Assembly: GCF_001571365.1 (NCBI RefSeq)
Contig: NZ_BCTQ01000007.1
Location: 62,001 to 126,000, forward strand
DNA from: Achromobacter denitrificans NBRC 15125
GTDB taxonomy: Bacteria > Pseudomonadota > Gammaproteobacteria > Burkholderiales > Burkholderiaceae_B
Direction: 5' to 3'
DNA: 64,000 nt
In this document: piece after piece, positions 1-64,000 of the stretch
How positions within the stretch are numbered: the first letter of the stretch is position 1
How the letters are laid out: each line of letters opens with the position of its first letter
Made by a program: the position numbers and the translations under genes
The notes under the pieces: generated by a model
The model's database searches: none
What the model was told of the DNA's origin: nothing
What the model saw: only the letters and a program-made list of their open reading frames with translations

Positions 1-1007
1 CGTCCGTGAGCTGGCGCCTGGCGTCCGGCTTCCCCAGCCTCCTCGACCTGCGCATCGGCACCGGCGAGAGCTTCTGCAAGTTCGTCTCCGAAGCCACCGG
101 CGGAAAATTCAACATCCGCCATTTCCCCGAAGGCGAGATCGTGCCCGCCGCGGACCTGATGGAAGCGGTGTCCACCAAGAAGGTGGAATGCGGCCACGCC
201 TCTTCCCGCAGCTACTACGCCAAGAATCCCATCTTCTGCTTCGACGCTGCCGTGCCCTTCGGGCTGAACGCCAGGCAGATGAATGCCTGGATGAGCGAAG
301 GCGGCGGCCTGCGCCTGACGCGCGAGCTCTTCAAGCCCGAGAAGATCATCAACTTCCCGCTGGGCAATACCGGCGCCCAGATGGGCGGCTGGTACGGCAA
401 GGAAATCAAGCGCCCCGGCGACCTGAAGGACCTGAAGATGCGCGTGGGCGGCCTGGCCGGCGACGTGTTGGCGCGCCTGGGCGTGGTGGCCCAGCAGGCG
501 GACCTGGCCAAGCTGGCCGAGGCCTTCGAGAAAGACGGCCTGCAGGCGGTGGCGGGGGCGGGCGCCTACGACGATGAGAAGCTCGGGCTGAATAAAGTAG
601 CTAAGTATTACTACGCACCCGGATGGTGGGCCGGCGGCGAACAGCTGTCGCTCTACGTGAACGACGAGGCCTGGAACGCGCTGCCCAAGAACTACCAGGC
701 CGTGGTCGAGGCCGCGGCCCAGGCCGCCCATGCCGCGGCGACTGCCCGCTACGACGCGCGCAACCCGGCGGCGCTGGCCCAACTGGCGGCCAATGGCGCC
801 CAAGTGCGCGCATTTCCCCGTTCCGTCATGGACGTGGCATTCGAGGCCACGCAGCAGGTGTACCAGGACTTGGGCGCCAAAGACCCCAAGTTCAAGGCGA
901 TGCACGATAGTTACATGGGTTTTCGCGACAGCGAGATGCCCTGGTTCCGCCTGACCGAAAGCGCTTACGGCCAGTACCTGGGCGTCGCGCTATCGGGCAG
1001 AATATAG
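1..1007 (+). CDS. TRAP transporter solute-binding protein (DctP family), 5' end cut by window
   Basis: This is the C-terminal part of a periplasmic receptor for a tripartite ATP-independent periplasmic (TRAP) transporter, which binds an organic acid-like ligand and delivers it to DctQ/DctM membrane partners. The reading frame is open to the left edge. A GTG occurs at base 6, but the first residues (SWRLASGFP) look like the start of a mature DctP domain, so the signal peptide and true start lie outside the window. Family hallmarks include the central R-x-G-G region near MRVGGLAGDVLARLG and the YYYAPGWWAGGEQ segment that lines the ligand site. No DctQ/DctM gene follows, so any partners lie upstream or elsewhere. 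The ligand cannot be told from sequence. Confidence 0.85.
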   Translation, partial: SVSWRLASGFPSLLDLRIGTGESFCKFVSEATGGKFNIRHFPEGEIVPAADLMEAVSTKKVECGHASSRSYYAKNPIFCFDAAVPFGLNARQMNAWMSEGGGLRLTRELFKPEKIINFPLGNTGAQMGGWYGKEIKRPGDLKDLKMRVGGLAGDVLARLGVVAQQADLAKLAEAFEKDGLQAVAGAGAYDDEKLGLNKVAKYYYAPGWWAGGEQLSLYVNDEAWNALPKNYQAVVEAAAQAAHAAATARYDARNPAALAQLAANGAQVRAFPRSVMDVAFEATQQVYQDLGAKDPKFKAMHDSYMGFRDSEMPWFRLTESAYGQYLGVALSGRI

Positions 1008-1263
1008 GGCGTCGGCCGATGCTGAATGGCATTCGGTCGACGTTAGGGTTTTTGCTAGTAACCCCGCATTTTTTACAAAAAAATGGGCGGTTTGTAGGCT
1101 TTTGTTGAATGGCGTTCGAGTATCCGCCTGATACAAAGGAGTAATATCCCGGGTCTTGACGCGCAAACATGGCGCCTTTAGGCGGCATCCGACGTCAATC
1201 CGGCAGGATTACATCAGCCCGGATTACCAATATTCCGAGACAGACTTTAAGGTGGTACAAACC

Positions 1264-2418
1264 ATGCAATCCAAGACCAAGAAGCTGCTGGCCGCGCTGA
1301 TCGCCGCCGGTGTTGTCCCGGCTGCCCACGCAGCTGACATCAAGCTGGGCGTGGCGGAAGCCCTGTCCGGCGGCGCCGCCCAGTACGGCGTGTCGATCCG
1401 CAACGGTTTCCAGCTGGCCGCAGACGAAATCAACGCCGCCGGCGGGATCAACGGCAACAAGATCGTGCTCGTGATCGAAGACGAGCAAGGCAAGAAAGAA
1501 GAAGCGATCAACGTCTTCAAGAAGCTGATCTTCAAGGACAACGTCCTGATGGTCTTCGGCCCCACGCTGTCGAACTCGGCCCAGGCCGCCGACCCGATCG
1601 CCCAGGCCGCCAAGACGGTCGCCTTCGGCACCTCCAACACCGCCGACGGCATCACCTCCATCGGCAACTACGTGTTCCGCAACTCGGTCACGGAAGCCGA
1701 CGTGCTGCCGGCCACCATCTCCACCGTGAAGGCCAAGACCGGCCTGAAGAACGTGGCCGTCCTCTACGGCAACGACGACGTCTTCACCAAGAGCGGCTAC
1801 GACAACTTCAAGAAGGCCCTGGAAGACCAGAAGATCCCGGTCACCACGACCGAAACGTTCGCCAAGGGCGACGTGGACTTCAAGGCCCAGCTGACCAAGA
1901 TCAAGGGCACCAACCCCGACGCCATCGTGCTGTCCGCGCTGCTGGCCGAAGGCGCCCCGATCATGGTGCAGGCCCGCCAACTGGGCCTGAACGTGCCCGT
2001 CATCGGCGGCAACGGCATGAACTCCGTCAAGATTTTCGACCTGGCCCCCGGCGGCGCGTCGAACAATCTGTGGATCGGCAGCCCGTGGTCCATCGAGAAC
2101 AAGGCGCCCGAGAACGTCAAGTTCATCGACGCTTACAAGGCCAAGTTCAACGGCGCGCCCGACCAGTTCGCCGCGCAGTCGTACGACGCCATGTACATCG
2201 CTGCCCAGGCCCTGAAGAACGTCAAGCTCTCCGGCGAACTGGCCAAGGATCGCGCCGCCCTGCGCGACGCGCTGCCCGCCGTCACCTGGACCGGCGCCAC
2301 CGGCGCCTTCAAGTTCCGCCAGGCCACCGATCGCGCCGGCAAGCCCGCCGGCTACGACGCCGACCAGGCGCCGATCGTCAGCGTGACCAAGGACGGCAAG
2401 TACGTCATCGAGAAGTAA
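1264..2418 (+). CDS. livK: Branched-chain amino acid ABC transporter, periplasmic binding protein
   Basis: This is the periplasmic receptor of a Leu/Ile/Val-type ABC importer. The ATG at 1264 is chosen over an upstream in-frame start. It is preceded by an AAGGTGG ribosome-binding site and gives a clean signal peptide of about 23 residues (MQSKTKKLLAALIAAG..., cleaved after AHA). The mature protein begins ADIKLGVAEALSG and shows the type I periplasmic-binding fold hallmarks: GVSIRNGFQLAADEINAAGG, then VFGPTLSNSAQA, and VIGGNGMNSVKIF in the second lobe. Its 384 residues are normal for the family. The permease and ATPase genes follow in the same direction after an intervening hairpin terminator, which may let the receptor be made in excess. 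The ligand could also be another amino acid or an amide. Confidence 0.9.
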   Translation: MQSKTKKLLAALIAAGVVPAAHAADIKLGVAEALSGGAAQYGVSIRNGFQLAADEINAAGGINGNKIVLVIEDEQGKKEEAINVFKKLIFKDNVLMVFGPTLSNSAQAADPIAQAAKTVAFGTSNTADGITSIGNYVFRNSVTEADVLPATISTVKAKTGLKNVAVLYGNDDVFTKSGYDNFKKALEDQKIPVTTTETFAKGDVDFKAQLTKIKGTNPDAIVLSALLAEGAPIMVQARQLGLNVPVIGGNGMNSVKIFDLAPGGASNNLWIGSPWSIENKAPENVKFIDAYKAKFNGAPDQFAAQSYDAMYIAAQALKNVKLSGELAKDRAALRDALPAVTWTGATGAFKFRQATDRAGKPAGYDADQAPIVSVTKDGKYVIEK

Positions 2419-2445
2419 GCGCTACGCATCCCCGCGCGGGGGGAT

Positions 2446-2485
2446 GCGCCTTGCGGACGGCGCGGCCGTCCGCAAGGCGCTTTTT
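2446..2485 (+). terminator. Rho-independent terminator/attenuator between livK and livH
   Basis: A 15-bp perfect stem (2446-2460 with 2466-2480, 5-nt loop) is followed directly by TTTTT. It lies between the receptor gene and the permease genes, so it probably lowers transcription of the downstream genes relative to the receptor. Confidence 0.8.
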
Positions 2486-2587
2486 ATCGCAGGGCCGCCA
2501 CCATAGAAAAAACGCCTCCTCGCAAGGAGGCTCAAGGCCATGCAGTGGGCGCTGCATGGGGCCCTCACAGCTTTGGAAAGTCCCATC

Positions 2588-3469
2588 ATGTTCGAACAAC
2601 AATTCGTCAATGCCTTGTCGCTGGGCTGTGTGTATGCACTGTTCGCGCTGGGCTTCACGCTGATCTTCGGCGTGCTCGGGGTGATCAACCTGGCGCATGG
2701 CGCCGTCTTCATGGTTGGCGCCTACGCGGCACTGTTCGTCGTGCAGCAATTCAGCCTGCCCTTGTGGGCGGGGCTGATGGCCGCGTTCTTCGTCGCCGGC
2801 TTTACCGGGGTCATCATCGACTACCTGGTGCTCAAGCCGCTGCGCAAGCGCAACGCGCCCCACTTGATTCCCATGATCGCCACCATCGGCGTGGGCATCA
2901 TCCTGAACAACACCGCCCAAGGCATCTTCGGCGCCAGCAACCTGCGCTTCCCGCACGGCACCGTGCCCGAGGAAGTGATCGAGGTCGCCGGCCTGCACCT
3001 GACGGTGATCGAGCTGGGCATCATCTTCCTGTCTTTCGCGCTGATGGCCGTGCTGATGTACGTCATGCGCCGCACGCAATTCGGCCGCGCCCTGCGCGCC
3101 ATCGCCGAATCGCCCAAGGCGGCGTGGCTGCTGGGCATCAACGTCGAAAAGCTGTTCGTCACCACCTCGTTCGCCGCGGCCGCCCTGGGCGGCGTGGCCG
3201 GCGTGCTGATCGGCCTGTACTCGAACGCATTGTTCCCCCTGATGGGCCAACCCATGCTGCACAAGGGCATCGCGGTCATCATCCTGGGCGGCATGGGCGA
3301 CATCCGCGGCGCCATGCTGGGCGGCCTGTTCCTGGGCTTCGCCGAGGTGCTGTCGGTGGCCTACATCGGCTCCACCATGCGCGATGCGGTGGCTTTCGGC
3401 CTGCTGTTCCTGATCCTGCTGGTGCGCCCGCAAGGTCTGTTCGGCAAAGTGGTTCAACGCAAGGCTTAA
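2588..3469 (+). CDS. livH: Branched-chain amino acid ABC transporter permease LivH
   Basis: This is an inner-membrane permease of the LIV-type importer. The ATG at 2588 gives MFEQQFVNALSLGCVYALFALG, the typical LivH start. The protein has 293 residues, about eight hydrophobic segments, the GVINLAHG motif in the first third and the RPQGLFG ending typical of this family. The family coupling region containing RA(L)RAIAESPKAAWLLGIN is present. It forms the translocation pore with LivM and is energised by LivG and LivF, which follow within a few bases. An in-frame start further upstream (2540) was rejected because it would read through a hairpin and add residues not usual for LivH. Confidence 0.93.
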   Translation: MFEQQFVNALSLGCVYALFALGFTLIFGVLGVINLAHGAVFMVGAYAALFVVQQFSLPLWAGLMAAFFVAGFTGVIIDYLVLKPLRKRNAPHLIPMIATIGVGIILNNTAQGIFGASNLRFPHGTVPEEVIEVAGLHLTVIELGIIFLSFALMAVLMYVMRRTQFGRALRAIAESPKAAWLLGINVEKLFVTTSFAAAALGGVAGVLIGLYSNALFPLMGQPMLHKGIAVIILGGMGDIRGAMLGGLFLGFAEVLSVAYIGSTMRDAVAFGLLFLILLVRPQGLFGKVVQRKA

Positions 3470-3472
3470 AGA

Positions 3473-4348
3473 ATGAGCGGATTCGAAAACTTCTGGGCCA
3501 TCTACGGCAACCTGGTGCTCACACTGGGCACCAACGCCTTGCTGGCCCTCTCCATCTGGCTGACCCTGGCCTGCGGCATGCTGGCCATGGCCAACGCCGC
3601 CTTCATGGGCATCGGGGCGTACACCGCCGCGCTGCTCACCATGAACTATGACGCGCCGTTCACGGTCGCGCTGGCCGGCGGCATGGCCGCGCCCGCGCTG
3701 GTGGCGGCCTTGATCGGCTTGCCGACCTTGCGGCTGTCCGGGGTCTACCTCGCCATGGCCACGCTGGGCTTCGGCGAAGTGGTCCGCGTGACCATCCTGA
3801 ACACCGAGTCCATCACCGGCGGCGCGCTGGGCCTCAACGGCATCCCGCAGCTGACGCAGTGGTGGCACGTGGTGCTGGCGCTCGTGATCGTGCTGTTCGT
3901 GCTGTGGCGCGTGCGCGCCTCCAAGATCGGACGCTCGTTCGACGCCATCCGCGGCGACGAAACCGCGGCCGGCCTGATGGGCATCGACGTGCGCGCCAAC
4001 AAGATGCTGGCCTTCGTGGCCGGCGCGATGATCGCGGGTCTGGCGGGCGCTCTCAACGCGCACCTGACGTTCTTCATCGGCCCCAACGAATACGGTTTCG
4101 ACCGTGGCGTGGAAATCCTGACCATGGCCATCCTGGGCGGCATCGGCGGCCTGGCCGGCCCCGTGCTCGGCAGCTTCATCATTACCGTGCTGCCGGAAAT
4201 GCTGCGCGGTTTTGCCGATCTGCGCCTGGTCGCGAACGGAGTGATTCTGGTGGTGATTGTGTTGTTCCTGCCGCAAGGCATCTGGGATCCGGCGCGTTTC
4301 AAGCGCTGGATGCGCCAAGGACGCCAGGGAGGCAAGCGCCATGCTTGA
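3473..4348 (+). CDS. livM: Branched-chain amino acid ABC transporter permease LivM
   Basis: This is the second inner-membrane permease of the LIV importer, with 291 residues. It starts 3 bases after livH stops. It shows the LivM pattern MANAAFMGIGAYTAALL near the N-terminus, LRLSGVYLAMATLGFGE in the middle and the EAA-like coupling loop GRSFDAIRGDETAAGLMGID. The end (LFLPQGIWDPARFKRW) is usual for LivM. The stop overlaps the livG start by 8 bases, which indicates translational coupling in a livHMGF operon. This LivM is the short form, without an ATPase fusion. Confidence 0.93.
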   Translation: MSGFENFWAIYGNLVLTLGTNALLALSIWLTLACGMLAMANAAFMGIGAYTAALLTMNYDAPFTVALAGGMAAPALVAALIGLPTLRLSGVYLAMATLGFGEVVRVTILNTESITGGALGLNGIPQLTQWWHVVLALVIVLFVLWRVRASKIGRSFDAIRGDETAAGLMGIDVRANKMLAFVAGAMIAGLAGALNAHLTFFIGPNEYGFDRGVEILTMAILGGIGGLAGPVLGSFIITVLPEMLRGFADLRLVANGVILVVIVLFLPQGIWDPARFKRWMRQGRQGGKRHA

Positions 4349-5125
4349 GCTTTCTTCCGTCTCCAAGAGCTTCGGCGGCCTGCATGTGCTGCATGACGTC
4401 AGCCTGTCCGTGCCCGAAGGCGCCATTTTCGGCCTGATCGGCCCCAACGGCGCCGGCAAGACCACGGTGTTCAACCTGATTACCGGCCTGCTGCCCCCCA
4501 GCGGCGGCACCATCACGTTCAACGGCCAGAGCGTCCTGGACAAGAAGCCGCACCGCATCACCCGCATGGGTATCGCCCGCACGTTCCAGAACATCCGTCT
4601 CTTCAAGGAGATGACGCTGCTGGAAAACGTGGTGGTGGGCGCCTACCGCCACATGAACTACGGCTTCCCCAGCCTGCTGCTGGGCTTGCCGGGCTACCGC
4701 GAGCACGAACGGCGCGCCCGCGAGCGCGCCCACGAACTGCTCACCTGGATGCGCCTGGACCACAAGGCCAACGACCTGGCCGACAACCTGTCCTACGGCG
4801 AGCAGCGCCGCCTGGAGCTGGCGCGCGCGCTGGCCACCGAGCCCAAGCTGCTGCTGCTGGACGAGCCCGTGGCCGGCATGAACACCGGCGAACGCGCCGA
4901 GCTCATGCGCGAGATCCTGGCCATCCGCGACCGCGGCTACACCATCCTCATGATCGAGCACGACATGCGCTTCGTCATGGGCTTGTGCGAGCGCATCGCG
5001 GTGCTGAACTTCGGCAAGATCATCGCTTGCGGCGGGCCCGAAGAGATCCGCAACAACGAACAGGTCATCGAAGCCTACCTGGGCCGCGAAGACGACGAAG
5101 ACACCGAACAAGCGGAGGCTCCGCA

Positions 5126-5129
<4 letters not shown>
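4341..5129 (+). CDS. livG: Branched-chain amino acid ABC transporter ATPase LivG
   Basis: This is one of the two cytoplasmic ATPases of the LIV importer. The ATG at 4341 overlaps the end of livM and gives MLELSSVSKSFGGLHVLHDV. Visible motifs are Walker A GPNGAGKTT, the LivG-specific GIARTFQNIRLF Q-loop region, the signature LSYGEQRRLE and Walker B LLLLDEPVAGMN. The switch His is in MIEHDM. The length of 262 residues is normal for LivG. Its TGA overlaps the ATG of livF (ATGA), so the two ATPases are probably made in equal amounts. Confidence 0.94.
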
Positions 5130-5836
<707 letters not shown>

Positions 5837-5915
5837 TGGGCCGCCCGGCAGGGCGCCGGCTCCCGGGAAAGGGGGACGGCGCCAGCCGGACCCCCTTCGC
5901 CCGGAATTCAAGCAC

Positions 5916-5946
5916 TTGCCCATTTTTTGAGCAGCTGTGTTAGAAT
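5916..5946 (+). promoter_or_regulatory. rplM: Probable sigma-70 promoter of rplM-rpsI
   Basis: TTGCCC (5916-5921) and TAGAAT (5941-5946) lie 19 bases apart in a locally AT-rich stretch upstream of the ribosomal protein operon. The spacing is longer than ideal. A leader of about 180 bases would follow. Leader regulation by L13 is known in E. coli, but no specific structure was established here. Confidence 0.45.
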
Positions 5947-6131
5947 TGCAGGCTTTCCCTCATTTTGGCCATTGCACGGGCGGGTAATAACGCTTAGGCG
6001 AGACGCTGATTCGGCTGAAATGATTGCGGTTTTCCTGGCGTTTTCGGGAAATCCGCGGATTTCGGCTCGGTTAGGGAGAGACCTGGCAGGGATGTTCCGG
6101 CCAGAGAAATATTTCATTCTTAGGAACCATC

Positions 6132-6560
6132 ATGAAGACCTTTGTGGCCAAGCCGCATGAAGTCCAACGTGACTGGTTTGTGATCGACGCCAAGGGCAAA
6201 GTCCTCGGTCGTGTGGCCAGCGAAGTCGCACGTCGTCTGCGTGGCAAGCACAAACCTGAATTCACGCCGCACGTTGATACCGGTGACTACATCGTCATCA
6301 TCAACGCTGCCGATATCGTCGTTACGGGTAGCAAGGCGAAGGACAAGAAGTACTTCCGCCACACCACGTACCCGGGCGGTATCCGTGAAACGAACTTCGA
6401 GAAGCTCCAAGAGCGTTTCCCCGGCCGTGCCATCCAGAAGGCTGTCAAGGGCATGCTGCCCAAGGGTCCTCTGGGCTACGCCATGATCAAGAAACTGAAG
6501 GTGTACGCCGGTGCCGAGCACCCGCACACCGCCCAGCAGCCCAAGACGCTGGATATCTAA
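6132..6560 (+). CDS. rplM: 50S ribosomal protein L13
   Basis: This encodes ribosomal protein L13, an early assembly protein of the large subunit that binds 23S rRNA. The 142-residue protein has the full family layout: [20 protein letters not shown] at the N-terminus, [20 protein letters not shown], the [20 protein letters not shown] segment and the conserved [10 protein letters not shown] and GMLPKGPLG motifs. It is the first gene of the usual rplM-rpsI pair, with rpsI starting 10 bases later. Codon use is less GC-biased (many GGT, CGT) than its neighbours, as expected of a highly expressed gene. Confidence 0.98.
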
Positions 6561-6569
6561 GGAAACGCC

Positions 6570-6962
6570 ATGATCGGTAACTGGAATTACGGAACCGGCC
6601 GTCGCAAAACCTCGGTGGCTCGCGTTTTCATCAAGAAGGGCACGGGTAAGATCGTCGTCAACGGCAAGCCCGTCGACGAGTTCTTCGCCCGCGAAACCGG
6701 CCGCATGATCGTGCGCCAGCCGCTGGAACTGACCGGCCACCTGGAATCGTTCGACATCAAGGTCAACGTGCACGGCGGCGGTGAAACCGGCCAAGCCGGC
6801 GCAGTCCGTCACGGCATCACGCGTGCCCTGATCGACTACGACGCGACCCTGAAGTCCGCGCTGTCGCAAGCCGGCTTCGTGACTCGCGATGCCCGTGAAG
6901 TCGAACGTAAGAAGGTCGGCTTCCGCAAGGCACGTCGTCGCAAGCAGTTCAGCAAGCGCTAA
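6570..6962 (+). CDS. rpsI: 30S ribosomal protein S9
   Basis: This encodes ribosomal protein S9, whose C-terminal tail reaches the P-site tRNA. The 130-residue product starts [20 protein letters not shown] and includes the [20 protein letters not shown] motif. It ends in the basic [17 protein letters not shown] tail with the terminal SKR that is nearly universal in bacterial S9. It forms an operon with rplM (9-base gap) and is followed by a strong terminator. Confidence 0.98.
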
Positions 6963-6973
6963 TCGCGCCCTGC

Positions 6974-7001
6974 AAAAAAGCCCGCTTCGGCGGGCTTTTT
7001 T
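6974..7001 (+). terminator. Rho-independent terminator after rpsI
   Basis: An A-tract and GCCCGC-TTCG-GCGGGC hairpin with a stable UUCG-type loop is followed by a run of six T. It ends the rplM-rpsI operon 11 bases after the rpsI stop and may work in both directions because of the A-tract on the other side. Confidence 0.93.
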
Positions 7002-7227
7002 GTCGCTGGGCCGCCGCGAGACAAAAGCGCGCCTTTGTGCGGGCAGCAAGCTCGCCTGGCGAGCGCAGCGTTGGGGGGGGCTCCTCCCATCGTCTGGAGC
7101 CCGCGCGGAACTCCGCGCGCTCCGTCCGGTCGGACCTTGGGTTTGCGGTGCCGTTCCGGGCGCTCTGCCGCAACACCCGCTGTCCCGAGCGATACAATCT
7201 ATCCTCGTTCTTCGAAGAGCACATACC

Positions 7228-8292
7228 ATGGCCCAAGCATCGAATACCCGCATCAAGGTCGGCATCGTCGGCGGCACCGGTTACACCGGCGTCGAGCTGC
7301 TGCGCTTGCTGTCGCAGCACCCCAACGTGGAACTGACCGCCATTACGTCCCGCAAGGAAGACGGGCTGCCTGTCGCCGACATGTATCCGAACCTGCGCGG
7401 CCGCGTGAATCTCGCTTTCTCGGCGCCGGAAAAGGCCACGCTGACGGATTGCGACGTGGTGTTCTTCGCAACCCCCCACGGGGTGGCCATGGCCCAGGCC
7501 CAGGAACTGATCGCCGCCGGCACCCGGGTCATCGACCTGGCCGCGGACTTCCGTCTGCAGGACATCCCCACCTTCGAACGCTGGTACAAGATTCCCCATA
7601 CCTGCCCGGACATCCTGGCCGAATCCCAGTATGGCCTGGTGGAATTGAACCGCGAAGCCATTTCCAAGGCCCGCGTCATCGGCAATCCCGGCTGCTATCC
7701 CACCACCGTGCTGCTCGGCCTGGCGCCGCTGCTCGAAGGCGGCAAGAAGCTGGTCGATGCGCAAACCCTGATCGCCGACTGCAAGTCCGGCGTGTCGGGC
7801 GCCGGCCGCAAGGCGGAAGTGGGCTCGCTGTTCTCGGAAGCCTCCGACAACTTCAAGGCCTACGGCGTGGCGGGCCACCGTCACCACCCCGAAATCGTCG
7901 CCCAGCTGGAGAAGATCGCCGGCGGCAAGGTGGGCCTGACCTTCGTGCCCCACCTGGTGCCGATGATCCGCGGCATGTTCTCGACGATCTACGCGCGCAT
8001 CCTGCCCGAAGCCCGCGACACCGATTTCCAGGCGCTCTTCGAGCAGCGCTACGCGGACGAGCCGTTCGTGGACGTGATGCCGGCGGGCAGCCTGCCGGAA
8101 ACGCGCTCGGTGCGCGCCTCCAACAACCTGCGCATCGCGCTCAGCCGTCCCGGCAACGGCGACCAGCTGATCGTGATGGTGGTCCAGGACAACCTGGTCA
8201 AGGGCGCGGCCGGCCAGGCCGTCCAGAACATGAACCTGATGTTCGGCATCCCCGAGTCCACCGGCCTGGACCAGGTCGCCATCCTGCCCTGA
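7228..8292 (+). CDS. argC: N-acetyl-gamma-glutamyl-phosphate reductase
   Basis: This enzyme catalyses the NADPH-dependent reduction of N-acetyl-glutamyl phosphate to the semialdehyde in arginine biosynthesis. The ATG at 7228 is chosen because the following residues [20 protein letters not shown] form the N-terminal Rossmann dinucleotide-binding motif; longer in-frame extensions would read repetitive GC-rich DNA. The catalytic cysteine lies in GNPGCYPTT, and the GVSGAGRKA segment and HRHHPEI motif are conserved. Its 354 residues fit the longer ArgC type. No other arg genes are beside it. The 226 bases upstream contain a degraded copy of the GC-rich repeat seen at 13.8-14.2 kb. Confidence 0.96.
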
Positions 8293-8337
8293 TGTTCCCT
8301 GGGCTGGCGGCCCCGCCGCCGCCAGCCGCCGTTCTTT

Positions 8338-9084
8338 ATGCCAGCCGACCCCACCGCAACACCCCAGGCCCGCCGCGCCGGCGGGCTGGCGCGCATTTTC
8401 GCGGGCTTGCTCGCGGGCGTGCTGTTGGGCGGTTCGGCGGGCTATTTCTATGCCCGCCAGCTGTACCGGCCCCAGGACGCGGTCGTCATCAGCGCCCGGC
8501 AGGCCGAGGCCCAGGAAGAGGCCATGCGCCAGCAGGCCACGCAGCTGCGCTATACGCAAGGGCAGCTCGACACCGCCGACGGCGAACTGGTCATCGAGCG
8601 TTCGGCCCGCCAGGAACTGGAAACCCAGTTGCGCGCCGCCCAGGCCGAAGTGGGCCGGGTGCGCGATCAACTGGCGTTCTATGAGCAACTGCTGCCCCCC
8701 GGCCCCGAAGGGGCGGTGGACATCCGCAGCGTGCAGATCGATCGCAACGGAGGCGGCCTGCGCTACAAGGTCCTGTTGATGCGCAGCGGCCGCAACGGCG
8801 CCGCGCCGTTTGCCGGCGCCCTGCGGTTCCAGGCCACCGGCACGCTGAAGGGCGAAACGGTCACCGTGGACCTGGCCCCCATGCAGGTCAAGGCCGAGTC
8901 CGGGCCGGTGGCCGTCACCGGTGAAAGCACCGCGGCGGCATCGCTGGCCCTGCAGTTCGACCAGTATCAGCGCAGCCAGGGCGTCCTGGCCGTGCCCGAG
9001 GGATTTGTCCCCGAAAGCGTGACCGTGAGCGTCCTGGAGGGAGAAACGGTCCGCGCTTCCCGCAGTGTCAAGCTGGAACTTTGA
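8338..9084 (+). CDS. Membrane-anchored coiled-coil protein of unknown function (DUF6776-like)
   Basis: The 248-residue protein has one N-terminal membrane segment (about residues 20-42, LARIFAGLLAGVLLGGSAGYFY). A likely coiled coil follows (about 52-120, rich in Q, E, A and R: RQAEAQEEAMRQQATQL...), then a beta-rich C-terminal domain of about 120 residues. Proteins of this shape occur next to argC/erpA in many betaproteobacteria and are annotated only as a domain of unknown function. The coiled coil would lie in the periplasm if the N-terminus is cytoplasmic. It sits 45 bases after argC, and its stop codon lies inside the -35 element of the erpA promoter. No function can be assigned. Confidence 0.7.
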   Translation: MPADPTATPQARRAGGLARIFAGLLAGVLLGGSAGYFYARQLYRPQDAVVISARQAEAQEEAMRQQATQLRYTQGQLDTADGELVIERSARQELETQLRAAQAEVGRVRDQLAFYEQLLPPGPEGAVDIRSVQIDRNGGGLRYKVLLMRSGRNGAAPFAGALRFQATGTLKGETVTVDLAPMQVKAESGPVAVTGESTAAASLALQFDQYQRSQGVLAVPEGFVPESVTVSVLEGETVRASRSVKLEL

Positions 9085-9109
9085 GTCTGCGCAAACCCTG
9101 CGCTATAGT
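9081..9109 (+). promoter_or_regulatory. erpA: Sigma-70 promoter of erpA
   Basis: TTGAGT (9081-9086) and TATAGT (9104-9109) are separated by exactly 17 bases, 62 bases before the erpA start. The -35 box includes the stop codon of the upstream gene. A small hairpin (9120-9136, 7-bp stem) lies in the leader between promoter and ribosome-binding site. Confidence 0.7.
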
Positions 9110-9170
9110 GACACCATACGAGCGGCGAGGCCGCTCATCGAAATATGGCCGATCCGGCCAGGAGTGAACC

Positions 9171-9542
9171 ATGAATGCAGTGACCGAAACCGTCGACCTG
9201 CAGGCCGCCCCGCCTGCTCCCCTGGTCTTTACCGACTCGGCCGCGGCCAAGGTGAAGGATCTGTTGGCCGAAGAAGGCAATCCCGAGCTCAAGCTGCGCG
9301 TCTTCGTGCAAGGCGGCGGCTGTTCGGGCTTCCAGTACGGCTTTACGTTCGATGAAGTCGTGAACGAAGACGACACCGTGCTGGACAAGGCCGGCGTGCA
9401 GTTGCTCGTGGATCCCATGAGCTTCCAGTACCTGGTCGGCGCGGAAATCGACTACAAGGAAGACCTGGAAGGCGCGCAGTTCGTCATTCGCAATCCCAAC
9501 GCCAGCACCACCTGCGGCTGCGGCTCCTCGTTCTCGGTGTAA
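9171..9542 (+). CDS. erpA: Iron-sulfur cluster insertion protein ErpA
   Basis: This is an A-type iron-sulfur carrier that hands clusters to target apoproteins. The 123-residue protein has the three family cysteines: one in [13 protein letters not shown] and two in the C-terminal TTCGCGSSF. The early segment [28 protein letters not shown] fits the HesB/ErpA fold. The position after an argC-linked coiled-coil gene and before anmK is the arrangement usual for ErpA, rather than IscA, in this bacterial family, and no isc genes are near. It has its own promoter at 9081-9109 and its own terminator. Confidence 0.93.
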
Positions 9543-9570
9543 GCCGCCGTCCGAGCAGTCAGGATCGAAA

Positions 9571-9597
9571 CCCTCCGGCGCGCGCCGGAGGGTTTTT
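9571..9597 (+). terminator. Rho-independent terminator after erpA
   Basis: A CCCTCCGGCGC/GCGCCGGAGGG hairpin is followed by TTTTTT, 28 bases after the erpA stop and just before the convergent anmK stop. Confidence 0.92.
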
Positions 9598-9608
9598 TCA
9601 TTTGGGCG

Positions 9609-10742
9609 CTAGGCGGGATAGAGCGCGCCCAGGATGCGGGGGCCGCGCGCGCCCGTGACGTCGGGCAGCCCTGCGGGCCGCCGCGCCACGAAGGCCTGGG
9701 CCAGCCAGGCGAAGGCGAGGGCTTCCACTTGCTGGGCCGGCACGCCCAGCGCGTCGGTGGCGCGCACCGGGCGCTGCAGGCAGTACGCCAGTTCGCGCAT
9801 CAGGCCGGGATTGCGTGCGCCGCCGCCGCAGACGAAGACTTCCCGGGTGCCCGCTGCCGCGGCATCGATGGCGTTGGCCACGGTGCGGGCGGTCAGCCGC
9901 TGCAGTGTGGCCTGCACGTCCTGCGGCGCCGGCCTGGGGCCGTCGAACTCGGCCAGCCGCGAGTCCAGCCATTGCATGTTGAACAGGTCGCGGCCCGTGG
10001 ATTTCGGCGGCGGCAGGGCGAACCACGGCTCGCTGGCGATCAGCAATTCCAGCAGGGGGGCCAGGACCTGTCCGCTGGCGGCCCAGCGGCCGTCGGCATC
10101 GTAGGGCGCGCCCAGGTGACGCTGGCACCAGCCGTCCAGGAACACATTGGCGGGGCCGGTATCGAAGCCCCGTGGCGACTTGCCCGGTTCCAGCAGCGTC
10201 ACGTTGGCGATGCCGCCCAGGTTGAGCACGGCCCGGCCTTCGGGCGCGCCGAAGATGGCGGCATGGAAGGGCGGCACCAGGGGCGCGCCCTGGCCGCCCG
10301 CGGCCACGTCGCGGCTGCGGAAGTCGGCCACCACATCGATGCCGGACAATTCCGCCAGCAGGGCGGGCGCATTGAGCTGCACGGTATAGCCGCTGTCGGG
10401 GCGGTGCCGGACCGTCTGGCCGTGGGCGCCGATGGCCGCCACGTCGCGAGCGGCCACGCCGGCTTCGCGCAGCAGGTCGGACACCGCCTGGGCGTACAGG
10501 CGGGCCAGCGCATTCGCGGCCAGCGCGCCTCGGGCCAGTTCATCCTCGCCGGATAGATTCAGCGCCAGCAACTCCTGGCGCAGGTCCGTCGGCATGGGGA
10601 GGCTGGCGCTGGCCAGCACCTGCGGTGGCTGGCCGTCGCCCAGGCGCGCCAGCACGCCGTCCACGCCGTCGACGCTGGTGCCCGACATCAAGCCGATGTA
10701 GAGGCGGGAATCCTCGCGGTGCGCGGGTTGGGGTGAGGTCAC
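9609..10742 (-). CDS. anmK: Anhydro-N-acetylmuramic acid kinase
   Basis: This enzyme phosphorylates and opens 1,6-anhydro-N-acetylmuramic acid released from cell-wall turnover, giving MurNAc-6-phosphate for recycling. The 377-residue product has the N-terminal phosphate-binding motif [17 protein letters not shown], the [12 protein letters not shown] segment, [12 protein letters not shown] and the [13 protein letters not shown] adenosine motif near the C-terminus, all characteristic of AnmK in the actin-like ATPase superfamily. It faces erpA tail to tail. The peptidoglycan peptidase gene upstream of it on the same strand fits a cell-wall theme, but a strong terminator separates the two. Confidence 0.95.
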
Positions 10743-10822
10743 GGGCGCCTCCTGGGCGGGAAAAGGAAAGGATACCCCGCGCCATGCCGGCCGGGCGGGC
10801 CGCTGCCCGGATTGGGGCGGCG

Positions 10823-10860
10823 AAAAAAAAACGGCCGCGCAATCGAATCTGCGCGGCCGC
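10823..10860 (-). terminator. Rho-independent terminator of the M23 peptidase gene
   Basis: Read on the minus strand, a 10-bp stem (10850-10859 with 10832-10841) with an 8-base loop is followed by at least eight T. It stands about 30 bases after the M23 gene stop and 80 bases before anmK, so the two genes are probably separate units. Confidence 0.9.
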
Positions 10861-10888
10861 TTTCGGGACGTTCTGCGGGGTGGGTCGC

Positions 10889-12298
10889 CTAGCGGCTGGC
10901 CACGTTGGTCAGCGCGTCGGGCAGGGTCTGCTGGAACTCGGTCAGCAGCTGGATCTGCTGCTTGTACGGCGCCACGGCCTGGTTGAACGCGCGCACTTCG
11001 GCGGGTTCCAGGCTGCGGGCGACCGGCAGGTCCACCGACAGCGGGTCGATCGGCTGGTTGTCCACGCGGAATTCGTAGTGCAGGTGCGGGCCCGTCGCCC
11101 AGCCGGTGGCGCCGACGTAGCCGAGCAACTGGCCCTGCGAGATCTTCGAACCCTTGGTGATGCCTTCCGCGATGCGGCTCTGGTGGGCGTACAGCGTCGA
11201 GTACTTGCCGTGGTGCTTCACGATGACGACGTTGCCGTAGCCGTTCTGCCAGCCGGAGAATTCCACGGTGCCGTCGGCGGTGGAGTGGATCGGCGTGCCC
11301 GAGGGCGCCGCGTAGTCCACGCCCTTGTGTCCCGTCCAGGTCTTGTGGATGGGGTGCATGCGCATGCCGAAGGTGGAGCTGATACGGCTGAACTTCAGGG
11401 CGGTGCGCAGGAACGCGCCGCGCAGGCTGGTGCCGTCGAAGTCGTAGTACGAGCCGCTCTTTTCGTCGGGGCTGAACCAGACGGCGCTGTAGGTCTTGCC
11501 GCCGTTGATGAATTCCAGCGCCAGCACGCGTCCGGCGCCGGCGTAGCGGCCGTCGTGCGAACGCACTTCGTAGACCACGCGGAACTGGTCGCCCTGGCGC
11601 AGGTCGCGCAGGAAGTCGATCTTGGCGCTGAGGATGTCGGCCATCTGCATGGTGACCGAATCCGGGATGCCGGCGGCGTCCGTGGCGCCGAACAGCGAGG
11701 ACTTGATCGTGCCCACCGCGACGCGCGTCTGGCGTTCGGTGCTTTCGGTGACTTCCTCGGCCTTGTAGCTGTCGCCCGCGGGCGCGACGTGCAGCATGCG
11801 CGTCACGACCTGGCCGTCCGTCTCGTTGCCGGGAGTATGGATGTAGCGCAGCCAGATCAGCTTGCCTTCCTCGTCGGTGGCGGCTTGCACCGACCGGCCC
11901 GGGTACAGCTTGTAGATGCTGCGCGCGCTGGCGTCGTGGGTGAGGAAGCTTTGCAGGTTGGGCGCGTCGAGTTCCAGGCGCTGCAGCACGGCGGACAGGG
12001 TGTCGCCGGGCCGGATGCGGGTCTCGCTGATGTACGGCGCGGCGCTGGGCGCGCTGACTTCGACCTGCTCGGCGCTGAGCGGCAGAACGCTGTGGATGAT
12101 GCGGGACGGGGGGAGTTCGCTGCGGTCGGGTTGCTGCACCATGCCCAGGGCGGCGGCGCCGGCGAACAGACCAATTGCGGAGACGAGGAGAGTGCGCCGG
12201 AAAAGTCCCGAGCGGTGGGGCTTGGGTTCTGCGGGCGCAAACAGGGCAGCAACTTTGCGCTTGATGCTACTCGCCAGTTCGTGGAGGCCACGATTCAT
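10889..12298 (-). CDS. M23 family peptidoglycan endopeptidase, membrane-anchored
   Basis: This is a zinc metallopeptidase of the LytM/M23 type, acting on cell-wall cross-links in the periplasm. The 469-residue protein has one N-terminal membrane anchor (about residues 33-55, [20 protein letters not shown]). An OapA/LysM-like peptidoglycan-binding region follows around [17 protein letters not shown], then a middle domain and the catalytic domain. Zinc ligands are visible in [19 protein letters not shown] (H and D) and in GPHLHYEFR (HxH), so it is probably active and not a degenerate activator. It is divergent from tyrS, an arrangement common in Burkholderiales. It resembles MepM-type enzymes; the exact bond cut cannot be told. 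Confidence 0.9.
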
Positions 12299-12556
12299 CG
12301 TGAAGATACCCTCTCAGGTGGCAGGAGCTCGCAGGGTGCGCGATGCGAACAAGCCCTCGCGCGCCACGGTTTCCGGGGCAAGGGCTGGCGCGAGGCGCAT
12401 CTTGTGAACAACGGGTGGTAGAGCGACCGCAACTGCGTATACCTGGCAATTGCGTATGATTAGGGCGGTATCCTAGCCGATTCGGCTAGAATTTTCGATA
12501 GTTTTCGTCACTTTTTACACCTTTTTGTCGGCTGAAGCCGCGTTGGTCCCCCTGCC

Positions 12557-13786
12557 ATGTCATCCTCAGAAGCCCCTATTACCCCTGAAGTCGAAGCCGA
12601 TCTGCGTATAGCCAAGCGCGGATGCGACGAGCTTCTGGTCGAATCCGAGTTCGCCCGCAAGCTGGCCCGCAGCCGCGCCACCGGGGTGCCGCTGCGCATC
12701 AAGCTGGGGCTGGACCCGACCGCGCCCGACATCCATCTGGGCCATACGGTGGTGCTGAACAAGATGCGCCAGCTGCAGGACATGGGCCACAACGTCATCT
12801 TCCTGATCGGGGACTTCACCTCGACCATCGGCGATCCCAGCGGCCGCAACAATACGCGCCCGCCGCTTACCCGCGAGCAGATCGAGGCCAACGCCAAGAC
12901 CTATTACGCCCAGGCCAGCCTGGTGCTCGATCCGGCCCGCACCGAGATCCGCTACAACTCCGAATGGTGCGACCCGCTGGGCGCGCGCGGCATGATCCAG
13001 CTGGCCTCGCGTTACACGGTGGCGCGCATGATGGAGCGCGAGGACTTCACCAAGCGCTTCAAGGGCGGCATCCCGATCTCGGTGCATGAATTCCTGTATC
13101 CGCTGATGCAGGGCTACGACTCGGTGGCGCTGAAGTCCGATCTGGAGCTGGGGGGCACCGATCAGAAGTTCAACCTGCTGGTCGGCCGCGAGCTGCAAAA
13201 GGAATACGGCCAGGAGCCGCAGTGCATCCTGACGATGCCGCTGCTGGTGGGGACGGACGGCGTAGAGAAGATGTCCAAGTCCAAGGGCAACTACATCGGC
13301 ATTTCGGAGTCGCCCGATTCGATGTTCGGCAAGCTCATGTCGATTTCCGACACGCTGATGTGGCGTTACTTCGAACTGCTGTCCTTCCGTTCGCTGGAAG
13401 AGATCGCCGCGCTCAAGCAAGAGATCGACGGCGGCCGCAACCCGCGCGACGCCAAGGTCATGCTGGCCCAGGAAATCATCGCGCGCTTCCATTCCGCCAA
13501 GGCCGCCGACGAGGCGCTGGCCGCGTTCGAAGCCCGTTTCCGCGACGGCGCGATTCCCGAGGACATGCCCGAAGTGAACATCGGCGGGGCGCCCGTGGGC
13601 ATCCTGAAGCTGCTGCGCGAAGCCGGCCTGGTCGCTTCCGGCTCGGAGGCGCAACGCAATGTGGAGCAGGGCGGCGTGCGCGTGAACGGCGACCGCGTGG
13701 AAGACAAATCGTTGCAATTGCCGGCCGGGACTTACGTCGTTCAGGTGGGCAAGCGCAAGTTTGCGCGTGTTAACTTGAATCCCTGA
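12557..13786 (+). CDS. tyrS: Tyrosyl-tRNA synthetase
   Basis: This is a class I aminoacyl-tRNA synthetase that charges tRNA-Tyr. The 409-residue protein has the HIGH-type motif as HLGH ([13 protein letters not shown], about residue 57), the KMSKS loop in [10 protein letters not shown] and a C-terminal S4-like RNA-binding domain ([32 protein letters not shown]). The length and the HLGH variant fit the TyrS subgroup of many proteobacteria (TyrZ-like length). It is monocistronic, divergent from the M23 gene. An inverted repeat (12473-12489, 7-bp stem) lies in the 258-base intergenic region. Confidence 0.96.
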
Positions 13787-13870
13787 TTGCGGAGCTTTTG
13801 CCCTAGGGTCGCCCCAAGGCAAAAGACGCCCCCTTGGGGACAGCGAGTGAGGGCATCCACAGCCTCCGCA

Positions 13871-14231
13871 AGAATGGCCGGCCCGCCGCCGGGCCGCCCC
13901 AAGGCGGGCCAAGCCCCTTCGGGGGCAGCAAGCGCGTCGCGCGCCGCGTGGGAGCTTTCTAGAATGGCCGGCCCGCCGCCGGGCCGCCCCAAGGCGGGCC
14001 AGCCCCCCTCGGGAGGCAGCAAGCGCGTCGCGCGCCGTGTGGGGGCTTTCTAGAATGGCCGGCCCGCCGCCGGGCCGCCCCAAGGCGGGCCAGCCCCCTC
14101 GGGGGCAGCAAGCGCGTAGCGAGCCGTGTGGGGGCTTTCTAGAATGGCCGGCCCGCCGCCGGGCCGCCCCAAGGCGGGCCAGCCCCCTCGGGGGGCAGCA
14201 AGCGCGTAGCGCGCCGCGTGGGGGCTTTTTT
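13871..14231. repeat. Four tandem copies of a GC-rich ~90-bp repeat
   Basis: Four head-to-tail units start at 13871, 13961, 14052 and 14141 (period 89-91 bases). Each opens with AGAATGGCCGGCCCGCC, contains internal inverted repeats (GGCCCGCC against GGCGGGCC), continues with CCCCTCGGGGGCAGCAAGCGCG and ends with GGGGGCTTT. A degraded relative precedes them (13793-13870) and another lies upstream of argC (about 7015-7085). Short open frames across the array differ between copies and look like by-products. The 506-base gap between tyrS and the next gene consists almost entirely of this array. Confidence 0.92.
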
Positions 14232-14292
14232 TGATACGCTGAGGGTACAGACAGGGGCAGTGGGGCCTTTGCGGCATTTCTAGGAGCACGAC

Positions 14293-14946
14293 ATGGAACT
14301 TTCGAGTTTGTCATTTTCCGATCACGAGTCGATTCCCGAGCGCTACGCGTTCGGCAAGATCGATGCGCAATCGCACGTCGCGCTGGCAGACAACTTCAAC
14401 CCGCAGTTTTCCTGGGACGACGTCCCCGCGGGCACGCAGTCGTTCGCCTTGATCTGCCACGATCCCGACGTGCCTTCCCGTCCCGACGACGTCAACCAGG
14501 AAGGCCGCGAAGTGCCGGCCGATCTGCCGCGCGTGGACTTTTTCCACTGGGTGCTGGTGGACCTGGCCGCCGATATGCGTGAAATCGAGGAAGGCACTTT
14601 CTCCAACGGCATCACGCCGCGCGGCAAGGGCGGCCCCCTGGCGCCCATGGACGCGCGCCAGGGCATCAACTCCTACTCCTCGTGGTTCGCGAACGACCAC
14701 GACATGAGCGGGGACTACTTCGGCTACGACGGCCCGTGCCCGCCCTGGAACGACGCGCTGGTGCACCGCTACGTGTTCACGCTGTACGCCCTGGACGTGC
14801 ACAGCCTGAACCTGCAGGGCGCTTTCACCGGCGAGGACGCGCTGCGGGCGATGCAGAACCACGTGCTGGCCAAGGCATCGCTCACGGGCACCTATACGCT
14901 CAACCCGAAACTGGCTCCCAAGCAGATCGGCGCCACTTCGGCCTGA
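14293..14946 (+). CDS. YbhB/YbcL family (phosphatidylethanolamine-binding-like) protein
   Basis: The 217-residue cytoplasmic protein belongs to the bacterial branch of the PEBP/Raf-kinase-inhibitor family. It shows the family core FNPQFSWDDVPAGTQSFALICHDPDVP, FFHWVLVDLA, a GINSYSSWF segment and YDGPCPPWNDALVHRYVFTLYALD. The last matches the conserved GPxPPxGxHRY region, here with WND in place of the usual G. The early segment is longer than E. coli YbhB by about 50 residues. No signal peptide is visible. The physiological role of this family in bacteria is not established. It stands alone between the repeat array and a terminator. Confidence 0.88.
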   Translation: MELSSLSFSDHESIPERYAFGKIDAQSHVALADNFNPQFSWDDVPAGTQSFALICHDPDVPSRPDDVNQEGREVPADLPRVDFFHWVLVDLAADMREIEEGTFSNGITPRGKGGPLAPMDARQGINSYSSWFANDHDMSGDYFGYDGPCPPWNDALVHRYVFTLYALDVHSLNLQGAFTGEDALRAMQNHVLAKASLTGTYTLNPKLAPKQIGATSA

Positions 14947-14963
14947 TCCGCTCCGCCACGAAC

Positions 14964-14992
14964 AAGGCCGCAACGCTTGCGGCCTTTTTTTC
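14964..14992 (+). terminator. Rho-independent terminator after the YbhB-like gene
   Basis: An AAGGCCGCAA-CGC-TTGCGGCCTT hairpin with a run of seven T lies between two convergent genes. Confidence 0.9.
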
Positions 14993-15007
14993 GCCCTCGC
15001 GGGGCGT

Positions 15008-15646
15008 TCAGCCCATGGCGCGCTTGAGCCGCAGCAGCGCCAGTCCGAAGGCGATGAACAGGGTGCCGACCAGCCGGTTGATCCAGACCACGATGCGGGG
15101 CTGGCGCAGCAGGCGCCGGGCGCGGTGGGCCAGCGTGCCGTAGACCAGCAGCGATACCAGCGACATCGCCGTGAAGATGCCGGTCAGGATGAAGAACTGC
15201 GGCAGCAGCGGCGCGGCCGCGTCCAGGAACTGCGGAAACAACGCCGTGAAGAACAGGATGGGCTTGGGGTTCATCGTCGCCACCAGGGCGGCTTCCAGGT
15301 AGAGCCGGCCGGCGCCGCGGGGCACCTGCGCGGCGTCCCCGGGAGGCGGAGGCGCGATGTTCGAACGGCCCAGCAGGTGGCGCAGGCCGATATAGAGCAG
15401 GTAGGCGGCGCCCGCCAGCTTGAGGAACAGGAACAGCATGGCCGAGGATTGCAGCACCACGCCCAGCCCCAGCATGGCCGCGGCCGACAGCAGGAACAGG
15501 CCGGTGACGTTGCCCAGGGTGGACGGCAGCACCGCCCGGAATCCGCCCGCCGCGCCGTTGCGGATGGCCAGCAGGGTGGCGGGGCCGGGACTGACGACGC
15601 TAAGCGCGGCTACTAGCGAGTAGGTTATGAGCGTGGAAGTTTGCAT
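15008..15646 (-). CDS. LysE family amino acid exporter
   Basis: This is an inner-membrane exporter of the LysE/RhtB family, typically for amino acids such as threonine, homoserine or lysine. The 212-residue protein has about six membrane segments. It begins with YSLVAALSVVSPGPATLLAIRNGAAGGFRA, matching the family signature of an N-terminal PGP motif followed by a G-rich stretch. It also has the NPKPILFFTALFPQFLD motif at about residue 125. It stands alone, convergent with the YbhB-like gene and divergent from glyA. No LysR/LysG-type regulator lies next to it, so the substrate cannot be inferred. Confidence 0.9.
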   Translation of the reverse strand: MQTSTLITYSLVAALSVVSPGPATLLAIRNGAAGGFRAVLPSTLGNVTGLFLLSAAAMLGLGVVLQSSAMLFLFLKLAGAAYLLYIGLRHLLGRSNIAPPPPGDAAQVPRGAGRLYLEAALVATMNPKPILFFTALFPQFLDAAAPLLPQFFILTGIFTAMSLVSLLVYGTLAHRARRLLRQPRIVVWINRLVGTLFIAFGLALLRLKRAMG

Positions 15647-15851
15647 GAAAGTTTCTCAAGTCGGATTGAGAGGGGTTTTCGGTCCCGGCGGGATGGCGTG
15701 GTTTTCGCGCCCATCCGGGGAATTTTGCCCGGGTTCCCGGCATTTTGGGAGCAATTGATTCTGCCTGACGCGGTAAACTATCCCTCATTCTCCGGGTTTA
15801 CCCACCCGGGCGCAGTTTTCTCCTCTCTTACCGCCTCAGGAACCTCCCGTC

Positions 15852-17102
<1,251 letters not shown>

Positions 17103-17152
17103 GCCCGCGTCCTGCCTGCGGGCTCCGTGCCCGCAAGCCGGTCCAGTCGAAG

Positions 17153-17186
17153 GGACGGCCCCGCAAGGCGCCGTCCCTTTGCTTTC
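17153..17186 (+). terminator. Probable terminator between glyA and nrdR
   Basis: GGGACGGC (17153-17160) pairs with GCCGTCCC (17171-17178) and is followed by a T-rich stretch (TTTGCTTT). The imperfect T-tract makes it weaker than the others in the window. Confidence 0.6.
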
Positions 17187-17281
17187 CGGGGCGGACGCGG
17201 ATTAGCCCGTTTGACGCTGGCGGCCGGGCGCGTCGTTACAATATGCTTAACTATTGCCACCAGTGCCTTTAGGGATCACAC

Positions 17282-17761
17282 ATGCGGTGTCCATTTTGCG
17301 GCAATGCCGAAACGCAGGTCGTCGACAGCCGGGTCTCCGAAGAGGGCGACGCGATTCGCCGTCGCCGCCGCTGCCTGTCCTGTGACAAGCGATTCACCAC
17401 CTACGAGCGGGTGGAGCTCGCCATGCCTTCCATCGTGAAGCGCAACGGCAGCCGCAGCGACTACGATCCCGGCAAGCTGCGCGCCAGCCTCAGCCTGGCG
17501 TTGCGCAAGCGCCCGGTCAGCACCGAAGACGTCGATGCGGCGGTTGCGCGCATCGAGGAACAGCTGCTGGCCAGCGGGCTGCGGGAAGTGCCGTCCGAGC
17601 ATATCGGCGAACTCGTCATGAACGAGCTGCGCAAACTCGACAAGGTGGCGTACGTGCGGTTCGCCTCGGTCTACAAGAGCTTCGAGGACATCGGCGAATT
17701 CGTCGAGGCGATCCGCGAGATGCAGGGCCCCTTGCTCCCCGGCAAGCTGCGCAAGGAATAG
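17282..17761 (+). CDS. nrdR: Transcriptional repressor NrdR
   Basis: This is a zinc-finger and ATP-cone repressor of ribonucleotide reductase genes that senses dNTP/ATP levels. The 159-residue protein has the N-terminal zinc ribbon [17 protein letters not shown] with the second cysteine pair in [17 protein letters not shown]. The ATP-cone domain follows (about 49-139, [19 protein letters not shown]...). The length fits the family. No nrd genes are close by, as is common. The position after glyA is typical. Confidence 0.96.
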
Positions 17762-17771
17762 CCCGCGCGCT

Positions 17772-18734
17772 TCATTGCGCGACGGGAGAGCGCGCCAGGC
17801 TGGGCGTGAGCGGCTGGAACTTGCGCCAGACTCGGCGCATGTGCTGCGCCGACCCGAAGCCCGATTTTTCCGCCACCCGCTCCAGGTCCAGGCGGGTTTC
17901 GCGCAGCAAGTCGCGCGCCAGCGCGACGCGTATCTGATAGAGATAGTCCATCGGCGTGCAGCCGGCGTGTTCGCGGAACAGCCGGGTCAGGTGGCGCGCG
18001 CTGGTATGCGCGTGGTCGGCCAGCGATTGCGCCGACCAGGGCGCGGCCGGATCCCGGATGACCGCGTCCTGCACCCGGTGCACGCCCGGATGCAGGTGGC
18101 TGCGGTGGTCCAGCCAGGGGGAAAGCGTCGAATCCGTGCCGGCGCGCCGCTGGTAGACCACCATGTCGCGCGCCACCTCGCTGGCCACTCGCGGCCCGCA
18201 ATGGCGCGACACCATGTGCAGCGCCAGGTCGATGCCGGCCGTGATGCCGGCGCTGCTGACCAGCTTGCCGTCCTCGACGAAGATGCGGTTGTCGTGCAGC
18301 CGGGCGCTGGGGTCGATGCCGGCGAGCTGCTCCAGGCAGGTGTGGTGCGTGGTGCAGTCGCGCTGGCGCGTCAGGCCGGCCGCGGCGGCGAACAGCGCGC
18401 CCGCGCAGACGGTCATCAGCGTGAAGCCGTCGGCCGGGTGGCGGACGGCCAGCCAGTCGATGATGGCGCGGGCTTGCGGGTCGTCCAGGCGGGTGGGCTT
18501 GCCCACCACGCCCGAGATGATGACCAGCGCCTCGGGCGGCAAAGCGGCCGGGAGCGGCTTGAGATGGGCCAGGTGCAGCCCCGGAATGCCGCTTTCGACC
18601 TCCCGCGACGGGCCGCAGAAATGCTGTTCGAACGCGTCCGGGCACAGTTTGTTGGCCACCCGGAAGGCCTCCGCCGGGCCGGCGACGTCCAGCAGGACGA
18701 TGCCTTGCGATAGCACGAAATACACCGGAACCAT
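17772..18734 (-). CDS. GlxA-type regulator (DJ-1/PfpI domain plus AraC helix-turn-helix)
   Basis: This 320-residue transcription regulator has an N-terminal DJ-1/PfpI (amidase-like) sensor domain. It begins VYFVLSQGIVLLDVAGPAEAFRVAN and has the nucleophile-elbow region MTVCAGALFAAAAGL and GITAGIDLALHMV. A C-terminal AraC-type DNA-binding domain follows (about 215-310: AQSLADHAHTSARHLTRLFREHAG and the second helix-turn-helix VAEKSGFGSAQHMRRVWRKF). Such proteins often control amino-acid or quaternary-amine catabolism. Here the partner is probably the cysteine hydrolase gene 19 bases upstream on the same strand, with which it likely forms an operon. Confidence 0.9.
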   Translation of the reverse strand: MVPVYFVLSQGIVLLDVAGPAEAFRVANKLCPDAFEQHFCGPSREVESGIPGLHLAHLKPLPAALPPEALVIISGVVGKPTRLDDPQARAIIDWLAVRHPADGFTLMTVCAGALFAAAAGLTRQRDCTTHHTCLEQLAGIDPSARLHDNRIFVEDGKLVSSAGITAGIDLALHMVSRHCGPRVASEVARDMVVYQRRAGTDSTLSPWLDHRSHLHPGVHRVQDAVIRDPAAPWSAQSLADHAHTSARHLTRLFREHAGCTPMDYLYQIRVALARDLLRETRLDLERVAEKSGFGSAQHMRRVWRKFQPLTPSLARSPVAQ

Positions 18735-18753
18735 GGCGGCCTCCCGTGGCGGG

Positions 18754-19317
18754 TCAGTCCGCCAGCGCGTCGGCGGCGCGCGCGATGCGGGCGAAACGTC
18801 CTTGCAGGACCAGTTCGGTGCTGTCGCGGATCTCGGCGGGCGTGTAGTGCTTGCCGGACGGGCTCTGCATGGCGAAGGTGAGGGTGGCGTCGGTGGGGAA
18901 CACTACCTTGAAGCCGGCGTCGCTGGCGTGGCGCGACGTGGTTTCGCAGCATTGCTCGGTGCGGATGCCGCAGATTACGACTTCCTCGATCCCGTGGCCG
19001 TTCAGCCAGTCGTGCAGGCTGGCGCCGTCGGCATCCTTGGCGTAGAGCGAGGAATGCACGGTCTTGTGGAACACGGCCGTGGGGTGGATGCGCAGTTCCT
19101 TGAGCGTCCGGACGTGGCCCGAAGCCAGCGAGAAGGGGTTGGCGGGGTCGTTGGAGACGCTGGTGTGGAACACCTGCAGCACCGGCATGTCCCGGGCGGC
19201 GGCGGCGTCGATCAGCGACTGGATCTGCTCCACGAAGGCCGGATACTCGGTCTCATCCCAAAACGGACGTTGCCGGAAAGAGTCTTGTACGTCGATGACG
19301 ATCAGCGCTTGTTTCAT
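18754..19317 (-). CDS. Cysteine hydrolase, isochorismatase-like family
   Basis: The 187-residue cytoplasmic enzyme begins MKQALIVIDVQDSFRQRPFW, which carries the catalytic Asp. The family lysine follows (VFHKTVHSSLYAKD), and the nucleophilic cysteine lies in the VVICGIRTEQCCETTSRHASDAGF segment, completing the D-K-C triad. Relatives hydrolyse amides or imides such as nicotinamide or N-carbamoyl compounds; the substrate here is unknown. The gene lies directly upstream of a GlxA-type regulator gene and is divergent from ribD. Confidence 0.9.
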   Translation of the reverse strand: MKQALIVIDVQDSFRQRPFWDETEYPAFVEQIQSLIDAAAARDMPVLQVFHTSVSNDPANPFSLASGHVRTLKELRIHPTAVFHKTVHSSLYAKDADGASLHDWLNGHGIEEVVICGIRTEQCCETTSRHASDAGFKVVFPTDATLTFAMQSPSGKHYTPAEIRDSTELVLQGRFARIARAADALAD

Positions 19318-19495
19318 GGAACCGGGCTCCAGGCAGTGGAATCAAAAGGGTGTAGTGCTATTTTTACTGCAATCCGGCGCCATCGAGGGCGCGGCGAAAG
19401 ACGCCTATCGGCCCGAAACGGACATTCGGTGACGGTGCCGTGGCGGCCTCCGCCGGCCCCCCGCCGGGGAGCCGGCGCGGCATACAATCCTGGAC

Positions 19496-20647
19496 ATGAT
19501 GATCCCGAGCGACAACGACGATCTTTTCTGGATGCGACGCGCGCTGGCGCTGGCGCAGACGGTTATGTATTCCACCGCGCCCAACCCCCGGGTCGGCTGC
19601 GTCATCGTGCGCGACGGACGCGTGCTGGGCGAGGGCGCGACCCAGCCGCCCGGCGGTCCGCACGCCGAAATCCGCGCGCTGCGCGACGCCGAGGCGCGCG
19701 GCGAATCGGTGGCCGGCGCCACGCTGTACGTGACCCTGGAGCCGTGCAGCCATTTCGGCCGCACGCCGCCGTGCGTGGACGCCGTGCTGGCGGCCCGCCC
19801 GGCGCGGGTGGTGGTGGCCATGGGCGATCCCAATCCGCTGGTCAACGGGCAGGGCCTGGCGCGGCTGCGCGATGCCGGCATCGCCGTGACCACCGGCATC
19901 TGCCGGGAAGAGGCGCTGGCGGTCAATGCCGGCTTCATTTCGCGCATGAGCCGCGGCCTGCCGTGGGTGTGGATGAAGATGGCGGCGTCGCTGGACGGAC
20001 GCAGCGCGCTGCATAACGGCGTGTCGCAGTGGATTACCGGCCCCGATGCCCGCGCCGACGGGCACCGCTGGCGCGCGCGCAGCTGCGTGGTCCTGACCGG
20101 CATGGGCACCGTGCTGAAAGACGATCCGCAGCTCAATGCCAGGGGCGTGGATTCGCCTCGCCAGCCGCGCAAGGCCGTGGTGGACGGCCGTTTCGAGATT
20201 CCGGAGCACGCCAGGCTGTTCGACGGCGCCGAAGTCATCCTGTTCACGGCGCGCGAGGACGCGGCCAAGGCCGAGCGCCTGAGGGCCCGGAACGCCCGCG
20301 TCGTGATGCTGCCCGGCGAGGAAACCGGCCGCGTGGACCTGCCCGCGATGATGCGTTGGCTGGCCCAGGAGCAGGTCAATGAAGTGCACGTCGAGGCCGG
20401 CGCCGGCTTGAGCGGCGCGCTGGTATCGGCGGGTTGCGTGGACGAACTGCTGCTGTATCTGGCGCCGGTGCTGCTGGGCGATGCGGCAGGCATGGTCCGG
20501 CTGCCCATGCTGGAGCATCTGGAAGCCGCCCGCCGCTACGAATTCATCGACACCGAACGGGTCGGCGCGGACCTGCGCGTTCGCGCGCGCGTGGCCGAAA
20601 CATGGCGGGAATTGCTGGGCCGGGTCGATCTGCCTGAACTTTCCTGA
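19496..20647 (+). CDS. ribD: Bifunctional riboflavin biosynthesis deaminase/reductase RibD
   Basis: This enzyme performs two consecutive steps of riboflavin synthesis. The N-terminal zinc deaminase domain has HAEIRALRDAEARG with the His ligand and glutamate, then TLEPCSHFGRTPPCVDAVL with the two cysteine ligands. The C-terminal reductase domain (about residue 155 onward, MKMAASLDGRSALHNGVSQWITG...) uses NADPH. The 383-residue length is normal. No ribE or ribBA genes follow in this window and no FMN riboswitch was seen upstream. The gene is divergent from the hydrolase/regulator pair. Confidence 0.96.
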   Translation: MMIPSDNDDLFWMRRALALAQTVMYSTAPNPRVGCVIVRDGRVLGEGATQPPGGPHAEIRALRDAEARGESVAGATLYVTLEPCSHFGRTPPCVDAVLAARPARVVVAMGDPNPLVNGQGLARLRDAGIAVTTGICREEALAVNAGFISRMSRGLPWVWMKMAASLDGRSALHNGVSQWITGPDARADGHRWRARSCVVLTGMGTVLKDDPQLNARGVDSPRQPRKAVVDGRFEIPEHARLFDGAEVILFTAREDAAKAERLRARNARVVMLPGEETGRVDLPAMMRWLAQEQVNEVHVEAGAGLSGALVSAGCVDELLLYLAPVLLGDAAGMVRLPMLEHLEAARRYEFIDTERVGADLRVRARVAETWRELLGRVDLPELS

Positions 20648-21390
20648 TCGCGTTAAACCGCAAGGACGTCAGGGGTACTAGCACTCCGCGTTCGCGGCTG
20701 CCAAACGCGGAGAGCCTTGTTTTCCGGGGCTCCCGGCGCGATCGGCGCGCGTCGACGGCATCGGACCGACGCGTATCGCATGCGCGAGAACGCGCGCCAG
20801 TCGCGACTATTTTCAGCGATGGGCAAAATGAATTGCCACAAAACCGTCAATTGGCTATAGCATAGGCATATGACTTGGCGACACGCCCTGAAGGATTAAA
20901 CCGCTCAGTGCCACGCGCCCTCGTCACCACGGATTCCCGTGCCGCGTACTCGGCGCTATTTCACGACCGAACCGGCACGCTGCTGAACGAAGACGCAACG
21001 CGCCGTTCAGACCGTCCGCTGCCATCGCATAGCGGGCGCATCGGGTTTAAGCCCGAATCATAAGAATCCTCAGGATATCGCTCTTCCCTTCAAAACATTG
21101 CTGAGCATTTCATGTGCAGGCGCGTCAACCATGCGCGCATACGGCGATATGCTGAAAGCGAACGAACGAACTTCTTCACGTAAGTTGCATTCCCTGACGG
21201 AACTTGTGTCAGAAGGGTGCAGCCTAAACGGAAAGGGCCTGATCGTGCCCATGGTTGATGTGTGGCGAAAGCAACATACCATCCGGCCGACGATGCTTAT
21301 CGCGAGATTGTCTAGTAATGCGCGGGGGCTGAGGCACAATGGGGACACGTAGGGACGTATTGGATTTTTCGCGTGTTGTAGGAGGTTTCC
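20648..21390. other. 743-base intergenic region, no convincing gene
   Basis: Nothing here looks like a conserved protein; the open frames are short (about 60-108 residues) and lack recognisable motifs. Just after ribD, CTCCGCGTT (20684-20692) and AACGCGGAG (20704-20712) form an imperfect terminator-like hairpin followed by CTTGTTTTCC. The rest is less GC-rich than the coding DNA around it and probably holds the promoter and leader of the prkA operon. No clear -24/-12 (sigma-54) element was found by eye. Confidence 0.5.
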
Positions 21391-23316
21391 GTGCAAAACA
21401 TCGTCGAAGGCTTCAAGTCGCAGTATGCAAGAGAGCAGGAATCAGAACTCTCCCTTGAGGAGTATCTGAGCCTCGCCAAACGCGATCCCATGGCGTACGC
21501 CAGCCCCGCTGAGCGCATGCTGGCCGCGATCGGCGAACCTGAGATCGTGGATACGCGCAACGACCCACGTCTTTCCCGTTTGTTTTCCAACCGGACCATC
21601 CGGCGCTATCCCGCGTTCCAGGAGTTCTACGGCATGGAGGACGTGATCGGGCAGATCGTCGCGTTCTTCAAGCACGCCGCCCAGGGACTGGAAGAGCGCA
21701 AGCAAATCCTTTATCTGCTCGGTCCGGTGGGCGGCGGCAAGTCGTCCATCGCGGAGCGGCTCAAGGCCTTGATGGAGAGCTTCCCCATCTATGCCCTGAA
21801 GGGCTCGCCGGTGAACGAATCGCCCCTGGGGCTGTTCCATCCGGAACGCTTCGGCGACACGCTTGAAAAGGAATACGGCATCCCGCGGCGCTACCTGACC
21901 GGCATCATGTCGCCGTGGGCGGTGAAGCGCCTGAAGGAATTCGACGGCGACATCTCGCAGTTCCGCGTCGTGCGCCTGAATCCTTCCGTGTTGCGCCAGA
22001 CCGCCATCGCCAAGACCGAGCCGGGCGACGAAAACAACCAGGACATCTCCTCGCTGGTCGGCAAGGTGGACATCCGCAAGCTCGATCGCCATTCGCAGGA
22101 CGATCCGGACGCCTACAGCTACTCCGGCGGGCTGTGCCTGGCCAACCAGGGCCTGCTCGAATTCGTGGAGATGTTCAAGGCCCCGATCAAGATGCTGCAC
22201 CCCTTGTTGACGGCCACCCAGGAAGGCAACTTCAAGGGCACCGAGGGCTTTTCCGCGATCCCGTTCAACGGCATGATCCTCGCCCACTCGAACGAGTCGG
22301 AATGGCAGACCTTCCGCAACAACAAGCACAACGAGGCGTTCCTCGACCGTATCTACATCGTCAAGGTTCCCTACTGCCTGCAGGTGTCGGAAGAGGTCCG
22401 CATCTACGAGAAGCTGCTGCATCACAGTTCGCTGTCCTCCGCGCCCTGCGCGCCGGGAACGCTGGACATGATGGCGCAATTCTCGGTGCTGACGCGCCTG
22501 AAGGAACCGGAGAACTCCAGCATCTACTCGAAGCTGCGCGTCTACGACGGCGAAAGCCTGAAGGACGTGGACCCGAAAGCGAAGGCGCTGCAGGAGTACA
22601 AGGATTACGCCGGCACCGATGAAGGCATGACTGGCGTGTCCACGCGCTTCGCCTACAAGATCCTGTCCAGCGTCTTCAACTACGACCAGACGGAAGTGGC
22701 GGCGAATCCGGTGCACCTGATGTACGTGCTCGAACAGCGCATCGGCCGCGAGGACTACCCCGAGGAAATCCGCCGGCGCTATCTTGAGTTCATCAAGGGC
22801 TACCTCGCGCCGCGCTACGCGGAGTTCATCGGCAAGGAAATCCAGACCGCCTATCTGGAGTCCTACTCCGAGTACGGCCAGAACATTTTCGACCGCTACG
22901 TGACCTTCGCCGACTGCTGGATCCAGGACGAGGAATTCCGCGATCCGGAAACCGGCGAGAGCTTCGATCGCAGCGCGTTGAACGACGAGCTGGAAAAGAT
23001 CGAAAAGCCGGCGGGTATCGCGAATCCCAAGGACTTCCGCAACGAGATCGTGAACTTCGTCCTGCGGGCGCGCGCCAACAACAACGGGCGCAACCCCACC
23101 TGGACCAGCTATGAAAAGCTGCGCGAAGTGATCGAGAAGAAGATGTTCTCGAACACGGAAGACCTGCTTCCGGTGATTTCCTTCAACGCCAAGGCCTCGG
23201 CCGAGGACAAGTCGAAACACCAGAGCTTCGTGGATCGCATGGTCGAAAAGGGCTACACGGAAAAGCAGGTCAGGCTGCTGTGCGAGTGGTACCTGCGTGT
23301 GAGGAAGTCTTCCTGA
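21391..23316 (+). CDS. PrkA-type serine protein kinase (YeaG homologue)
   Basis: This is an AAA-like serine kinase of the PrkA/YeaG family, linked to nutrient-stress adaptation in enterobacteria. It starts with GTG at 21391, eight bases after a perfect GGAGG. The 641-residue protein has a Walker A motif (LGPVGGGKSSIAERLKAL, about residue 115), the LFHPERFGDTLEKEYGIP region and a C-terminal kinase-type domain (about 420-640). The gene leads a three-gene operon with yeaH and ycgB homologues, an arrangement seen throughout proteobacteria. That conservation is the strongest clue that the three act together. Confidence 0.94.
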   Translation: MQNIVEGFKSQYAREQESELSLEEYLSLAKRDPMAYASPAERMLAAIGEPEIVDTRNDPRLSRLFSNRTIRRYPAFQEFYGMEDVIGQIVAFFKHAAQGLEERKQILYLLGPVGGGKSSIAERLKALMESFPIYALKGSPVNESPLGLFHPERFGDTLEKEYGIPRRYLTGIMSPWAVKRLKEFDGDISQFRVVRLNPSVLRQTAIAKTEPGDENNQDISSLVGKVDIRKLDRHSQDDPDAYSYSGGLCLANQGLLEFVEMFKAPIKMLHPLLTATQEGNFKGTEGFSAIPFNGMILAHSNESEWQTFRNNKHNEAFLDRIYIVKVPYCLQVSEEVRIYEKLLHHSSLSSAPCAPGTLDMMAQFSVLTRLKEPENSSIYSKLRVYDGESLKDVDPKAKALQEYKDYAGTDEGMTGVSTRFAYKILSSVFNYDQTEVAANPVHLMYVLEQRIGREDYPEEIRRRYLEFIKGYLAPRYAEFIGKEIQTAYLESYSEYGQNIFDRYVTFADCWIQDEEFRDPETGESFDRSALNDELEKIEKPAGIANPKDFRNEIVNFVLRARANNNGRNPTWTSYEKLREVIEKKMFSNTEDLLPVISFNAKASAEDKSKHQSFVDRMVEKGYTEKQVRLLCEWYLRVRKSS

Positions 23317-23328
23317 GCGAGGTGAATC

Positions 23329-24588
23329 ATGAATTCACTGATCGATCGCCGTCTGAACGGGCGCAATAAAAGCGCCGTCAACCGGGAGCGTTTTCTCCGG
23401 CGCTACAAGGACCAGATCCGCAAGGCGGTCCACGGGATGATCCGTGACCGCTCCATCCAGGACATGGACCAGGGCGGCGAAATCAACCTGCCCGCCCGCG
23501 ATATCTCCGAGCCGTCCTTCCGGCACGGCTCGGGCGGCGACCGCGAGATGGTGCACCCCGGCAACCGCGAGTTCGCCAAAGGGGACACCTTCGACCGGCC
23601 GCAAGGCGGGCAGGGGGAAGGCGGGTCCGAGCCGGGCGAGGGTGAATCGGTCGACCAGTTCACCTTCAGCCTGTCGCGTGCCGAGTTTCTCAATCTGTTC
23701 TTCGAGGACCTGGAGCTGCCGCACATGGCGCGCACGCAGCTGGGCGAAGTCAGCCAGAAGAAGTGGCAGCGCGCCGGCTACACGACGTCCGGCTCGCCCA
23801 GCATGCTGAGCATCAGCCGCACCCTCAAGTCCTCGCTGGCGCGCCGCGTCGCGCTCAGCGTGAAGGCGCGGGCCGATCTTGAGGATGCCGAGGAACGCCT
23901 GGCGAAGGCGCGCGAGGCGGGCGCGCCCGCCGACCAGATCGAGGCGCTGGAGCAGGAAGTCGAGGATTGCCGCGAGCGCCTGGCCCGCGTGCCGTTCCTG
24001 GACGACCTGGACCTGCGCTATCGCAACCGCGTGTCGGTTTCCATTCCGATGGCGCGCGCCGTCATGTTCTGCCTGATGGACGTGTCGGGCTCGATGGACG
24101 AAGGCAAGAAGGACCTGGCCAAGCGCTTCTTCTCGCTGCTCTACCTGTTCCTGTCGCGCAAGTACGAGCACGTGGACCTGGTTTTCATCCGCCACACGGA
24201 CAACGCCGAGGAAGTGGACGAACAGACCTTCTTCTACGATCCCAAGAGCGGCGGCACCATCGTGCTGTCCGCGCTGGAACTGATGCGCGAGATCCTCGAA
24301 AAGCGCTATCCGCCGGGCTCCTGGAACGTCTACGCGGCGCAGGCCAGCGACGGCGACTCGTTCGGGGCAGACGCGGGCAAGAGCGCGCGCTTCCTGGCCG
24401 AACACCTGTTGCCCGCCACCCGCTACTTCGCCTACATCGAAGTCCCCGATTCGCAGGAGGCCCGCAAGAGCAGCCTGTGGGCGGAATACGAACAGAAACT
24501 GGAGCCGCATTTCGTGATGCGGCGCATCTGCGATCGCAGCGAGATCTTTCCTGTGTTCCATGATCTGTTCAAGAAGGAGACCGCATGA
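23329..24588 (+). CDS. YeaH/DUF444 family protein
   Basis: The 419-residue protein partners with PrkA-type kinases. It opens with SLIDRRLNGRNKSAVNRERFLRRYKDQIRKAV, has a Gly/Glu-rich linker (about 70-110), a helical E/A/R-rich segment (about 180-220) and a C-terminal von Willebrand A-like domain. That domain carries the metal-site motif DVSGSMDEGKKDLAKRFF (DxSxS). It starts 12 bases after prkA, and its last codons overlap the start of the next gene (ATGA). In E. coli the counterpart yeaH is co-transcribed with yeaG; the biochemical role is not known. Confidence 0.93.
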   Translation: MNSLIDRRLNGRNKSAVNRERFLRRYKDQIRKAVHGMIRDRSIQDMDQGGEINLPARDISEPSFRHGSGGDREMVHPGNREFAKGDTFDRPQGGQGEGGSEPGEGESVDQFTFSLSRAEFLNLFFEDLELPHMARTQLGEVSQKKWQRAGYTTSGSPSMLSISRTLKSSLARRVALSVKARADLEDAEERLAKAREAGAPADQIEALEQEVEDCRERLARVPFLDDLDLRYRNRVSVSIPMARAVMFCLMDVSGSMDEGKKDLAKRFFSLLYLFLSRKYEHVDLVFIRHTDNAEEVDEQTFFYDPKSGGTIVLSALELMREILEKRYPPGSWNVYAAQASDGDSFGADAGKSARFLAEHLLPATRYFAYIEVPDSQEARKSSLWAEYEQKLEPHFVMRRICDRSEIFPVFHDLFKKETA

Positions 24589-26138
24589 ATACCATCGTCG
24601 GAGCTCTCGTGGAGCCGGAGGCCGCCGGCAGCGCCCGGCCGATCTCGCAAGGTTCCGAATGGACGTTCGAGCTGATCCAGTCCTATGACGAGGCGATCTC
24701 CAGGATCGCCGCGGAATACGGCCTGGACACCTATCCGAACCAGATCGAGGTGATCACCTCGGAGCAGATGCTGGACGCCTATGCCTCGGCCGGGCTGCCC
24801 ATCGGCTACCCCCACTGGTCCTACGGCAAGGAATTCATCCGCAACGAGCAGTTCTATCGTCGCGGCATGCAAGGGCTGGCCTACGAGATCGTGATCAACT
24901 CCAACCCCTGCATCTCCTATCTCATGGAAGAAAACTCCATGACGATGCAGGCGCTGGTGATCGCGCATGCATGCTACGGGCACAACTCCTTCTTCAAGGG
25001 CAATTACCTGTTCCGCCAATGGACGGACGCGGACGGCGTGCTGGACTACCTGGTCTTCGCGCGCAAATACGTCATGGCTTGCGAAGACCGCTACGGCATC
25101 GACGCGGTCGAGGCGGTGCTCGACTCGTGCCATGCGCTGTCGCATCACGGGGTGGACCGCTACAAGCGCCCCGCGCCGATTTCCTACAAGGAAGAGGCCA
25201 CGCGCCAGGCCGAGCGCGAAGAGCACGCCCGCCTGCAGTACAACGACCTCTGGCGGACGCTGCCGCGGCTGGAGGACGAGAAGGACACGCGCGTCCAGGC
25301 GTCGGTGTTTCCGCCCGAACCCGAAGAAAACCTGCTGTACTTCATCGAGAAGTACTCGCCCAAGCTCGCGCCCTGGCAGAAGGAACTGGTGCGCATCGTC
25401 CGCAAGATCGCGCAGTACTTCTACCCGCAGACGCAGACCAAGGTCATGAACGAAGGCTGGGCCACGTTCTGGCACTACACCATCCTGAACCGGCTGCATG
25501 AAAAAGGGCTGGTGAACGACGGCTTCATGATGGAGTTCCTGCAAAGCCACACCAATGTGGTCAGCCAGCGGGGCTTCGACGAGCGCGGCTACGGAGGCAT
25601 CAACCCCTATGCGCTGGGCTTCGCCATGATGTCGGACATCCGCCGCATCTGCGAGGCGCCCACGCCCGAGGATCGCCGCTGGTTCCCCGACATCGCGGGC
25701 AGCGACTGGCTCAAGACGCTGGACTTCGCCATGCGCAACTTCAAGGACGAGTCCTTCATCTCGCAGTACCTGTCGCCGCGCCTGATCCGGGAGTTCCGCT
25801 TCTTCGCCATCTCCGACCACCAGGCCAATCCCAAGCTGGAGGTGGTCGCGATCCACGACGACGAAGGCTACCGCGACATCCGCCGCCTGCTCGCCGCGCA
25901 GCACAACCGCGACAACCAGGTGCCGGACATCCAGGTGGTGCGCTTCAACCGCGATTCCGACCGCTCCCTGGTGCTGCGCCATTTGAAGACCCGGGGCCGG
26001 CCGCTGGCCGGCGAAGACGCCGAGCAGGTCATGAAGCACCTGGCGCGGCTGTGGGGCTTCCGGGTGCGGCTGGAAGAGACCGAGCCGGACGGCACGGTCA
26101 GCTCCTACCGCGAGCAGGATCCCCCGGCGAAGAACTAG
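24585..26138 (+). CDS. SpoVR family protein (YcgB homologue)
   Basis: The 517-residue cytoplasmic protein belongs to the SpoVR/YcgB family. Hallmarks are YPNQIEVITSEQMLDAYASAGLP, GKEFIRNEQFYRRGMQGLAYEIVINSNPCISY, HACYGHNSFFKGN and the strongly conserved NEGWATFWHYTILNRLHEKG. The name comes from a Bacillus sporulation mutant, but in non-sporulating bacteria the protein accompanies PrkA and DUF444 proteins, exactly as here, and its biochemical activity is unknown. The start overlaps the preceding gene by four bases, which shows translational coupling. The stop codon lies inside a palindrome (26135-26158). Confidence 0.94.
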   Translation: MNTIVGALVEPEAAGSARPISQGSEWTFELIQSYDEAISRIAAEYGLDTYPNQIEVITSEQMLDAYASAGLPIGYPHWSYGKEFIRNEQFYRRGMQGLAYEIVINSNPCISYLMEENSMTMQALVIAHACYGHNSFFKGNYLFRQWTDADGVLDYLVFARKYVMACEDRYGIDAVEAVLDSCHALSHHGVDRYKRPAPISYKEEATRQAEREEHARLQYNDLWRTLPRLEDEKDTRVQASVFPPEPEENLLYFIEKYSPKLAPWQKELVRIVRKIAQYFYPQTQTKVMNEGWATFWHYTILNRLHEKGLVNDGFMMEFLQSHTNVVSQRGFDERGYGGINPYALGFAMMSDIRRICEAPTPEDRRWFPDIAGSDWLKTLDFAMRNFKDESFISQYLSPRLIREFRFFAISDHQANPKLEVVAIHDDEGYRDIRRLLAAQHNRDNQVPDIQVVRFNRDSDRSLVLRHLKTRGRPLAGEDAEQVMKHLARLWGFRVRLEETEPDGTVSSYREQDPPAKN

Positions 26139-26158
26139 GGCGTGTTAACTGGCCCTAG
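26135..26158. repeat. 24-bp palindrome overlapping the SpoVR stop codon
   Basis: CTAGGG (26135-26140) and CCCTAG (26153-26158) flank a 12-base centre containing GTTAAC. The TAG stop of the SpoVR gene lies within the left arm. A sister element with the same arms and spacing ends the chaperone gene at 34177-34200. Confidence 0.75.
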
Positions 26159-26294
26159 CCGCCCGGCGGGCCGAAGGAGGGGGCGCCAAGGCGTCCCCTT
26201 TTCTATGGGCGCTTGCCGCTCCTGCGCGCAATCTGCTAGAATCGCGGATTCGCATTTTTTGCAGCAGTGAAAACCGCCGCGAAAAACGCAGTTA

Positions 26295-26385
26295 GGACAG
26301 GTGGCCGAGTGGTTGAAGGCGCACGCCTGGAAAGCGTGTATACGTCAAAAGCGTATCGGGGGTTCGAATCCCCCTCTGTCCGCCA
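26295..26385 (+). tRNA. tRNA-Ser(GGA)
   Basis: This is a 91-nt class II tRNA. The acceptor strands are 26295-26301 and 26375-26381, the discriminator is G26382 and an encoded CCA lies at 26383-26385. The anticodon stem CACGC/GCGTG closes a loop with GGA at 26329-26331, which reads UCC and UCU serine codons. A long variable arm (GTGTATACGTCAAAAGCGTATC region) and a GGTTCGAATCC T-arm are present. It is followed by a terminator. No integrase or att-like repeat is next to it. Confidence 0.97.
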
Positions 26386-26395
26386 GAATGCATGA

Positions 26396-26429
26396 GCCCC
26401 TGATTTCGTAAAGAAATCAGGGGCTTTTT
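26396..26429 (+). terminator. Rho-independent terminator after tRNA-Ser
   Basis: GCCCCTGATTTC pairs with GAAATCAGGGGC around a 5-base loop and is followed by TTTTTCTTT, 11 bases after the tRNA CCA end. Confidence 0.94.
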
Positions 26430-26504
26430 CTTTGCCCGGGGCGGGCGCTGCGCGGCGAAGCCCGCGCCGCCCGGCCTGGGAGGCCGGGGGCGCGGGCAGG
26501 GCGC

Positions 26505-28406
26505 TTAGGCGCCTACCGGTTTGCCGTCGCTGCGGCGCACCACCACGGTGGCGGAGCGGGCGTCGCCGCCGCCGGCGCGCAGCGTGTTCCAGCCCGCGTT
26601 CGGGTGCTGGATGTTGATGAAGAACGCGGTCAGGTCGGGCGTGTAGGCGATGCCGGTGATTTCGCAGCCCAGCGGTCCCACCAGGAAGCGCTTGGATTCG
26701 CCGGTCTTCTGGTCGATGTAGTACATCGAGTTGTTGCCGAAGAAGTCCGTGGTGGACGTGCCGGTGCCGGCGTCGGTCTGCACCCACAGGCGGCCCTTGG
26801 GATCGACGCGGATGCCGTCGGGGCTGGAGAACGTATCGCCGTTGACGTTGCCGGTCAGGTTGGACGCCACGCCGTCGGCGGCGTCACGGCCGGCCAGCAG
26901 CAGCAGGTCCCATTCGAAGGTCGTCGCGAGGGGGGAATTGCCGCGCTCGTGCCAGCGGATGATGTGGCCGTGCGAGTTGTTGGCGCGCGGATTGGCGGCG
27001 CTGGTGCGGCGGCGGCTGCCGTTGTTGGTCAGCGTGCAGTACACGGTCTTGTCCACGCCGACCGTGATCCATTCGGGGCGGTCCATCAGCGTGGCGCCCG
27101 CGACGCGCGCGGCGGCCTGGGTGTTGACCAGCACGTCGGCTTGCGTGTTGAAGTCGACGATGGTGCCGGTGATGACGGTGCCCGTGGCCAGCTGCGTGAA
27201 GTTGCCCGGGTCGGTGGCGCCGACGGTGAGGTTGTTCTTGCCCACGGTCAGTTCGACCCAGTTGCCGCTGCCGTCGTCGTTGAAGCGGGCGGCGTACAGC
27301 GTGCCTTCGTCCAGCAGGCCCATGTTGTTGGCGCGGTTGGCCGGATCGTAGGGCTTGCTCGCCACGAACTTGTAGATGCAGCCGGGCGTGGTGTCGTCGC
27401 CCATGTAGAACGCGACGCGGTTGTTCTCGTCCAGCATGAAGGCCGTGTTTTCGTGGCTGAAGCGGCCCATCGCGGTGCGCTTGACGGCGGTCGAGTCCGG
27501 ATTCTGGGGATCGATTTCCACGACCCAGCCGTAGCCTTCGTCGGCCGGCTTGCCGGTGTCGCCGGCCTGGTAGTGGTAGTTGTTCAGCGTCTCTTCGCAG
27601 GTCAGGTACGTGCCCCAGGGCGTGTCGCCGCTGGAGCAGTTGTTCAGGGTGCCCACGACGGTCGCGCCGACGACCGACTTGGCCGGGCCGCTGACGTTGT
27701 AGACCGTATTGCCCGTGTAGCGCTTGTTGTAGCGCGAGTCCGTCTTGACCGACCAGGCGCCGTCGCTGCCGCGCGCGATCTCGACGACCGAGACGCCGAC
27801 GTTCGACAGGCGGGTCCGCAGGCCTTCGACGCCCTGGTCCAGGGTGGCGTTGTCCAGCGCCTCGTGGTTCAGCACCAGCAGGCCGCCCTGGTTCGGATCC
27901 ACGCCCGCCAGCGGATAGAAGTGCATGCCGTCGTGCTGGCCGCCGGACTGGGTCTCGGTGGCGGGGTAGGACTGGGGAATGCCCGCGTAACCGGCCGAGC
28001 CGATCACGCACTTGTCGCCGGCCGAGTACAGCACTTCGGCCACATAGCCCTCGGGAACCGTGACGGTGTCCGCGACGATCTTGTCGCCCAGCGGCTTGAA
28101 CGTGACCGAGTAGTCGGGGCCGGTCGGCGCGGGGTCGGTGCCGCCGCCGGTTTCGCCGCCGGGCGAGCCGTTGCCGTCGCCGCCGCCGGTGGAGGGCGTG
28201 TCGTCGTCATCGTCGTCGCCGCCACAGGCCGTCAGCAGCGTCGAGGCGCCGAATACGGAGAGCATCGACAGGCCGAAGCTGTTCTTCAGCAAGGTGCGGC
28301 GTTCCGGATTCGCGGCGACGATGTCTTCCAGCATCTGACCCGGTACCGTCACTTCTCCCTGGGCTTCGCGATAGGGGGCGCGCAATTTGTCGGTCAAGTA
28401 GGACAT
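26505..28406 (-). CDS. PhoX family phosphatase, exported lipoprotein-like
   Basis: The 633-residue protein belongs to the PhoX/DUF839 family of calcium- and iron-dependent alkaline phosphatases. The leader has a twin-arginine motif (ERRTLLKNS, about residues 35-43), a hydrophobic stretch and a lipobox-like LLTACGG. Six aspartates and a Gly/Ser/Pro-rich linker follow, suggesting a folded, Tat-exported lipoprotein. Core motifs include GLLVLNHEALDN, SCEETLNNYH-like PWGTYLTCEETLNNYH, GRFSHENTAFMLDENNRVAFYMGDD and FSSPDGIRVDPKGRLWVQTDAG. Family members in related bacteria are often annotated by homology only; phosphatase activity here is inferred. No Pho box was identified in the roughly 200 bases upstream. 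Confidence 0.88.
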   Translation of the reverse strand: MSYLTDKLRAPYREAQGEVTVPGQMLEDIVAANPERRTLLKNSFGLSMLSVFGASTLLTACGGDDDDDDTPSTGGGDGNGSPGGETGGGTDPAPTGPDYSVTFKPLGDKIVADTVTVPEGYVAEVLYSAGDKCVIGSAGYAGIPQSYPATETQSGGQHDGMHFYPLAGVDPNQGGLLVLNHEALDNATLDQGVEGLRTRLSNVGVSVVEIARGSDGAWSVKTDSRYNKRYTGNTVYNVSGPAKSVVGATVVGTLNNCSSGDTPWGTYLTCEETLNNYHYQAGDTGKPADEGYGWVVEIDPQNPDSTAVKRTAMGRFSHENTAFMLDENNRVAFYMGDDTTPGCIYKFVASKPYDPANRANNMGLLDEGTLYAARFNDDGSGNWVELTVGKNNLTVGATDPGNFTQLATGTVITGTIVDFNTQADVLVNTQAAARVAGATLMDRPEWITVGVDKTVYCTLTNNGSRRRTSAANPRANNSHGHIIRWHERGNSPLATTFEWDLLLLAGRDAADGVASNLTGNVNGDTFSSPDGIRVDPKGRLWVQTDAGTGTSTTDFFGNNSMYYIDQKTGESKRFLVGPLGCEITGIAYTPDLTAFFINIQHPNAGWNTLRAGGGDARSATVVVRRSDGKPVGA

Positions 28407-28610
28407 TCCAACCTCATAGAAGAGCGATCGAGTCGCAAGTTATTTGTAAGGAAAGTGAAAGCGAGAGCGAGGTTAGAAGCTGCGCATGACACAGGGGTGA
28501 CGATCGTGTGAATTCCGCGGTCTTGACCGACATGGTAGCGGCCGGCCCGGTCCGCGCGTAGGACCGGGCCGCCGGGATTTACCCTGCGGAAACGGGGGCT
28601 TGCGCCCCGT

Positions 28611-29882
28611 TCAGGCGACGATCGACGCGACGTCGAGCACGTACATCTGGCGTTCGCCTTCGTGCACGGAATCGATGCAGACCTGGGTGCCGTCGCGGCT
28701 CCAGCGGGGATGCAGGTCGCAGCGGTTTTCCTTGGACAGGCCGGGGTCGGCGTAGAAGCTGCCCAGGGCGTGGCGCTGGCCGGTGCGCATGTCGTAGAGG
28801 AACAAAATGCGCTCGTGCGTGCGGGAGTCGGGATAGGTGTCGCTCAGCAGCCAGCGCGGATTCACGGGCGAGAAGGTCATGTGACCGTTCTCCGTCAGCA
28901 CGCCGTCGCCCACGACCTCGACGCGGCCGCCGGGAGCGTCTTCGTACAGGTGGTAATGGATGCTGCCCGCATGCGGACCCCACACGATGATCGTGTCGTC
29001 GTCGCGCCAGAGCGGATGCGAGATCTGGTATTCGGACTTCTCGTAGTCGAAGGTGCCGACCGCGTCCGGGTCGAAGTCGTCGGCCAGCTGCGGCAGCGGA
29101 TGGTCCGAGCATTCCAGCAGGCGCATGTCGCTGCCGTCGGGGTTCATGGTGATCAGGCGATGCAGGAAGCAGGTCTCGTCCTTCACGCGTTCCGTCCAGC
29201 GGTGCAGGAACAGGATGCGGGTGGAAGCGGGGTTGACCTCGATATGGCTGACCCAATGGATGGCGCGCTCCATCGAGGCGCGCGGATGGAAATTGCGCAG
29301 GTCGGCGTAGCTGACCAGCAGGCGGTGCTGGCCGCTGTCCAGGTCCAGGCGGCGGATGCCGTCGTCGGCCGGGGCGTTGGCGACCGGGCCGGGCGCGTGT
29401 TCGCTGTAGCCGATGGTCTCGTGCGTGATATAGAGCCGGCGGTAGTCCACGCAGAGCGCGTAGCGGCTGTCGGGCGCGGCCACGTAGATGGGCAGCGGCA
29501 GGATGCGCGTCTGCCCGGTGGCGACGTTGTGGATGGCCGACCGGAAGCCGGGGTAGACGCCGTCGGCGTCGTCGCTGCGGCAGTTGTAGATCATCTGGGG
29601 CTCGGCAAGCCCATCCAGCCATTGCAGCTGGCAGCCCATCTGCCAGTTCCAGGCGGTGGTGTCGCCGACGGCGTGGTAGCGGTCGCCGTCGCCCAGGTCG
29701 AAGTACCCCACCTCGGCGCTCAGCTCGGGCGTGAGCCGCGCGTCCTTGAAGAGGGTGCGGTTGGCCAGCAGGTAGCGGCCGTCGCGGTGCCAGACGGTCT
29801 TGTTGTAGTAGCCGAAGAAATGGTGATGGGGCGTGACGCCCAGGCGGCGGCAGGCGATGGACGTGGCGAGCATGCGATTCAT
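28611..29882 (-). CDS. Predicted beta-propeller (TolB/oligogalacturonide lyase-like) protein, unknown function
   Basis: The 423-residue protein has repeated beta-propeller-like blades: LDLDSGQHRLLVSYADL, HPLWRDDDTIIVWGPH, LHPRWSRDGTQVCIDSVHEGERQMYVLD. It also has a striking His-rich opening, VTPHHHFFGYYNKTVWH. This fold occurs in oligogalacturonide lyases and TolB-type domains, but no signal peptide is seen, so a cytoplasmic place is likely. The start at 29882 is chosen because the longer open frame upstream belongs to another gene's shadow. It lies downstream of a Bug-type receptor gene on the same strand and may share its transcript. The enzyme activity and substrate are unknown. Confidence 0.7.
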   Translation of the reverse strand: MNRMLATSIACRRLGVTPHHHFFGYYNKTVWHRDGRYLLANRTLFKDARLTPELSAEVGYFDLGDGDRYHAVGDTTAWNWQMGCQLQWLDGLAEPQMIYNCRSDDADGVYPGFRSAIHNVATGQTRILPLPIYVAAPDSRYALCVDYRRLYITHETIGYSEHAPGPVANAPADDGIRRLDLDSGQHRLLVSYADLRNFHPRASMERAIHWVSHIEVNPASTRILFLHRWTERVKDETCFLHRLITMNPDGSDMRLLECSDHPLPQLADDFDPDAVGTFDYEKSEYQISHPLWRDDDTIIVWGPHAGSIHYHLYEDAPGGRVEVVGDGVLTENGHMTFSPVNPRWLLSDTYPDSRTHERILFLYDMRTGQRHALGSFYADPGLSKENRCDLHPRWSRDGTQVCIDSVHEGERQMYVLDVASIVA

Positions 29883-29953
29883 GGATGGCGGGAGGGGGAA
29901 GGGACGGCGGGGACGGGCGGCGGCGCGAGGCCGCGCGCCGCCCGGGCGGGCGT

Positions 29954-30943
29954 TCAGCCCGCGGTGATGTGTTCGGTCTCGATGACCTTGTTCCAGCGGG
30001 TGCGTTCGCGTTCCACGAATTCGCGCGCCTGCGCGGGGTCGTTGCCCACGGGCGTCATGCCCAGGCGTTCCAGGCCGGCGCGGAAGGCCGGGTCGGCGTA
30101 GACGCGGCGCAGGTCGGCGCTGATCTTGTCGATGAGGGCGTCGGGCACGTCCTTGCTGGCCGCCAGGGTGGTCCACGAGGTGACGGTCAGGCCGGGCAGG
30201 CCGGCCTCGGCGGCGGTGGGCACGTCGGGCAGGGCCGGCGACCGGCTCGCGCCGGTGATGGCCAGCGCCTTCAGCTTCTTGGCCTCGATGTAGCCGATCG
30301 TCGTGGGCACGTTCTCGAAGAGCAGCTGGATCTGGCCGCCCAGCAGGTCGTTGGTGGCGGCGGAGCTGCCGCGGTACGGAATGTGGACGATGGGCGCTTG
30401 CGCGGCCATCTTGTAGAGCTCGCCGACCATGTGCACCGAAGAACCCACGCCCGCGGATCCGAAATGCAGCGTGTCCGGCCGGGATTTGGCGAGCGCGGTC
30501 AGTTCGGCCAGCGTGTTGGCCTCCAGCGCCGGATTGGCCACGACCACGTGCGGCATCTCGGCCACCACGGTGATCAGCTTCAGGTCTTGCGCGGGCTGGT
30601 AGTTGAGGCTCTTGTAGACGCCGTAGGTGGCGTGCAGGCCGATGGAGCCGAGCAGTAGCGTATAGCCGTCCGGGCCGGAGTCGGCGACGAATTTCCCGCC
30701 GATGTGCCCGCCGGCGCCGGGGCGGTTCTCGACGACGACGGATTGGCCGTACAGCTTGCCCAGGTGTTCGGCCAGCAGGCGGCCCTGGATGTCGGAGCTG
30801 CCGCCCGCCGTGAACGGCACGATGATGCGCACCGGCCGGTCGGGATAGCCGGCCTGCGCGTGGGCGGCGAGGGGCAGGGCGGCGCCGGCGACCGCCAGGC
30901 ACAGCGTTTGAAGGATGTGACGCCAGGAACGGCGAGGATTCAT
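29954..30943 (-). CDS. Bug/TctC family periplasmic solute-binding protein
   Basis: This is a periplasmic receptor of the tripartite tricarboxylate transporter type, a family hugely expanded in Bordetella and Achromobacter. The 329-residue product has a signal peptide of about 30 residues (MNPRRSWRHILQTLCLAVAG..., ending AHA). The mature start is the classic YPDRPVRIIVPFTAGGSSDIQGRLLAEHL, with VVENRPGAGGHIGGKFVA following. The C-terminal RTRWNKVIE is typical. No TctA/TctB membrane genes are adjacent, as is usual for orphan Bug receptors. It is divergent from a LysR-type regulator gene that probably controls it. The ligand is unknown. Confidence 0.93.
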   Translation of the reverse strand: MNPRRSWRHILQTLCLAVAGAALPLAAHAQAGYPDRPVRIIVPFTAGGSSDIQGRLLAEHLGKLYGQSVVVENRPGAGGHIGGKFVADSGPDGYTLLLGSIGLHATYGVYKSLNYQPAQDLKLITVVAEMPHVVVANPALEANTLAELTALAKSRPDTLHFGSAGVGSSVHMVGELYKMAAQAPIVHIPYRGSSAATNDLLGGQIQLLFENVPTTIGYIEAKKLKALAITGASRSPALPDVPTAAEAGLPGLTVTSWTTLAASKDVPDALIDKISADLRRVYADPAFRAGLERLGMTPVGNDPAQAREFVERERTRWNKVIETEHITAG

Positions 30944-31080
30944 GAGGCTTCCCCTGGAAGGTTGGGATATCCGGGCGCATCTGGCGGCACCCTGGGAAGC
31001 CCAGTGTAGGAGTCCATAGGTATTTGAAAAAATTCTTTTTTGCACATAGGCTATGCATATTTGCAATACCTTGGAATGCC

Positions 31081-31986
31081 ATGAGTCGACCGCTGAATTT
31101 CCGCCAGATCGAAGCCTTCCACGCGGTCATGCTGGCCGGCACCACCACCGGCGCGGCCCAGATGCTGCGCACCACGCAGCCTTCCATCAGCCGGCTGCTG
31201 GGCCAGGTGCAGCAGGCCAGCGGGCTGAAGCTGTTCGACATGGAGCGCGGGCGCCTGCGGCCCACGCGCGAGGCCAAGGACCTGTTCGATACGGTCAAGC
31301 GCCATTTCGTGGGGCTGGAGCGCATCGAGGACCGGCTCGCGGCGATGCGGCGCAGCGGCAGCGGGGTGCTGCGGCTGGCCTGCACCCCGGCGCTGGGCCT
31401 GGGCGTGCTGCCCGGCGCCGTCGAAGCGTTCGCGCAGCGCTACCCCGACGTCCACATCAATATGCAGACCATGGGCAGCCAGTACCTGCGCGAGGGGCTG
31501 CTGCACGGCACCTACGACGTGGTGGTCACGGCGGCGCCGCTGGACGGCGCGCTGCTGGACCTGCGCTGCCTGCACGAAAGCGAGGCGGTCTGCGTGCTGC
31601 GGCCCGACCATCCCCTGGCGGGGCAGCCGTCCATCGACATCCTGGACCTGAACGCGCGCCGGCTGCTGGTGCTGAACGCGGACGACGACGTCTATCTGCA
31701 GCTGCGCGGCGAGATGCAGGCGCACCGGGTGCTGCCGGCCTCGGAGATCGAGACCACCTATTCGTCGACGATCTGCGCGCTGGCGGCCGCCGGCAACGGG
31801 CTGGGCATCGTCAATCCCTACATCGCCGCGGTGTTCGCCGACCGGCTGGCGATCCGGCCGTTCACGCCGCGCCTGCCGGTGCGGGTGTGCATGGCCTATC
31901 CCGCGCAGACCGCGCCCTCGACGGTCACGGAGGCGTTCGTGGACATCCTGGCGGCGCGGTTCGACGCCTGGCCGGCCTTGAGCTGA
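31081..31986 (+). CDS. LysR family transcriptional regulator
   Basis: The 301-residue regulator has an N-terminal winged helix-turn-helix (LNFRQIEAFHAVMLAGTTTGAAQMLRTTQPSISRLLGQVQ) and a C-terminal periplasmic-binding-like effector domain from about residue 90. The ATG at 31081 is the natural start; the longer upstream frame lacks the family start. It diverges from the Bug receptor and beta-propeller genes across 137 bases, a common layout for LysR control of a neighbouring uptake or catabolic unit. It resembles GbpR/NocR-like regulators of opine or sugar use, but the effector cannot be named. Confidence 0.92.
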   Translation: MSRPLNFRQIEAFHAVMLAGTTTGAAQMLRTTQPSISRLLGQVQQASGLKLFDMERGRLRPTREAKDLFDTVKRHFVGLERIEDRLAAMRRSGSGVLRLACTPALGLGVLPGAVEAFAQRYPDVHINMQTMGSQYLREGLLHGTYDVVVTAAPLDGALLDLRCLHESEAVCVLRPDHPLAGQPSIDILDLNARRLLVLNADDDVYLQLRGEMQAHRVLPASEIETTYSSTICALAAAGNGLGIVNPYIAAVFADRLAIRPFTPRLPVRVCMAYPAQTAPSTVTEAFVDILAARFDAWPALS

Positions 31987-32019
31987 GCCCCGCTCGGGGC
32001 GACCACCGGCGCGGCGGCG

Positions 32020-32044
32020 GGAACGCGGACGGCGTTCGCGTTAC
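32020..32044 (+). promoter_or_regulatory. Probable BtrS-dependent (ECF) promoter before the GCL-like gene
   Basis: GGAAC (32020-32024), 14 bases, CGTTAC (32039-32044), followed by TAA. Layout and spacing are identical to the elements that flank the divergent T3S operons at 40.6 kb. The gene start lies about 96 bases downstream. Confidence 0.7.
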
Positions 32045-32139
32045 TAAGTCCGCAAGACCGCATCTTCCGCCGAGCTCGCCATGCTTCCCGCCCGTTCCCG
32101 ATCCCTTCGCGTTTTCCGCCGCTGTTGCGGGGCGGGCCG

Positions 32140-33618
32140 ATGATCGCCCCGGCCGGCCAGACGCTGGGCCTGGAAATGGAGATGGCCGTAGCGCGCCGCG
32201 ACGACGGCGCCAGCCATCCCGTGCAAGGCTACTTCGCGAGGCTGGCGCGCATCAAGGCCGAGCGCGACGAGGCGCCGGACATCTCGCGCATCGGCGGCCG
32301 CGACGTGGCGGTGTCGGTGGCGGCCGGCGAAAGCGGGCTGGACAACGGCTTCAACCTGCTGGAGACGGCGTTCGCGCCGGTCGGCGCGGCCGAAGGCGGG
32401 CTGGCCGAACTGGCCCGCCGCGTCCGGCGGGAACTGGAGGACGCGCAGCGCGCGCTCGCGGCCGAGGGCGCAACCGTGCTGAACGTTTCCGAGCATCCGG
32501 CCTGCACGCTGGACCCGCAATGGTATGCCCGGGTGCAGGTGCCTCGTCCCATCTACCGCGAGCTGGTCGGGCACCGGGAATGGCTGCACCGCGTGGGCAT
32601 CGACGCGAAGGCGCAGAACAGCCCGTGCACCTCGGTGGACGTGCGGCAGGCCGCGCGCGCGCTGAACGTGGTGCTGGGATTGGCGCCGGCCAGCGTGGCG
32701 GTGTTCGCCAACAGCCCGCTGGAGAACGGCCGCGTCACGGGCTACAAGGAAAATCGCCTGACCGTCTGGGACCGCATGTTCCGCCATTCACGCTATGCCG
32801 GCGACCACCGGCTGCAACGCCTGCCGGAACGGCCTTTCGCGGACCTGGGCGATTACTTCCGCTGGATGTTCGGCCCCGGCACCGCCAGCCGTTGCCTGCC
32901 GCTGACGGTGGAGGACGGCTACAAGTCGGCGGTCGGCGTGTATCTGCAAGGCAGCCCTTCGCTGTCGGCGTTCATGGCGTCGGACGGCTGGCCGGGCCTG
33001 CGGACGGACACGGGCGGCGCGGTGACGATGGCGCCGCAAGGCGGGCATTTCGAATACTCGCAGTTCGCGCATTTCCTGGATGCGCGCTGGCGCTACCGGC
33101 TCGCGGCCCATCCCGAACTGGACGAACTGCGCGCCGCGTGGAAGCGGCCGGGCGGCATCGAGGAACTGTATCTCCGGCTGGGCGCCGTCGGCTACATCGA
33201 AGGGCGCGCGCCCGGCGCGGGCTTCGCCGACGCGCAACTGGTCGATGAAGCCGGCGCCGGCGTGGCGGCCACCCTCGTGATGGCGCCCTCGGCCTTGCAG
33301 CTGGGCCTGATGCGCAACCTGGACGAAGCCGAAGCGCTGCTGCGCGAGTGGGGCTGGCTGCGCTTGCGCGACCTGCGCGCCGAGGCGATGCGGCACGCGC
33401 TGGACCACGACGCGGTATGGGCGCTCGCGCGCGACACGCTGGCGGTCGCGGCGCGCGGGCTGGACGATGGCGAACGCCATTGGCTGGACTACGCCGCGTA
33501 TGCCGTCGATGCCCGCAACACCGGCGCCGACCGGCTGCTGCGCCTGTGGCGCGAGCGCGAGGGCGATCCGCGCCGGCTGCGCGCGGTCTGCCGGGCGCGG
33601 GCTGCGATTCCGTTGTGA
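32140..33618 (+). CDS. Glutamate-cysteine ligase-like (GCS2/EgtA-type) protein in the T3S regulon
   Basis: The 492-residue protein has the fold signature of glutamate-cysteine ligases. It has an early acid pair in GLEMEMAVARR, the FANSPLENGRVTGYKENRLTVWDRM region (like the ANSP...G...R..IW motif of plant-type ligases), and HFEYSQFAHFLDARWRYR later. These enzymes join glutamate to an amine such as cysteine using ATP. The ATG at 32140 follows GGGGCGGG; a TTG five codons upstream is possible. A T3S-type ECF promoter lies upstream and a CesT-like chaperone gene follows after 46 bases. There is no extended N-terminal secretion region, so it may act inside the bacterium. The substrate is unknown. 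Confidence 0.75.
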   Translation: MIAPAGQTLGLEMEMAVARRDDGASHPVQGYFARLARIKAERDEAPDISRIGGRDVAVSVAAGESGLDNGFNLLETAFAPVGAAEGGLAELARRVRRELEDAQRALAAEGATVLNVSEHPACTLDPQWYARVQVPRPIYRELVGHREWLHRVGIDAKAQNSPCTSVDVRQAARALNVVLGLAPASVAVFANSPLENGRVTGYKENRLTVWDRMFRHSRYAGDHRLQRLPERPFADLGDYFRWMFGPGTASRCLPLTVEDGYKSAVGVYLQGSPSLSAFMASDGWPGLRTDTGGAVTMAPQGGHFEYSQFAHFLDARWRYRLAAHPELDELRAAWKRPGGIEELYLRLGAVGYIEGRAPGAGFADAQLVDEAGAGVAATLVMAPSALQLGLMRNLDEAEALLREWGWLRLRDLRAEAMRHALDHDAVWALARDTLAVAARGLDDGERHWLDYAAYAVDARNTGADRLLRLWREREGDPRRLRAVCRARAAIPL

Positions 33619-33664
33619 TCCGTTTGCATTTCGGCGCTTGGGGGATGAGGGGAACGAAGGTAAG

Positions 33665-34180
33665 ATGAGCGGCTCGTCCATCCCTATGGCATCCGGGCCG
33701 CCGGCATCTCGCGGCGCCCGGCATGGCCGCCAGCCTACCGTGTCAGATCCCTTCTTCGTGCGGATGCTCTCCGAACTCGGCCAGATGCTGGGCATTCCCG
33801 CGCTGGCGCCGTCCGAAGGCGGGTTGTGCCAACTGGCATTCGACGGCCGCCATCTCGTCCAGATCGTGGAGCACGGCGCGCGCGCGCAGATCCTGCTGTC
33901 GTGCGCGGTGGGCGGCAAGATGGACGCCGCCCAGGCCCTGCTGGCGGCGCAGGCGAACTTCATGCAGGCGGGCGGCGGCGTCGTCGCTTGCGCGGCGCCG
34001 GACGGGCGCATGCACCTGCAGCTCGGCGTCGCGCGCGAAGCGTGCCGCGCCGACACGCTGATGGCCGCGATCGACGCCTTGCTGGTCCAGGTCGAGACCT
34101 GGGAGAAACGCAGCGCGCGCGCCGAACCGGACGTCGATGCGCTGCGGCGCAATCCCGCCTTCATGATGCAGTCGGTCTAG
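33665..34180 (+). CDS. CesT/SycE-like type III secretion chaperone
   Basis: The 171-residue acidic protein contains a class I secretion-chaperone fold: DPFFVRMLSELGQMLGIPALAPSEGGLCQLAFDGRHLVQIVEH, then a beta strand ILLSCAVGGKMDA and a helical tail. Such chaperones hold effectors or rod/needle components before export. The ATG at 33665 follows GAAGG; a GTG at 33740 would give a 146-residue form that starts exactly at the domain. It lies between the ligase-like gene (same strand) and the needle operon (convergent). It may serve a product of that gene or a structural T3S part. Bordetella has a chaperone (Bcr4) for the inner rod protein, but correspondence was not shown. Confidence 0.75.
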   Translation: MSGSSIPMASGPPASRGARHGRQPTVSDPFFVRMLSELGQMLGIPALAPSEGGLCQLAFDGRHLVQIVEHGARAQILLSCAVGGKMDAAQALLAAQANFMQAGGGVVACAAPDGRMHLQLGVAREACRADTLMAAIDALLVQVETWEKRSARAEPDVDALRRNPAFMMQSV

Positions 34181-34200
34181 GGCCTGTCGACAGACCCTAG
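34177..34200. repeat. 24-bp near-perfect palindrome overlapping a stop codon
   Basis: CTAGGG (34177-34182) and CCCTAG (34195-34200) flank a 12-base centre built on TGTCGACA; only one base pair departs from perfect symmetry. The TAG stop of the chaperone gene lies in the left arm. It sits between convergent genes and matches the arms and spacing of the element at 26135-26158. Confidence 0.8.
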
Positions 34201-34229
34201 GCGGGCCCGCGCCCGCCCGCGAGCGCCGG

Positions 34230-34496
34230 CTAGCTGGACTTCTGGATCACGCCCTTGAGCGAATCCGCGATCTGCTTGGTGATGGTGCTCTGGATGTCGA
34301 TCATCATCGTCCATTGCTGGACCTGCTGCTGCATCTTCAGCAGCTCGGCCTGCGAGACGCTGCCGTCCGCATTGGTGCGCATGCTGGAGAGCGTGGCCTG
34401 CAGGTTGGTTTCCTGCGTGCGGATGCTGTCGTAGATCGTGCTGTTGACGGCGTTGAAGTTCAGGCCGGACGAGCCCGTGAGGCCATTGAGTGCCAT
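34230..34496 (-). CDS. bscF: Type III secretion needle protein SctF (BscF)
   Basis: This is the small helical protein that polymerises into the extracellular needle. The 88-residue product starts MALNGLTGSSGLNFNAVN and has the two-helix needle layout with the turn around NADGSVSQAELLKMQQQVQQW. The C-terminal helix ending MIDIQSTITKQIADSLKGVIQKS is the conserved polymerisation helix of the YscF/PscF/MxiH family. The start is set by an upstream ribosome-binding site (GGAGACGC read on the minus strand). It follows the sctE gene by 11 bases and is last in the bopN-sctF operon. Confidence 0.92.
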   Translation of the reverse strand: MALNGLTGSSGLNFNAVNSTIYDSIRTQETNLQATLSSMRTNADGSVSQAELLKMQQQVQQWTMMIDIQSTITKQIADSLKGVIQKSS

Positions 34497-34507
34497 GGTG
34501 CGTCTCC

Positions 34508-34780
34508 TTAGCGGGACAGGGGATTGAAGGGAAGCGGCGGCGCGGCTGCGCCGGCCGGGGAAGGTAGTGAACCGGCCGCCAGCACTTCCTGCGCGGCGCG
34601 CGTGGCCTCCGCCAGCGCCGCGCAATGCTGGAACGCGGCCGGCGCCAGGCCGGCGTCCAGCTGCGCGCGCGCGCCGGCTTCCAGCGCGGCCAGGCGGCCG
34701 ACCAGCGAGGCGCGCAGTTCCGCGCCGCCGGGGGCGGCCAGGCGTTCTTCGAGTTCGGTCAGGGTGATCGGTGCGTTCAT
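34508..34780 (-). CDS. bscE: Type III secretion needle co-chaperone SctE (BscE)
   Basis: The 90-residue protein starts MNAPITLTELEERLAAPGGAELRASLVGRLAALEAGARAQLD, a short helical hairpin with coiled-coil-like heptads. Its place directly between sctD and sctF, the order YscD-YscE-YscF of Yersinia, identifies it as the YscE/BscE counterpart. In Yersinia this protein joins YscG to keep the needle subunit YscF soluble. Sequence conservation in this family is low, so the call rests mainly on size and position. The Pro/Ala-rich tail (PSPAGAAAPPLPFNP) is unusual for YscE. Confidence 0.75.
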   Translation of the reverse strand: MNAPITLTELEERLAAPGGAELRASLVGRLAALEAGARAQLDAGLAPAAFQHCAALAEATRAAQEVLAAGSLPSPAGAAAPPLPFNPLSR

Positions 34781-34816
34781 GGGCGGATTCCGGTGTCGAA
34801 CGGGAGCGCGGCGCGT

Positions 34817-36181
34817 TCAGCGCGTCACGATGGCGTTGCGCGGCCCCTCGAAAATGATGCGGGTGTTCTCCACGGCGACGAGGCGGTACTTGCGGTAGAC
34901 CCCGCCCACCAGCAGCTTGCTGCCGTCTTCGAGCACGATGAAGGGCTGCGCGCCGCCGACCACGCTGCGTATCGTGAAAGGCACGCTGTCGGCCGGCGCG
35001 GCCGCGCTGGCGGCCGCCAGCCGGGCCACGTCCAGGTGGCTTTTGTTGAAATCCGCCACCAGCGCCTGCAGGCGCTGCATCTGGTCGTCGTCCAGCGCGC
35101 CGGGGGCGATGTCCAGATAATCCGCCTTCCAGGCGAGCGTGACGCCCGACAGCCCTTCGTCCACCAACTGGCTGGAGAAGGTGTCGCTGAGCTGCTGCGT
35201 GAGCTTGATGTCGTTGCCCAGCACCGTCATGCCGGGCAACTGCGCGCGCAAGGCGTCCAGGGCCGAGGCGCGCTCGCGGGCGCTGCTGGCGATACCGGCG
35301 ATGTTGAGGCGGCCGTCGCCCTGGTACTGCGGCTCGTACTTGACGTTGAAGGCGCGCAGCGCGGCGCGCGCGGTGCGCACCGCTTCGTCCTCGTTGCTGA
35401 TGCGCATCGCCGGCATGGGCCAGATCTGCGACAGGGCGGAGGCGATCGCGTCCTGCTCGGCCGCGTTGCGCACCCAACCGGAAACGGTGACCGTGCCGTC
35501 GCGCGACAGGGCCACGTGCAGGCGGGATGTCAGCCCCATGCGTTCGAATACGGCCGAGATCTGGCCCACCGACTTCTCGGCCGCGGCCAGGCGCGGATCG
35601 GGAGTCGGCGCGCGCTTGGCGGTGGATGGTGGAATCAGCGCCAGCGCGATCGCCACGATGATGGTCAGGGCCACGGCGCCCAGCCCCAGCGCCATCGGCC
35701 AGGAATCGCGCTTGCGGCGTCGCCCCGGCGGGGGCGGCAGCGGCAGCCTGCGCTCCAGCTGGCTGTCTTCGTCGGCGACAGGCGTCGCGGCGCTGGCGCG
35801 CGCAGGCGCAGGTGTGGGCGCGGGGGGCTGCGGCTCGGACGCGAGGATGGGGGCGGGCGCGCCGCCGGCGGCAGGGTCCGCGTCCGGCTCGGGTAGCCGG
35901 GGCCAGGGGGCGTCGCGGCGCGCCACGGTGATCCAGACCGGGCCCAGCGGGACGGGGCGGTTGAACGGCGTGGCGGGCGGCGCGTCCGGCGTGCCGTCGC
36001 CGGACGCCAGGTCCCATCCGTCGGCGCCGATGCGCACGCGCGCGGCGCGCGGGCTCATGCCTTCGTCGGCCAGCACCACGTCGCAGGCGGGATCGGCGCC
36101 CAGCACCGAGCCGTCTTCCACCAGGCAGCGCGCGTCTCGGTGCAGGCCGCTCAGGACGCGCAGTTCCAGGGCGTCGCTCAT
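34817..36181 (-). CDS. bscD: Type III secretion inner-membrane ring protein SctD (BscD)
   Basis: This is the outer of the two inner-membrane ring proteins of the secretion basal body. The 454-residue protein has an N-terminal FHA-like cytoplasmic domain (about 1-95: LELRVLSGLHRDARCLVEDGSVLGADPACDVVLADEG). A Pro/Ala-rich linker, one membrane segment (about 161-184, WPMALGLGAVALTIIVAIAL) and periplasmic BON-like ring-building domains (VHVALSRDGTVTVSGWVRNAAEQDAI) follow. The layout matches the YscD family. It follows sctV by 25 bases in the leftward operon. Confidence 0.92.
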   Translation of the reverse strand: MSDALELRVLSGLHRDARCLVEDGSVLGADPACDVVLADEGMSPRAARVRIGADGWDLASGDGTPDAPPATPFNRPVPLGPVWITVARRDAPWPRLPEPDADPAAGGAPAPILASEPQPPAPTPAPARASAATPVADEDSQLERRLPLPPPPGRRRKRDSWPMALGLGAVALTIIVAIALALIPPSTAKRAPTPDPRLAAAEKSVGQISAVFERMGLTSRLHVALSRDGTVTVSGWVRNAAEQDAIASALSQIWPMPAMRISNEDEAVRTARAALRAFNVKYEPQYQGDGRLNIAGIASSARERASALDALRAQLPGMTVLGNDIKLTQQLSDTFSSQLVDEGLSGVTLAWKADYLDIAPGALDDDQMQRLQALVADFNKSHLDVARLAAASAAAPADSVPFTIRSVVGGAQPFIVLEDGSKLLVGGVYRKYRLVAVENTRIIFEGPRNAIVTR

Positions 36182-36206
36182 GTCGGGACTCCGTTGCGCC
36201 GCGCGT

Positions 36207-38300
36207 TCATAGATCCACCCGCGCCAGCGGCTGCACGTTGATCTCCTGCGTCAGTTCCTGGTAGGAAAGCACGGGCAGCTCGTAGAGGTCCTGTTCGATC
36301 ATCTTGCGCAGATAGCGGCGGATGTCCATCGAGGTGAGCAGCACGGGCTTCTGGGCCGTGGCGTTCAGGTCTCCGGTCGCGCGCTTGATGTTGTCCACCA
36401 GCTTCTTCGAGGCGTTCGGATCCAGCGCCAGGTAGCTGCCCGCCGAGGTCTGGCGGATCGCGCCGCGCACGGTTTCCTCGACGTTCGGCGCAAGCAGGTA
36501 GGCCGGCAGGATGTTCTGGCCGCTGGAGTACTTGTAGCTGATGTGCCGCTTGAGCGAGACGCGGACGTATTCGGTGAGCAGCACCGAATCCTTTTCCTTC
36601 TGGCCCCATTCGATCAGCGCTTCCAGCACGGCGCGCAGGTTGCGCACCGAGATGTCCTCGGACACCAGGCGCTGCATGATCTCGGCGATCTTCTGCACCG
36701 GCATCACGCGCAGCGCTTCCTTCACCAGGTCGGGGAAGCGGTCTTCCATGGCGGTCAGCAGGAAGCGCGTCTCCTGGATGCCGATGAAGTCGGACGAGTA
36801 TTTCTTCAGCACGAAGGCCAGGTGCCAGGTCAGCACCTGGTGGGGATCCAGGTAGGGGATGCCGGCGGCCGCCAGGGTGGGCGCGAGTTCGGCGCCGGCC
36901 CAGATCGTGGGGATGTTGGGCAGGAAGCGCTTGTCGGTTTCGTAGGGGACTTGCAGCGCCTGCAGGTTCTGCTCGGTGTCGCGCACCAGCACGGCCCCGG
37001 GCCGCAGCTTGCCCTGCGACACCGGCACCTCGGACAGCAGGATGTTGTAGGTGTCCTGCGGAAGCGCATCGTTGAAGCGCAGCTGGATGCCGGGGAAGGG
37101 AACGCCCAGGTCGAAGTACAGGGCGCGGCGGATCTTGAGCAGTTCTTCGTTCAGCTCGTCGGCGTCGAAACTGCGCTGCAGGTGCGCCGCCACGTCGATC
37201 ATCAGCGGCAGAGTGGGCGCGAACTCGGCGCTGCCGTCCGTGCGCGGCTTGGCGGCGGGCTTCTGGCCGTCGGCCGCCAGGGCGGGAATTTCGGTGATTT
37301 CGCCGGTTTTCCCGTCCACCACCTTGCGGGTTCCGCGCAGCAGCACGAAGCCGATGGTGCCCACCACCGCGGCCAGCGCGAGAAAGGTCAGGGTGGGCAT
37401 GCCCGGGATCAGGCCCATGCCCACTGCGATGGCGGCGGCGATCAGCAGCGCGCGGGGCTGGGCCAGCACCTGCGCGCCGATGTCCTTGCCCACGTTGGAG
37501 GGGCCGTCGCCGGTCTGCACGCGCGTCACGATGATGCCGGCGCAGATGGCGATGAAGAGCGCGGGAATCTGCGCGATCAGGCCGTCGCCGATGGTCAGGA
37601 TGGAATAGACCTGCACCGCTTCGCCGGCGCTGAGGTTGCGTTGCATGGTGCCGATGAGGATGCCGCCCAGCAGGTTCACCGCCACGATGATGAGGCCGGC
37701 GATGGCGTCGCCCTTGACGAACTTCATGGCGCCGTCCATGGCGCCGTACAGCTGGCTTTCCTTCTCGACGACGGAGCGGCGCTTGCGGGCCTCGTCCATG
37801 TCGATGGTGCCGGCGCGCAGGTCGGCGTCGATCGACATCTGCTTGCCGGGCATGGCGTCCAGCGAAAAGCGCGCGGCCACTTCGGCCACGCGCTCGGCGC
37901 CCTTGGTGATCACCACGAACTGCACGATGGTCAGGATCAGGAAGACGACCAGGCCCACGATCAGGTTGCCGCCCACCACGAAGTTGCCGAAGGTCTCGAT
38001 GATGTGGCCCGCGTCGCCCTGCAGCAGGATCAGGCGCGTGGTGGCGATGGAGATGCCCAGGCGGAACAGCGTGGTCACCAGCAGCACCGACGGAAACGAC
38101 GAGAACGCCAGCGGCGAGGGCAGGTACATGGCGACCATCAGCAGGATGGCGGACAGCGTCATGTTGGCGCCGATCAGCACGTCCACGAGGGTGGTCGGCA
38201 GCGGGAGGATCATCATGAAGATGATCGAGACGATCAGTATCGCCAGGACGATATCGTTGCGGCTGGTGGCGGCGGCGACGATGCGGTTCAGGGCTTGCAT
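36207..38300 (-). CDS. bcrD: Type III secretion export gate protein SctV (BcrD)
   Basis: This is the large export-gate protein that forms a nonameric ring and handles substrate switching. The 697-residue protein has an N-terminal block of about eight membrane helices (from IVLAILIVSIIFMMILPLPTTLVD to about residue 330) with the conserved FHIPEP-family loop region FSLDAMPGKQMSIDADLRAG. A cytoplasmic domain (about 360-697) follows, ending in VLSYQELTQEINVQPLARVDL. It belongs to the LcrD/InvA/FlhA family. It is preceded by sctY (8-base gap) and followed by sctD, the Yersinia-like order. Confidence 0.96.
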   Translation of the reverse strand: MQALNRIVAAATSRNDIVLAILIVSIIFMMILPLPTTLVDVLIGANMTLSAILLMVAMYLPSPLAFSSFPSVLLVTTLFRLGISIATTRLILLQGDAGHIIETFGNFVVGGNLIVGLVVFLILTIVQFVVITKGAERVAEVAARFSLDAMPGKQMSIDADLRAGTIDMDEARKRRSVVEKESQLYGAMDGAMKFVKGDAIAGLIIVAVNLLGGILIGTMQRNLSAGEAVQVYSILTIGDGLIAQIPALFIAICAGIIVTRVQTGDGPSNVGKDIGAQVLAQPRALLIAAAIAVGMGLIPGMPTLTFLALAAVVGTIGFVLLRGTRKVVDGKTGEITEIPALAADGQKPAAKPRTDGSAEFAPTLPLMIDVAAHLQRSFDADELNEELLKIRRALYFDLGVPFPGIQLRFNDALPQDTYNILLSEVPVSQGKLRPGAVLVRDTEQNLQALQVPYETDKRFLPNIPTIWAGAELAPTLAAAGIPYLDPHQVLTWHLAFVLKKYSSDFIGIQETRFLLTAMEDRFPDLVKEALRVMPVQKIAEIMQRLVSEDISVRNLRAVLEALIEWGQKEKDSVLLTEYVRVSLKRHISYKYSSGQNILPAYLLAPNVEETVRGAIRQTSAGSYLALDPNASKKLVDNIKRATGDLNATAQKPVLLTSMDIRRYLRKMIEQDLYELPVLSYQELTQEINVQPLARVDL

Positions 38301-38308
38301 GGCGCGGC

Positions 38309-38668
38309 TCAGGTCGTTTCTGTTTCAGTGGGCGCGGGGCTTGCCGCGGGCCGGGAGGCGACGTAGGCGCGCATGGCGGCGGCGGCTTCGTCCCGGCGCT
38401 CCAGCGCCAGCAGCGTCTGCGAGCGGATCAGGTGGAACGGCGCGTCGACGCCGCCCTGCATGGCCAGGGCCTCCAACGTGGACAGCGCGGCCTCGGCCTT
38501 GCCGGCGCGCAGCTGCGCGAGCGCGAGCGTGGCGAGCTCACGCGTGCCGGCCAGGCCCAGCGCGCGCAGGGCGTTGAGCAGCACGGCCGTCTTTTCGGGC
38601 CGGTTGTTCTCCAGGTAGACGTACGCCAGCAGGCTGAGCAGCTCGCGGGCCTCGTGTTTCAGCGGCAT
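38309..38668 (-). CDS. Type III secretion chaperone SctY (YscY-like, TPR)
   Basis: The 119-residue protein is a short TPR-like helical protein: LLSLLAYVYLENNRPEKTAVLLNALRALGLAGTRELATLALAQLRAGKAEAALSTLEALA. In Yersinia, YscY binds YscX and LcrD, helping export early substrates. Placement between the YscX-like gene and sctV (order X-Y-V) supports this identity. It starts 8 bases after the sctX gene stops. The Pro/Thr-rich C-terminus (PAASPAPTETETT) is probably disordered. Confidence 0.82.
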   Translation of the reverse strand: MPLKHEARELLSLLAYVYLENNRPEKTAVLLNALRALGLAGTRELATLALAQLRAGKAEAALSTLEALAMQGGVDAPFHLIRSQTLLALERRDEAAAAMRAYVASRPAASPAPTETETT

Positions 38669-38675
38669 CGGGCGT

Positions 38676-39077
38676 TCATCCTTGGTACAGCGCGCTGCGG
38701 TACATGGTGACCAGGTCGCGCAGGCCGGCCTCGTCCTTGAGCAGGCGCAGCGCGCGGTTCAGGACGCGGGAATCTTCCTGGTTCGAGGTTTGCTCGGCGG
38801 CGGCGCCCAGGCCGTCCAGCGCGGATTGCAGGGCCTGCTGGAACTTGGCGGGCATCAGCAGATCGCGGTTGGCCAGCGGCGGGCGCAGGCTGTCGTCCAG
38901 GTAGCGCGCCGTGGTGGGCTTGTCCAGCAGCTGGGCCAGTTGCGCGCGCACGCCGTCGGCGGGCGGCGCCAGTTCCTGGCGCTCGGGCAGGTGCTGGCTG
39001 CCGGCATCGCGGCTCGCATAGGAAATGCCGTCGATGCCCCGGTCGAAGGCCAGGCCGTTGATGCGCATGTCGGACAT
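38676..39077 (-). CDS. Type III secretion protein SctX (YscX-like)
   Basis: The 133-residue protein corresponds to YscX, an early-secreted export component that works with YscY and the export gate. It begins MSDMRINGLAFDRGIDGISYASRDAG and has the conserved middle PADGVRAQLAQLLDKPTTARYLDDSLRPPLANRDLLMPAKFQQALQ. The helical C-terminus DSRVLNRALRLLKDEAGLRDLVTMYRSALYQG matches the YscX pattern. The start at 39077 is chosen for the GGAG upstream; a longer frame (to 39119) lacks a ribosome-binding site. Its place is between a SycN-like chaperone gene and sctY. Confidence 0.82.
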   Translation of the reverse strand: MSDMRINGLAFDRGIDGISYASRDAGSQHLPERQELAPPADGVRAQLAQLLDKPTTARYLDDSLRPPLANRDLLMPAKFQQALQSALDGLGAAAEQTSNQEDSRVLNRALRLLKDEAGLRDLVTMYRSALYQG

Positions 39078-39099
39078 AAGGGTTCTCCGGATCCGGGGT

Positions 39100-39480
39100 T
39101 CAATCGTCGCGCGCGGCATCGAGCCAGCGCGACAGGTAGTCGACGGCCTGCTTCAGCCGAAGCGCGCTGGCGTCGGCCGCGGCCAGCCGGGTGGCCGCCA
39201 GCAGCCGCGGCAGGCCGTCCTGTTCGCGCAGCGCCGCCTGCACCGGCCAGCCGTCCTGCCGGGAATGATGGGCGCGGCGCCAGGCTTGCATCAGGCGCTG
39301 GGGGGCGTCGTAGGGAACGGGGTCCGAGACGTACACCAGCACCTCGTCTTCCGAGGGCTCGATCGCCACGCGGCGGCCAGATTCCAGTTGCAGCGCCACG
39401 TTGCCGCGGGCGCCCAGCGCCAGTCCGGGCATGCCGATGTCTTCGCCGAAGGCGTGCAGGGCCTGGTCCAGGCTGTTCAT
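39100..39480 (-). CDS. SycN-like type III secretion chaperone
   Basis: The 126-residue protein has a class I chaperone layout: an N-terminal helix MNSLDQALHAFGEDIGMPGL, beta strands NVALQLESGRRVAIEPSEDEVLVYVSD, then helices with LLAATRLAAADASALRLKQAVDYLSRWLDAA. Its position directly after the gatekeeper gene is that of Yersinia sycN, whose product with YscB binds YopN. Its ATG overlaps the bopN stop (ATGA), which indicates coupled production with BopN. A longer upstream frame was rejected because it runs back into bopN. Confidence 0.8.
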   Translation of the reverse strand: MNSLDQALHAFGEDIGMPGLALGARGNVALQLESGRRVAIEPSEDEVLVYVSDPVPYDAPQRLMQAWRRAHHSRQDGWPVQAALREQDGLPRLLAATRLAAADASALRLKQAVDYLSRWLDAARDD

Positions 39481-40580
39481 TCGTATTCCTCGTCGATGGC
39501 GGCGTCCAGCGCCAGTTGGGCGGCGTTCAGGACGGACTGGCGGATGTCGGTGTCGGCGTAGACGGTGACGGGCAGGTCCTTGAGGACGGCGCGCACCCCG
39601 CCCAGGAAGGCGATGCGGCCCTCCACGGCGGAGACGCCATGCGAGCCGGCCAGGCCGGAGAATCGCGACTCGGACACCCACTTTTCATTGCTGACGTTCA
39701 CCAGGTCCTGCATGAGCCGTTCCGACGCGACCGCGACGCCGTGCTCGCGGCCCATCTTTTCCGCCAGCTCCGCGCAGCCCTCCAGCACGGTGACGGCGGT
39801 GCCCAGTTGGTACAGGTCCTGCATCAGGGCCTGGAGGCGGTCGGGGCTGGTGGAGGGGCGCGCGGCGGCGAGGTCCAGCCCCAGCGCCTGGATCAGCTGC
39901 CGCAACCCGCGGCCCACTTCCTGGCCGCCGAAGCGTTCCAGGGCCAGGGCGAGGGTCTTGGCCAGGCTGGACTCGCCCAGCACCACGTCCCGGTAGGTGC
40001 GCTGGAAGTCCGCGACGCCGCGGGCGTCGCCGGCATAGGCGGATGCCGCGCCGATGGTGTTCATGCCGGCGCGGATCTGCGGGCCGCTCTCCAGCTCCAG
40101 GTCGGCCCGGGCCTCGCGCAATGCGTCCAGCACTTCTTCGGAGGCGCCTTCGCTTTCGCCCTGGCGCAGCGCGTACTGCAAGGCCAGGTATTGCTGCGAT
40201 ACGTCGCCGAAGGCCTGGCCCGCGGCCTGGCGCGGGTCGGCCTTGCCGCTGAGCAGATGGCGCGCCAGCTCGATCAGCTTTTCCTGCGCGTCGGCATCGT
40301 GGGTCTCGGCCAGGTAGGCGAGGATGGCTTCGGTGCTGATCGTCTGCATGGGCGCGTCGCCGCGCATCTTGCGTTCCGCGTGGTGCTTGTCTTCCGTTTT
40401 CTCGGCCATGTGCAGACTGAGTTCCTCGGCCGAGTCGGCCAGCGAGAACTCTCCTTCGACCGCGACGGCGGCCTGGCCCAGCATCGTGCCGACCTGCGGC
40501 TGCCCATGCTGGACGTCGGCCTGCGAGGTCATCGAAGAGAAAGCGGAAGAAGAGGGAAGGCCAGCTTCGATACGGTTCAT
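39477..40580 (-). CDS. bopN: Type III secretion gatekeeper BopN (SctW)
   Basis: This is the gatekeeper that delays effector release until translocators are exported. The 367-residue protein has a disordered N-terminal secretion region (about 1-60, Ser/Gln-rich) and a YopN-like helical body (TISTEAILAYLAETHDADAQEKLIELARHLL...). A TyeA-like C-terminus is part of the same chain, so the two Yersinia proteins YopN and TyeA are fused here as in other SctW proteins. It is the first gene of the leftward operon, with an ECF-type promoter at 40626-40650. In Bordetella, BopN also acts as an effector; that cannot be judged here. Confidence 0.9.
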   Translation of the reverse strand: MNRIEAGLPSSSAFSSMTSQADVQHGQPQVGTMLGQAAVAVEGEFSLADSAEELSLHMAEKTEDKHHAERKMRGDAPMQTISTEAILAYLAETHDADAQEKLIELARHLLSGKADPRQAAGQAFGDVSQQYLALQYALRQGESEGASEEVLDALREARADLELESGPQIRAGMNTIGAASAYAGDARGVADFQRTYRDVVLGESSLAKTLALALERFGGQEVGRGLRQLIQALGLDLAAARPSTSPDRLQALMQDLYQLGTAVTVLEGCAELAEKMGREHGVAVASERLMQDLVNVSNEKWVSESRFSGLAGSHGVSAVEGRIAFLGGVRAVLKDLPVTVYADTDIRQSVLNAAQLALDAAIDEEYE

Positions 40581-40625
40581 AGGACGTGTCAGGCGGCCGG
40601 TACGGGCCGCGCGTAGTCAGTGGTA

Positions 40626-40650
40626 GTAACGGCGGGGCCGGGAAAGTTCC
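40626..40650 (-). promoter_or_regulatory. Probable BtrS-dependent promoter of the bopN operon
   Basis: Read on the minus strand: GGAAC (40650-40646), 14 bases, CGTTAC (40631-40626) followed by T. The bopN start lies about 46 bases downstream. It has the same design as the divergent element 14 bases away on the plus strand. Confidence 0.75.
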
Positions 40651-40663
40651 ATGGCAAATCGAT

Positions 40664-40688
40664 GGAACCAAGGCGGGGCGGACGTTAC
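40664..40688 (+). promoter_or_regulatory. Probable BtrS-dependent promoter of the bsp22/bcrH/bop/bsc operon
   Basis: GGAAC (40664-40668), 14 bases, CGTTAC (40683-40688). It is back-to-back with the bopN promoter, only 14 bases from it. A leader of roughly 110 bases containing a 12-bp palindrome precedes the first gene. Confidence 0.75.
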
Positions 40689-40744
40689 GAACACGGCATG
40701 GCGGCGGACTCGGGGCGGATGACCCGGAGATCCGCGAAATCTTG

Positions 40745-40756
40745 AGGGTTAACCCT
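40745..40756. promoter_or_regulatory. 12-bp perfect palindrome in the leader of the rightward T3S operon
   Basis: AGGGTTAACCCT lies between the ECF-type promoter and the first tip-protein gene. It could be a regulator binding site; as RNA the arms are too short for a stable hairpin. Confidence 0.4.
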
Positions 40757-40806
40757 TAATCAGCGAGGCGCGCACCGAAGCGGACGCGCCGCAGGAGGAG
40801 TACGGA

Positions 40807-41532
40807 ATGTCCACAGTTTCCGGAGCGGGAGTCAGCGGCATATCGGGCATGGACCTGAGTTCGATGGACCTCGAAACCGCGCTGCTGGCGGTGCAGAACC
40901 AGCGTGCCCAGCTGCTGGAGGATGCGCTGCGCCAGCAGCTCGATTCGGTCAATGCCCGCAATGCGGAGATGGCCGGCCTGAACGACTCGATCACCGCCAA
41001 AACGTCCGAGAACAGCAAGCTGGGAGAGGCCAACCTCACCATGCAGCAGCAGATCGCCGACCTGAAGGACCTGCAGTCCCGGCTGAAGGCCAGCGAGTGC
41101 CCGAATCCGGAGGGCTGGTACGGGCTGTCCTGGGGGCAGGGCGACGACAAGGCGCTGTCCCACGCCACGCTGGACCAGATCAAGGCCTCCGGCCTGACGA
41201 TTCCCGGCGGCGCGGACGCGCCGCGCGACGTGGACGGCAACGGCACCATGGACGCCAAGGGGAGGGTGGTGGCCGGCTGGCAGAAGGAGATCGACACCAA
41301 GGTCGCGGCGCTGGAAGAGAGCATCAAGAAGAACTCCTCCACGATAGAAACCAACAAGAACGACATGTCCTCGCTGAAGAACCAGGTCGACGCGCTGGGC
41401 AATACCCAGCAAATGGAGATGCTGCGGTTGCAGGGCATGACCGGCAAGCGCAACGAAGCCTTCGACGTGATGACGAATTTCATCAAGAAGATGCAGGACA
41501 ACCGTTCCAGCATCATCGGCAACATGCGTTGA
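40807..41532 (+). CDS. Bsp22-like type III secretion tip/filament protein, paralogue 1
   Basis: The 241-residue protein resembles Bordetella Bsp22, which caps the needle with a flexible filament. It has an N-terminal MDLSSMDLETALLAVQNQRAQLL segment, long coiled-coil helices (about 35-95) and a middle insertion absent from paralogue 2 (about 97-150). The insertion includes two of the family's rare features: a Cys (ASECPNPEGWYGLSWGQG) and a DVDGNGTMDAKGR stretch that resembles a calcium-binding loop. The C-terminal helix, with NEAFDVMTNFIKKMQDNRSS, is shared almost exactly with paralogue 2. It is the first gene of the rightward operon, with a GGAGG ribosome-binding site. Confidence 0.82.
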   Translation: MSTVSGAGVSGISGMDLSSMDLETALLAVQNQRAQLLEDALRQQLDSVNARNAEMAGLNDSITAKTSENSKLGEANLTMQQQIADLKDLQSRLKASECPNPEGWYGLSWGQGDDKALSHATLDQIKASGLTIPGGADAPRDVDGNGTMDAKGRVVAGWQKEIDTKVAALEESIKKNSSTIETNKNDMSSLKNQVDALGNTQQMEMLRLQGMTGKRNEAFDVMTNFIKKMQDNRSSIIGNMR

Positions 41533-41560
41533 CCCGGCGATCCGCGCCCGCAGGCGGCGT

Positions 41561-41585
41561 GGAACTTCCGGCCCGCCGCCGTTAC
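41561..41585 (+). promoter_or_regulatory. Probable BtrS-dependent promoter of the second tip-protein gene
   Basis: GGAAC (41561-41565), 14 bases, CGTTAC (41580-41585) followed by T. It lies in the 134-base gap between the two tip genes, so paralogue 2 and the genes after it can be transcribed separately. Confidence 0.75.
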
Positions 41586-41666
41586 TCATGCGGCATGCGG
41601 GGCCGGTGCAGCCGGGACCCGGGCGCGATGTCCCGATAACACGGCGCCATCCTTGGAGAGAGAACA

Positions 41667-42269
41667 ATGAGCATCACTGCCACCGGCGCCAACGGCGCTT
41701 CCAGCATCGGCCAGATCGACCTGTCCAGCATGGACCTGGAAACGGCCCTGATGATGGTGCAGGGCGAACGCGTCAAGCTGCTGGACGCCCAGCTGCAGAC
41801 CCAGATCAACGAAGTGCAGCAGCGCAACAACGATATCGCCAAGCTGAACGAGGCCATGAACAGCCTGAACGCCCTGGCGGGCCTGTTCAAGTCCGGCAAG
41901 GACGGCGGCACCAAGATGAAGGACGGCGACATCCCCGACTGGAACAAGGCCGGCACGGAAAACGACGACCGCTACAACCAGATGCGCGACGCCATGTGGA
42001 AGGCGATGGGCGAAGCTGGCATGGACCTGAACACCGACAAGTACAAGCTCAAGGTCGACGACGGCATCAGCAATGTCACCAAGGGCAGCCTCGAAACCGC
42101 CATCCAGGCCATCAAGAACAAGGTGGACGCGCTGTCGAATACCCAGCAGATGGATATGACGCGCCTGCAGGGGATGACCAACAAGCGCAACGAAGCCTTC
42201 GACGTGATGACGAACTTCATCAAGAAGATGCAGGACAGCCGCTCCAGCATCATCGGCAACATGCGTTGA
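41667..42269 (+). CDS. Bsp22-like type III secretion tip/filament protein, paralogue 2
   Basis: The 200-residue protein is close in size to Bordetella Bsp22 (about 205 residues), so it is the better candidate for the true orthologue. It opens with MSITATGANGASSIGQIDLSS and MDLETALMMVQGERVKLL, carries coiled-coil helices and ends with NEAFDVMTNFIKKMQDSRSS. In the last 51 residues only 6 differ from paralogue 1; the middle is quite different and lacks the Cys and the Asp/Gly loop. Tip proteins of this family are secreted early and form the sheath between needle and translocon. It has its own promoter and an AGGAG-type ribosome-binding site. Confidence 0.88.
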   Translation: MSITATGANGASSIGQIDLSSMDLETALMMVQGERVKLLDAQLQTQINEVQQRNNDIAKLNEAMNSLNALAGLFKSGKDGGTKMKDGDIPDWNKAGTENDDRYNQMRDAMWKAMGEAGMDLNTDKYKLKVDDGISNVTKGSLETAIQAIKNKVDALSNTQQMDMTRLQGMTNKRNEAFDVMTNFIKKMQDSRSSIIGNMR

Positions 42270-42307
42270 CCGAATCACCCGATCCAACCCGAATCCGGAA
42301 GACCGAC

Positions 42308-42604
42308 ATGAGCCAGCACAAGACCTCCGAACAGATCCATGCCGACGCCGAGCGCGCGCTGGACGATGCGCGCCGCGCCCTCGAACGCAGCGACGAGTTC
42401 TACCGCGACCAGGGCCTGGACCCGGAGAAGGTGCGCGCCGTCAGCGCCGACAGGCTGGGTCCCAAGGAGCGGGAGGAGGCCGAGGCGCTGTTCCGCCAGG
42501 ATCTGGAAGCGGTGGAGAACGAGGTGGCCCAGGAACTGGCGCGCCAGAGTTTCGCCGCGCCGGCGCCGTCGGGCGGCATGAAGAAAATGCGTCCCATGGT
42601 GTGA
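42308..42604 (+). CDS. Small helical T3S-locus protein, unknown function
   Basis: The 98-residue, highly charged protein (MSQHKTSEQIHADAERALDDARRALERSDEFYRDQG...) is almost entirely helical and ends in MKKMRPMV. It contains no Cys and no hydrophobic segment. It lies between the tip gene (38-base gap) and the bcrH1 chaperone gene (32-base gap) on the same strand, so it is part of the operon. Size and composition would fit a chaperone or an export-assembly factor, but no family is recognised. Confidence 0.7.
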   Translation: MSQHKTSEQIHADAERALDDARRALERSDEFYRDQGLDPEKVRAVSADRLGPKEREEAEALFRQDLEAVENEVAQELARQSFAAPAPSGGMKKMRPMV

Positions 42605-42636
42605 AGCGGGCAACGCCCCGGAACGAGGAGAACCAC

Positions 42637-43149
42637 ATGAGTCTGAGCCCGGAAGAAAGCGCCGTCCTCGCGCGCAACCTTGAGGCCGCCATGGAAGAGG
42701 CCACCGGCGGGTTGGCCAGCTACATCCGCGCGGGCGGCAAGCTCGGCGACGTGCTGGGCCTGACGCCGGAGGAGCTGGAGGCGATGTACTCGCTGGGCCA
42801 TGCCATGTACGAGCAGCAGCGCTACAGCGAAGCGTTCAAGGTGTTTTCCGCGCTGGTCACCTACGACCACACGCAGCCCCGCTACGGGCTGGCGCTGGCG
42901 GCGGCCGGCCGCATGCTGGGCCGGCACGAGGACGCCCTGCGCCAATACCTGCCGGCCATCGCGGCCGATCCGCTCGATCCGGCGCCGCTCTACTACAGCG
43001 CGGAGTCCCTGGTCGAGATCGGACGCCGCGACGAAGCCATCGAGGCGCTGGACGCAGTGGCCGCGATGTGCGAAGGCGAGGAAAAACACGCCACCCTGGC
43101 GGCGCGCGCGCGGGTGCTGCGCGACGCCCTGGCGGGACCGCGGGCCTGA
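42637..43149 (+). CDS. bcrH1: Class II translocator chaperone BcrH1 (SycD/LcrH family)
   Basis: The 170-residue TPR chaperone keeps the hydrophobic translocators BopB and/or BopD unfolded before export. The TPR part starts at about residue 48: GLTPEELEAMYSLGHAMYEQQRYSEAFKVFSALVTYDHTQPRYGLALAAAGRMLGRHEDALRQYLPAIAADPLDPAPLYYSAESLVEIGRRDEAIEALD (three TPR units). The position before bopD and bopB, and a second copy (bcrH2) after them, is the Bordetella order. It follows an AGGAG ribosome-binding site. Confidence 0.9.
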   Translation: MSLSPEESAVLARNLEAAMEEATGGLASYIRAGGKLGDVLGLTPEELEAMYSLGHAMYEQQRYSEAFKVFSALVTYDHTQPRYGLALAAAGRMLGRHEDALRQYLPAIAADPLDPAPLYYSAESLVEIGRRDEAIEALDAVAAMCEGEEKHATLAARARVLRDALAGPRA

Positions 43150-43198
43150 ACCCTGCCGGGCGCCTCGCGGCGCGCGGCCAAGATACCGGAGCCAATCC

Positions 43199-44071
43199 AT
43201 GAGCATCAATTCCGTAGGCGCAGGCGGCGCGAACCTGCCCGCCAACTTCGACGACCTGATCAAGAACGCGTCTCCCGACGTGCTCAAGGGCATACGCGAC
43301 ACCCTCCAGTCCGCCGGCAAGGAAAGCGAGGCGATCCGGCAGAACCTGCTGGACGCGATGGGGTCGATCGGCTCGCTGGACGCCGACGCGCTGGGGCAGA
43401 TCCAGGCGGCCATGAGCCGCAAGCTGCAGGAGGCCGCCGGCGGAGCCAGCCCGCTGCAAGCGCCCGAGGGGCAGGTGGGCGCCGGCGCGGGTTCCGCGCT
43501 GGATGCGCTCTCGCGCCTGAGCGAGCAGGAAGTCCAGACCGACATCTACGCTTTCATGATGCTGTTCCAGCAGTTGGCGCAGACGATGCGCTCGTCGGCG
43601 CGGGAAGTGCGCGCCACTGAACTGCAGGCGCAGGTCGACACGCTCAAGGGCGCCGCCGACGAGATGCGCAAGGCCGCTCAGGACCGCATGGTCGGCGCGA
43701 TGACGCAGGGCGCCTTCCAGATCGCGGGCGGTCTGGCCCAGGTGCGGGCGGGCTTCCAGCAGGCCGGCGTGGTCGCTTCCGGCGGCTCGGAAAGCCTGGC
43801 CAAGAGCTATTCCGACAAGGGCGCGGGCTACTCCGGAGTGGCTAGCGGGATCGGCACCATGGTGAACGCCGCGCAGGAGCGCAAGGCCGCCGAGCACGAC
43901 GCCAAGCGTTCCGAGCTGGAGGCGCAGTCCAAGGTGCACGAATCCGGCATGCAGCAGGCCAACGAACTGGCGCAGCAAATGATGGATGTGATCCGCGACG
44001 TGCGCGACAAGCTGTCGGCCATCGAGCAATCGCGCGTGGAAACGAACCGCGGCATCGCCCGCAATATCTGA
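43199..44071 (+). CDS. bopD: Minor translocator BopD (SctB, YopD-like)
   Basis: The 290-residue secreted protein would form the translocation pore in the host membrane with BopB. It has one weakly hydrophobic segment (about 158-190, MTQGAFQIAGGLAQVRAGFQQAGVVASG) and a predicted amphipathic coiled-coil C-terminus (HDAKRSELEAQSKVHESGMQQANELAQQMMDVIRDVRDKLSAIEQSR). No signal peptide is present, as expected of a T3S substrate. It is slightly shorter than the BopD of Bordetella bronchiseptica as I recall it (about 313 residues). It lies between bcrH1 and bopB. Confidence 0.88.
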   Translation: MSINSVGAGGANLPANFDDLIKNASPDVLKGIRDTLQSAGKESEAIRQNLLDAMGSIGSLDADALGQIQAAMSRKLQEAAGGASPLQAPEGQVGAGAGSALDALSRLSEQEVQTDIYAFMMLFQQLAQTMRSSAREVRATELQAQVDTLKGAADEMRKAAQDRMVGAMTQGAFQIAGGLAQVRAGFQQAGVVASGGSESLAKSYSDKGAGYSGVASGIGTMVNAAQERKAAEHDAKRSELEAQSKVHESGMQQANELAQQMMDVIRDVRDKLSAIEQSRVETNRGIARNI

Positions 44072-44093
44072 GTCCAGGCCAGGGGATCCCGAC

Positions 44094-45317
44094 ATGAATT
44101 CCATTTCCTCCAATATCGGCAGCCCCGCGCTGCCGGCGGGCGCCGCCCTGCCGGGCGATACCGGCGCGTCGGCGGCCCAGGCCGCGCAGGCCACCGCCAA
44201 GGTCCGCGAACTGCTCGACGCCTTCGTGGGCATGGCGGGCTCGCTGCCGGACGCCAAGGGCGCGGCGGGCGGACGCTCCGATGGCATCTTCAACGGCAAC
44301 GGCGCGCCCGTTCTGGAACCGCCGGCGCAATCGTTTTCCGCCAACGACATGATCGACCTGCTGCGCAGCATCCGGTCCAAGTCGGATGCCGTGCAGATCG
44401 CCAGCGCCAAGGAGAACCTGGCCTCCGCGCGCACCAAGATGGAAAAGAACAACGAGGCGCAGCTGCAGAAGATCCAGGACTACGTCAAGAAATGCGAGGA
44501 GGCCGCGAGCAAGGGCATCCTGGGCAAGATCTTCGGCTGGATTGGCAAGATCGCCGCGGTGGTGTTCTCGGCCATCGCCGTGGTCGCGCTCTCGGCGGGA
44601 TCGGTGGTTTCCGGCGGCGCGGCGGCGCCGTTGCTGGCGCTGGCGGTGATGGGCCTGATCGGCTCCACGATCGCCCTGGCGGACCAGATCTCCAAGGAAT
44701 GCGGCGGGCCCGAGATCAGCCTGAGCAACCTCATGACCACCGTGGCCAGCAAGTTCCTGCAGGCCTGCGGCGTCGACGAGGAAACCGCGCAGCGCATCGG
44801 CAAGGTGGTCGCCGGGCTCGTGGGCCTGGCGTCCCCGGCCATGCTGATGATCGAACCGGGCCTGCTGGGCGGCCTGGCGGGCGGCATCGCCGAACTGGCG
44901 GGCGCCGACCCCAAGACCACCATGGCCCTGACCATGGCCTTCGCCCTGGCGGCGACCATCGCCGTGGGCGCGGTGACCATCGCGCTCTCCGGGGGCACCA
45001 GCGCGGTCAGCACCACGGCCCGCGTTCTGGGCGCCGTCGGCCAGATCACGCAAGGCGCGACGCAGATCGCCCAGGGCGCGGTCAAGATCTCGGTGGCCAA
45101 GACCAAGAACGAAGCCGACAACATCCAGGCGGACAAGAAGGAAATGGACGCCATCACGCGCAAGCTCCAGGCCAAGATGGAAGAGGCCCAGGAAGAGATC
45201 ACCAAGGTGATCAAGCAGATGGAGGAAGGCCTGCGCATGGTGTCGCAGATGATCAACGGCGCGGCCGACAGCATGTCGCAGATCACTGCGAACATCGGCA
45301 AGCGGATGGCGGTCTGA
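44094..45317 (+). CDS. bopB: Major translocator BopB (YopB-like)
   Basis: The 407-residue pore-forming translocator is the larger partner of BopD. It has a disordered N-terminus (1-85), a helical zone (about 85-140), two hydrophobic stretches (about 150-198 and 277-300: KIAAVVFSAIAVVALSAGSVV and MALTMAFALAATIAVGAVTIAL) and an amphipathic C-terminal coiled coil (EMDAITRKLQAKMEEAQEEITKVIKQMEEGLRM). The two-hairpin hydrophobic layout is the mark of the YopB/IpaB class. It is flanked by bopD and the second chaperone gene bcrH2. Confidence 0.92.
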   Translation: MNSISSNIGSPALPAGAALPGDTGASAAQAAQATAKVRELLDAFVGMAGSLPDAKGAAGGRSDGIFNGNGAPVLEPPAQSFSANDMIDLLRSIRSKSDAVQIASAKENLASARTKMEKNNEAQLQKIQDYVKKCEEAASKGILGKIFGWIGKIAAVVFSAIAVVALSAGSVVSGGAAAPLLALAVMGLIGSTIALADQISKECGGPEISLSNLMTTVASKFLQACGVDEETAQRIGKVVAGLVGLASPAMLMIEPGLLGGLAGGIAELAGADPKTTMALTMAFALAATIAVGAVTIALSGGTSAVSTTARVLGAVGQITQGATQIAQGAVKISVAKTKNEADNIQADKKEMDAITRKLQAKMEEAQEEITKVIKQMEEGLRMVSQMINGAADSMSQITANIGKRMAV

Positions 45318-45356
45318 CGGCCCGCCCGGCGCATGACTATGCAACAAGGAAAGCAG

Positions 45357-45818
45357 ATGGCAGATAGCGCGATCGAACCCGACGAATTCAGCGTGGCGCT
45401 GCGCCGCGGGCTGGAAGGCCTGCCGTCCTCCGGGCGCCTGACGCCCGAGCAGCTGGAAGTGGTGTACGCCCTGGCGTATGCGCATGCCGCGCAGGAGCAA
45501 TACGCGCAGGCGCTGCCGATGTTCGCCTTCCTGGCGCAATACGGCCCCACCCGCAAGCATTATCTGGTTGGGCTGGGCGTATGCCTGCAGATGCTGGGCC
45601 GGCCCGACGAGGCCATCACGATCTATTCGCTGGTGCTCACACTGTATCCGGATTCATGGCACACGGCGCTTCGAATCGCCGAATGCCAGCTGGCCGCCCA
45701 GCAGCTGGACCAGGCGCGCCGCACGCTGGAACTGCTGCGCACGCCGGGCACGCCCGACGACGTGCGCGCGCGGGCCGAGGCGCTGTTGCAACTCTCCCTG
45801 CGGGAGGCCGAGACGTGA
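45357..45818 (+). CDS. bcrH2: Class II translocator chaperone BcrH2 (SycD-like)
   Basis: This is a second SycD-type TPR chaperone. The 153-residue product has three TPR-like units: LTPEQLEVVYALAYAHAAQEQYAQALPMFAFLAQYGPTRKHYLVGLGVCLQMLGRPDEAITIYSLVLTLYPDSWHTALRIAECQL... The ATG at 45357 is preferred because AAGGA lies 7 bases ahead; ATG codons at 45333 and 45339 are in frame but lack such a site. A second chaperone beside translocator genes is a Bordetella feature. Which translocator each chaperone serves cannot be told from sequence. Confidence 0.85.
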   Translation: MADSAIEPDEFSVALRRGLEGLPSSGRLTPEQLEVVYALAYAHAAQEQYAQALPMFAFLAQYGPTRKHYLVGLGVCLQMLGRPDEAITIYSLVLTLYPDSWHTALRIAECQLAAQQLDQARRTLELLRTPGTPDDVRARAEALLQLSLREAET

Positions 45819-45821
45819 AAC

Positions 45822-46280
45822 ATGGACGATAGCGACCTTTCATCCCCCCGGCCCGCCAGGGTCCAGGTCCCAACGGCCCAAGCCGTCTCCCAGGAGACGG
45901 CTGTTGTGCTTCTGGCGGACGACGCCAAACTGCTGTCGGAAGTCGGCTTCCTGGCGGCCGGCGCGGGCGATTCCGCCCGTGCCGAGACGATTTTTTCCGC
46001 GTTGCGGCGCTTGCGGCCCGGCCGGGCGTACCCGGTGATCGGGCTGGCCGTGACCTGGCTGAACGCGGGTCGCGCGCCGGATGCGGTGCGCCTGCTGGAG
46101 AGCGCCGTGCTCGCCGATCCGGCCGAACGGCCGCTGCTGGACGCGTGGCGCGGCTTCGCGCTGCAACTGGCGGGCCGCAGCCAGGAAAGCGCGCGCCTGC
46201 TGGAAGCGGTCGCGCTAGGCGGCGGAGACGGCGCGCGCCTGGCGCGGGCGCTGCTTGGCCTGCCGCAGGAGGGCGCGTGA
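45822..46280 (+). CDS. TPR-like T3S protein, candidate SctG-type needle chaperone
   Basis: The 152-residue protein has TPR/HrpB1-like helical repeats: LLSEVGFLAAGAGDSARAETIFSALRRLRPGRAYPVIGLAVTWLNAGRAPDAVRLLESAVLADPAERPLLDAWRGFALQLAGRSQESARLLEA. It starts 3 bases after bcrH2 and precedes sctI. In Yersinia, YscG (TPR) pairs with YscE to hold the needle protein; the sctE gene here lies in the other operon. This protein is therefore a candidate for the missing SctG, by size, fold and context only. HrpB1-type proteins are the closest fold match I recognise. Confidence 0.65.
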   Translation: MDDSDLSSPRPARVQVPTAQAVSQETAVVLLADDAKLLSEVGFLAAGAGDSARAETIFSALRRLRPGRAYPVIGLAVTWLNAGRAPDAVRLLESAVLADPAERPLLDAWRGFALQLAGRSQESARLLEAVALGGGDGARLARALLGLPQEGA

Positions 46281-46326
46281 TGCGCGCCGAGACTGCTTGT
46301 CATCATCGATTCTGGAGCTAGCGTAC

Positions 46327-46743
46327 ATGGAAATCGCCGCGCTTTCGGCTGCCTTGCCGCCCATCTTGTCCACCCCCACGACGCCGCCCGCGCAACTGGC
46401 CACCGAACGCTTCAATGCGATCATGAGCGCGCCCGAGGCCGGCGCGCCCGCCCTGACCGGCCTGCAATCGGCGCTGCAATCGGCCTTTGCCGCGCCGGTC
46501 GACGCCGCTCCGCAGACGCTAGGCAACCAGATCCTGGCCAGCCTGCGCAGCACCACCACCGAGTACTCGGAAAAGTGGCAGGGCATATCCAGCCGGATGG
46601 ACGCCATTTCCTCGCAGCCGTCGGTGGCCGAGATGATGCGCCTGCAGGCGGACATGCTGCAGATGTCGGTGCAATACGAAATGGTGGGCAAGGCGGTGTC
46701 GCGCAGCACGCAGAACATCGATTCGCTGGTCAGGATGTCGTGA
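46327..46743 (+). CDS. bscI: Type III secretion inner rod protein SctI (BscI)
   Basis: The 138-residue protein is the inner rod (SctI) that connects basal body and needle. The first part is flexible; the C-terminal helix LRSTTTEYSEKWQGISSRMDAISSQPSVAEMMRLQADMLQMSVQYEMVGKAVSRSTQNIDSLVRMS matches the conserved rod-protein end of YscI/PrgJ. The ATG at 46327 is preferred over a longer frame that overlaps the gene before it. The TGA overlaps the sctJ ATG (46743, ATGA type). Confidence 0.88.
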   Translation: MEIAALSAALPPILSTPTTPPAQLATERFNAIMSAPEAGAPALTGLQSALQSAFAAPVDAAPQTLGNQILASLRSTTTEYSEKWQGISSRMDAISSQPSVAEMMRLQADMLQMSVQYEMVGKAVSRSTQNIDSLVRMS

Positions 46744-47582
46744 TGCGCGGTGTTTCCCGTTCGTCCTTTTTTTCCTCGGCCGGCCGGCGCGGCATGACGG
46801 CCCTGCGTTTGCTGGCCATCGGCCTGACGCTGGCGCTGGCCGCCTGCGGCTCGCGCGTGGAGCTGTTCTCGGCCGCCAATGAAAGCGAAGCCAACGAGGT
46901 ATTGTCGGTGCTGCTCGACGCCGGCATTTCGGCGCAGAAGGCCGTGACCAAGACCGGCGTGGCCGTGTCCGTGGACGGCCAGCAGGTGGCGCGCGCGCTG
47001 GACATCCTGCGCGCCCGCGGGCTGCCCCGCGAACGCTTCGACGGCATGGGGCAGATCTTCCGCAAGGAAGGCCTGGTGTCCTCGCCGCTGGAAGAGCGCG
47101 CCCGCTATATCTACGCGCTGTCGCAGGAACTGACCAACACCTTGTCGCAGATGGATGGCGTGCTGGCCGCCCGCGTGCACGTGGTGTTGCCGGAACGGGG
47201 CGGGGTGGGCGAGAACACCACGCCGTCGACCGCCGCGGTATTCATCAAGCACCAGGCCGGCTACAACCTGGACGCCCTGCAGCCTCAGATCCGCAAACTG
47301 GTCACCCACGCGATTCCCGGCCTGACCGAGGACCGGGTGTCGATCGCGCTGGTGTCGGCGCAACCGGCCGCCGCCGCGCCCGCGGGCAGCGCCATGCGGC
47401 AGGTGCTGGGCATCGAGGTCGCGGATGGTTCGTCGGGCGTATTGACCGCCTGGCTGGTGGCGCTGGTGCTGCTGGTGCTGGCGCTGGCGGGCACGGTGGG
47501 CTGGCTGCTGTGGCGCTACGGTCCGCCGGCGCGCGCCAAGGCCACGACCGAGCGCCGCGAGCCCGTGGGCGAGGCGCGTTGA
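46743..47582 (+). CDS. bscJ: Type III secretion inner-membrane ring lipoprotein SctJ (BscJ)
   Basis: This is the inner-membrane ring lipoprotein of the basal body (YscJ/PrgK family). The 279-residue protein has a signal with lipobox LALAACGSRVELF (Cys around residue 37). Periplasmic ring domains follow (ANESEANEVLSVLLDAGISAQKAV; GLPRERFDGMGQIFRKEGLVSSPLEERARYIYALSQELTNTL), with a C-terminal membrane segment (GVLTAWLVALVLLVLALAGTVGWLLW, about 240-263). A start at 46794 would give a more typical signal length. It overlaps sctI by one base. Confidence 0.94.
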   Translation: MRGVSRSSFFSSAGRRGMTALRLLAIGLTLALAACGSRVELFSAANESEANEVLSVLLDAGISAQKAVTKTGVAVSVDGQQVARALDILRARGLPRERFDGMGQIFRKEGLVSSPLEERARYIYALSQELTNTLSQMDGVLAARVHVVLPERGGVGENTTPSTAAVFIKHQAGYNLDALQPQIRKLVTHAIPGLTEDRVSIALVSAQPAAAAPAGSAMRQVLGIEVADGSSGVLTAWLVALVLLVLALAGTVGWLLWRYGPPARAKATTERREPVGEAR

Positions 47583-47584
47583 CC

Positions 47585-48241
47585 ATGGGACCCGCGGCAA
47601 GCGCGCTGGGCCGGCGGCTGGTGGAGTTCAACCAGCTGCCCAGCCGCACCCTGCATCCCAGCCGCCTCGCTGCGTTCGCGCCGGCCGCGGCGCTGGAGGC
47701 GATCGCCGCCACGCCCGCCCTGGACGCGGCCTGGCATCGCCATTGGTCGCGCGACATCCTGCGCGGCCTGGGCCTGCTGGAGCGGCCCGTCACGGACGCC
47801 GGCAGGCCTGAACTGGCCCTGGCGCTGCTGGCGCCCGAGGCGCTGGCGCAGTGCGCGCGCCGCCTGGGCGCCGTGCTCTGCGGGCCCCGCCTGCGCCGCG
47901 CCATCGCGGGCGACGAGGTGCGGCTGCTGATCGCCGGCCTGGGCGCCGACCTGATGGATTTCGCGCGCCGAACGGCCGCGGGCCTGCATGCCGGCCTTCC
48001 CGAAAGCGCGGCATGGCCAGCCGGGCAGGCCGCCGCCGCGGTCGATGCATTGGGCCATGGCGCCTTGCGAGCCGCCTTGAGCGGCGCGGGGCCAGAGCTG
48101 CTGCTGCGCGCCGAACTGAAACTGCCCGATCTGCCGGCCCAGGACTCCCCCCTGCCTGCCGCCGACGCCCTGTCGCTCGGGCTATCGATATTGAAGAACA
48201 CGGATCCCACATGGCATTCCTCATTCCCCGCGATCCGCTGA
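47585..48241 (+). CDS. bscK: Type III secretion sorting platform protein SctK (BscK)
   Basis: The 218-residue protein lies between sctJ and sctL and corresponds to SctK, a cytoplasmic part of the sorting platform that links SctQ to the ring. It starts MGPAASALGRRLVEFNQLPSRTLHPSRLAAF and shows the YscK-like N-terminal pattern NxxPxxxxHPS. The rest is Ala/Leu/Gly-rich and poorly conserved. Its end overlaps the start of sctL by 31 bases. The call relies on position plus the N-terminal pattern. Confidence 0.82.
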   Translation: MGPAASALGRRLVEFNQLPSRTLHPSRLAAFAPAAALEAIAATPALDAAWHRHWSRDILRGLGLLERPVTDAGRPELALALLAPEALAQCARRLGAVLCGPRLRRAIAGDEVRLLIAGLGADLMDFARRTAAGLHAGLPESAAWPAGQAAAAVDALGHGALRAALSGAGPELLLRAELKLPDLPAQDSPLPAADALSLGLSILKNTDPTWHSSFPAIR

Positions 48242-48849
48242 CGCCCCGGGCTTCGGCCGGCCGCGTCGATCCCGCCCTGCGGGTGCTGCGCGCGGCCGAT
48301 CACGCGGCCTGGGCCGGCGCGGAAGACCTGCTGGCCCGGGCGCGCGAGCAGGCCGACGCCATCGTGGGCGGCGCCCAGGCGGCGTTCGAGCAGGAGAGTC
48401 GCCGGGGCTACGAAGAAGGGCGCGAGTCCGCGCTGCTGGACCAGGCCGAGAAGATGATCGAAACCGTCGGCCGCACGGTGGAGTACTTCGCCGGGGTCGA
48501 GAACGAGATGGTCGAATTGGTGATGGCGGCGGTGCGCAAGGTCGTGGACGGCTTCGACGACCGCGAGAAGGTGATGGTGGTGGTGCGCAACGCGCTGGCC
48601 GTCGTGCGCAACCAGAAGCAGATGACGCTGCGGCTGAACCCGGCCGAGGTGGAGACGGTGCGCGAGCAGATCAACGATCTGCTGGCGGCCTATCCCGGCG
48701 TGGGCTACCTGGACATCCTGGCCGACGGCCGCCTGGCGCGCGGCGCCTGCATCCTGGAAAGCGAGATCGGCATGGTCGAGGCCAGCCTCGACGGGCAGAT
48801 CCAGGCCTTGCGGCAAGCGTTCCAGCGCACGCTGGGCAGCCGGGTCTAG
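48211..48849 (+). CDS. bscL: Type III secretion stator protein SctL (BscL)
   Basis: The 212-residue protein is the stator/regulator of the ATPase (YscL/FliH family). It begins MAFLIPRDPLTPRASAGRVDPALRVLRAADHAAW, has a helical part (EDLLARAREQADAIVGGAQAAFEQESRRGYEEGRE) and a C-terminal V/F-type-ATPase E-subunit-like domain (KVVDGFDDREKVMVVVRNALAVVRNQKQMTLRLNPAEVETVREQIN). The 31-base overlap with sctK is unusually long for this operon. The stop codon lies inside a small inverted repeat (CTAGG/CCTAG, 48846-48862). Confidence 0.92.
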   Translation: MAFLIPRDPLTPRASAGRVDPALRVLRAADHAAWAGAEDLLARAREQADAIVGGAQAAFEQESRRGYEEGRESALLDQAEKMIETVGRTVEYFAGVENEMVELVMAAVRKVVDGFDDREKVMVVVRNALAVVRNQKQMTLRLNPAEVETVREQINDLLAAYPGVGYLDILADGRLARGACILESEIGMVEASLDGQIQALRQAFQRTLGSRV

Positions 48850-48864
48850 GACGGACACCTAGCC

Positions 48865-50196
48865 ATGCGCCAGTTCGACTACATCGCCGAGATGATGGGG
48901 CTTGCGCTCCAGGACACCCCCACCTTGCGCATCAAGGGGCGGGTCACGCAGGTGATCGGCACCATCATCAAGGCCGTGGTGCCGACGGTGAAGGTGGGCG
49001 AGGTCTGCATCCTGCGCAACCCCGGCGAGGATTTCGAGATGAAGGGCGAGGTGGTGGGCTTCGCTCGCGATGCCGCGCTGCTCACGCCGATCGGCGATAT
49101 GTACGGCATCTCCACCGCCACCGAAGTCATCCCGACCGGCCGCGCCCACATGGTGCCGGTGGGGCCCGGCCTGCTGGGCCGCGTGCTGGATGGCCTGGGC
49201 CGCCCGCTGGACGAGGCGGAGCTCGGCCCGCTGGAAGCCAGCAAGTTCTATCCGGTGTTCGCCGAGGCGCCCGATCCGCTGAAGCGCCGCATCATCGCCG
49301 AGCCGCTGGAGCTGGGCGTGCGGGCGCTGGACGGCGTGCTGACCTGCGGCGAGGGCCAGCGCATGGGCATCTTCGCGGCGGCCGGCGGCGGCAAGTCCAC
49401 CTTGATGGGCATGCTGGTCAAGGGCGCCGACGTGGACGTCACCGTGGTGGCGCTGATCGGCGAACGGGGCCGCGAAGTGCGCGAGTTCCTGGAGCACGAG
49501 CTGGGCCGCGAAGGGCGGCGCAAGAGCGTGATCGTCTGCGCCACCAGCGACAAATCCTCGATGGAGCGCGCCAAGGCGGCCTACGTGGCCACCGCCATCG
49601 CCGAATATTTCCGCGACCAGGGCAAGCGCGTGCTGTTCCTGATGGACTCGGTGACGCGCTTCGCGCGCGCCCAGCGCGAGATCGGCCTGGCCGCAGGCGA
49701 GCCGCCCACCCGCCGGGGCTATCCGCCGTCGGTATTCGCGACCCTGCCCAAGCTGATGGAGCGCGCGGGCATGAACGAGCACGGTTCGATCACGGCGCTC
49801 TACACCGTGCTGGTGGAGGGCGACGACATGACCGAGCCCATTGCCGACGAAACGCGTTCGATCCTGGACGGCCACATCGTGCTGTCGCGCAAGCTGGGCG
49901 CGGCCAACCATTACCCCGCCATCGACGTGCTGGCCTCGGCCAGCCGGGTGATGAACGCCGTCATCACGCCCGAGCACAAGCGCGCCGCCGGCCGCCTGCG
50001 CGAGCTGATGGCCAAGTACCAGGAGGTCGAGCTGCTGGTGAAGATCGGCGAATACAAGCGCGGCGGCGATGCCGTCACCGACGAGGCCATCGACAAGATC
50101 GGCGCGATCAATACCTTTCTGCGCCAGCGCACCGACGAGCGCGCGACGCTGCCGGAGGCGCTGGCGCGCATGACCGAAATCGTGGGGACGTCATGA
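48865..50196 (+). CDS. bscN: Type III secretion ATPase SctN (BscN)
   Basis: This is the hexameric ATPase that unfolds substrates and detaches chaperones. The 443-residue protein has the Walker A motif AAGGGKST (about residues 172-179), [10 protein letters not shown], Walker [22 protein letters not shown] and [25 protein letters not shown], all hallmarks of the YscN/FliI family. The C-terminal helical domain ([20 protein letters not shown]...) is intact. The stop overlaps the sctO ATG (ATGA). Confidence 0.97.
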
Positions 50197-50699
50197 GCGT
50201 GTTCGACGAACTGCTGGCCATCAAGCGCTTTCGCGAAGGCCAGGCCGAGATTGCGGTGTCGCGCCAGCGCCAGCGTCATGCCGAGGCCGACGCCGCCCGG
50301 CGCGATTCGGAGTCGGCGCTGGTGTCCTACCGCGACGAGGCCGCGCGGCGCGAGACGGCGATGTACGGCGATCTGTGCAGCCGGGTGGTGCGAGTGCGCG
50401 AGATCGAGAACGTCCTGCAGGACGTGGCCGGTCTGCGCGAAGGAGAGCGGCAGCGCGAGCAGGCGGTGGAAGCCGCCGAGCGCCGGCTGGACGAAGAGAA
50501 TCAGGCGCTGGCGGCCAGCCGCGAGCAGCATCGGCAGGCCGTGCGGCTGACGGGCAAGTTCGTGGAGCTGGCGCGCATCCACCTGGATGAACACCTGAAG
50601 GCGCTCGAACAGAAGGAAGACCTGGAAATGGAAGAGGCCGCCTCGGTATCGCGCGACCGCGAAGACTGGGAGCAGCACGAGGAGTTCGAGCCGGCATGA
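50193..50699 (+). CDS. bscO: Type III secretion stalk protein SctO (BscO)
   Basis: The 168-residue protein is a long helical hairpin like YscO/FliJ, the stalk that links the ATPase to the export gate. It is rich in E, R, A and Q with clear heptads ([29 protein letters not shown]...; [35 protein letters not shown]). It has no hydrophobic segment. Both ends overlap neighbours by four bases (ATGA), pointing to coupled translation of N-O-P. Confidence 0.88.
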
Positions 50700-51253
50700 G
50701 CATAGACCGACGCATCGGGCTGGAAACGGCCATCCCCCAGGGCTCCGGCATGCTGTCGAATTCCGACGGCCAGGCCGCCGGCCGCCAGGCCAGCGACGCC
50801 GACCGCCACGCGTTCGAGCAAGCCATGGCGCGCGGCGAGCCGGACGCGGCGCCCGCGCCGGCCGCCGCGCCTTCGCCGTTCTCCCTGTTCGGCGCGGCAG
50901 TGGCGGCGGCGCCGGCTGGCGGCGAGGCGCAGGCCCTGGCGCGCGCCTTGGGCGACAGCGCCGAACAGCTGCTGGTGGCCGACGGCAGCAATGGCCGCCG
51001 ACAGGTCCGCGTGGAATTGAAAGACGACGTGCTGCCCGGCGTCAGCGTGTCGGTCTACGAAGAGGAAGGCCGCTGCGTGGCCGATTTCATCTGCGCCAAC
51101 GAGCGCTCGCGCGAACGTCTTTGCGCCATGGCGCCCGAGCTGGCGGCCGAGCTGGCCGACAGCCTGGGCAGGCCGACCCGGGTGCGCGTCGGCACGGACG
51201 ACCCGGAAGACCCCTGCCTGTCGGAGACCGACGCCGATGCGCCGGTTCGCTGA
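50696..51253 (+). CDS. bscP: Type III secretion needle-length/specificity-switch protein SctP (BscP)
   Basis: The 185-residue protein occupies the YscP/SctP place, between sctO and sctQ. Family members measure needle length and switch substrate class. This one is short compared with Yersinia YscP (over 450 residues). It has a Pro/Ala-rich N-terminal half and a folded C-terminal half (QLLVADGSNGRRQVRVELKDDVLPGVSVSVYEEEGRCVADFICANERSRERLCAMAPELAAELADSL) resembling the T3S4 domain. If the ruler model holds, the needle should be short; this is an inference. Confidence 0.8.
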   Translation: MSIDRRIGLETAIPQGSGMLSNSDGQAAGRQASDADRHAFEQAMARGEPDAAPAPAAAPSPFSLFGAAVAAAPAGGEAQALARALGDSAEQLLVADGSNGRRQVRVELKDDVLPGVSVSVYEEEGRCVADFICANERSRERLCAMAPELAAELADSLGRPTRVRVGTDDPEDPCLSETDADAPVR

Positions 51254-51268
51254 TCCCCACAGAATCCC

Positions 51269-52348
51269 ATGACTGCCAGTCCCCATCCCTCCGTTTCCCC
51301 TCATCCCTTGCCGCGCCTGAGCGGCAATGAAGCGCGCGCCCGTTCGCTGATCGCGCGCCATGGCGCGGACCTGACGGTCACGCTCCGGCCCCAGGCCGGC
51401 GCCGACGCCGAACCCGCCCCGTGGCGCCTGGGCTTCACCCTGGGCGTGCCGGATGCGGTGCGCCAGTCAGCGACCCTGGCGGCCGACGTGGAATGGGCCG
51501 GCGCCCGCCTGCGCCTGGGCTTGCCGCCGTCGGCGCTCGACGCCTGGCTCGCCGCCCGGTTGCCGGGCATCGACCCCGGCGCCATGCCGGCGCCGCTGGC
51601 GGCCGCGGCCATCGAAACGCTGCTGGCCGAGGCGGCGGCGGCCCTGAACGAGGCGTCTCCCGGCGGCCCCGCGCGGGTCGTGGGCATGGGCGGCGCGCCC
51701 GCCGGGCTGCCGCAGTCCTGGACCATCGCCGCCCGCAATCCGGCCAATGGCGACACCGTCTACGCCACGCTGGACACGGACGGCCTGGGCCTGATGCTGC
51801 TGGCGAGCCTGATCGGCCGGGCCGAGCCGTCTGGCAACGGCGCCGACCTGGACGCGGTGCCGGTGCGCGTGGCCGCGCGCCTGGGCTGGACGGACCTGAC
51901 GGCCGCCGAGCTGCGGGGCCTGCAGGCGCGCGACACGATTTTCCTCGACCACTACCTGGTTTCGCCCGAAGGCGAGCTGTGGCTGGCGGCGGGCGGGCAG
52001 GGCCTGCGCGTGCGCCAAGAACAATCCTCATACCTCGTTACCCAAGGCTGGACTTCCCTTATGACCGAGACGCCCCAACTGCCGGCCGATGCCGAGCCTG
52101 GCGCCAACGCCGCGTTCGACCCGGACGCGATACCCGTGCGCCTGACGTTCGAATTGGGCGAACGCCAGCTGACGCTGGGGGAGCTGCGCCAGCTGCAACC
52201 CGGCGAAACCTTCGACCTCGAACGTCCGCTGGCCGACGGCCCGGTGATCGTGCGCGCCAACGGGGCGCTGCTCGGCACGGGCGAACTGGTGGAAATCGAC
52301 GGCAGGATAGGCGTGACCCTGCGCAGCCTGGGCAAGGCCGGCGCATGA
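51269..52348 (+). CDS. bscQ: Type III secretion C-ring/sorting platform protein SctQ (BscQ)
   Basis: The 359-residue protein forms the cytoplasmic sorting platform (YscQ/FliM-FliN family). The C-terminal SpoA domain is clear: VRLTFELGERQLTLGELRQLQPGETFDLERPLADGPVIVRANGALLGTGELVEIDGRIGVTLRSLG. An earlier SpoA-like domain lies at about 195-255 (VPVRVAARLGWTDLTAAELRGLQARDTIFLDHYLVSPEGELWL). A methionine codon at 52061 (residue 265) lies between the two SpoA domains in a locally AT-richer stretch and could start a short SctQ-C form, as known in other systems. The stop overlaps sctR by four bases. Confidence 0.92.
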   Translation: MTASPHPSVSPHPLPRLSGNEARARSLIARHGADLTVTLRPQAGADAEPAPWRLGFTLGVPDAVRQSATLAADVEWAGARLRLGLPPSALDAWLAARLPGIDPGAMPAPLAAAAIETLLAEAAAALNEASPGGPARVVGMGGAPAGLPQSWTIAARNPANGDTVYATLDTDGLGLMLLASLIGRAEPSGNGADLDAVPVRVAARLGWTDLTAAELRGLQARDTIFLDHYLVSPEGELWLAAGGQGLRVRQEQSSYLVTQGWTSLMTETPQLPADAEPGANAAFDPDAIPVRLTFELGERQLTLGELRQLQPGETFDLERPLADGPVIVRANGALLGTGELVEIDGRIGVTLRSLGKAGA

Positions 52349-53016
52349 GCGGCAGCGCGGATCCCATCAGCCTGGCGGTCGTCCTGGCGCTGCTGGCGCT
52401 GGTGCCGCTGGCCGCCGTCATGACGACCTCGTTCCTGAAGATCGCGGTGGTGCTGACGCTGGTGCGCAATGCCCTGGGCGTGCAGCAGGTGCCGCCCAAT
52501 ATGGCGCTCTACGGCCTGGCGCTGATCCTGTCGGCCTATGTCATGGGGCCGGTGGTCATGCAGATCGGCGACGAGCTGCGGACGCCGCCCGCCGCGGTGG
52601 CGCCCGGGGCGCCGGCGGCGGACCGGCTCGAAGGCATCATGGACGCGGTGGCGCGCGGCGCGGAGCCCATGCGCGCTTTCATGCTGAAGAACAGCCGGCC
52701 CGAGCAGCGGGATTTCTTCGTCCGCACCGCGCGCGAGCTGTGGGGCGAACAGGCCGCCCGCAACCTGAAGGAAGACGACCTGCTGGTGCTGATCCCATCG
52801 TTCCTGGTGTCGGAGCTGACGGCCGCTTTCCAGATCGGATTCCTGCTGTATCTGCCGTTCGTCATCATCGATCTCATCGTGTCCAACATCCTGCTGGCGA
52901 TGGGCATGATGATGGTGTCGCCGGTCACCATTTCCATGCCCCTGAAGCTGTTCCTGTTCGTCATGGTCGACGGCTGGACCCGGCTGATCCAGGGCCTGGT
53001 CCTGTCCTACGGCTGA
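52345..53016 (+). CDS. bscR: Type III secretion export apparatus protein SctR (BscR)
   Basis: This is a membrane protein of the export gate core (YscR/FliP family), arranged five copies per gate with SctS and SctT. The 223-residue protein has four hydrophobic segments. Motifs include MTTSFLKIAVVLTLVRNALGVQQVPPNMALYGLALILSAYVMGPV and the strongly conserved C-terminal part LIPSFLVSELTAAFQIGFLLYLPFVIIDLIVSNILLAMGMMMVSP. The ATG at 52345 overlaps the sctQ stop; a much longer frame from 51421 is a shadow. Confidence 0.96.
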   Translation: MSGSADPISLAVVLALLALVPLAAVMTTSFLKIAVVLTLVRNALGVQQVPPNMALYGLALILSAYVMGPVVMQIGDELRTPPAAVAPGAPAADRLEGIMDAVARGAEPMRAFMLKNSRPEQRDFFVRTARELWGEQAARNLKEDDLLVLIPSFLVSELTAAFQIGFLLYLPFVIIDLIVSNILLAMGMMMVSPVTISMPLKLFLFVMVDGWTRLIQGLVLSYG

Positions 53017-53023
53017 GCGCGCC

Positions 53024-53290
53024 ATGGCTACCGTCGATCTCGTTTCCTACATGACCCAGGCGCTGTACCTGGTGCTGTGGCTGTCGCTGCCTCCGATCGC
53101 GGTGGCGGCCATCGTGGGCACCTTGTTCTCGCTGTTCCAGGCGCTGACCCAGATCCAGGAGCAGACGCTGTCGTTCGCGGTGAAGCTGATCGCCGTGTTC
53201 GCCACCATCCTGCTCACGGCGCGATGGCTCAGCGCCGAGCTCTACAACTTCACGGTTTCCGTGTTCGACCTCTTCTACAAGATCCACTGA
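53024..53290 (+). CDS. bscS: Type III secretion export apparatus protein SctS (BscS)
   Basis: This is an 88-residue export-gate protein (YscS/FliQ family) with two membrane helices: QALYLVLWLSLPPIAVAAIVGTLFSLFQALTQIQEQTLSFAVKLIAVFATILLTARWL. The LTQIQEQTL loop between the helices is the family hallmark. It starts 7 bases after sctR and is followed 5 bases later by sctT. Confidence 0.95.
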   Translation: MATVDLVSYMTQALYLVLWLSLPPIAVAAIVGTLFSLFQALTQIQEQTLSFAVKLIAVFATILLTARWLSAELYNFTVSVFDLFYKIH

Positions 53291-53295
53291 CGCAG

Positions 53296-54096
53296 ATGAT
53301 TTCGGGCATCACCTACGCTGAGGCGAAAGTCTTCCTGGGCACGCTGGCCTTGACGCAGCCCCGGATACTGGCGCTGTGCGCGATGCTGCCGCTGTTCAAC
53401 CGGCAGCTGCTGCCGGGCATGCTGCGCTATGCCGTGTGCGCGGCCATCGGCGTCGTCCTGGTGCCCGCGCTGGCGCCGCGCTATGCCGTCATCGACCTGG
53501 GCACGCTCGACATCGCCCTGCTGGTGGTCAAAGAGGTGTTCGTCGGCATGGTGATGGGCTTTCTGGTTGCCATCCCGTTCTGGATCTTCGAGGCGGTGGG
53601 CTTCGTGGTCGACAACCAGCGCGGGGCCAGCCTGGGCGCCACCATCAACCCGGCCACGGGCAACGATTCGTCGCCCATGGGCATCCTGTTCAACCAGGCC
53701 TTCATGGTGTTCTTCCTGGTGGGCGGCGGCTTCACGCTGATGCTCACCATGCTGTACGACAGCTTCCGGCTGTGGGATCTGTGGGACTGGACGCCCACCC
53801 TGCGCCCGGAGAGCGTGCCGCTGATGCTGGACCAGCTTGGCCGTTTCCTGCGCCTGACGCTGCTGTTCGCCGCGCCGGCGATCGTGGCCATGTTCCTGGC
53901 CGAAGTCGGGCTGGCGCTGGTCAGCCGTTTCGCGCCGCAATTGCAGGTGTTCTTCCTGGCCATGCCCATCAAGAGCGCGCTGGCGCTGCTGGTGCTGGTG
54001 CTCTACATGAGCACGCTGTTCGAGTACGCCGGGGAGGCCACCGGGCAGATCGGCTCGGCGCTGCCGTTCCTCGACAACCAGTGGCGGGCGCCATGA
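53296..54096 (+). CDS. bscT: Type III secretion export apparatus protein SctT (BscT)
   Basis: This is the single-copy export-gate core protein (YscT/FliR family). The 266-residue protein has about six membrane segments and the family pattern PRILALCAMLPLFNRQLLPGMLRYAVCAAIG, VVDNQRGASLGATINPATG and an EVGLALVSRFAPQLQVFFLAMPIKS C-terminal part. The ATG at 53296 lies 5 bases after sctS. The end overlaps sctU by four bases. Confidence 0.94.
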   Translation: MISGITYAEAKVFLGTLALTQPRILALCAMLPLFNRQLLPGMLRYAVCAAIGVVLVPALAPRYAVIDLGTLDIALLVVKEVFVGMVMGFLVAIPFWIFEAVGFVVDNQRGASLGATINPATGNDSSPMGILFNQAFMVFFLVGGGFTLMLTMLYDSFRLWDLWDWTPTLRPESVPLMLDQLGRFLRLTLLFAAPAIVAMFLAEVGLALVSRFAPQLQVFFLAMPIKSALALLVLVLYMSTLFEYAGEATGQIGSALPFLDNQWRAP

Positions 54097-55151
54097 GCGG
54101 CGAAAAGACAGAACAGCCAACCGGCAAGAAGCTGCGCGAGGCGCGGCAGAAAGGCGACGTCGCCCACAGCAAGGATTTCACCCAGACGCTGCTGGTGCTG
54201 GCGCTGTTCGGCTACATGCTGGGCAACGCGCACGGCATCGTCGAATCGCTGGGCCGGCTGATCCTGCTGCCTTCCACGCTGGTGGGCATGCCGTTCGAGC
54301 GGGCCCTGCCGGTGGCGCTGGACGCGGCGCTGCGCGAGGCGATCTTCCTGGTGCTGCCGTTCGTGCTGATCGTGCTGATCGTCGGCATGTTCTCGGAGTT
54401 CCTGCAGGTGGGGGTGGTGCTGGCCTTCGAGAAGCTCAAGCCCTCGGCCAAGAAACTCAACGTGATGGCCAACCTGCAGAACATGTTCTCGAAGAAGAAC
54501 CTGGTCGAACTGTTGAAGTCCATCATCAAGATCGCGTTTCTTTCCGTATTGGTGACCCTGGTTGTGCGCGATGCTCTGCCGGAGCTGATGGCGGTGCCGC
54601 ACAGCGGACTGGCCGGGCTGGAAGCGGGCGTGGGCGGCATGATGCGCACGCTGGTGGTGAACATCGCGTTCGCCTATGTGGTGATCTCGCTGGCCGACTT
54701 CGTCTGGCAGCGCATGCAGTACCGCAAGGGGCTGATGATGAGCAAGGAAGAGATCAAGCAGGAATTCAAGGAGATGGAGGGCGACCCTCACATCAAGCAC
54801 AAGCGCAAGCACCTGCACCAGGAAATGGTGATGCAAGGAGCGGTGGGCAGCGCGCGCAAGGCGTCGGTGCTGGTGACCAACCCCACGCACCTGGCTATCG
54901 CCATCTACTACGAACCCGACGAGACGCCGCTGCCGATCGTGCTGGCCAAGGGCGAGGGCGCGTTGGCCGAGCAGATGATGCGGGCAGCGCGCGAAGCCGG
55001 CGTTCCCGTGATGCAGAACATTCCCCTGGCGCGTGCATTGATGGCCGACGCACAGGCCGACCAGTACATCCCCAGCGAGCTCATCGAACCGGTCGCCGAA
55101 GTATTGCGGCTGGTGCGCAAGATGGCCTCCGATCCGGAGCAGCAACCATGA
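54093..55151 (+). CDS. bscU: Type III secretion autoprotease/switch protein SctU (BscU)
   Basis: This is a membrane protein whose cytoplasmic tail cuts itself at NPTH to switch substrates (YscU/FlhB family). The 352-residue protein starts SGEKTEQPTGKKLREARQKGDVAHSKDF, has four membrane segments (about 30-200) and a conserved tail with the NPTH site at residues 263-266, in ASVLVTNPTHLAIAIYY. The site appears intact, so self-cleavage should occur. The start overlaps sctT and the stop overlaps the bscW gene (ATGA). Confidence 0.97.
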   Translation: MSGEKTEQPTGKKLREARQKGDVAHSKDFTQTLLVLALFGYMLGNAHGIVESLGRLILLPSTLVGMPFERALPVALDAALREAIFLVLPFVLIVLIVGMFSEFLQVGVVLAFEKLKPSAKKLNVMANLQNMFSKKNLVELLKSIIKIAFLSVLVTLVVRDALPELMAVPHSGLAGLEAGVGGMMRTLVVNIAFAYVVISLADFVWQRMQYRKGLMMSKEEIKQEFKEMEGDPHIKHKRKHLHQEMVMQGAVGSARKASVLVTNPTHLAIAIYYEPDETPLPIVLAKGEGALAEQMMRAAREAGVPVMQNIPLARALMADAQADQYIPSELIEPVAEVLRLVRKMASDPEQQP

Positions 55152-55543
55152 CAGCCCCGCACCCCCTGATTTCCGCCTACGCGCGCCGCCACGGCCTGCC
55201 GGTGCCCGCGCGCGCCGACGGCAGACTCACCGTCGTGATCGACGATACCTACCGCGTCCACCTGCAGGCCGCGCCCGACGGCTGGCTGGCGCTTACCGCG
55301 CGCCTGTGCGCGCTGCCCGCCGAAGGCGCCGCGCGCGACGCCCTGGCGCGCGAGGCCGGCAAGCTGGCCGCGGGCATGCTGAGCCGCCACGCGGCCGGCT
55401 GCGTCGTGGATCCGCAGGGCAGGGCGCTATGGCTGCAACAGACCTTGAGGCCCGACGGCGGCGACCTGGCGCTGGACGAGGCCATCGGCGCTTTCGCCAA
55501 CGCCCTGTCGTTCTGGACGGGCGCGTTGCGGCGGCTGGCATGA
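55148..55543 (+). CDS. bscW: Bordetella-type BscW, CesT-like T3S chaperone
   Basis: The 131-residue protein lies between sctU and the secretin gene, the place of bscW in Bordetella. Despite its name it does not look like the Yersinia YscW pilotin: it has no signal peptide or lipobox. It resembles a class I chaperone (VVIDDTYRVHLQAAPDGWLALTARLCALP...; MLSRHAAGCVVDPQGRALWLQQTLRPDGGDLALDEAIGAFANALSFWTGAL). It overlaps the end of sctU by four bases. The substrate is unknown. Confidence 0.75.
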   Translation: MTAPHPLISAYARRHGLPVPARADGRLTVVIDDTYRVHLQAAPDGWLALTARLCALPAEGAARDALAREAGKLAAGMLSRHAAGCVVDPQGRALWLQQTLRPDGGDLALDEAIGAFANALSFWTGALRRLA

Positions 55544-55581
55544 ACAAGATATCCGGGATCCCTACCCGAGGAGATAGAGTT

Positions 55582-57492
55582 TTGAAGCGGATGATTCTGG
55601 CGACCGCGCTGTCGCTGGGCCTGGCCGGCGGCGCGCCTGCGGCGCCCAACTGGCCCAATGTGCCTTATAGCTATTACGCGCGGGAAGAAAACCTGCAGAC
55701 GCTGCTGCGCGAGTTCGCTGGCGGCTTCAGTCTGTCGCTGCAGATGGGGCCCAACGTCGCCGGCACGGTCAACGGCAAGTTCAATGCCAACACGCCCACC
55801 GAGTTCCTGGACCGGCTCGGCGGGGTGTACGGCTTCAACTGGTTCGTCTACGCCGGCACGCTCTTCGTCAGCCGCACGAACGACATGAAGACGCGCTCGG
55901 TCAGCGCCATGGGCAGTTCCATCAGCGCATTGCGCCAGGCCCTGCAGCAGCTGGGCATCCTGGATCCGCGCTTCGGCTGGGGCGAGCTGCCCGACCAGGG
56001 CATCGCCCTGGTGTCCGGCCCTCCGGGCTACGTGGACCTGGTCGAGCGCACCGTCGCCGCGCTGCCGATGGGCGCCGGCGGGCAGCAGGTGGCGGTGTTC
56101 CGCCTGAAGCACGCCTCGGTCAACGATCGCACCATCAGCTACCGCGACCAGAAGGTGGTGACACCGGGGTTGTCCACCGTGCTGCGCAACCTGATCACGG
56201 GTGGCGGCGGCGGGAACAACAACGAAACGCTGGCGGCCATCGCCGCGCCGCTGCGCGACAATCCGCCCGCGTTTCCGCAGGTCAACGGCGGCCCGGCGGC
56301 CGACAGCGCGCCGACGCTCGCGGCGGCCGGCATGCAGGCCCCGGCGCCGGTGGGCAAGCCCGGCTTGCGGTTGCGCGAACCCACCGTCCAGGCCGATGCG
56401 CGCCTGAACGCCATCATCGTGCAGGACATCCCGGACCGCATTCCCATCTACCGCAGCCTGATCGAGCAGCTGGACCTGCCCAGCACGCTGGTCGAGATCG
56501 AAGCGATGATCGTGGACGTGAACTCCGACCTGGTGAACGAGCTGGGCGTCACCTGGGGAGCGCGCGCCGGAACGACCAGCTTCGGCTACGGCAACCTGGC
56601 GCTCACGCCCAGCGGCGGCCTGCCGCTGGATAGCGCGGCGGGGCTATCGCCCGGCACCATCGGCGTCAGCGTGGGCAGCAACCTGGTGGCCCGCCTGCGC
56701 GCCCTGCAAACCAAGGGGCAGGCCAACATCCTGTCGCAGCCCTCCATCCTGACCGCGGACAACCTGGGCGCGATGATCGACCTGTCGGACACGTTCTACA
56801 TCCAGACGCGCGGCGAACGCGTGGCCACCGTGACGCCCGTCACGGTCGGCACGTCGCTGCGCGTCACGCCGCGCCATATCGAATCGCGCGACGGCGCCCG
56901 CGTCGAACTGACGGTGGACATCGAAGACGGACGCATCCAGGAAGAACGCCAGATCGACAACCTGCCCACGGTGCGCAAGAGCAACATCAGCACGCTGGCC
57001 GTCGTGGGCAACGACCAGACGCTGCTGATCGGCGGCTACAACAGCAGCCAGAACACCGAGCAGGTCGACAAGGTGCCGTTCCTGGGAGACATCCCGGGCC
57101 TGGGCATCTTCTTCTCCAACAAGTCCAAAACGGTGCAGCGCCGCGAGCGCCTGTTCCTGATCCGGCCGCGGGTGGTCGCCATCAATGGCGAGGTGGTGGG
57201 CACGCCCGGCGGCGCGTCGAATATGGCGCCCATGCTGAACGCGACCTGGGGCGGCGGCGATACGCCCATGACGGCGGGGCAGTACCTGGACCTGGCGCAG
57301 AGCCAGCGCACGCGCGTGCTGTTCGGACCCAACGTGGAAGTGCGCAGCAGCGGCGGACCGGTGCGCGCGTCGGAATGGCTGCAGGGAATGCCGACCGCGG
57401 CGCCCCTCCTGGAAGGCAAATCCAGCGCCACGCAAGGGCCGGTGATCCAGGTGGAGCCGGTGGCCGCGCCGGGAACCGGGCGCGCGCCGTAG
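55582..57492 (+). CDS. bscC: Type III secretion outer-membrane secretin SctC (BscC)
   Basis: The 636-residue protein builds the outer-membrane channel. A TTG at 55582, eight bases after GAGGAG, gives a short signal peptide (MKRMILATALSLGLAGGAPA). An ATG at 55540 overlapping bscW would add 14 residues and is an alternative. N0/N1-type domains (YAREENLQTLLREFAGGFSLSLQMGPNVAGTVNGKFN) are followed by the secretin domain (about 335-590: RLRALQTKGQANILSQPSILTADNLGAMI, LPTVRKSNISTLAVVGNDQTLLIGGYNSSQ, VPFLGDIPGLGIFFSNK). No pilotin gene lies beside it. It is convergent with the sigma factor gene (8 bases between stops). Confidence 0.93.
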   Translation: MKRMILATALSLGLAGGAPAAPNWPNVPYSYYAREENLQTLLREFAGGFSLSLQMGPNVAGTVNGKFNANTPTEFLDRLGGVYGFNWFVYAGTLFVSRTNDMKTRSVSAMGSSISALRQALQQLGILDPRFGWGELPDQGIALVSGPPGYVDLVERTVAALPMGAGGQQVAVFRLKHASVNDRTISYRDQKVVTPGLSTVLRNLITGGGGGNNNETLAAIAAPLRDNPPAFPQVNGGPAADSAPTLAAAGMQAPAPVGKPGLRLREPTVQADARLNAIIVQDIPDRIPIYRSLIEQLDLPSTLVEIEAMIVDVNSDLVNELGVTWGARAGTTSFGYGNLALTPSGGLPLDSAAGLSPGTIGVSVGSNLVARLRALQTKGQANILSQPSILTADNLGAMIDLSDTFYIQTRGERVATVTPVTVGTSLRVTPRHIESRDGARVELTVDIEDGRIQEERQIDNLPTVRKSNISTLAVVGNDQTLLIGGYNSSQNTEQVDKVPFLGDIPGLGIFFSNKSKTVQRRERLFLIRPRVVAINGEVVGTPGGASNMAPMLNATWGGGDTPMTAGQYLDLAQSQRTRVLFGPNVEVRSSGGPVRASEWLQGMPTAAPLLEGKSSATQGPVIQVEPVAAPGTGRAP

Positions 57493-57500
57493 CGGGCGGC

Positions 57501-58112
57501 TCAGCCGTCCAGGCGCAGGCCCTTCTGGGCCAGCTTTTCGCGCAGCGCCGAACGCGCGCGCGACAGGCGGCTGCGCACGGTGCCGATGGGCACCGTGAGC
57601 AGCGCCGCGGCTTCTTCGTAGGAAATGTCGTCCAGCCCGACCATGAGCAGGATGTCGCGCATGTTCTCGGGCAGCTCGTCCAGGGACTCCTGCAGCAGGG
57701 CCATGGTCTGGTTCTGCTCGAGGATGCGGTCGGGGGAAAGGTCGGGGGAGGCCTGTTCTTCCAGCACGCTGTCGCTGACGAAGGCGTGGCGGCGTTCGGG
57801 CGCGCGCGACAGGTGATTGCGGACCAGGTTCAGCGCAATGCCATAGAGCCAGGATGACAGCTGCGATTCGCCGCGGAAGTTGCGGTACGAACGGGCCGCT
57901 TCGACGAAGGCCTGCTGGGCCAGGTCCTCGGCCTCGCTGGTATTGCCGATGTGCTTGATGATGAAGCGCTGCAGGCGGATGGAGTGGTCGCGCACCAGAT
58001 CCCGCAGCAGGTATTCGTCGCCCGGGCCCCAGCCCGGCCCTTCTTCGTCGGAGCGAATGGGCGGCATTTCCGCTTCGGAAGAAGCGGGTGTGCTGTCGCT
58101 GGGGTAGGTCAT
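57501..58112 (-). CDS. btrS: ECF sigma factor BtrS controlling type III secretion
   Basis: The 203-residue protein is an extracytoplasmic-function sigma factor. Region 2 is clear (SIRLQRFIIKHIGNTSEAEDLAQQAFVEAARSYRNFRGESQLSSWLYGIALNLVRNHL), as is region 4 (LDELPENMRDILLMVGLDDISYEEAAALLTVPIGTVRSRLSRARSALREKL). Its position next to bscC and the presence of BtrU and a BspR-like protein identify it as BtrS, which switches on bsc genes in Bordetella. It probably reads the GGAAC-N14-CGTTAC elements found in this window. An N-terminal acidic extension of about 30 residues precedes region 2. Confidence 0.92.
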   Translation of the reverse strand: MTYPSDSTPASSEAEMPPIRSDEEGPGWGPGDEYLLRDLVRDHSIRLQRFIIKHIGNTSEAEDLAQQAFVEAARSYRNFRGESQLSSWLYGIALNLVRNHLSRAPERRHAFVSDSVLEEQASPDLSPDRILEQNQTMALLQESLDELPENMRDILLMVGLDDISYEEAAALLTVPIGTVRSRLSRARSALREKLAQKGLRLDG

Positions 58113-58189
58113 GAGGTGGCGAAAAGAAACGTGTCTTAAGCTACAAGTTACTACCGAGATAACGAATTATCGCAGCTTAACTCCGTCAC

Positions 58190-58212
58190 AATATTTCCAA
58201 AATCGAAATATT
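58190..58212. promoter_or_regulatory. AT-rich inverted repeat in the btrS upstream region
   Basis: AATATTTC (58190-58197) and GAAATATT (58205-58212) form an 8-bp inverted repeat with a 7-base gap, in the 175-base region between btrS and the BspR-like gene. The surrounding 58110-58260 stretch is AT-rich for this genome. On the btrS strand a GATAAT (-10-like) lies at about 58167-58172. It is a candidate operator. Confidence 0.5.
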
Positions 58213-58287
58213 GGGCCAAAAGCCGGCTTTATGCGGCCATATATGTAAAAACAAGTAAGCGAGCGGGGTGCTGCCGCCAGCCGCGGG

Positions 58288-58860
58288 TCAGGCGGTTTTG
58301 AGCAGTTCGCGCAGCCAGCCCGCCGCGGTTGCCAGGGGAACGGGGCTCTGCCCCGACCGCGCCGCCTGATCGAAGCGGGCTTCCATGGCCTGGTCCAGCG
58401 CGGCCCGCCGCTCGGCGCCCAGGCTCGCGGGCGCCACGCCGGCATCCTTGCAGGCCTGCTGGAACGCGGGGGTATTGCCGGCCGCCGAGGTGGCCAGGCG
58501 CGTCATGAAGTCCACGCCGGACAGCGCGTGGGTGGAGGTTTCGGCCATGTCGATGGCGGCGGCCACGGTGCGCGCGGACAAGGGCTTGCCGGGGCTGGGC
58601 TCCAGGCCCAGCTCGCGCGCGACGGCGCTGGCGATGCCCTGGCCGTAGCTGTGCGCCAGCGTCTGCGCGAACATCGCGGCCGTGTCGACATCCGGGGCCA
58701 CCCAGGCCACGCTGCGGCCGCCGGGCGTGGTGCCGGTGCCCAGCACCTGCAGCCTGCCGCCGGCGATGTCGACGTAGACGTCCTGGCCGCCTTCCGCCGC
58801 TTTGGCGAAGGCATCCAGGGAAGGAAATGGCGACGAAGGGGTAACCGATGAAATTGTCAT
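58288..58860 (-). CDS. Probable BspR/BtrA, anti-sigma regulator of type III secretion
   Basis: The 190-residue protein has the size of Bordetella BspR/BtrA (about 191 residues), the secreted negative regulator that binds BtrS. It has a Ser/Thr/Pro-rich N-terminus (MTISSVTPSSPFPSLDAFAKAAEGG) suited to T3S export and no signal peptide. A strand-rich part (VYVDIAGGRLQVLGTGTTPGGRSVAWVA) and a helical C-terminal half (AVARELGLEPSPGKPLSARTVAAAIDMAE...) follow. It lies directly upstream of btrS on the same strand and has an ECF-type promoter of its own. Homology was judged by size, place and layout; a direct alignment was not possible, so another T3S protein is not excluded. Confidence 0.7.
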   Translation of the reverse strand: MTISSVTPSSPFPSLDAFAKAAEGGQDVYVDIAGGRLQVLGTGTTPGGRSVAWVAPDVDTAAMFAQTLAHSYGQGIASAVARELGLEPSPGKPLSARTVAAAIDMAETSTHALSGVDFMTRLATSAAGNTPAFQQACKDAGVAPASLGAERRAALDQAMEARFDQAARSGQSPVPLATAAGWLRELLKTA

Positions 58861-58922
58861 GCAGCCAAGAAATCCGGCGTGTCCGATGCGTGGCCGTGGC
58901 GGTCCTACGACCCTGTGCGTGA

Positions 58923-58947
58923 GTAACTCAAGGTCTACTTTAGTTCC
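58923..58947 (-). promoter_or_regulatory. Probable BtrS-dependent promoter of the BspR-like gene
   Basis: Read on the minus strand: GGAAC (58947-58943), 14 bases, AGTTAC (58928-58923) followed by T. It differs from the others only in the first base of the -10 part. The gene start lies about 62 bases downstream. Confidence 0.7.
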
Positions 58948-59005
58948 ACGGCCGCGCGTTGCGCTTTATTTTATGTCATTGCGCGTGCCGGGCCGAAACA
59001 CCGGG

Positions 59006-60163
59006 TTACTGCGCTTCGTACACTTCGTCGGCGGCCAGCAGGATGTCCACGGGCGGATCGAAGCCGATCACGCGCGCCGTTTCCAGGTTCAGCGCGATCT
59101 TGGCCGGGTCGATCCAGACCTGCGACAGGTCGCGCGGCTTGGCGCCGTTGAAGATGCGCGCCATGGTTTCCGCGTAGAACAGGCCGACGTAGGAATAGTC
59201 CGCCTGCGCCAGGCTGAGCAGCAAGCCATGCTTGACCTCTTCGGAGCCCAGCATCGAGAAGCTGGGCACGCGCGCCTGCCGCAGGATCTCGGCCACGGTG
59301 TCGATGGAGGCCGGGGTCACGCCCCGGTGCACCGTGACGTAGGCCGCGTCCACTTGCGGCGCGAGCTTGGCATAGCACTCCATCGCGTTGCGCGTGGCGA
59401 CTTCGGGCGGAATGCCGTTGGACGGCGCGTTGCAGGTCAGCACCTCGAAATGCTGCTCGCGCGCCACCTGCTCGACCGCCTCGACGGCGCTGTAGGTACG
59501 GCCCTCGGGGCTGTCCTCGTAGACCAGCCCCAGCCGCTTGAAGGGCACGATCTCGTGGAACAGGCGCACCTGCCGCTGATAGCGTTCGGGCTGGACGCGC
59601 GCATGCAGGTTGTCTTGCCCGCTGTCCTGGGCCGAGCGCGTGATGCGGGCGCCGATGGCGTCGCTGGTGGAGGCCACGATGGTCGGCACGGGCGTGCCCA
59701 TGGCGGCCATGTCCTGGCCCGCCCAGGTGCCCATGGCGATGATCAGGTCGATATCGCGACGGGTCGAGAGACGCTGCTTGATGGCCTCGCGCACCGCGGG
59801 CCGCTGGGCCGCGTCGAAGTTGCCCGGCTGCCACCAGGCGTCGCGCACGAACTCCAGGGTGTCGCTGCGCGCGTTGTCGGCCAGGAACTCCCACATCTGC
59901 CGGCCGCTCAGGCCATCGGGCATCGCGGGCAGGGACAGCCAGCCGAGCTTCTGCAGGCCCTCCACCGTGACGCGCAGGGTGCGGGGATATTCGCTGTAGT
60001 CGCCGCTTTCGAAGTAGCCGATGCGCCATTTCGCGCCGTCCGGCTTGGCGGCGGGCTTGGTGGGGAACACTTGGGCGGCGGGCGTCGCGGCCGTCTGCGC
60101 CATGCTTGCGGCGGGCGCCAGCAAGGCCAGGCACAGCATCAGGGTGGGCAGCGATTTCTTCAT
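59006..60163 (-). CDS. Periplasmic ABC-type substrate-binding protein coupled to btrU
   Basis: The 385-residue exported protein has a signal peptide of about 22 residues (MKKSLPTLMLCLALLAPAASM) and a type I periplasmic-binding fold resembling the ABC-substrate-binding (TrpX/YckE-like) group: KWRIGYFESGDYSEYPRTLRVTVEGLQKLGWL, LIIAMGTWAGQDMAA, RLGLVYEDSPEGRTYSAVEAV, AYVTVHRGV, VPSFSMLGSEEVKHGLLLSL. No permease or ATPase gene is beside it. Its ATG overlaps the btrU stop (ATGA), so it probably serves the BtrU sensor phosphatase and not a transporter. The ligand is unknown. Confidence 0.8.
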   Translation of the reverse strand: MKKSLPTLMLCLALLAPAASMAQTAATPAAQVFPTKPAAKPDGAKWRIGYFESGDYSEYPRTLRVTVEGLQKLGWLSLPAMPDGLSGRQMWEFLADNARSDTLEFVRDAWWQPGNFDAAQRPAVREAIKQRLSTRRDIDLIIAMGTWAGQDMAAMGTPVPTIVASTSDAIGARITRSAQDSGQDNLHARVQPERYQRQVRLFHEIVPFKRLGLVYEDSPEGRTYSAVEAVEQVAREQHFEVLTCNAPSNGIPPEVATRNAMECYAKLAPQVDAAYVTVHRGVTPASIDTVAEILRQARVPSFSMLGSEEVKHGLLLSLAQADYSYVGLFYAETMARIFNGAKPRDLSQVWIDPAKIALNLETARVIGFDPPVDILLAADEVYEAQ

Positions 60164-62163
60164 GGGCGGCGGATCACGATCAGGGTGATGTCATCGGATT
60201 GTTCCGCGCCGTCGGCGAAGGCCTGCACGTCTTCGAGCAGGCGCTTGGACAGCTTGGCCGAAGGCACGGGGGGATTGGACAGGACGGCCAGCAGGCGCGG
60301 ATCGCCATACTGGGCGTTGTGGGGATCGACGGCCTCGGTGATGCCGTCGGTATAGCCCACCAGCATTTCACCCGGCGCCAGCACGGCGGAGAGGCCGCGG
60401 TATTCCAGGTCTTCCTGCACGCCGCAGGCGGGGCCGCTGCGGCCTTCCAGCAGGCGCACCACGCCGTCCGCGCCGATCACCGCCGGCGGCAGGTGGCCCG
60501 CGTTGGCCCATTGCAGTTCGCCGGTGGTCAGGTCGAGCACGCCCAGCAGCAGCGTGACGAACATCATGTTGGGGTTGTTTTCGGACAGCCGGTTGTTGAT
60601 CTTCTGCATCATCAGCGCCGGGTCCGTTTCGTCTTCGGCCGTGGCGCGGATGAGCGTCCGGGTCACCGCCATGAAGAGCGCGGCCGGCACGCCCTTGTCG
60701 GACACGTCGCCGATCGCCAGGCACAGGCGCCCGTCGGGCAAGGTGAAGTAGTCGTACAGATCCCCGCCCACTTCCTTGGCCGGCAGCATCACGGCGTTCA
60801 GGTCGATTTGCTCGCGCGTGGCGCTGGACAGAGGCACGGGCAGCAGCCCCAGCTGGATCGCGCGGGCGATGTTGAGCTCGCTTTCGAAGCGTTCGCGCGC
60901 GGTGGTTTCGCGCATCAGGCGGGCGACGTTCTCGCGCAGCTTGTCGTTCATGAACAGGAAGGAGGCGGCCAGCCGGCCGACCTCGTCCTTGTGCCTGTCC
61001 GGCAGCGCGGCGATGTTCGCGGGCACGCTGGCCGCGGCGGTCAGGTCCTGCTCGGGCAGCAGGCGGGCATAGTGCGTGAGCGTTTCGAGCGGGCGCACGA
61101 CGCGCGCCGCCACCAGCCACGCGCAGACCAGCGCCACCAGCATCATGCCCACGAAAATCAGGGCCTGGCGATTCAGCAGCTGGCGCGCCGGCGCGGTCAG
61201 GTCGCTTTCCGGCACGGCCGTCACCACGGTCCAGCCCAGCGGCGCGAACCGCGCGCTATCGATCTGCCACGGGCCGCCTCCGCCGTCGAAGCGCAGGCTT
61301 TGAAGCCCGCCGTCCGCGCCCTGGCGGGCCAGCAGGCTGCGCAGCGTCTCGCCCTTGCTGTCGGTGGCGTCGAGCAGGCCCGCCTGCCGTCCGGGTAGCG
61401 GCACCACCATGCGGCCGTCGTCGGCGGTGATGAAGATGAAGCCCGATTGCGCGAGCGTCAGCTTGGCCAGCATGCCGCGCACCGAGCTTTCCATCTGCTC
61501 GCGGCGCGTCTGGATCTGATCGATGACGTCCTGGGCGCTGTCGGTGATGACGAAGACCCAGTTCCACGGCCGGAAATAGCCGAAGTACGCGTAGCGCGTT
61601 TCGCTGTCGCCGCGTTGCGCGGAGGGCGGCCAGCGATAGATGGCGAAGCCGTATCCCGATGCCCGGCTTTCTTCGTACAGCGCCTGGGCGAGCGGACGGT
61701 TCTTGAAGTCGGACAGCTGCGACAGATCGCGGTCGATCATGTCGGCGTTGCCGCTGGCCACGACCTGGAAATCCGCGTCGTAGACGAAGGCGTAGCGCCG
61801 GTCGTCGAGCTTCAGGCGGTTGATCCAGGCGCGCGCCATGCCGCGCGCCGCGCCCGGCGTCATGAGGCCGCGATCGGCCATGTCGGCGTAGGAATTCAGC
61901 GCCGCAGCCACCACCGTGCCCGTCTGCATCAGCTGCCGGCGGCCGCTGCGCACCGTGGTGATCTTGTCCGTGAGCAGCGCCGCCCAGCGGGCCTCGGCGT
62001 CGCGCAGCACCAGTTCCATCACGTTGCTGACGGCGTGGCGTTCGCTGTTCATCACCGTGCGCGTGACGTTGCGCTGCGAGGTCAGCATCACGAACGCGGC
62101 CACCGCGAGAAGGAGCGCTACGACCAGAAGAAAAATCTTGCTACGTAGCGACCGGACGGGCAT
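60160..62163 (-). CDS. btrU: Sensor PP2C-type phosphatase BtrU
   Basis: This is a membrane sensor with a phosphatase output that starts a partner-switching cascade controlling T3S. The 667-residue protein has an N-terminal membrane segment (about 8-30, KIFLLVVALLLAVAAFVML), a Cache-like periplasmic domain (about 35-300) and a second membrane segment with HAMP (ALIFVGMMLVALVCAWLVAARVVRPLETLTHYARLL). A SpoIIE/PP2C domain follows (AIQLGLLPVPL..., VMLPAKEVGGDLYDYFTLPDGRLCLAIGDVSDKGVPAALFMA, with metal-binding Asp residues, then GYTDGITEAVDP). The start at 62163 is chosen for its direct entry into the membrane segment; one at 62220 is possible. The kinase/antagonist partners BtrW and BtrV are not in the window. 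Confidence 0.9.
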   Translation of the reverse strand: MPVRSLRSKIFLLVVALLLAVAAFVMLTSQRNVTRTVMNSERHAVSNVMELVLRDAEARWAALLTDKITTVRSGRRQLMQTGTVVAAALNSYADMADRGLMTPGAARGMARAWINRLKLDDRRYAFVYDADFQVVASGNADMIDRDLSQLSDFKNRPLAQALYEESRASGYGFAIYRWPPSAQRGDSETRYAYFGYFRPWNWVFVITDSAQDVIDQIQTRREQMESSVRGMLAKLTLAQSGFIFITADDGRMVVPLPGRQAGLLDATDSKGETLRSLLARQGADGGLQSLRFDGGGGPWQIDSARFAPLGWTVVTAVPESDLTAPARQLLNRQALIFVGMMLVALVCAWLVAARVVRPLETLTHYARLLPEQDLTAAASVPANIAALPDRHKDEVGRLAASFLFMNDKLRENVARLMRETTARERFESELNIARAIQLGLLPVPLSSATREQIDLNAVMLPAKEVGGDLYDYFTLPDGRLCLAIGDVSDKGVPAALFMAVTRTLIRATAEDETDPALMMQKINNRLSENNPNMMFVTLLLGVLDLTTGELQWANAGHLPPAVIGADGVVRLLEGRSGPACGVQEDLEYRGLSAVLAPGEMLVGYTDGITEAVDPHNAQYGDPRLLAVLSNPPVPSAKLSKRLLEDVQAFADGAEQSDDITLIVIRRP

Positions 62164-62275
62164 GGAGGCGGTGGCGGTGGGGGAGGACGATGAGGGTGTA
62201 AAAAAAGATGCAATTTGCATTAATTGTAAATACCATTGGTGCCCGTGTGTAAATACTTTGCGGTGTTTCAGCCTC

Positions 62276-64000
62276 ATGCGTAGCGAGCCTATTCAAATCG
62301 TGCTGGAGGGACTGAGACGCCGCCCGGTACTGGAAGTCACCCTGGCCTGTCTGGCCGTGCTGTTGCTGGCGCAGGCGCTGATCGGCGCGCTGAGCCTGTC
62401 CGCGTTGAACCGGCTGGTGGTCGACACCACCGCCGACCGCGTGGAAGTCATCGCCCGCCGCGCGGCGGGCAACATCGAAAACGGATTGCGACTGGGCAAG
62501 CCGCTGGAGCAATACTTCGGCCTGCGCGACAGCCTGCTGGACAGCGTGGCCGGATCGCGCGACCTGCTTGGCGCCGCGGTGTTGCGCGCCGACGGGCAGA
62601 CGCTGGCCGTACAGGGCGCGCAGCCCGACGGCGCCGTCGCGCTCGCGCAGGCGCTCGATGCCGGCGCCGCCCGCGACAACCGCGCGACGCGGCGCGCATC
62701 CGGCGCGCTCATGTCGGTGGCCGACGGCACCGTGACCCTGGCCGTGCCGCTGGCCGGCGCGGGCGGAAGCGTCGTCGGCGCCGTGGTGCTGTCGGCGGCC
62801 AAGGACGGCGAGGCCAGCCGGAGCCTGATCGTCGAGAACCTGCAGGTGCTGCTGGCCGTGACCGCGTTGGTCGGCCTGGGTCTGGCCGCGGTCTTCAAAT
62901 ACCTGGTGCCGCTGACCTCGCTCGCCGCCGGCGGCAGGGCGCGCTTCGTCGTGCCCCTGCTGGCGCTGATGTTGGCGCAAGGCGTTTATGCGGCCTACAC
63001 GATTTCCACGTTCCGCAGCGGCTGGCTGGAGGTGACGCGCAACAACGTCGGCCTGCTCGCCGAAGGTTTGCAGCGCGATCTGAACCGCGTGCTGGGCTAC
63101 GGCCTGACGCTGGACCGGCTGCGCGGCGTGGACGCGCCGTTCTCGCGCCTGGCCGCGACCTTTCCCGCCGTGGCGCAGATCGAACTGGTAAACGGCGAGG
63201 GGCGCGTGCTGAGCCGCGCCGACGCGAAAGGCGCGCTGGGGGTGGCGGGGCTGCCGGTGGCGCGCCCGCAGTCCGACGACCTGACGCTGGTGTTGCCGCT
63301 GGGCGCCTCGAATCCCGATCCGCGGGCGCGCGGCGACCTGGTGCTGCGGCTGTCCGACGACGTGATCGCGGCCGGCGTGCGCAGCCGCGCGCTGGACGCG
63401 GTGACCGTCGTGGCGGTGGCGCTGGTGGCCGCCATCGAGATGTTGCTGCTGCTGTCGCTGCTGATGAACCGGGCCTTCGCCGCGCGCGCGACCTTGCCCG
63501 ACGGCAGCCGCGTGGGCCCCGATGACGAGTCCGAGGTCGGCCGCATCGCGCGTCCCGTGATGTTCGGTTTCCTGTTCGCCTGGGCCTTGCCGCTGGGTTT
63601 CCTGCCGCTGTATGCGCGCAGCCTGCCGTCGGGCGGACTGGACCTGCCGGCCAACCTTCTGCTGGCCTTGCCGATCTCCGTCGAAATGGGCTGCGGGCTG
63701 CTGACTTCGCTGCTCGCGGGCAGCCTGACCGACCGCAAGGGTTGGCAGGTGCCCGTGCTGGCCGGGCTGGCGGTGTCGTGCGCGGGCATGCTGGCCTGCG
63801 CGCTGGCCGGCGATCTGCTGATGTTCAGCGCGGCGCGCGGCCTCGTGGGCCTGGGCTACGGCCTGACCTGGATGGGGCTGCAGGGCTTCATCGTCACGCG
63901 CAGCCCCGCCCAGTACCGCGGCCGCAACATGACCGGCGTGATCGCCGGCCTGTTCGCGGGCCATCTGTCGGGCGCCGCGGTGGGCGCGATGCTGATGGAG
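62276..64000 (+). CDS. Membrane sensor-MFS protein, 3' end cut by window
   Basis: The ATG at 62276 opens a frame with no stop to the right edge (575 codons). Translation gives a membrane segment (about 15-37), a periplasmic domain of about 145 residues (starting VVDTTADRVEVIARRAAGNIENGLRLGKPLEQYFGLRDSLL), a pair of membrane segments (about 188-245) and a second periplasmic domain (about 246-370). Another membrane segment (about 372-398) precedes several more that resemble a major facilitator half: PISVEMGCGLLTSLLAGSLTDRKGWQVPVLAGL, which has the loop motif GxxxDRxG-like GSLTDRKGW. It is divergent from btrU. A sensor fused to a transporter fold is unusual. It may be the btrX-type membrane gene, but this was not confirmed. 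Confidence 0.7.
   Translation, partial: MRSEPIQIVLEGLRRRPVLEVTLACLAVLLLAQALIGALSLSALNRLVVDTTADRVEVIARRAAGNIENGLRLGKPLEQYFGLRDSLLDSVAGSRDLLGAAVLRADGQTLAVQGAQPDGAVALAQALDAGAARDNRATRRASGALMSVADGTVTLAVPLAGAGGSVVGAVVLSAAKDGEASRSLIVENLQVLLAVTALVGLGLAAVFKYLVPLTSLAAGGRARFVVPLLALMLAQGVYAAYTISTFRSGWLEVTRNNVGLLAEGLQRDLNRVLGYGLTLDRLRGVDAPFSRLAATFPAVAQIELVNGEGRVLSRADAKGALGVAGLPVARPQSDDLTLVLPLGASNPDPRARGDLVLRLSDDVIAAGVRSRALDAVTVVAVALVAAIEMLLLLSLLMNRAFAARATLPDGSRVGPDDESEVGRIARPVMFGFLFAWALPLGFLPLYARSLPSGGLDLPANLLLALPISVEMGCGLLTSLLAGSLTDRKGWQVPVLAGLAVSCAGMLACALAGDLLMFSAARGLVGLGYGLTWMGLQGFIVTRSPAQYRGRNMTGVIAGLFAGHLSGAAVGAMLME

Follow-up and report, generated by a model that had tools for sequence, protein, structure and literature searches.

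A repeated GGAAC-N15-GTTAC element in the type III secretion locus of Achromobacter denitrificans is probably a promoter recognised by the ECF sigma factor BtrS

The present analysis concerns a window (the whole stretch of DNA that was analysed) of 64,000 nucleotides from Achromobacter denitrificans NBRC 15125, whose locus, located on contig C7, is a bsc-type type III secretion system (T3SS). It revealed a repeated element, GGAAC-N15-GTTAC, that is very probably a promoter read by BtrS, an ECF sigma factor encoded in the same locus. An earlier note on this DNA had deduced such a BtrS-read ECF promoter from the letters of the window, and this reading of the sequence is supported by half-sites that are conserved against diverged spacers, by a near-fixed spacing, by the co-occurrence of the element with BtrS across genomes and by the elements found in one Bordetella genome. 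The five copies that the note had listed are all present at the positions and on the strands given there, and each of them, as it had claimed, is oriented toward a gene, 45-118 nt before its start codon. The sites and the genes of interest are as follows:

40626-40650, minus strand: predicted BtrS-type promoter of bopN/sctW, GGAAC-N15-GTTACTAC, 45 nt before the ATG of 39477-40580
40664-40688, plus strand: predicted BtrS-type promoter of the first Bsp22-type tip gene, GGAAC-N15-GTTACG, 118 nt before the ATG at 40807
41561-41585, plus strand: predicted BtrS-type promoter of the second Bsp22-type tip gene, GTTACTCA, 81 nt before the ATG at 41667
58923-58947, minus strand: predicted BtrS-type promoter of bspR/btrA, with btrS downstream, GTTACTCA, 62 nt before the ATG
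32020-32044, plus strand: predicted BtrS-type promoter of the btrM-like and CesT chaperone genes, GTTACTAA, 95 nt before the ATG at 32140
57501-58112, minus strand: btrS, ECF sigma factor of 203 aa (NCBIfam sigma70-ECF)
58288-58860, minus strand: bspR/btrA, secreted anti-sigma factor (NF052467 BspR family, 255 bits for a cut-off of 160)
39477-40580, minus strand: bopN/sctW gatekeeper gene (TIGR02568, TIGR02511)
40807-41532, plus strand: Bsp22-type tip protein paralogue 1, 39% identical to paralogue 2
41667-42269, plus strand: Bsp22-type tip protein paralogue 2, 42% identical to the tip-type product of the Bordetella genome G083
32140-33618, plus strand: btrM-like glutamate-cysteine ligase family 2 gene (PF04107)
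33467-34180, plus strand: CesT-family T3SS chaperone gene (PF05932), start codon uncertain
36207-38300, minus strand: SctV
48865-50196, plus strand: SctN
55306-57492, plus strand: SctC

The BtrS protein of the window is 83-96% identical to that of 13 other Achromobacter, the nearest named loci being those of Achromobacter sp. RTa, A. agilis and A. veterisilvae (93-96% identity). The name BtrM was given by analogy with a table of PMC7498569 (this paper and all others are cited here from part of their text). Tip paralogue 1 is 33% identical to the tip-type product encoded beside bopN in G083. The two tandem Bsp22-type tip genes (40807-42269) have one promoter copy each. The site at 32020-32044 has a near-identical counterpart in three other genomes (G002, G022 and G039).

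The exact pattern scan gave exactly five matches to GGAAC-N15-GTTAC in the 64 kb window, compared to a mean of 0.05 in shuffles of the window, none of the 100 shuffles reaching at least five copies; the judgement of the earlier note that chance recurrence is unlikely thus agrees with the counts. The host genome (6.7 Mb) carries 11 exact copies, five of which are inside the window (binomial tail 3.5e-8). It should be emphasized that the reversed pattern used as a control has six exact copies in this genome. With the exact core at only 11 copies against these six, it is the clustering and the conservation that carry the signal. The whole-genome scan allowing one mismatch, which had been proposed as a check, was uninformative when run: it gave 128 matches against 210 for the reversed pattern, is therefore blind to the signal and was dropped as evidence. 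The motif signal resides in the exact form and its context. Within the window, a 28-base form with up to two mismatches yielded no additional site, and the N16 form had two one-mismatch matches, which is the chance level. Three of the 11 exact copies of the host genome look like chance occurrences: those on contigs C1 and C47 overlap long ORFs and read GTTACG, and the one on C13 reads GTTACA, all three being devoid of the T that usually follows GTTAC.

This T, which the earlier note had seen after the -10 part in four of the five window sites, was indeed recovered there and is preferred (1.0-1.1 bit) in sites that had not been filtered for it. Furthermore, an A is found two bases further on in all 20 distinct plus-strand sites of BtrS loci, and the bopN sites read TAC in the extended part. 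Taken together, these observations lead to the refined form GGAAC-N15-GTTACTNA, or GGAAC-N15(16)-GTTACTNA with the spacing variant included. Only three of the five window sites match this extended form exactly; the two others are the tip-side site, with a G instead of the T, and the bopN site, with TAC. The base preceding GTTAC, given as C or A in the earlier note (GGAAC-N14-(C/A)GTTAC), was rejected as a member of the motif because it varies across species (only 0.3-0.9 bit). In the host genome, the extended form has six copies and its reversed control none, the TNA extension having been derived from the locus sites first and then applied as a filter. When spacers of 10 to 20 bases were allowed (GGAAC-N10..20-GTTACTNA) in 13 genomes, 89 matches were obtained, of which 78 have N15, seven N16, two N18 and two N20, the other lengths being absent. 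The element therefore has the make-up of an ECF promoter, i.e., a GGAAC-type -35 and a -10 separated by a near-fixed spacing.

When the surroundings of bopN were compared at 26 loci from 25 genomes, an exact bopN-side site was found at 23 of these loci. The three exceptions are an N16 form (L141), a variant -10 (L149) and a locus where the gene is split and represented by its 3' half alone (L152). At 14 Achromobacter loci, the bopN-side and tip-side sites each keep all 10 motif columns, compared to only three invariant columns out of 15 in the spacer of each site and 39 out of 140 among the other columns. The tip-side site has the N16 spacing in three Achromobacter species, with the motif intact. 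Upstream of bspR, the survey included 31 named loci (L030-L060) from Achromobacter, Bordetella, Castellaniella and Yanghanlia: the site is exact in 18 of them, has the N16 spacing in two more (L034 and L050), and 11 loci have neither the N15 nor the N16 form. Two of these 11 carry a related form (L046, which is described below, and L052, a GTCAC form), and no bspR-side site was found in nine of the 31 loci (L045, L048 and the seven loci L053-L059).

The element also co-occurs with BtrS. In a family-wide count of the extended motif in 268 genomes, 31 genomes were considered to encode a close BtrS (at least 66% identity). At least two extended copies are present in 27 of these 31 genomes compared to six of the 226 genomes devoid of it (11 intermediate genomes being set apart), and at least one copy in 29 of 31 compared to 33 of 226. 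The Fisher p value of this association (1e-26) is overstated, since the genomes are related and not independent. Among nine genomes encoding a 60-66% identical or partial BtrS-like protein, one has at least two copies and eight, including G083, have none or one; the two genomes carrying only a paralogue type have four and zero copies. The exceptions among the close-BtrS genomes are G105 and G233 (no copy) and G090 and G091 (one copy each); G105 is a complete genome without a BopN match, and the three others are fragmentary. In total, seven genomes (G083, G105, G081, G084, G102, G104 and G233) encode a BtrS-like protein and have no exact N15 extended copy. Extended copies were also observed without close BtrS in G097 (n = 4) and G148 (n = 5). 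The genome with the most motif copies (n = 13), G100, has a BtrS-like match (L119) with a single TAG stop within its aligned part.

A similar picture was obtained with the core motif within Achromobacter. The 14 genomes with BtrS contain 10.1 copies on average (range 6-16) compared to 1.6 (range 0-3) in 14 genomes without it, the reversed control giving 7.1 (4-12) and 9.6 (3-18), respectively; one core copy is shared, in nearly identical form, by genomes with and without BtrS. In 25 Achromobacter genomes whose best BtrS match (about 1e-24) is a general ECF factor, there is a single extended copy in total, compared to six in the host genome alone. The tree of BtrS-like proteins, which has long branches and many weak forks, was kept out of the argument.

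The sigma/anti-sigma pair and the targets bopN and bsp22 are common to the window and to the BtrS (BrpL) regulon of classical Bordetella. In Bordetella, bsp22 and bopN were reported to be BtrS-dependent (PMC7498569), and the element precedes the bsp22-type and bopN genes of the window. The same paper reports that bscC-bscO and bcrD-bscF hardly need BtrS; likewise, no motif copy is found at sctV or sctC in the window. In the Bordetella genome G083 (4,043,846 bases), GGAAC-N16-GTTACTCA is located 33 nt before the bsp22-type gene, and GGAAC-N15-GACACTCA and GGAAC-N15-GTCACACA, both with a variant -10, precede bopN and btrA, respectively. G083 thus differs from the window in having the exact -10 only at the bsp22-type gene and with the N16 spacing; the N15 extended form has no copy in the whole G083 genome, and no motif copy is present in a 2 kb T3SS stretch of it (L233). 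In B. pertussis, btrA and btrS have different expression patterns (PMC7828420), as would be expected if btrA had a BtrS promoter and btrS a promoter of its own; in the window, the 175-base gap between bspR and btrS would leave room for such a promoter. No published BtrS consensus was found in the literature searched, whose coverage does not extend to key BtrS papers in which one may already have been printed. It is absent from the parts covered of PMC7498569, PMC3053399, PMC10732220, PMC3372540, PMC6937331, PMC12282083, PMC7828420, PMC12805831 and PMC12537862.

From the position of the element and its co-occurrence with BtrS, we infer that BtrS itself binds it and that transcription starts there. 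GGAAC would be the -35 and GTTACTNA the -10 contact of RNA polymerase associated with BtrS, the two being separated by 15 or sometimes 16 bases, and transcription would begin a few bases beyond the -10. BtrS would thereby switch on the gatekeeper gene, both needle-tip genes, the btrM-chaperone operon and the gene of its own secreted anti-sigma factor BspR. A feedback loop taken from the Bordetella literature may operate here: BspR, whose own gene has one of these predicted promoters, would retain BtrS as long as it remains in the cell, and its export would free BtrS, so that secretion would raise transcription. In Bordetella, direct contact between BspR and BtrS was disputed (PMC7498569) and later supported by co-purification (PMC10732220). 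Outside the locus, the element would draw likely substrates, chaperones and some autotransporters into the regulon.

RpoE-type ECF promoters have the same -35 GGAAC as the window element and differ from it in their -10. The GGAAC part had been considered in the earlier note to fit what ECF sigma factors in general recognise, in agreement with the -35 of Escherichia coli RpoE, GGAACTT (PMC8103513), and with that of HrpL. The HrpL promoter, or hrp box, is given as GGAAC-N16/17-CCACNNA (PMC4149516) or GGAACC-N15/16-CCACNNA (PMC6647874). It serves, as the window element probably does, an ECF sigma factor dedicated to a T3SS, and both have GGAAC as -35. In hrp-box notation, the window element is GGAAC-N16(17)-TTACTNA, so that both spacings and the AC..A of the hrp box are matched. 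However, the -10 of the window and of most relatives begins with TT where the hrp box has CC and prefers a T after AC, and the sigma factor is another one. The exact N16 hrp box (GGAAC-N16-CCACNNA) has no copy in the window. The window element is therefore not a hrp box by definition, but it looks like a variant of it, with the same -35 and spacing, and would work like one. The bspR site of Castellaniella denitrificans (L046) reads GGAAC-N16-CCACCTA, which is an exact hrp box, 891 bases before the btrS match; this site is possibly a link between the BtrS and HrpL promoters. The signature also suggests that versions of one promoter serve the animal-associated BtrS systems and the plant-associated HrpL systems.

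An alternative that we regard as improbable is that the element is indeed an ECF promoter but has another sigma factor, such as a paralogue of BtrS, as its main reader, or is read by both. The earlier note held that BtrS is the only ECF factor here; it is indeed the only one noticed among the ORFs scanned, which are not all those of the window, but the host genome also encodes, on contig C2 (G000:C2:314004-314534, L157), a BtrS paralogue (54% identity) that adjoins a LuxR-type response regulator. A second T3SS-type ATPase on contig C70 (L237, 16 kb) of the same genome is a sign of a second T3SS. No motif copy is present on the 16 kb of C70 or at the end of C2. Furthermore, G018, G020 and G028 encode BtrS without a listed paralogue match and yet have 12, 12 and six core copies, respectively, whereas G015, which carries the paralogue type alone, has no extended copy. 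For these reasons, the C2 paralogue is not favoured as reader of the motif. G031 nevertheless keeps the idea alive, since its best BtrS-like protein is only 52% identical and encoded in a divergent T3SS locus, and it has four exact extended copies, three of which are in a stretch with CesT-type chaperone genes. These three, at 2346, 3760 and 5564 of L232 (G031:C903), are tandem copies of GGAAC-N15-GTTACTCA.

It is still less probable that the element is bound by an activator or repressor of the T3SS, as two half-sites in fixed register and not as a promoter core. Dimeric regulators likewise bind two half-sites at a fixed spacing, but the half-sites of the element are not repeats of each other, the element is directed at a gene in all five window sites, its spacing is that of the HrpL promoter (PMC4149516), and GGAAC is the -35 of both RpoE (PMC8103513) and HrpL (PMC4149516). 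Chance recurrence in GC-rich DNA, to which we give almost no credence, would account for the absence of one-mismatch enrichment and for the three chance-like copies mentioned above, but not for the conservation in 14 species of a motif whose spacers have diverged, nor for the exact site in most bopN loci, the co-occurrence across 268 genomes and the near absence of the element from shuffled windows.

With BtrS as the favoured reader of the element, the extended motif can be used to predict a regulon outside the T3SS locus. There are 143 extended copies, six in the host genome and 137 in 32 other genomes. The DNA downstream was inspected for 72 of them, some within the T3SS locus, giving 73 rows since one G039 site was counted twice. 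In 61 of the 73 rows, the ATG of an ORF of 140 codons or more is located 5-130 nt downstream, compared to 427 of 1460 random positions of the same loci, the ORF starts being assigned mechanically and some being doubtful. BLAST groups of the downstream products include 13 large proteins, 11 of which were scanned; domains of type V secretion (autotransporter beta-domain, PATR, ESPR or TPS) are present in nine of these 11. CesT chaperones are also encoded downstream of the motif, followed by DUF4135 proteins in two cases and by large proteins without Pfam match in five. DUF4214 proteins and, in G101, an IpgD-type protein were found as well. Elsewhere in related genomes, the motif therefore likely marks secreted proteins, their helper proteins and surface autotransporters.

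In the host genome, three copies precede ORFs whose products have no informative family match: one on contig C8 (66 nt before an ORF of 653 aa), one on C11 (94 nt, 687 aa) and one on C3 (58 nt, 429 aa). Among 43 Achromobacter genomes, homologues of the C8 protein are present in six: the host and four others with BtrS, all five having the motif ahead of the gene, and G031, for which the exact copies listed include none in that position. Homologues of the C3 protein are found in five of the 43 genomes and those of the C11 protein in two, all with BtrS and the motif. The three types of proteins are thus confined, among these 43 genomes, to T3SS-bearing species. They are candidates for secretion, although this is guilt by association and not proof. 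Overall, the strict signature predicts a regulon in genomes with BtrS that includes these three uncharacterised proteins.

We also lean, with distinctly less confidence than for the promoter itself, towards a broader reading of these data. In Achromobacter and non-classical Bordetella, BtrS may act as a master sigma factor across secretion systems: the hrp-box-like promoter GGAAC-N15/16-GTTACTNA would command the T3SS together with BspR, dispersed genes for chaperones and substrates, and type V autotransporters. The motif would then be a DNA key to still unrecognised T3SS substrates of these genera. The BtrS and HrpL promoters would then descend from one T3SS-specific ECF promoter, whose hrp-box form would survive at the Castellaniella bspR site.

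Lastly, a palindrome, GGGTTAACCC, is located at 40746-40755, downstream of the tip-side promoter and ahead of the first tip gene, and is the sole exact copy in the window. It is perhaps the site of a regulator. Its GGGTTAAC part is kept in 13 of the 14 Achromobacter rows, several of which end short of the full palindrome.
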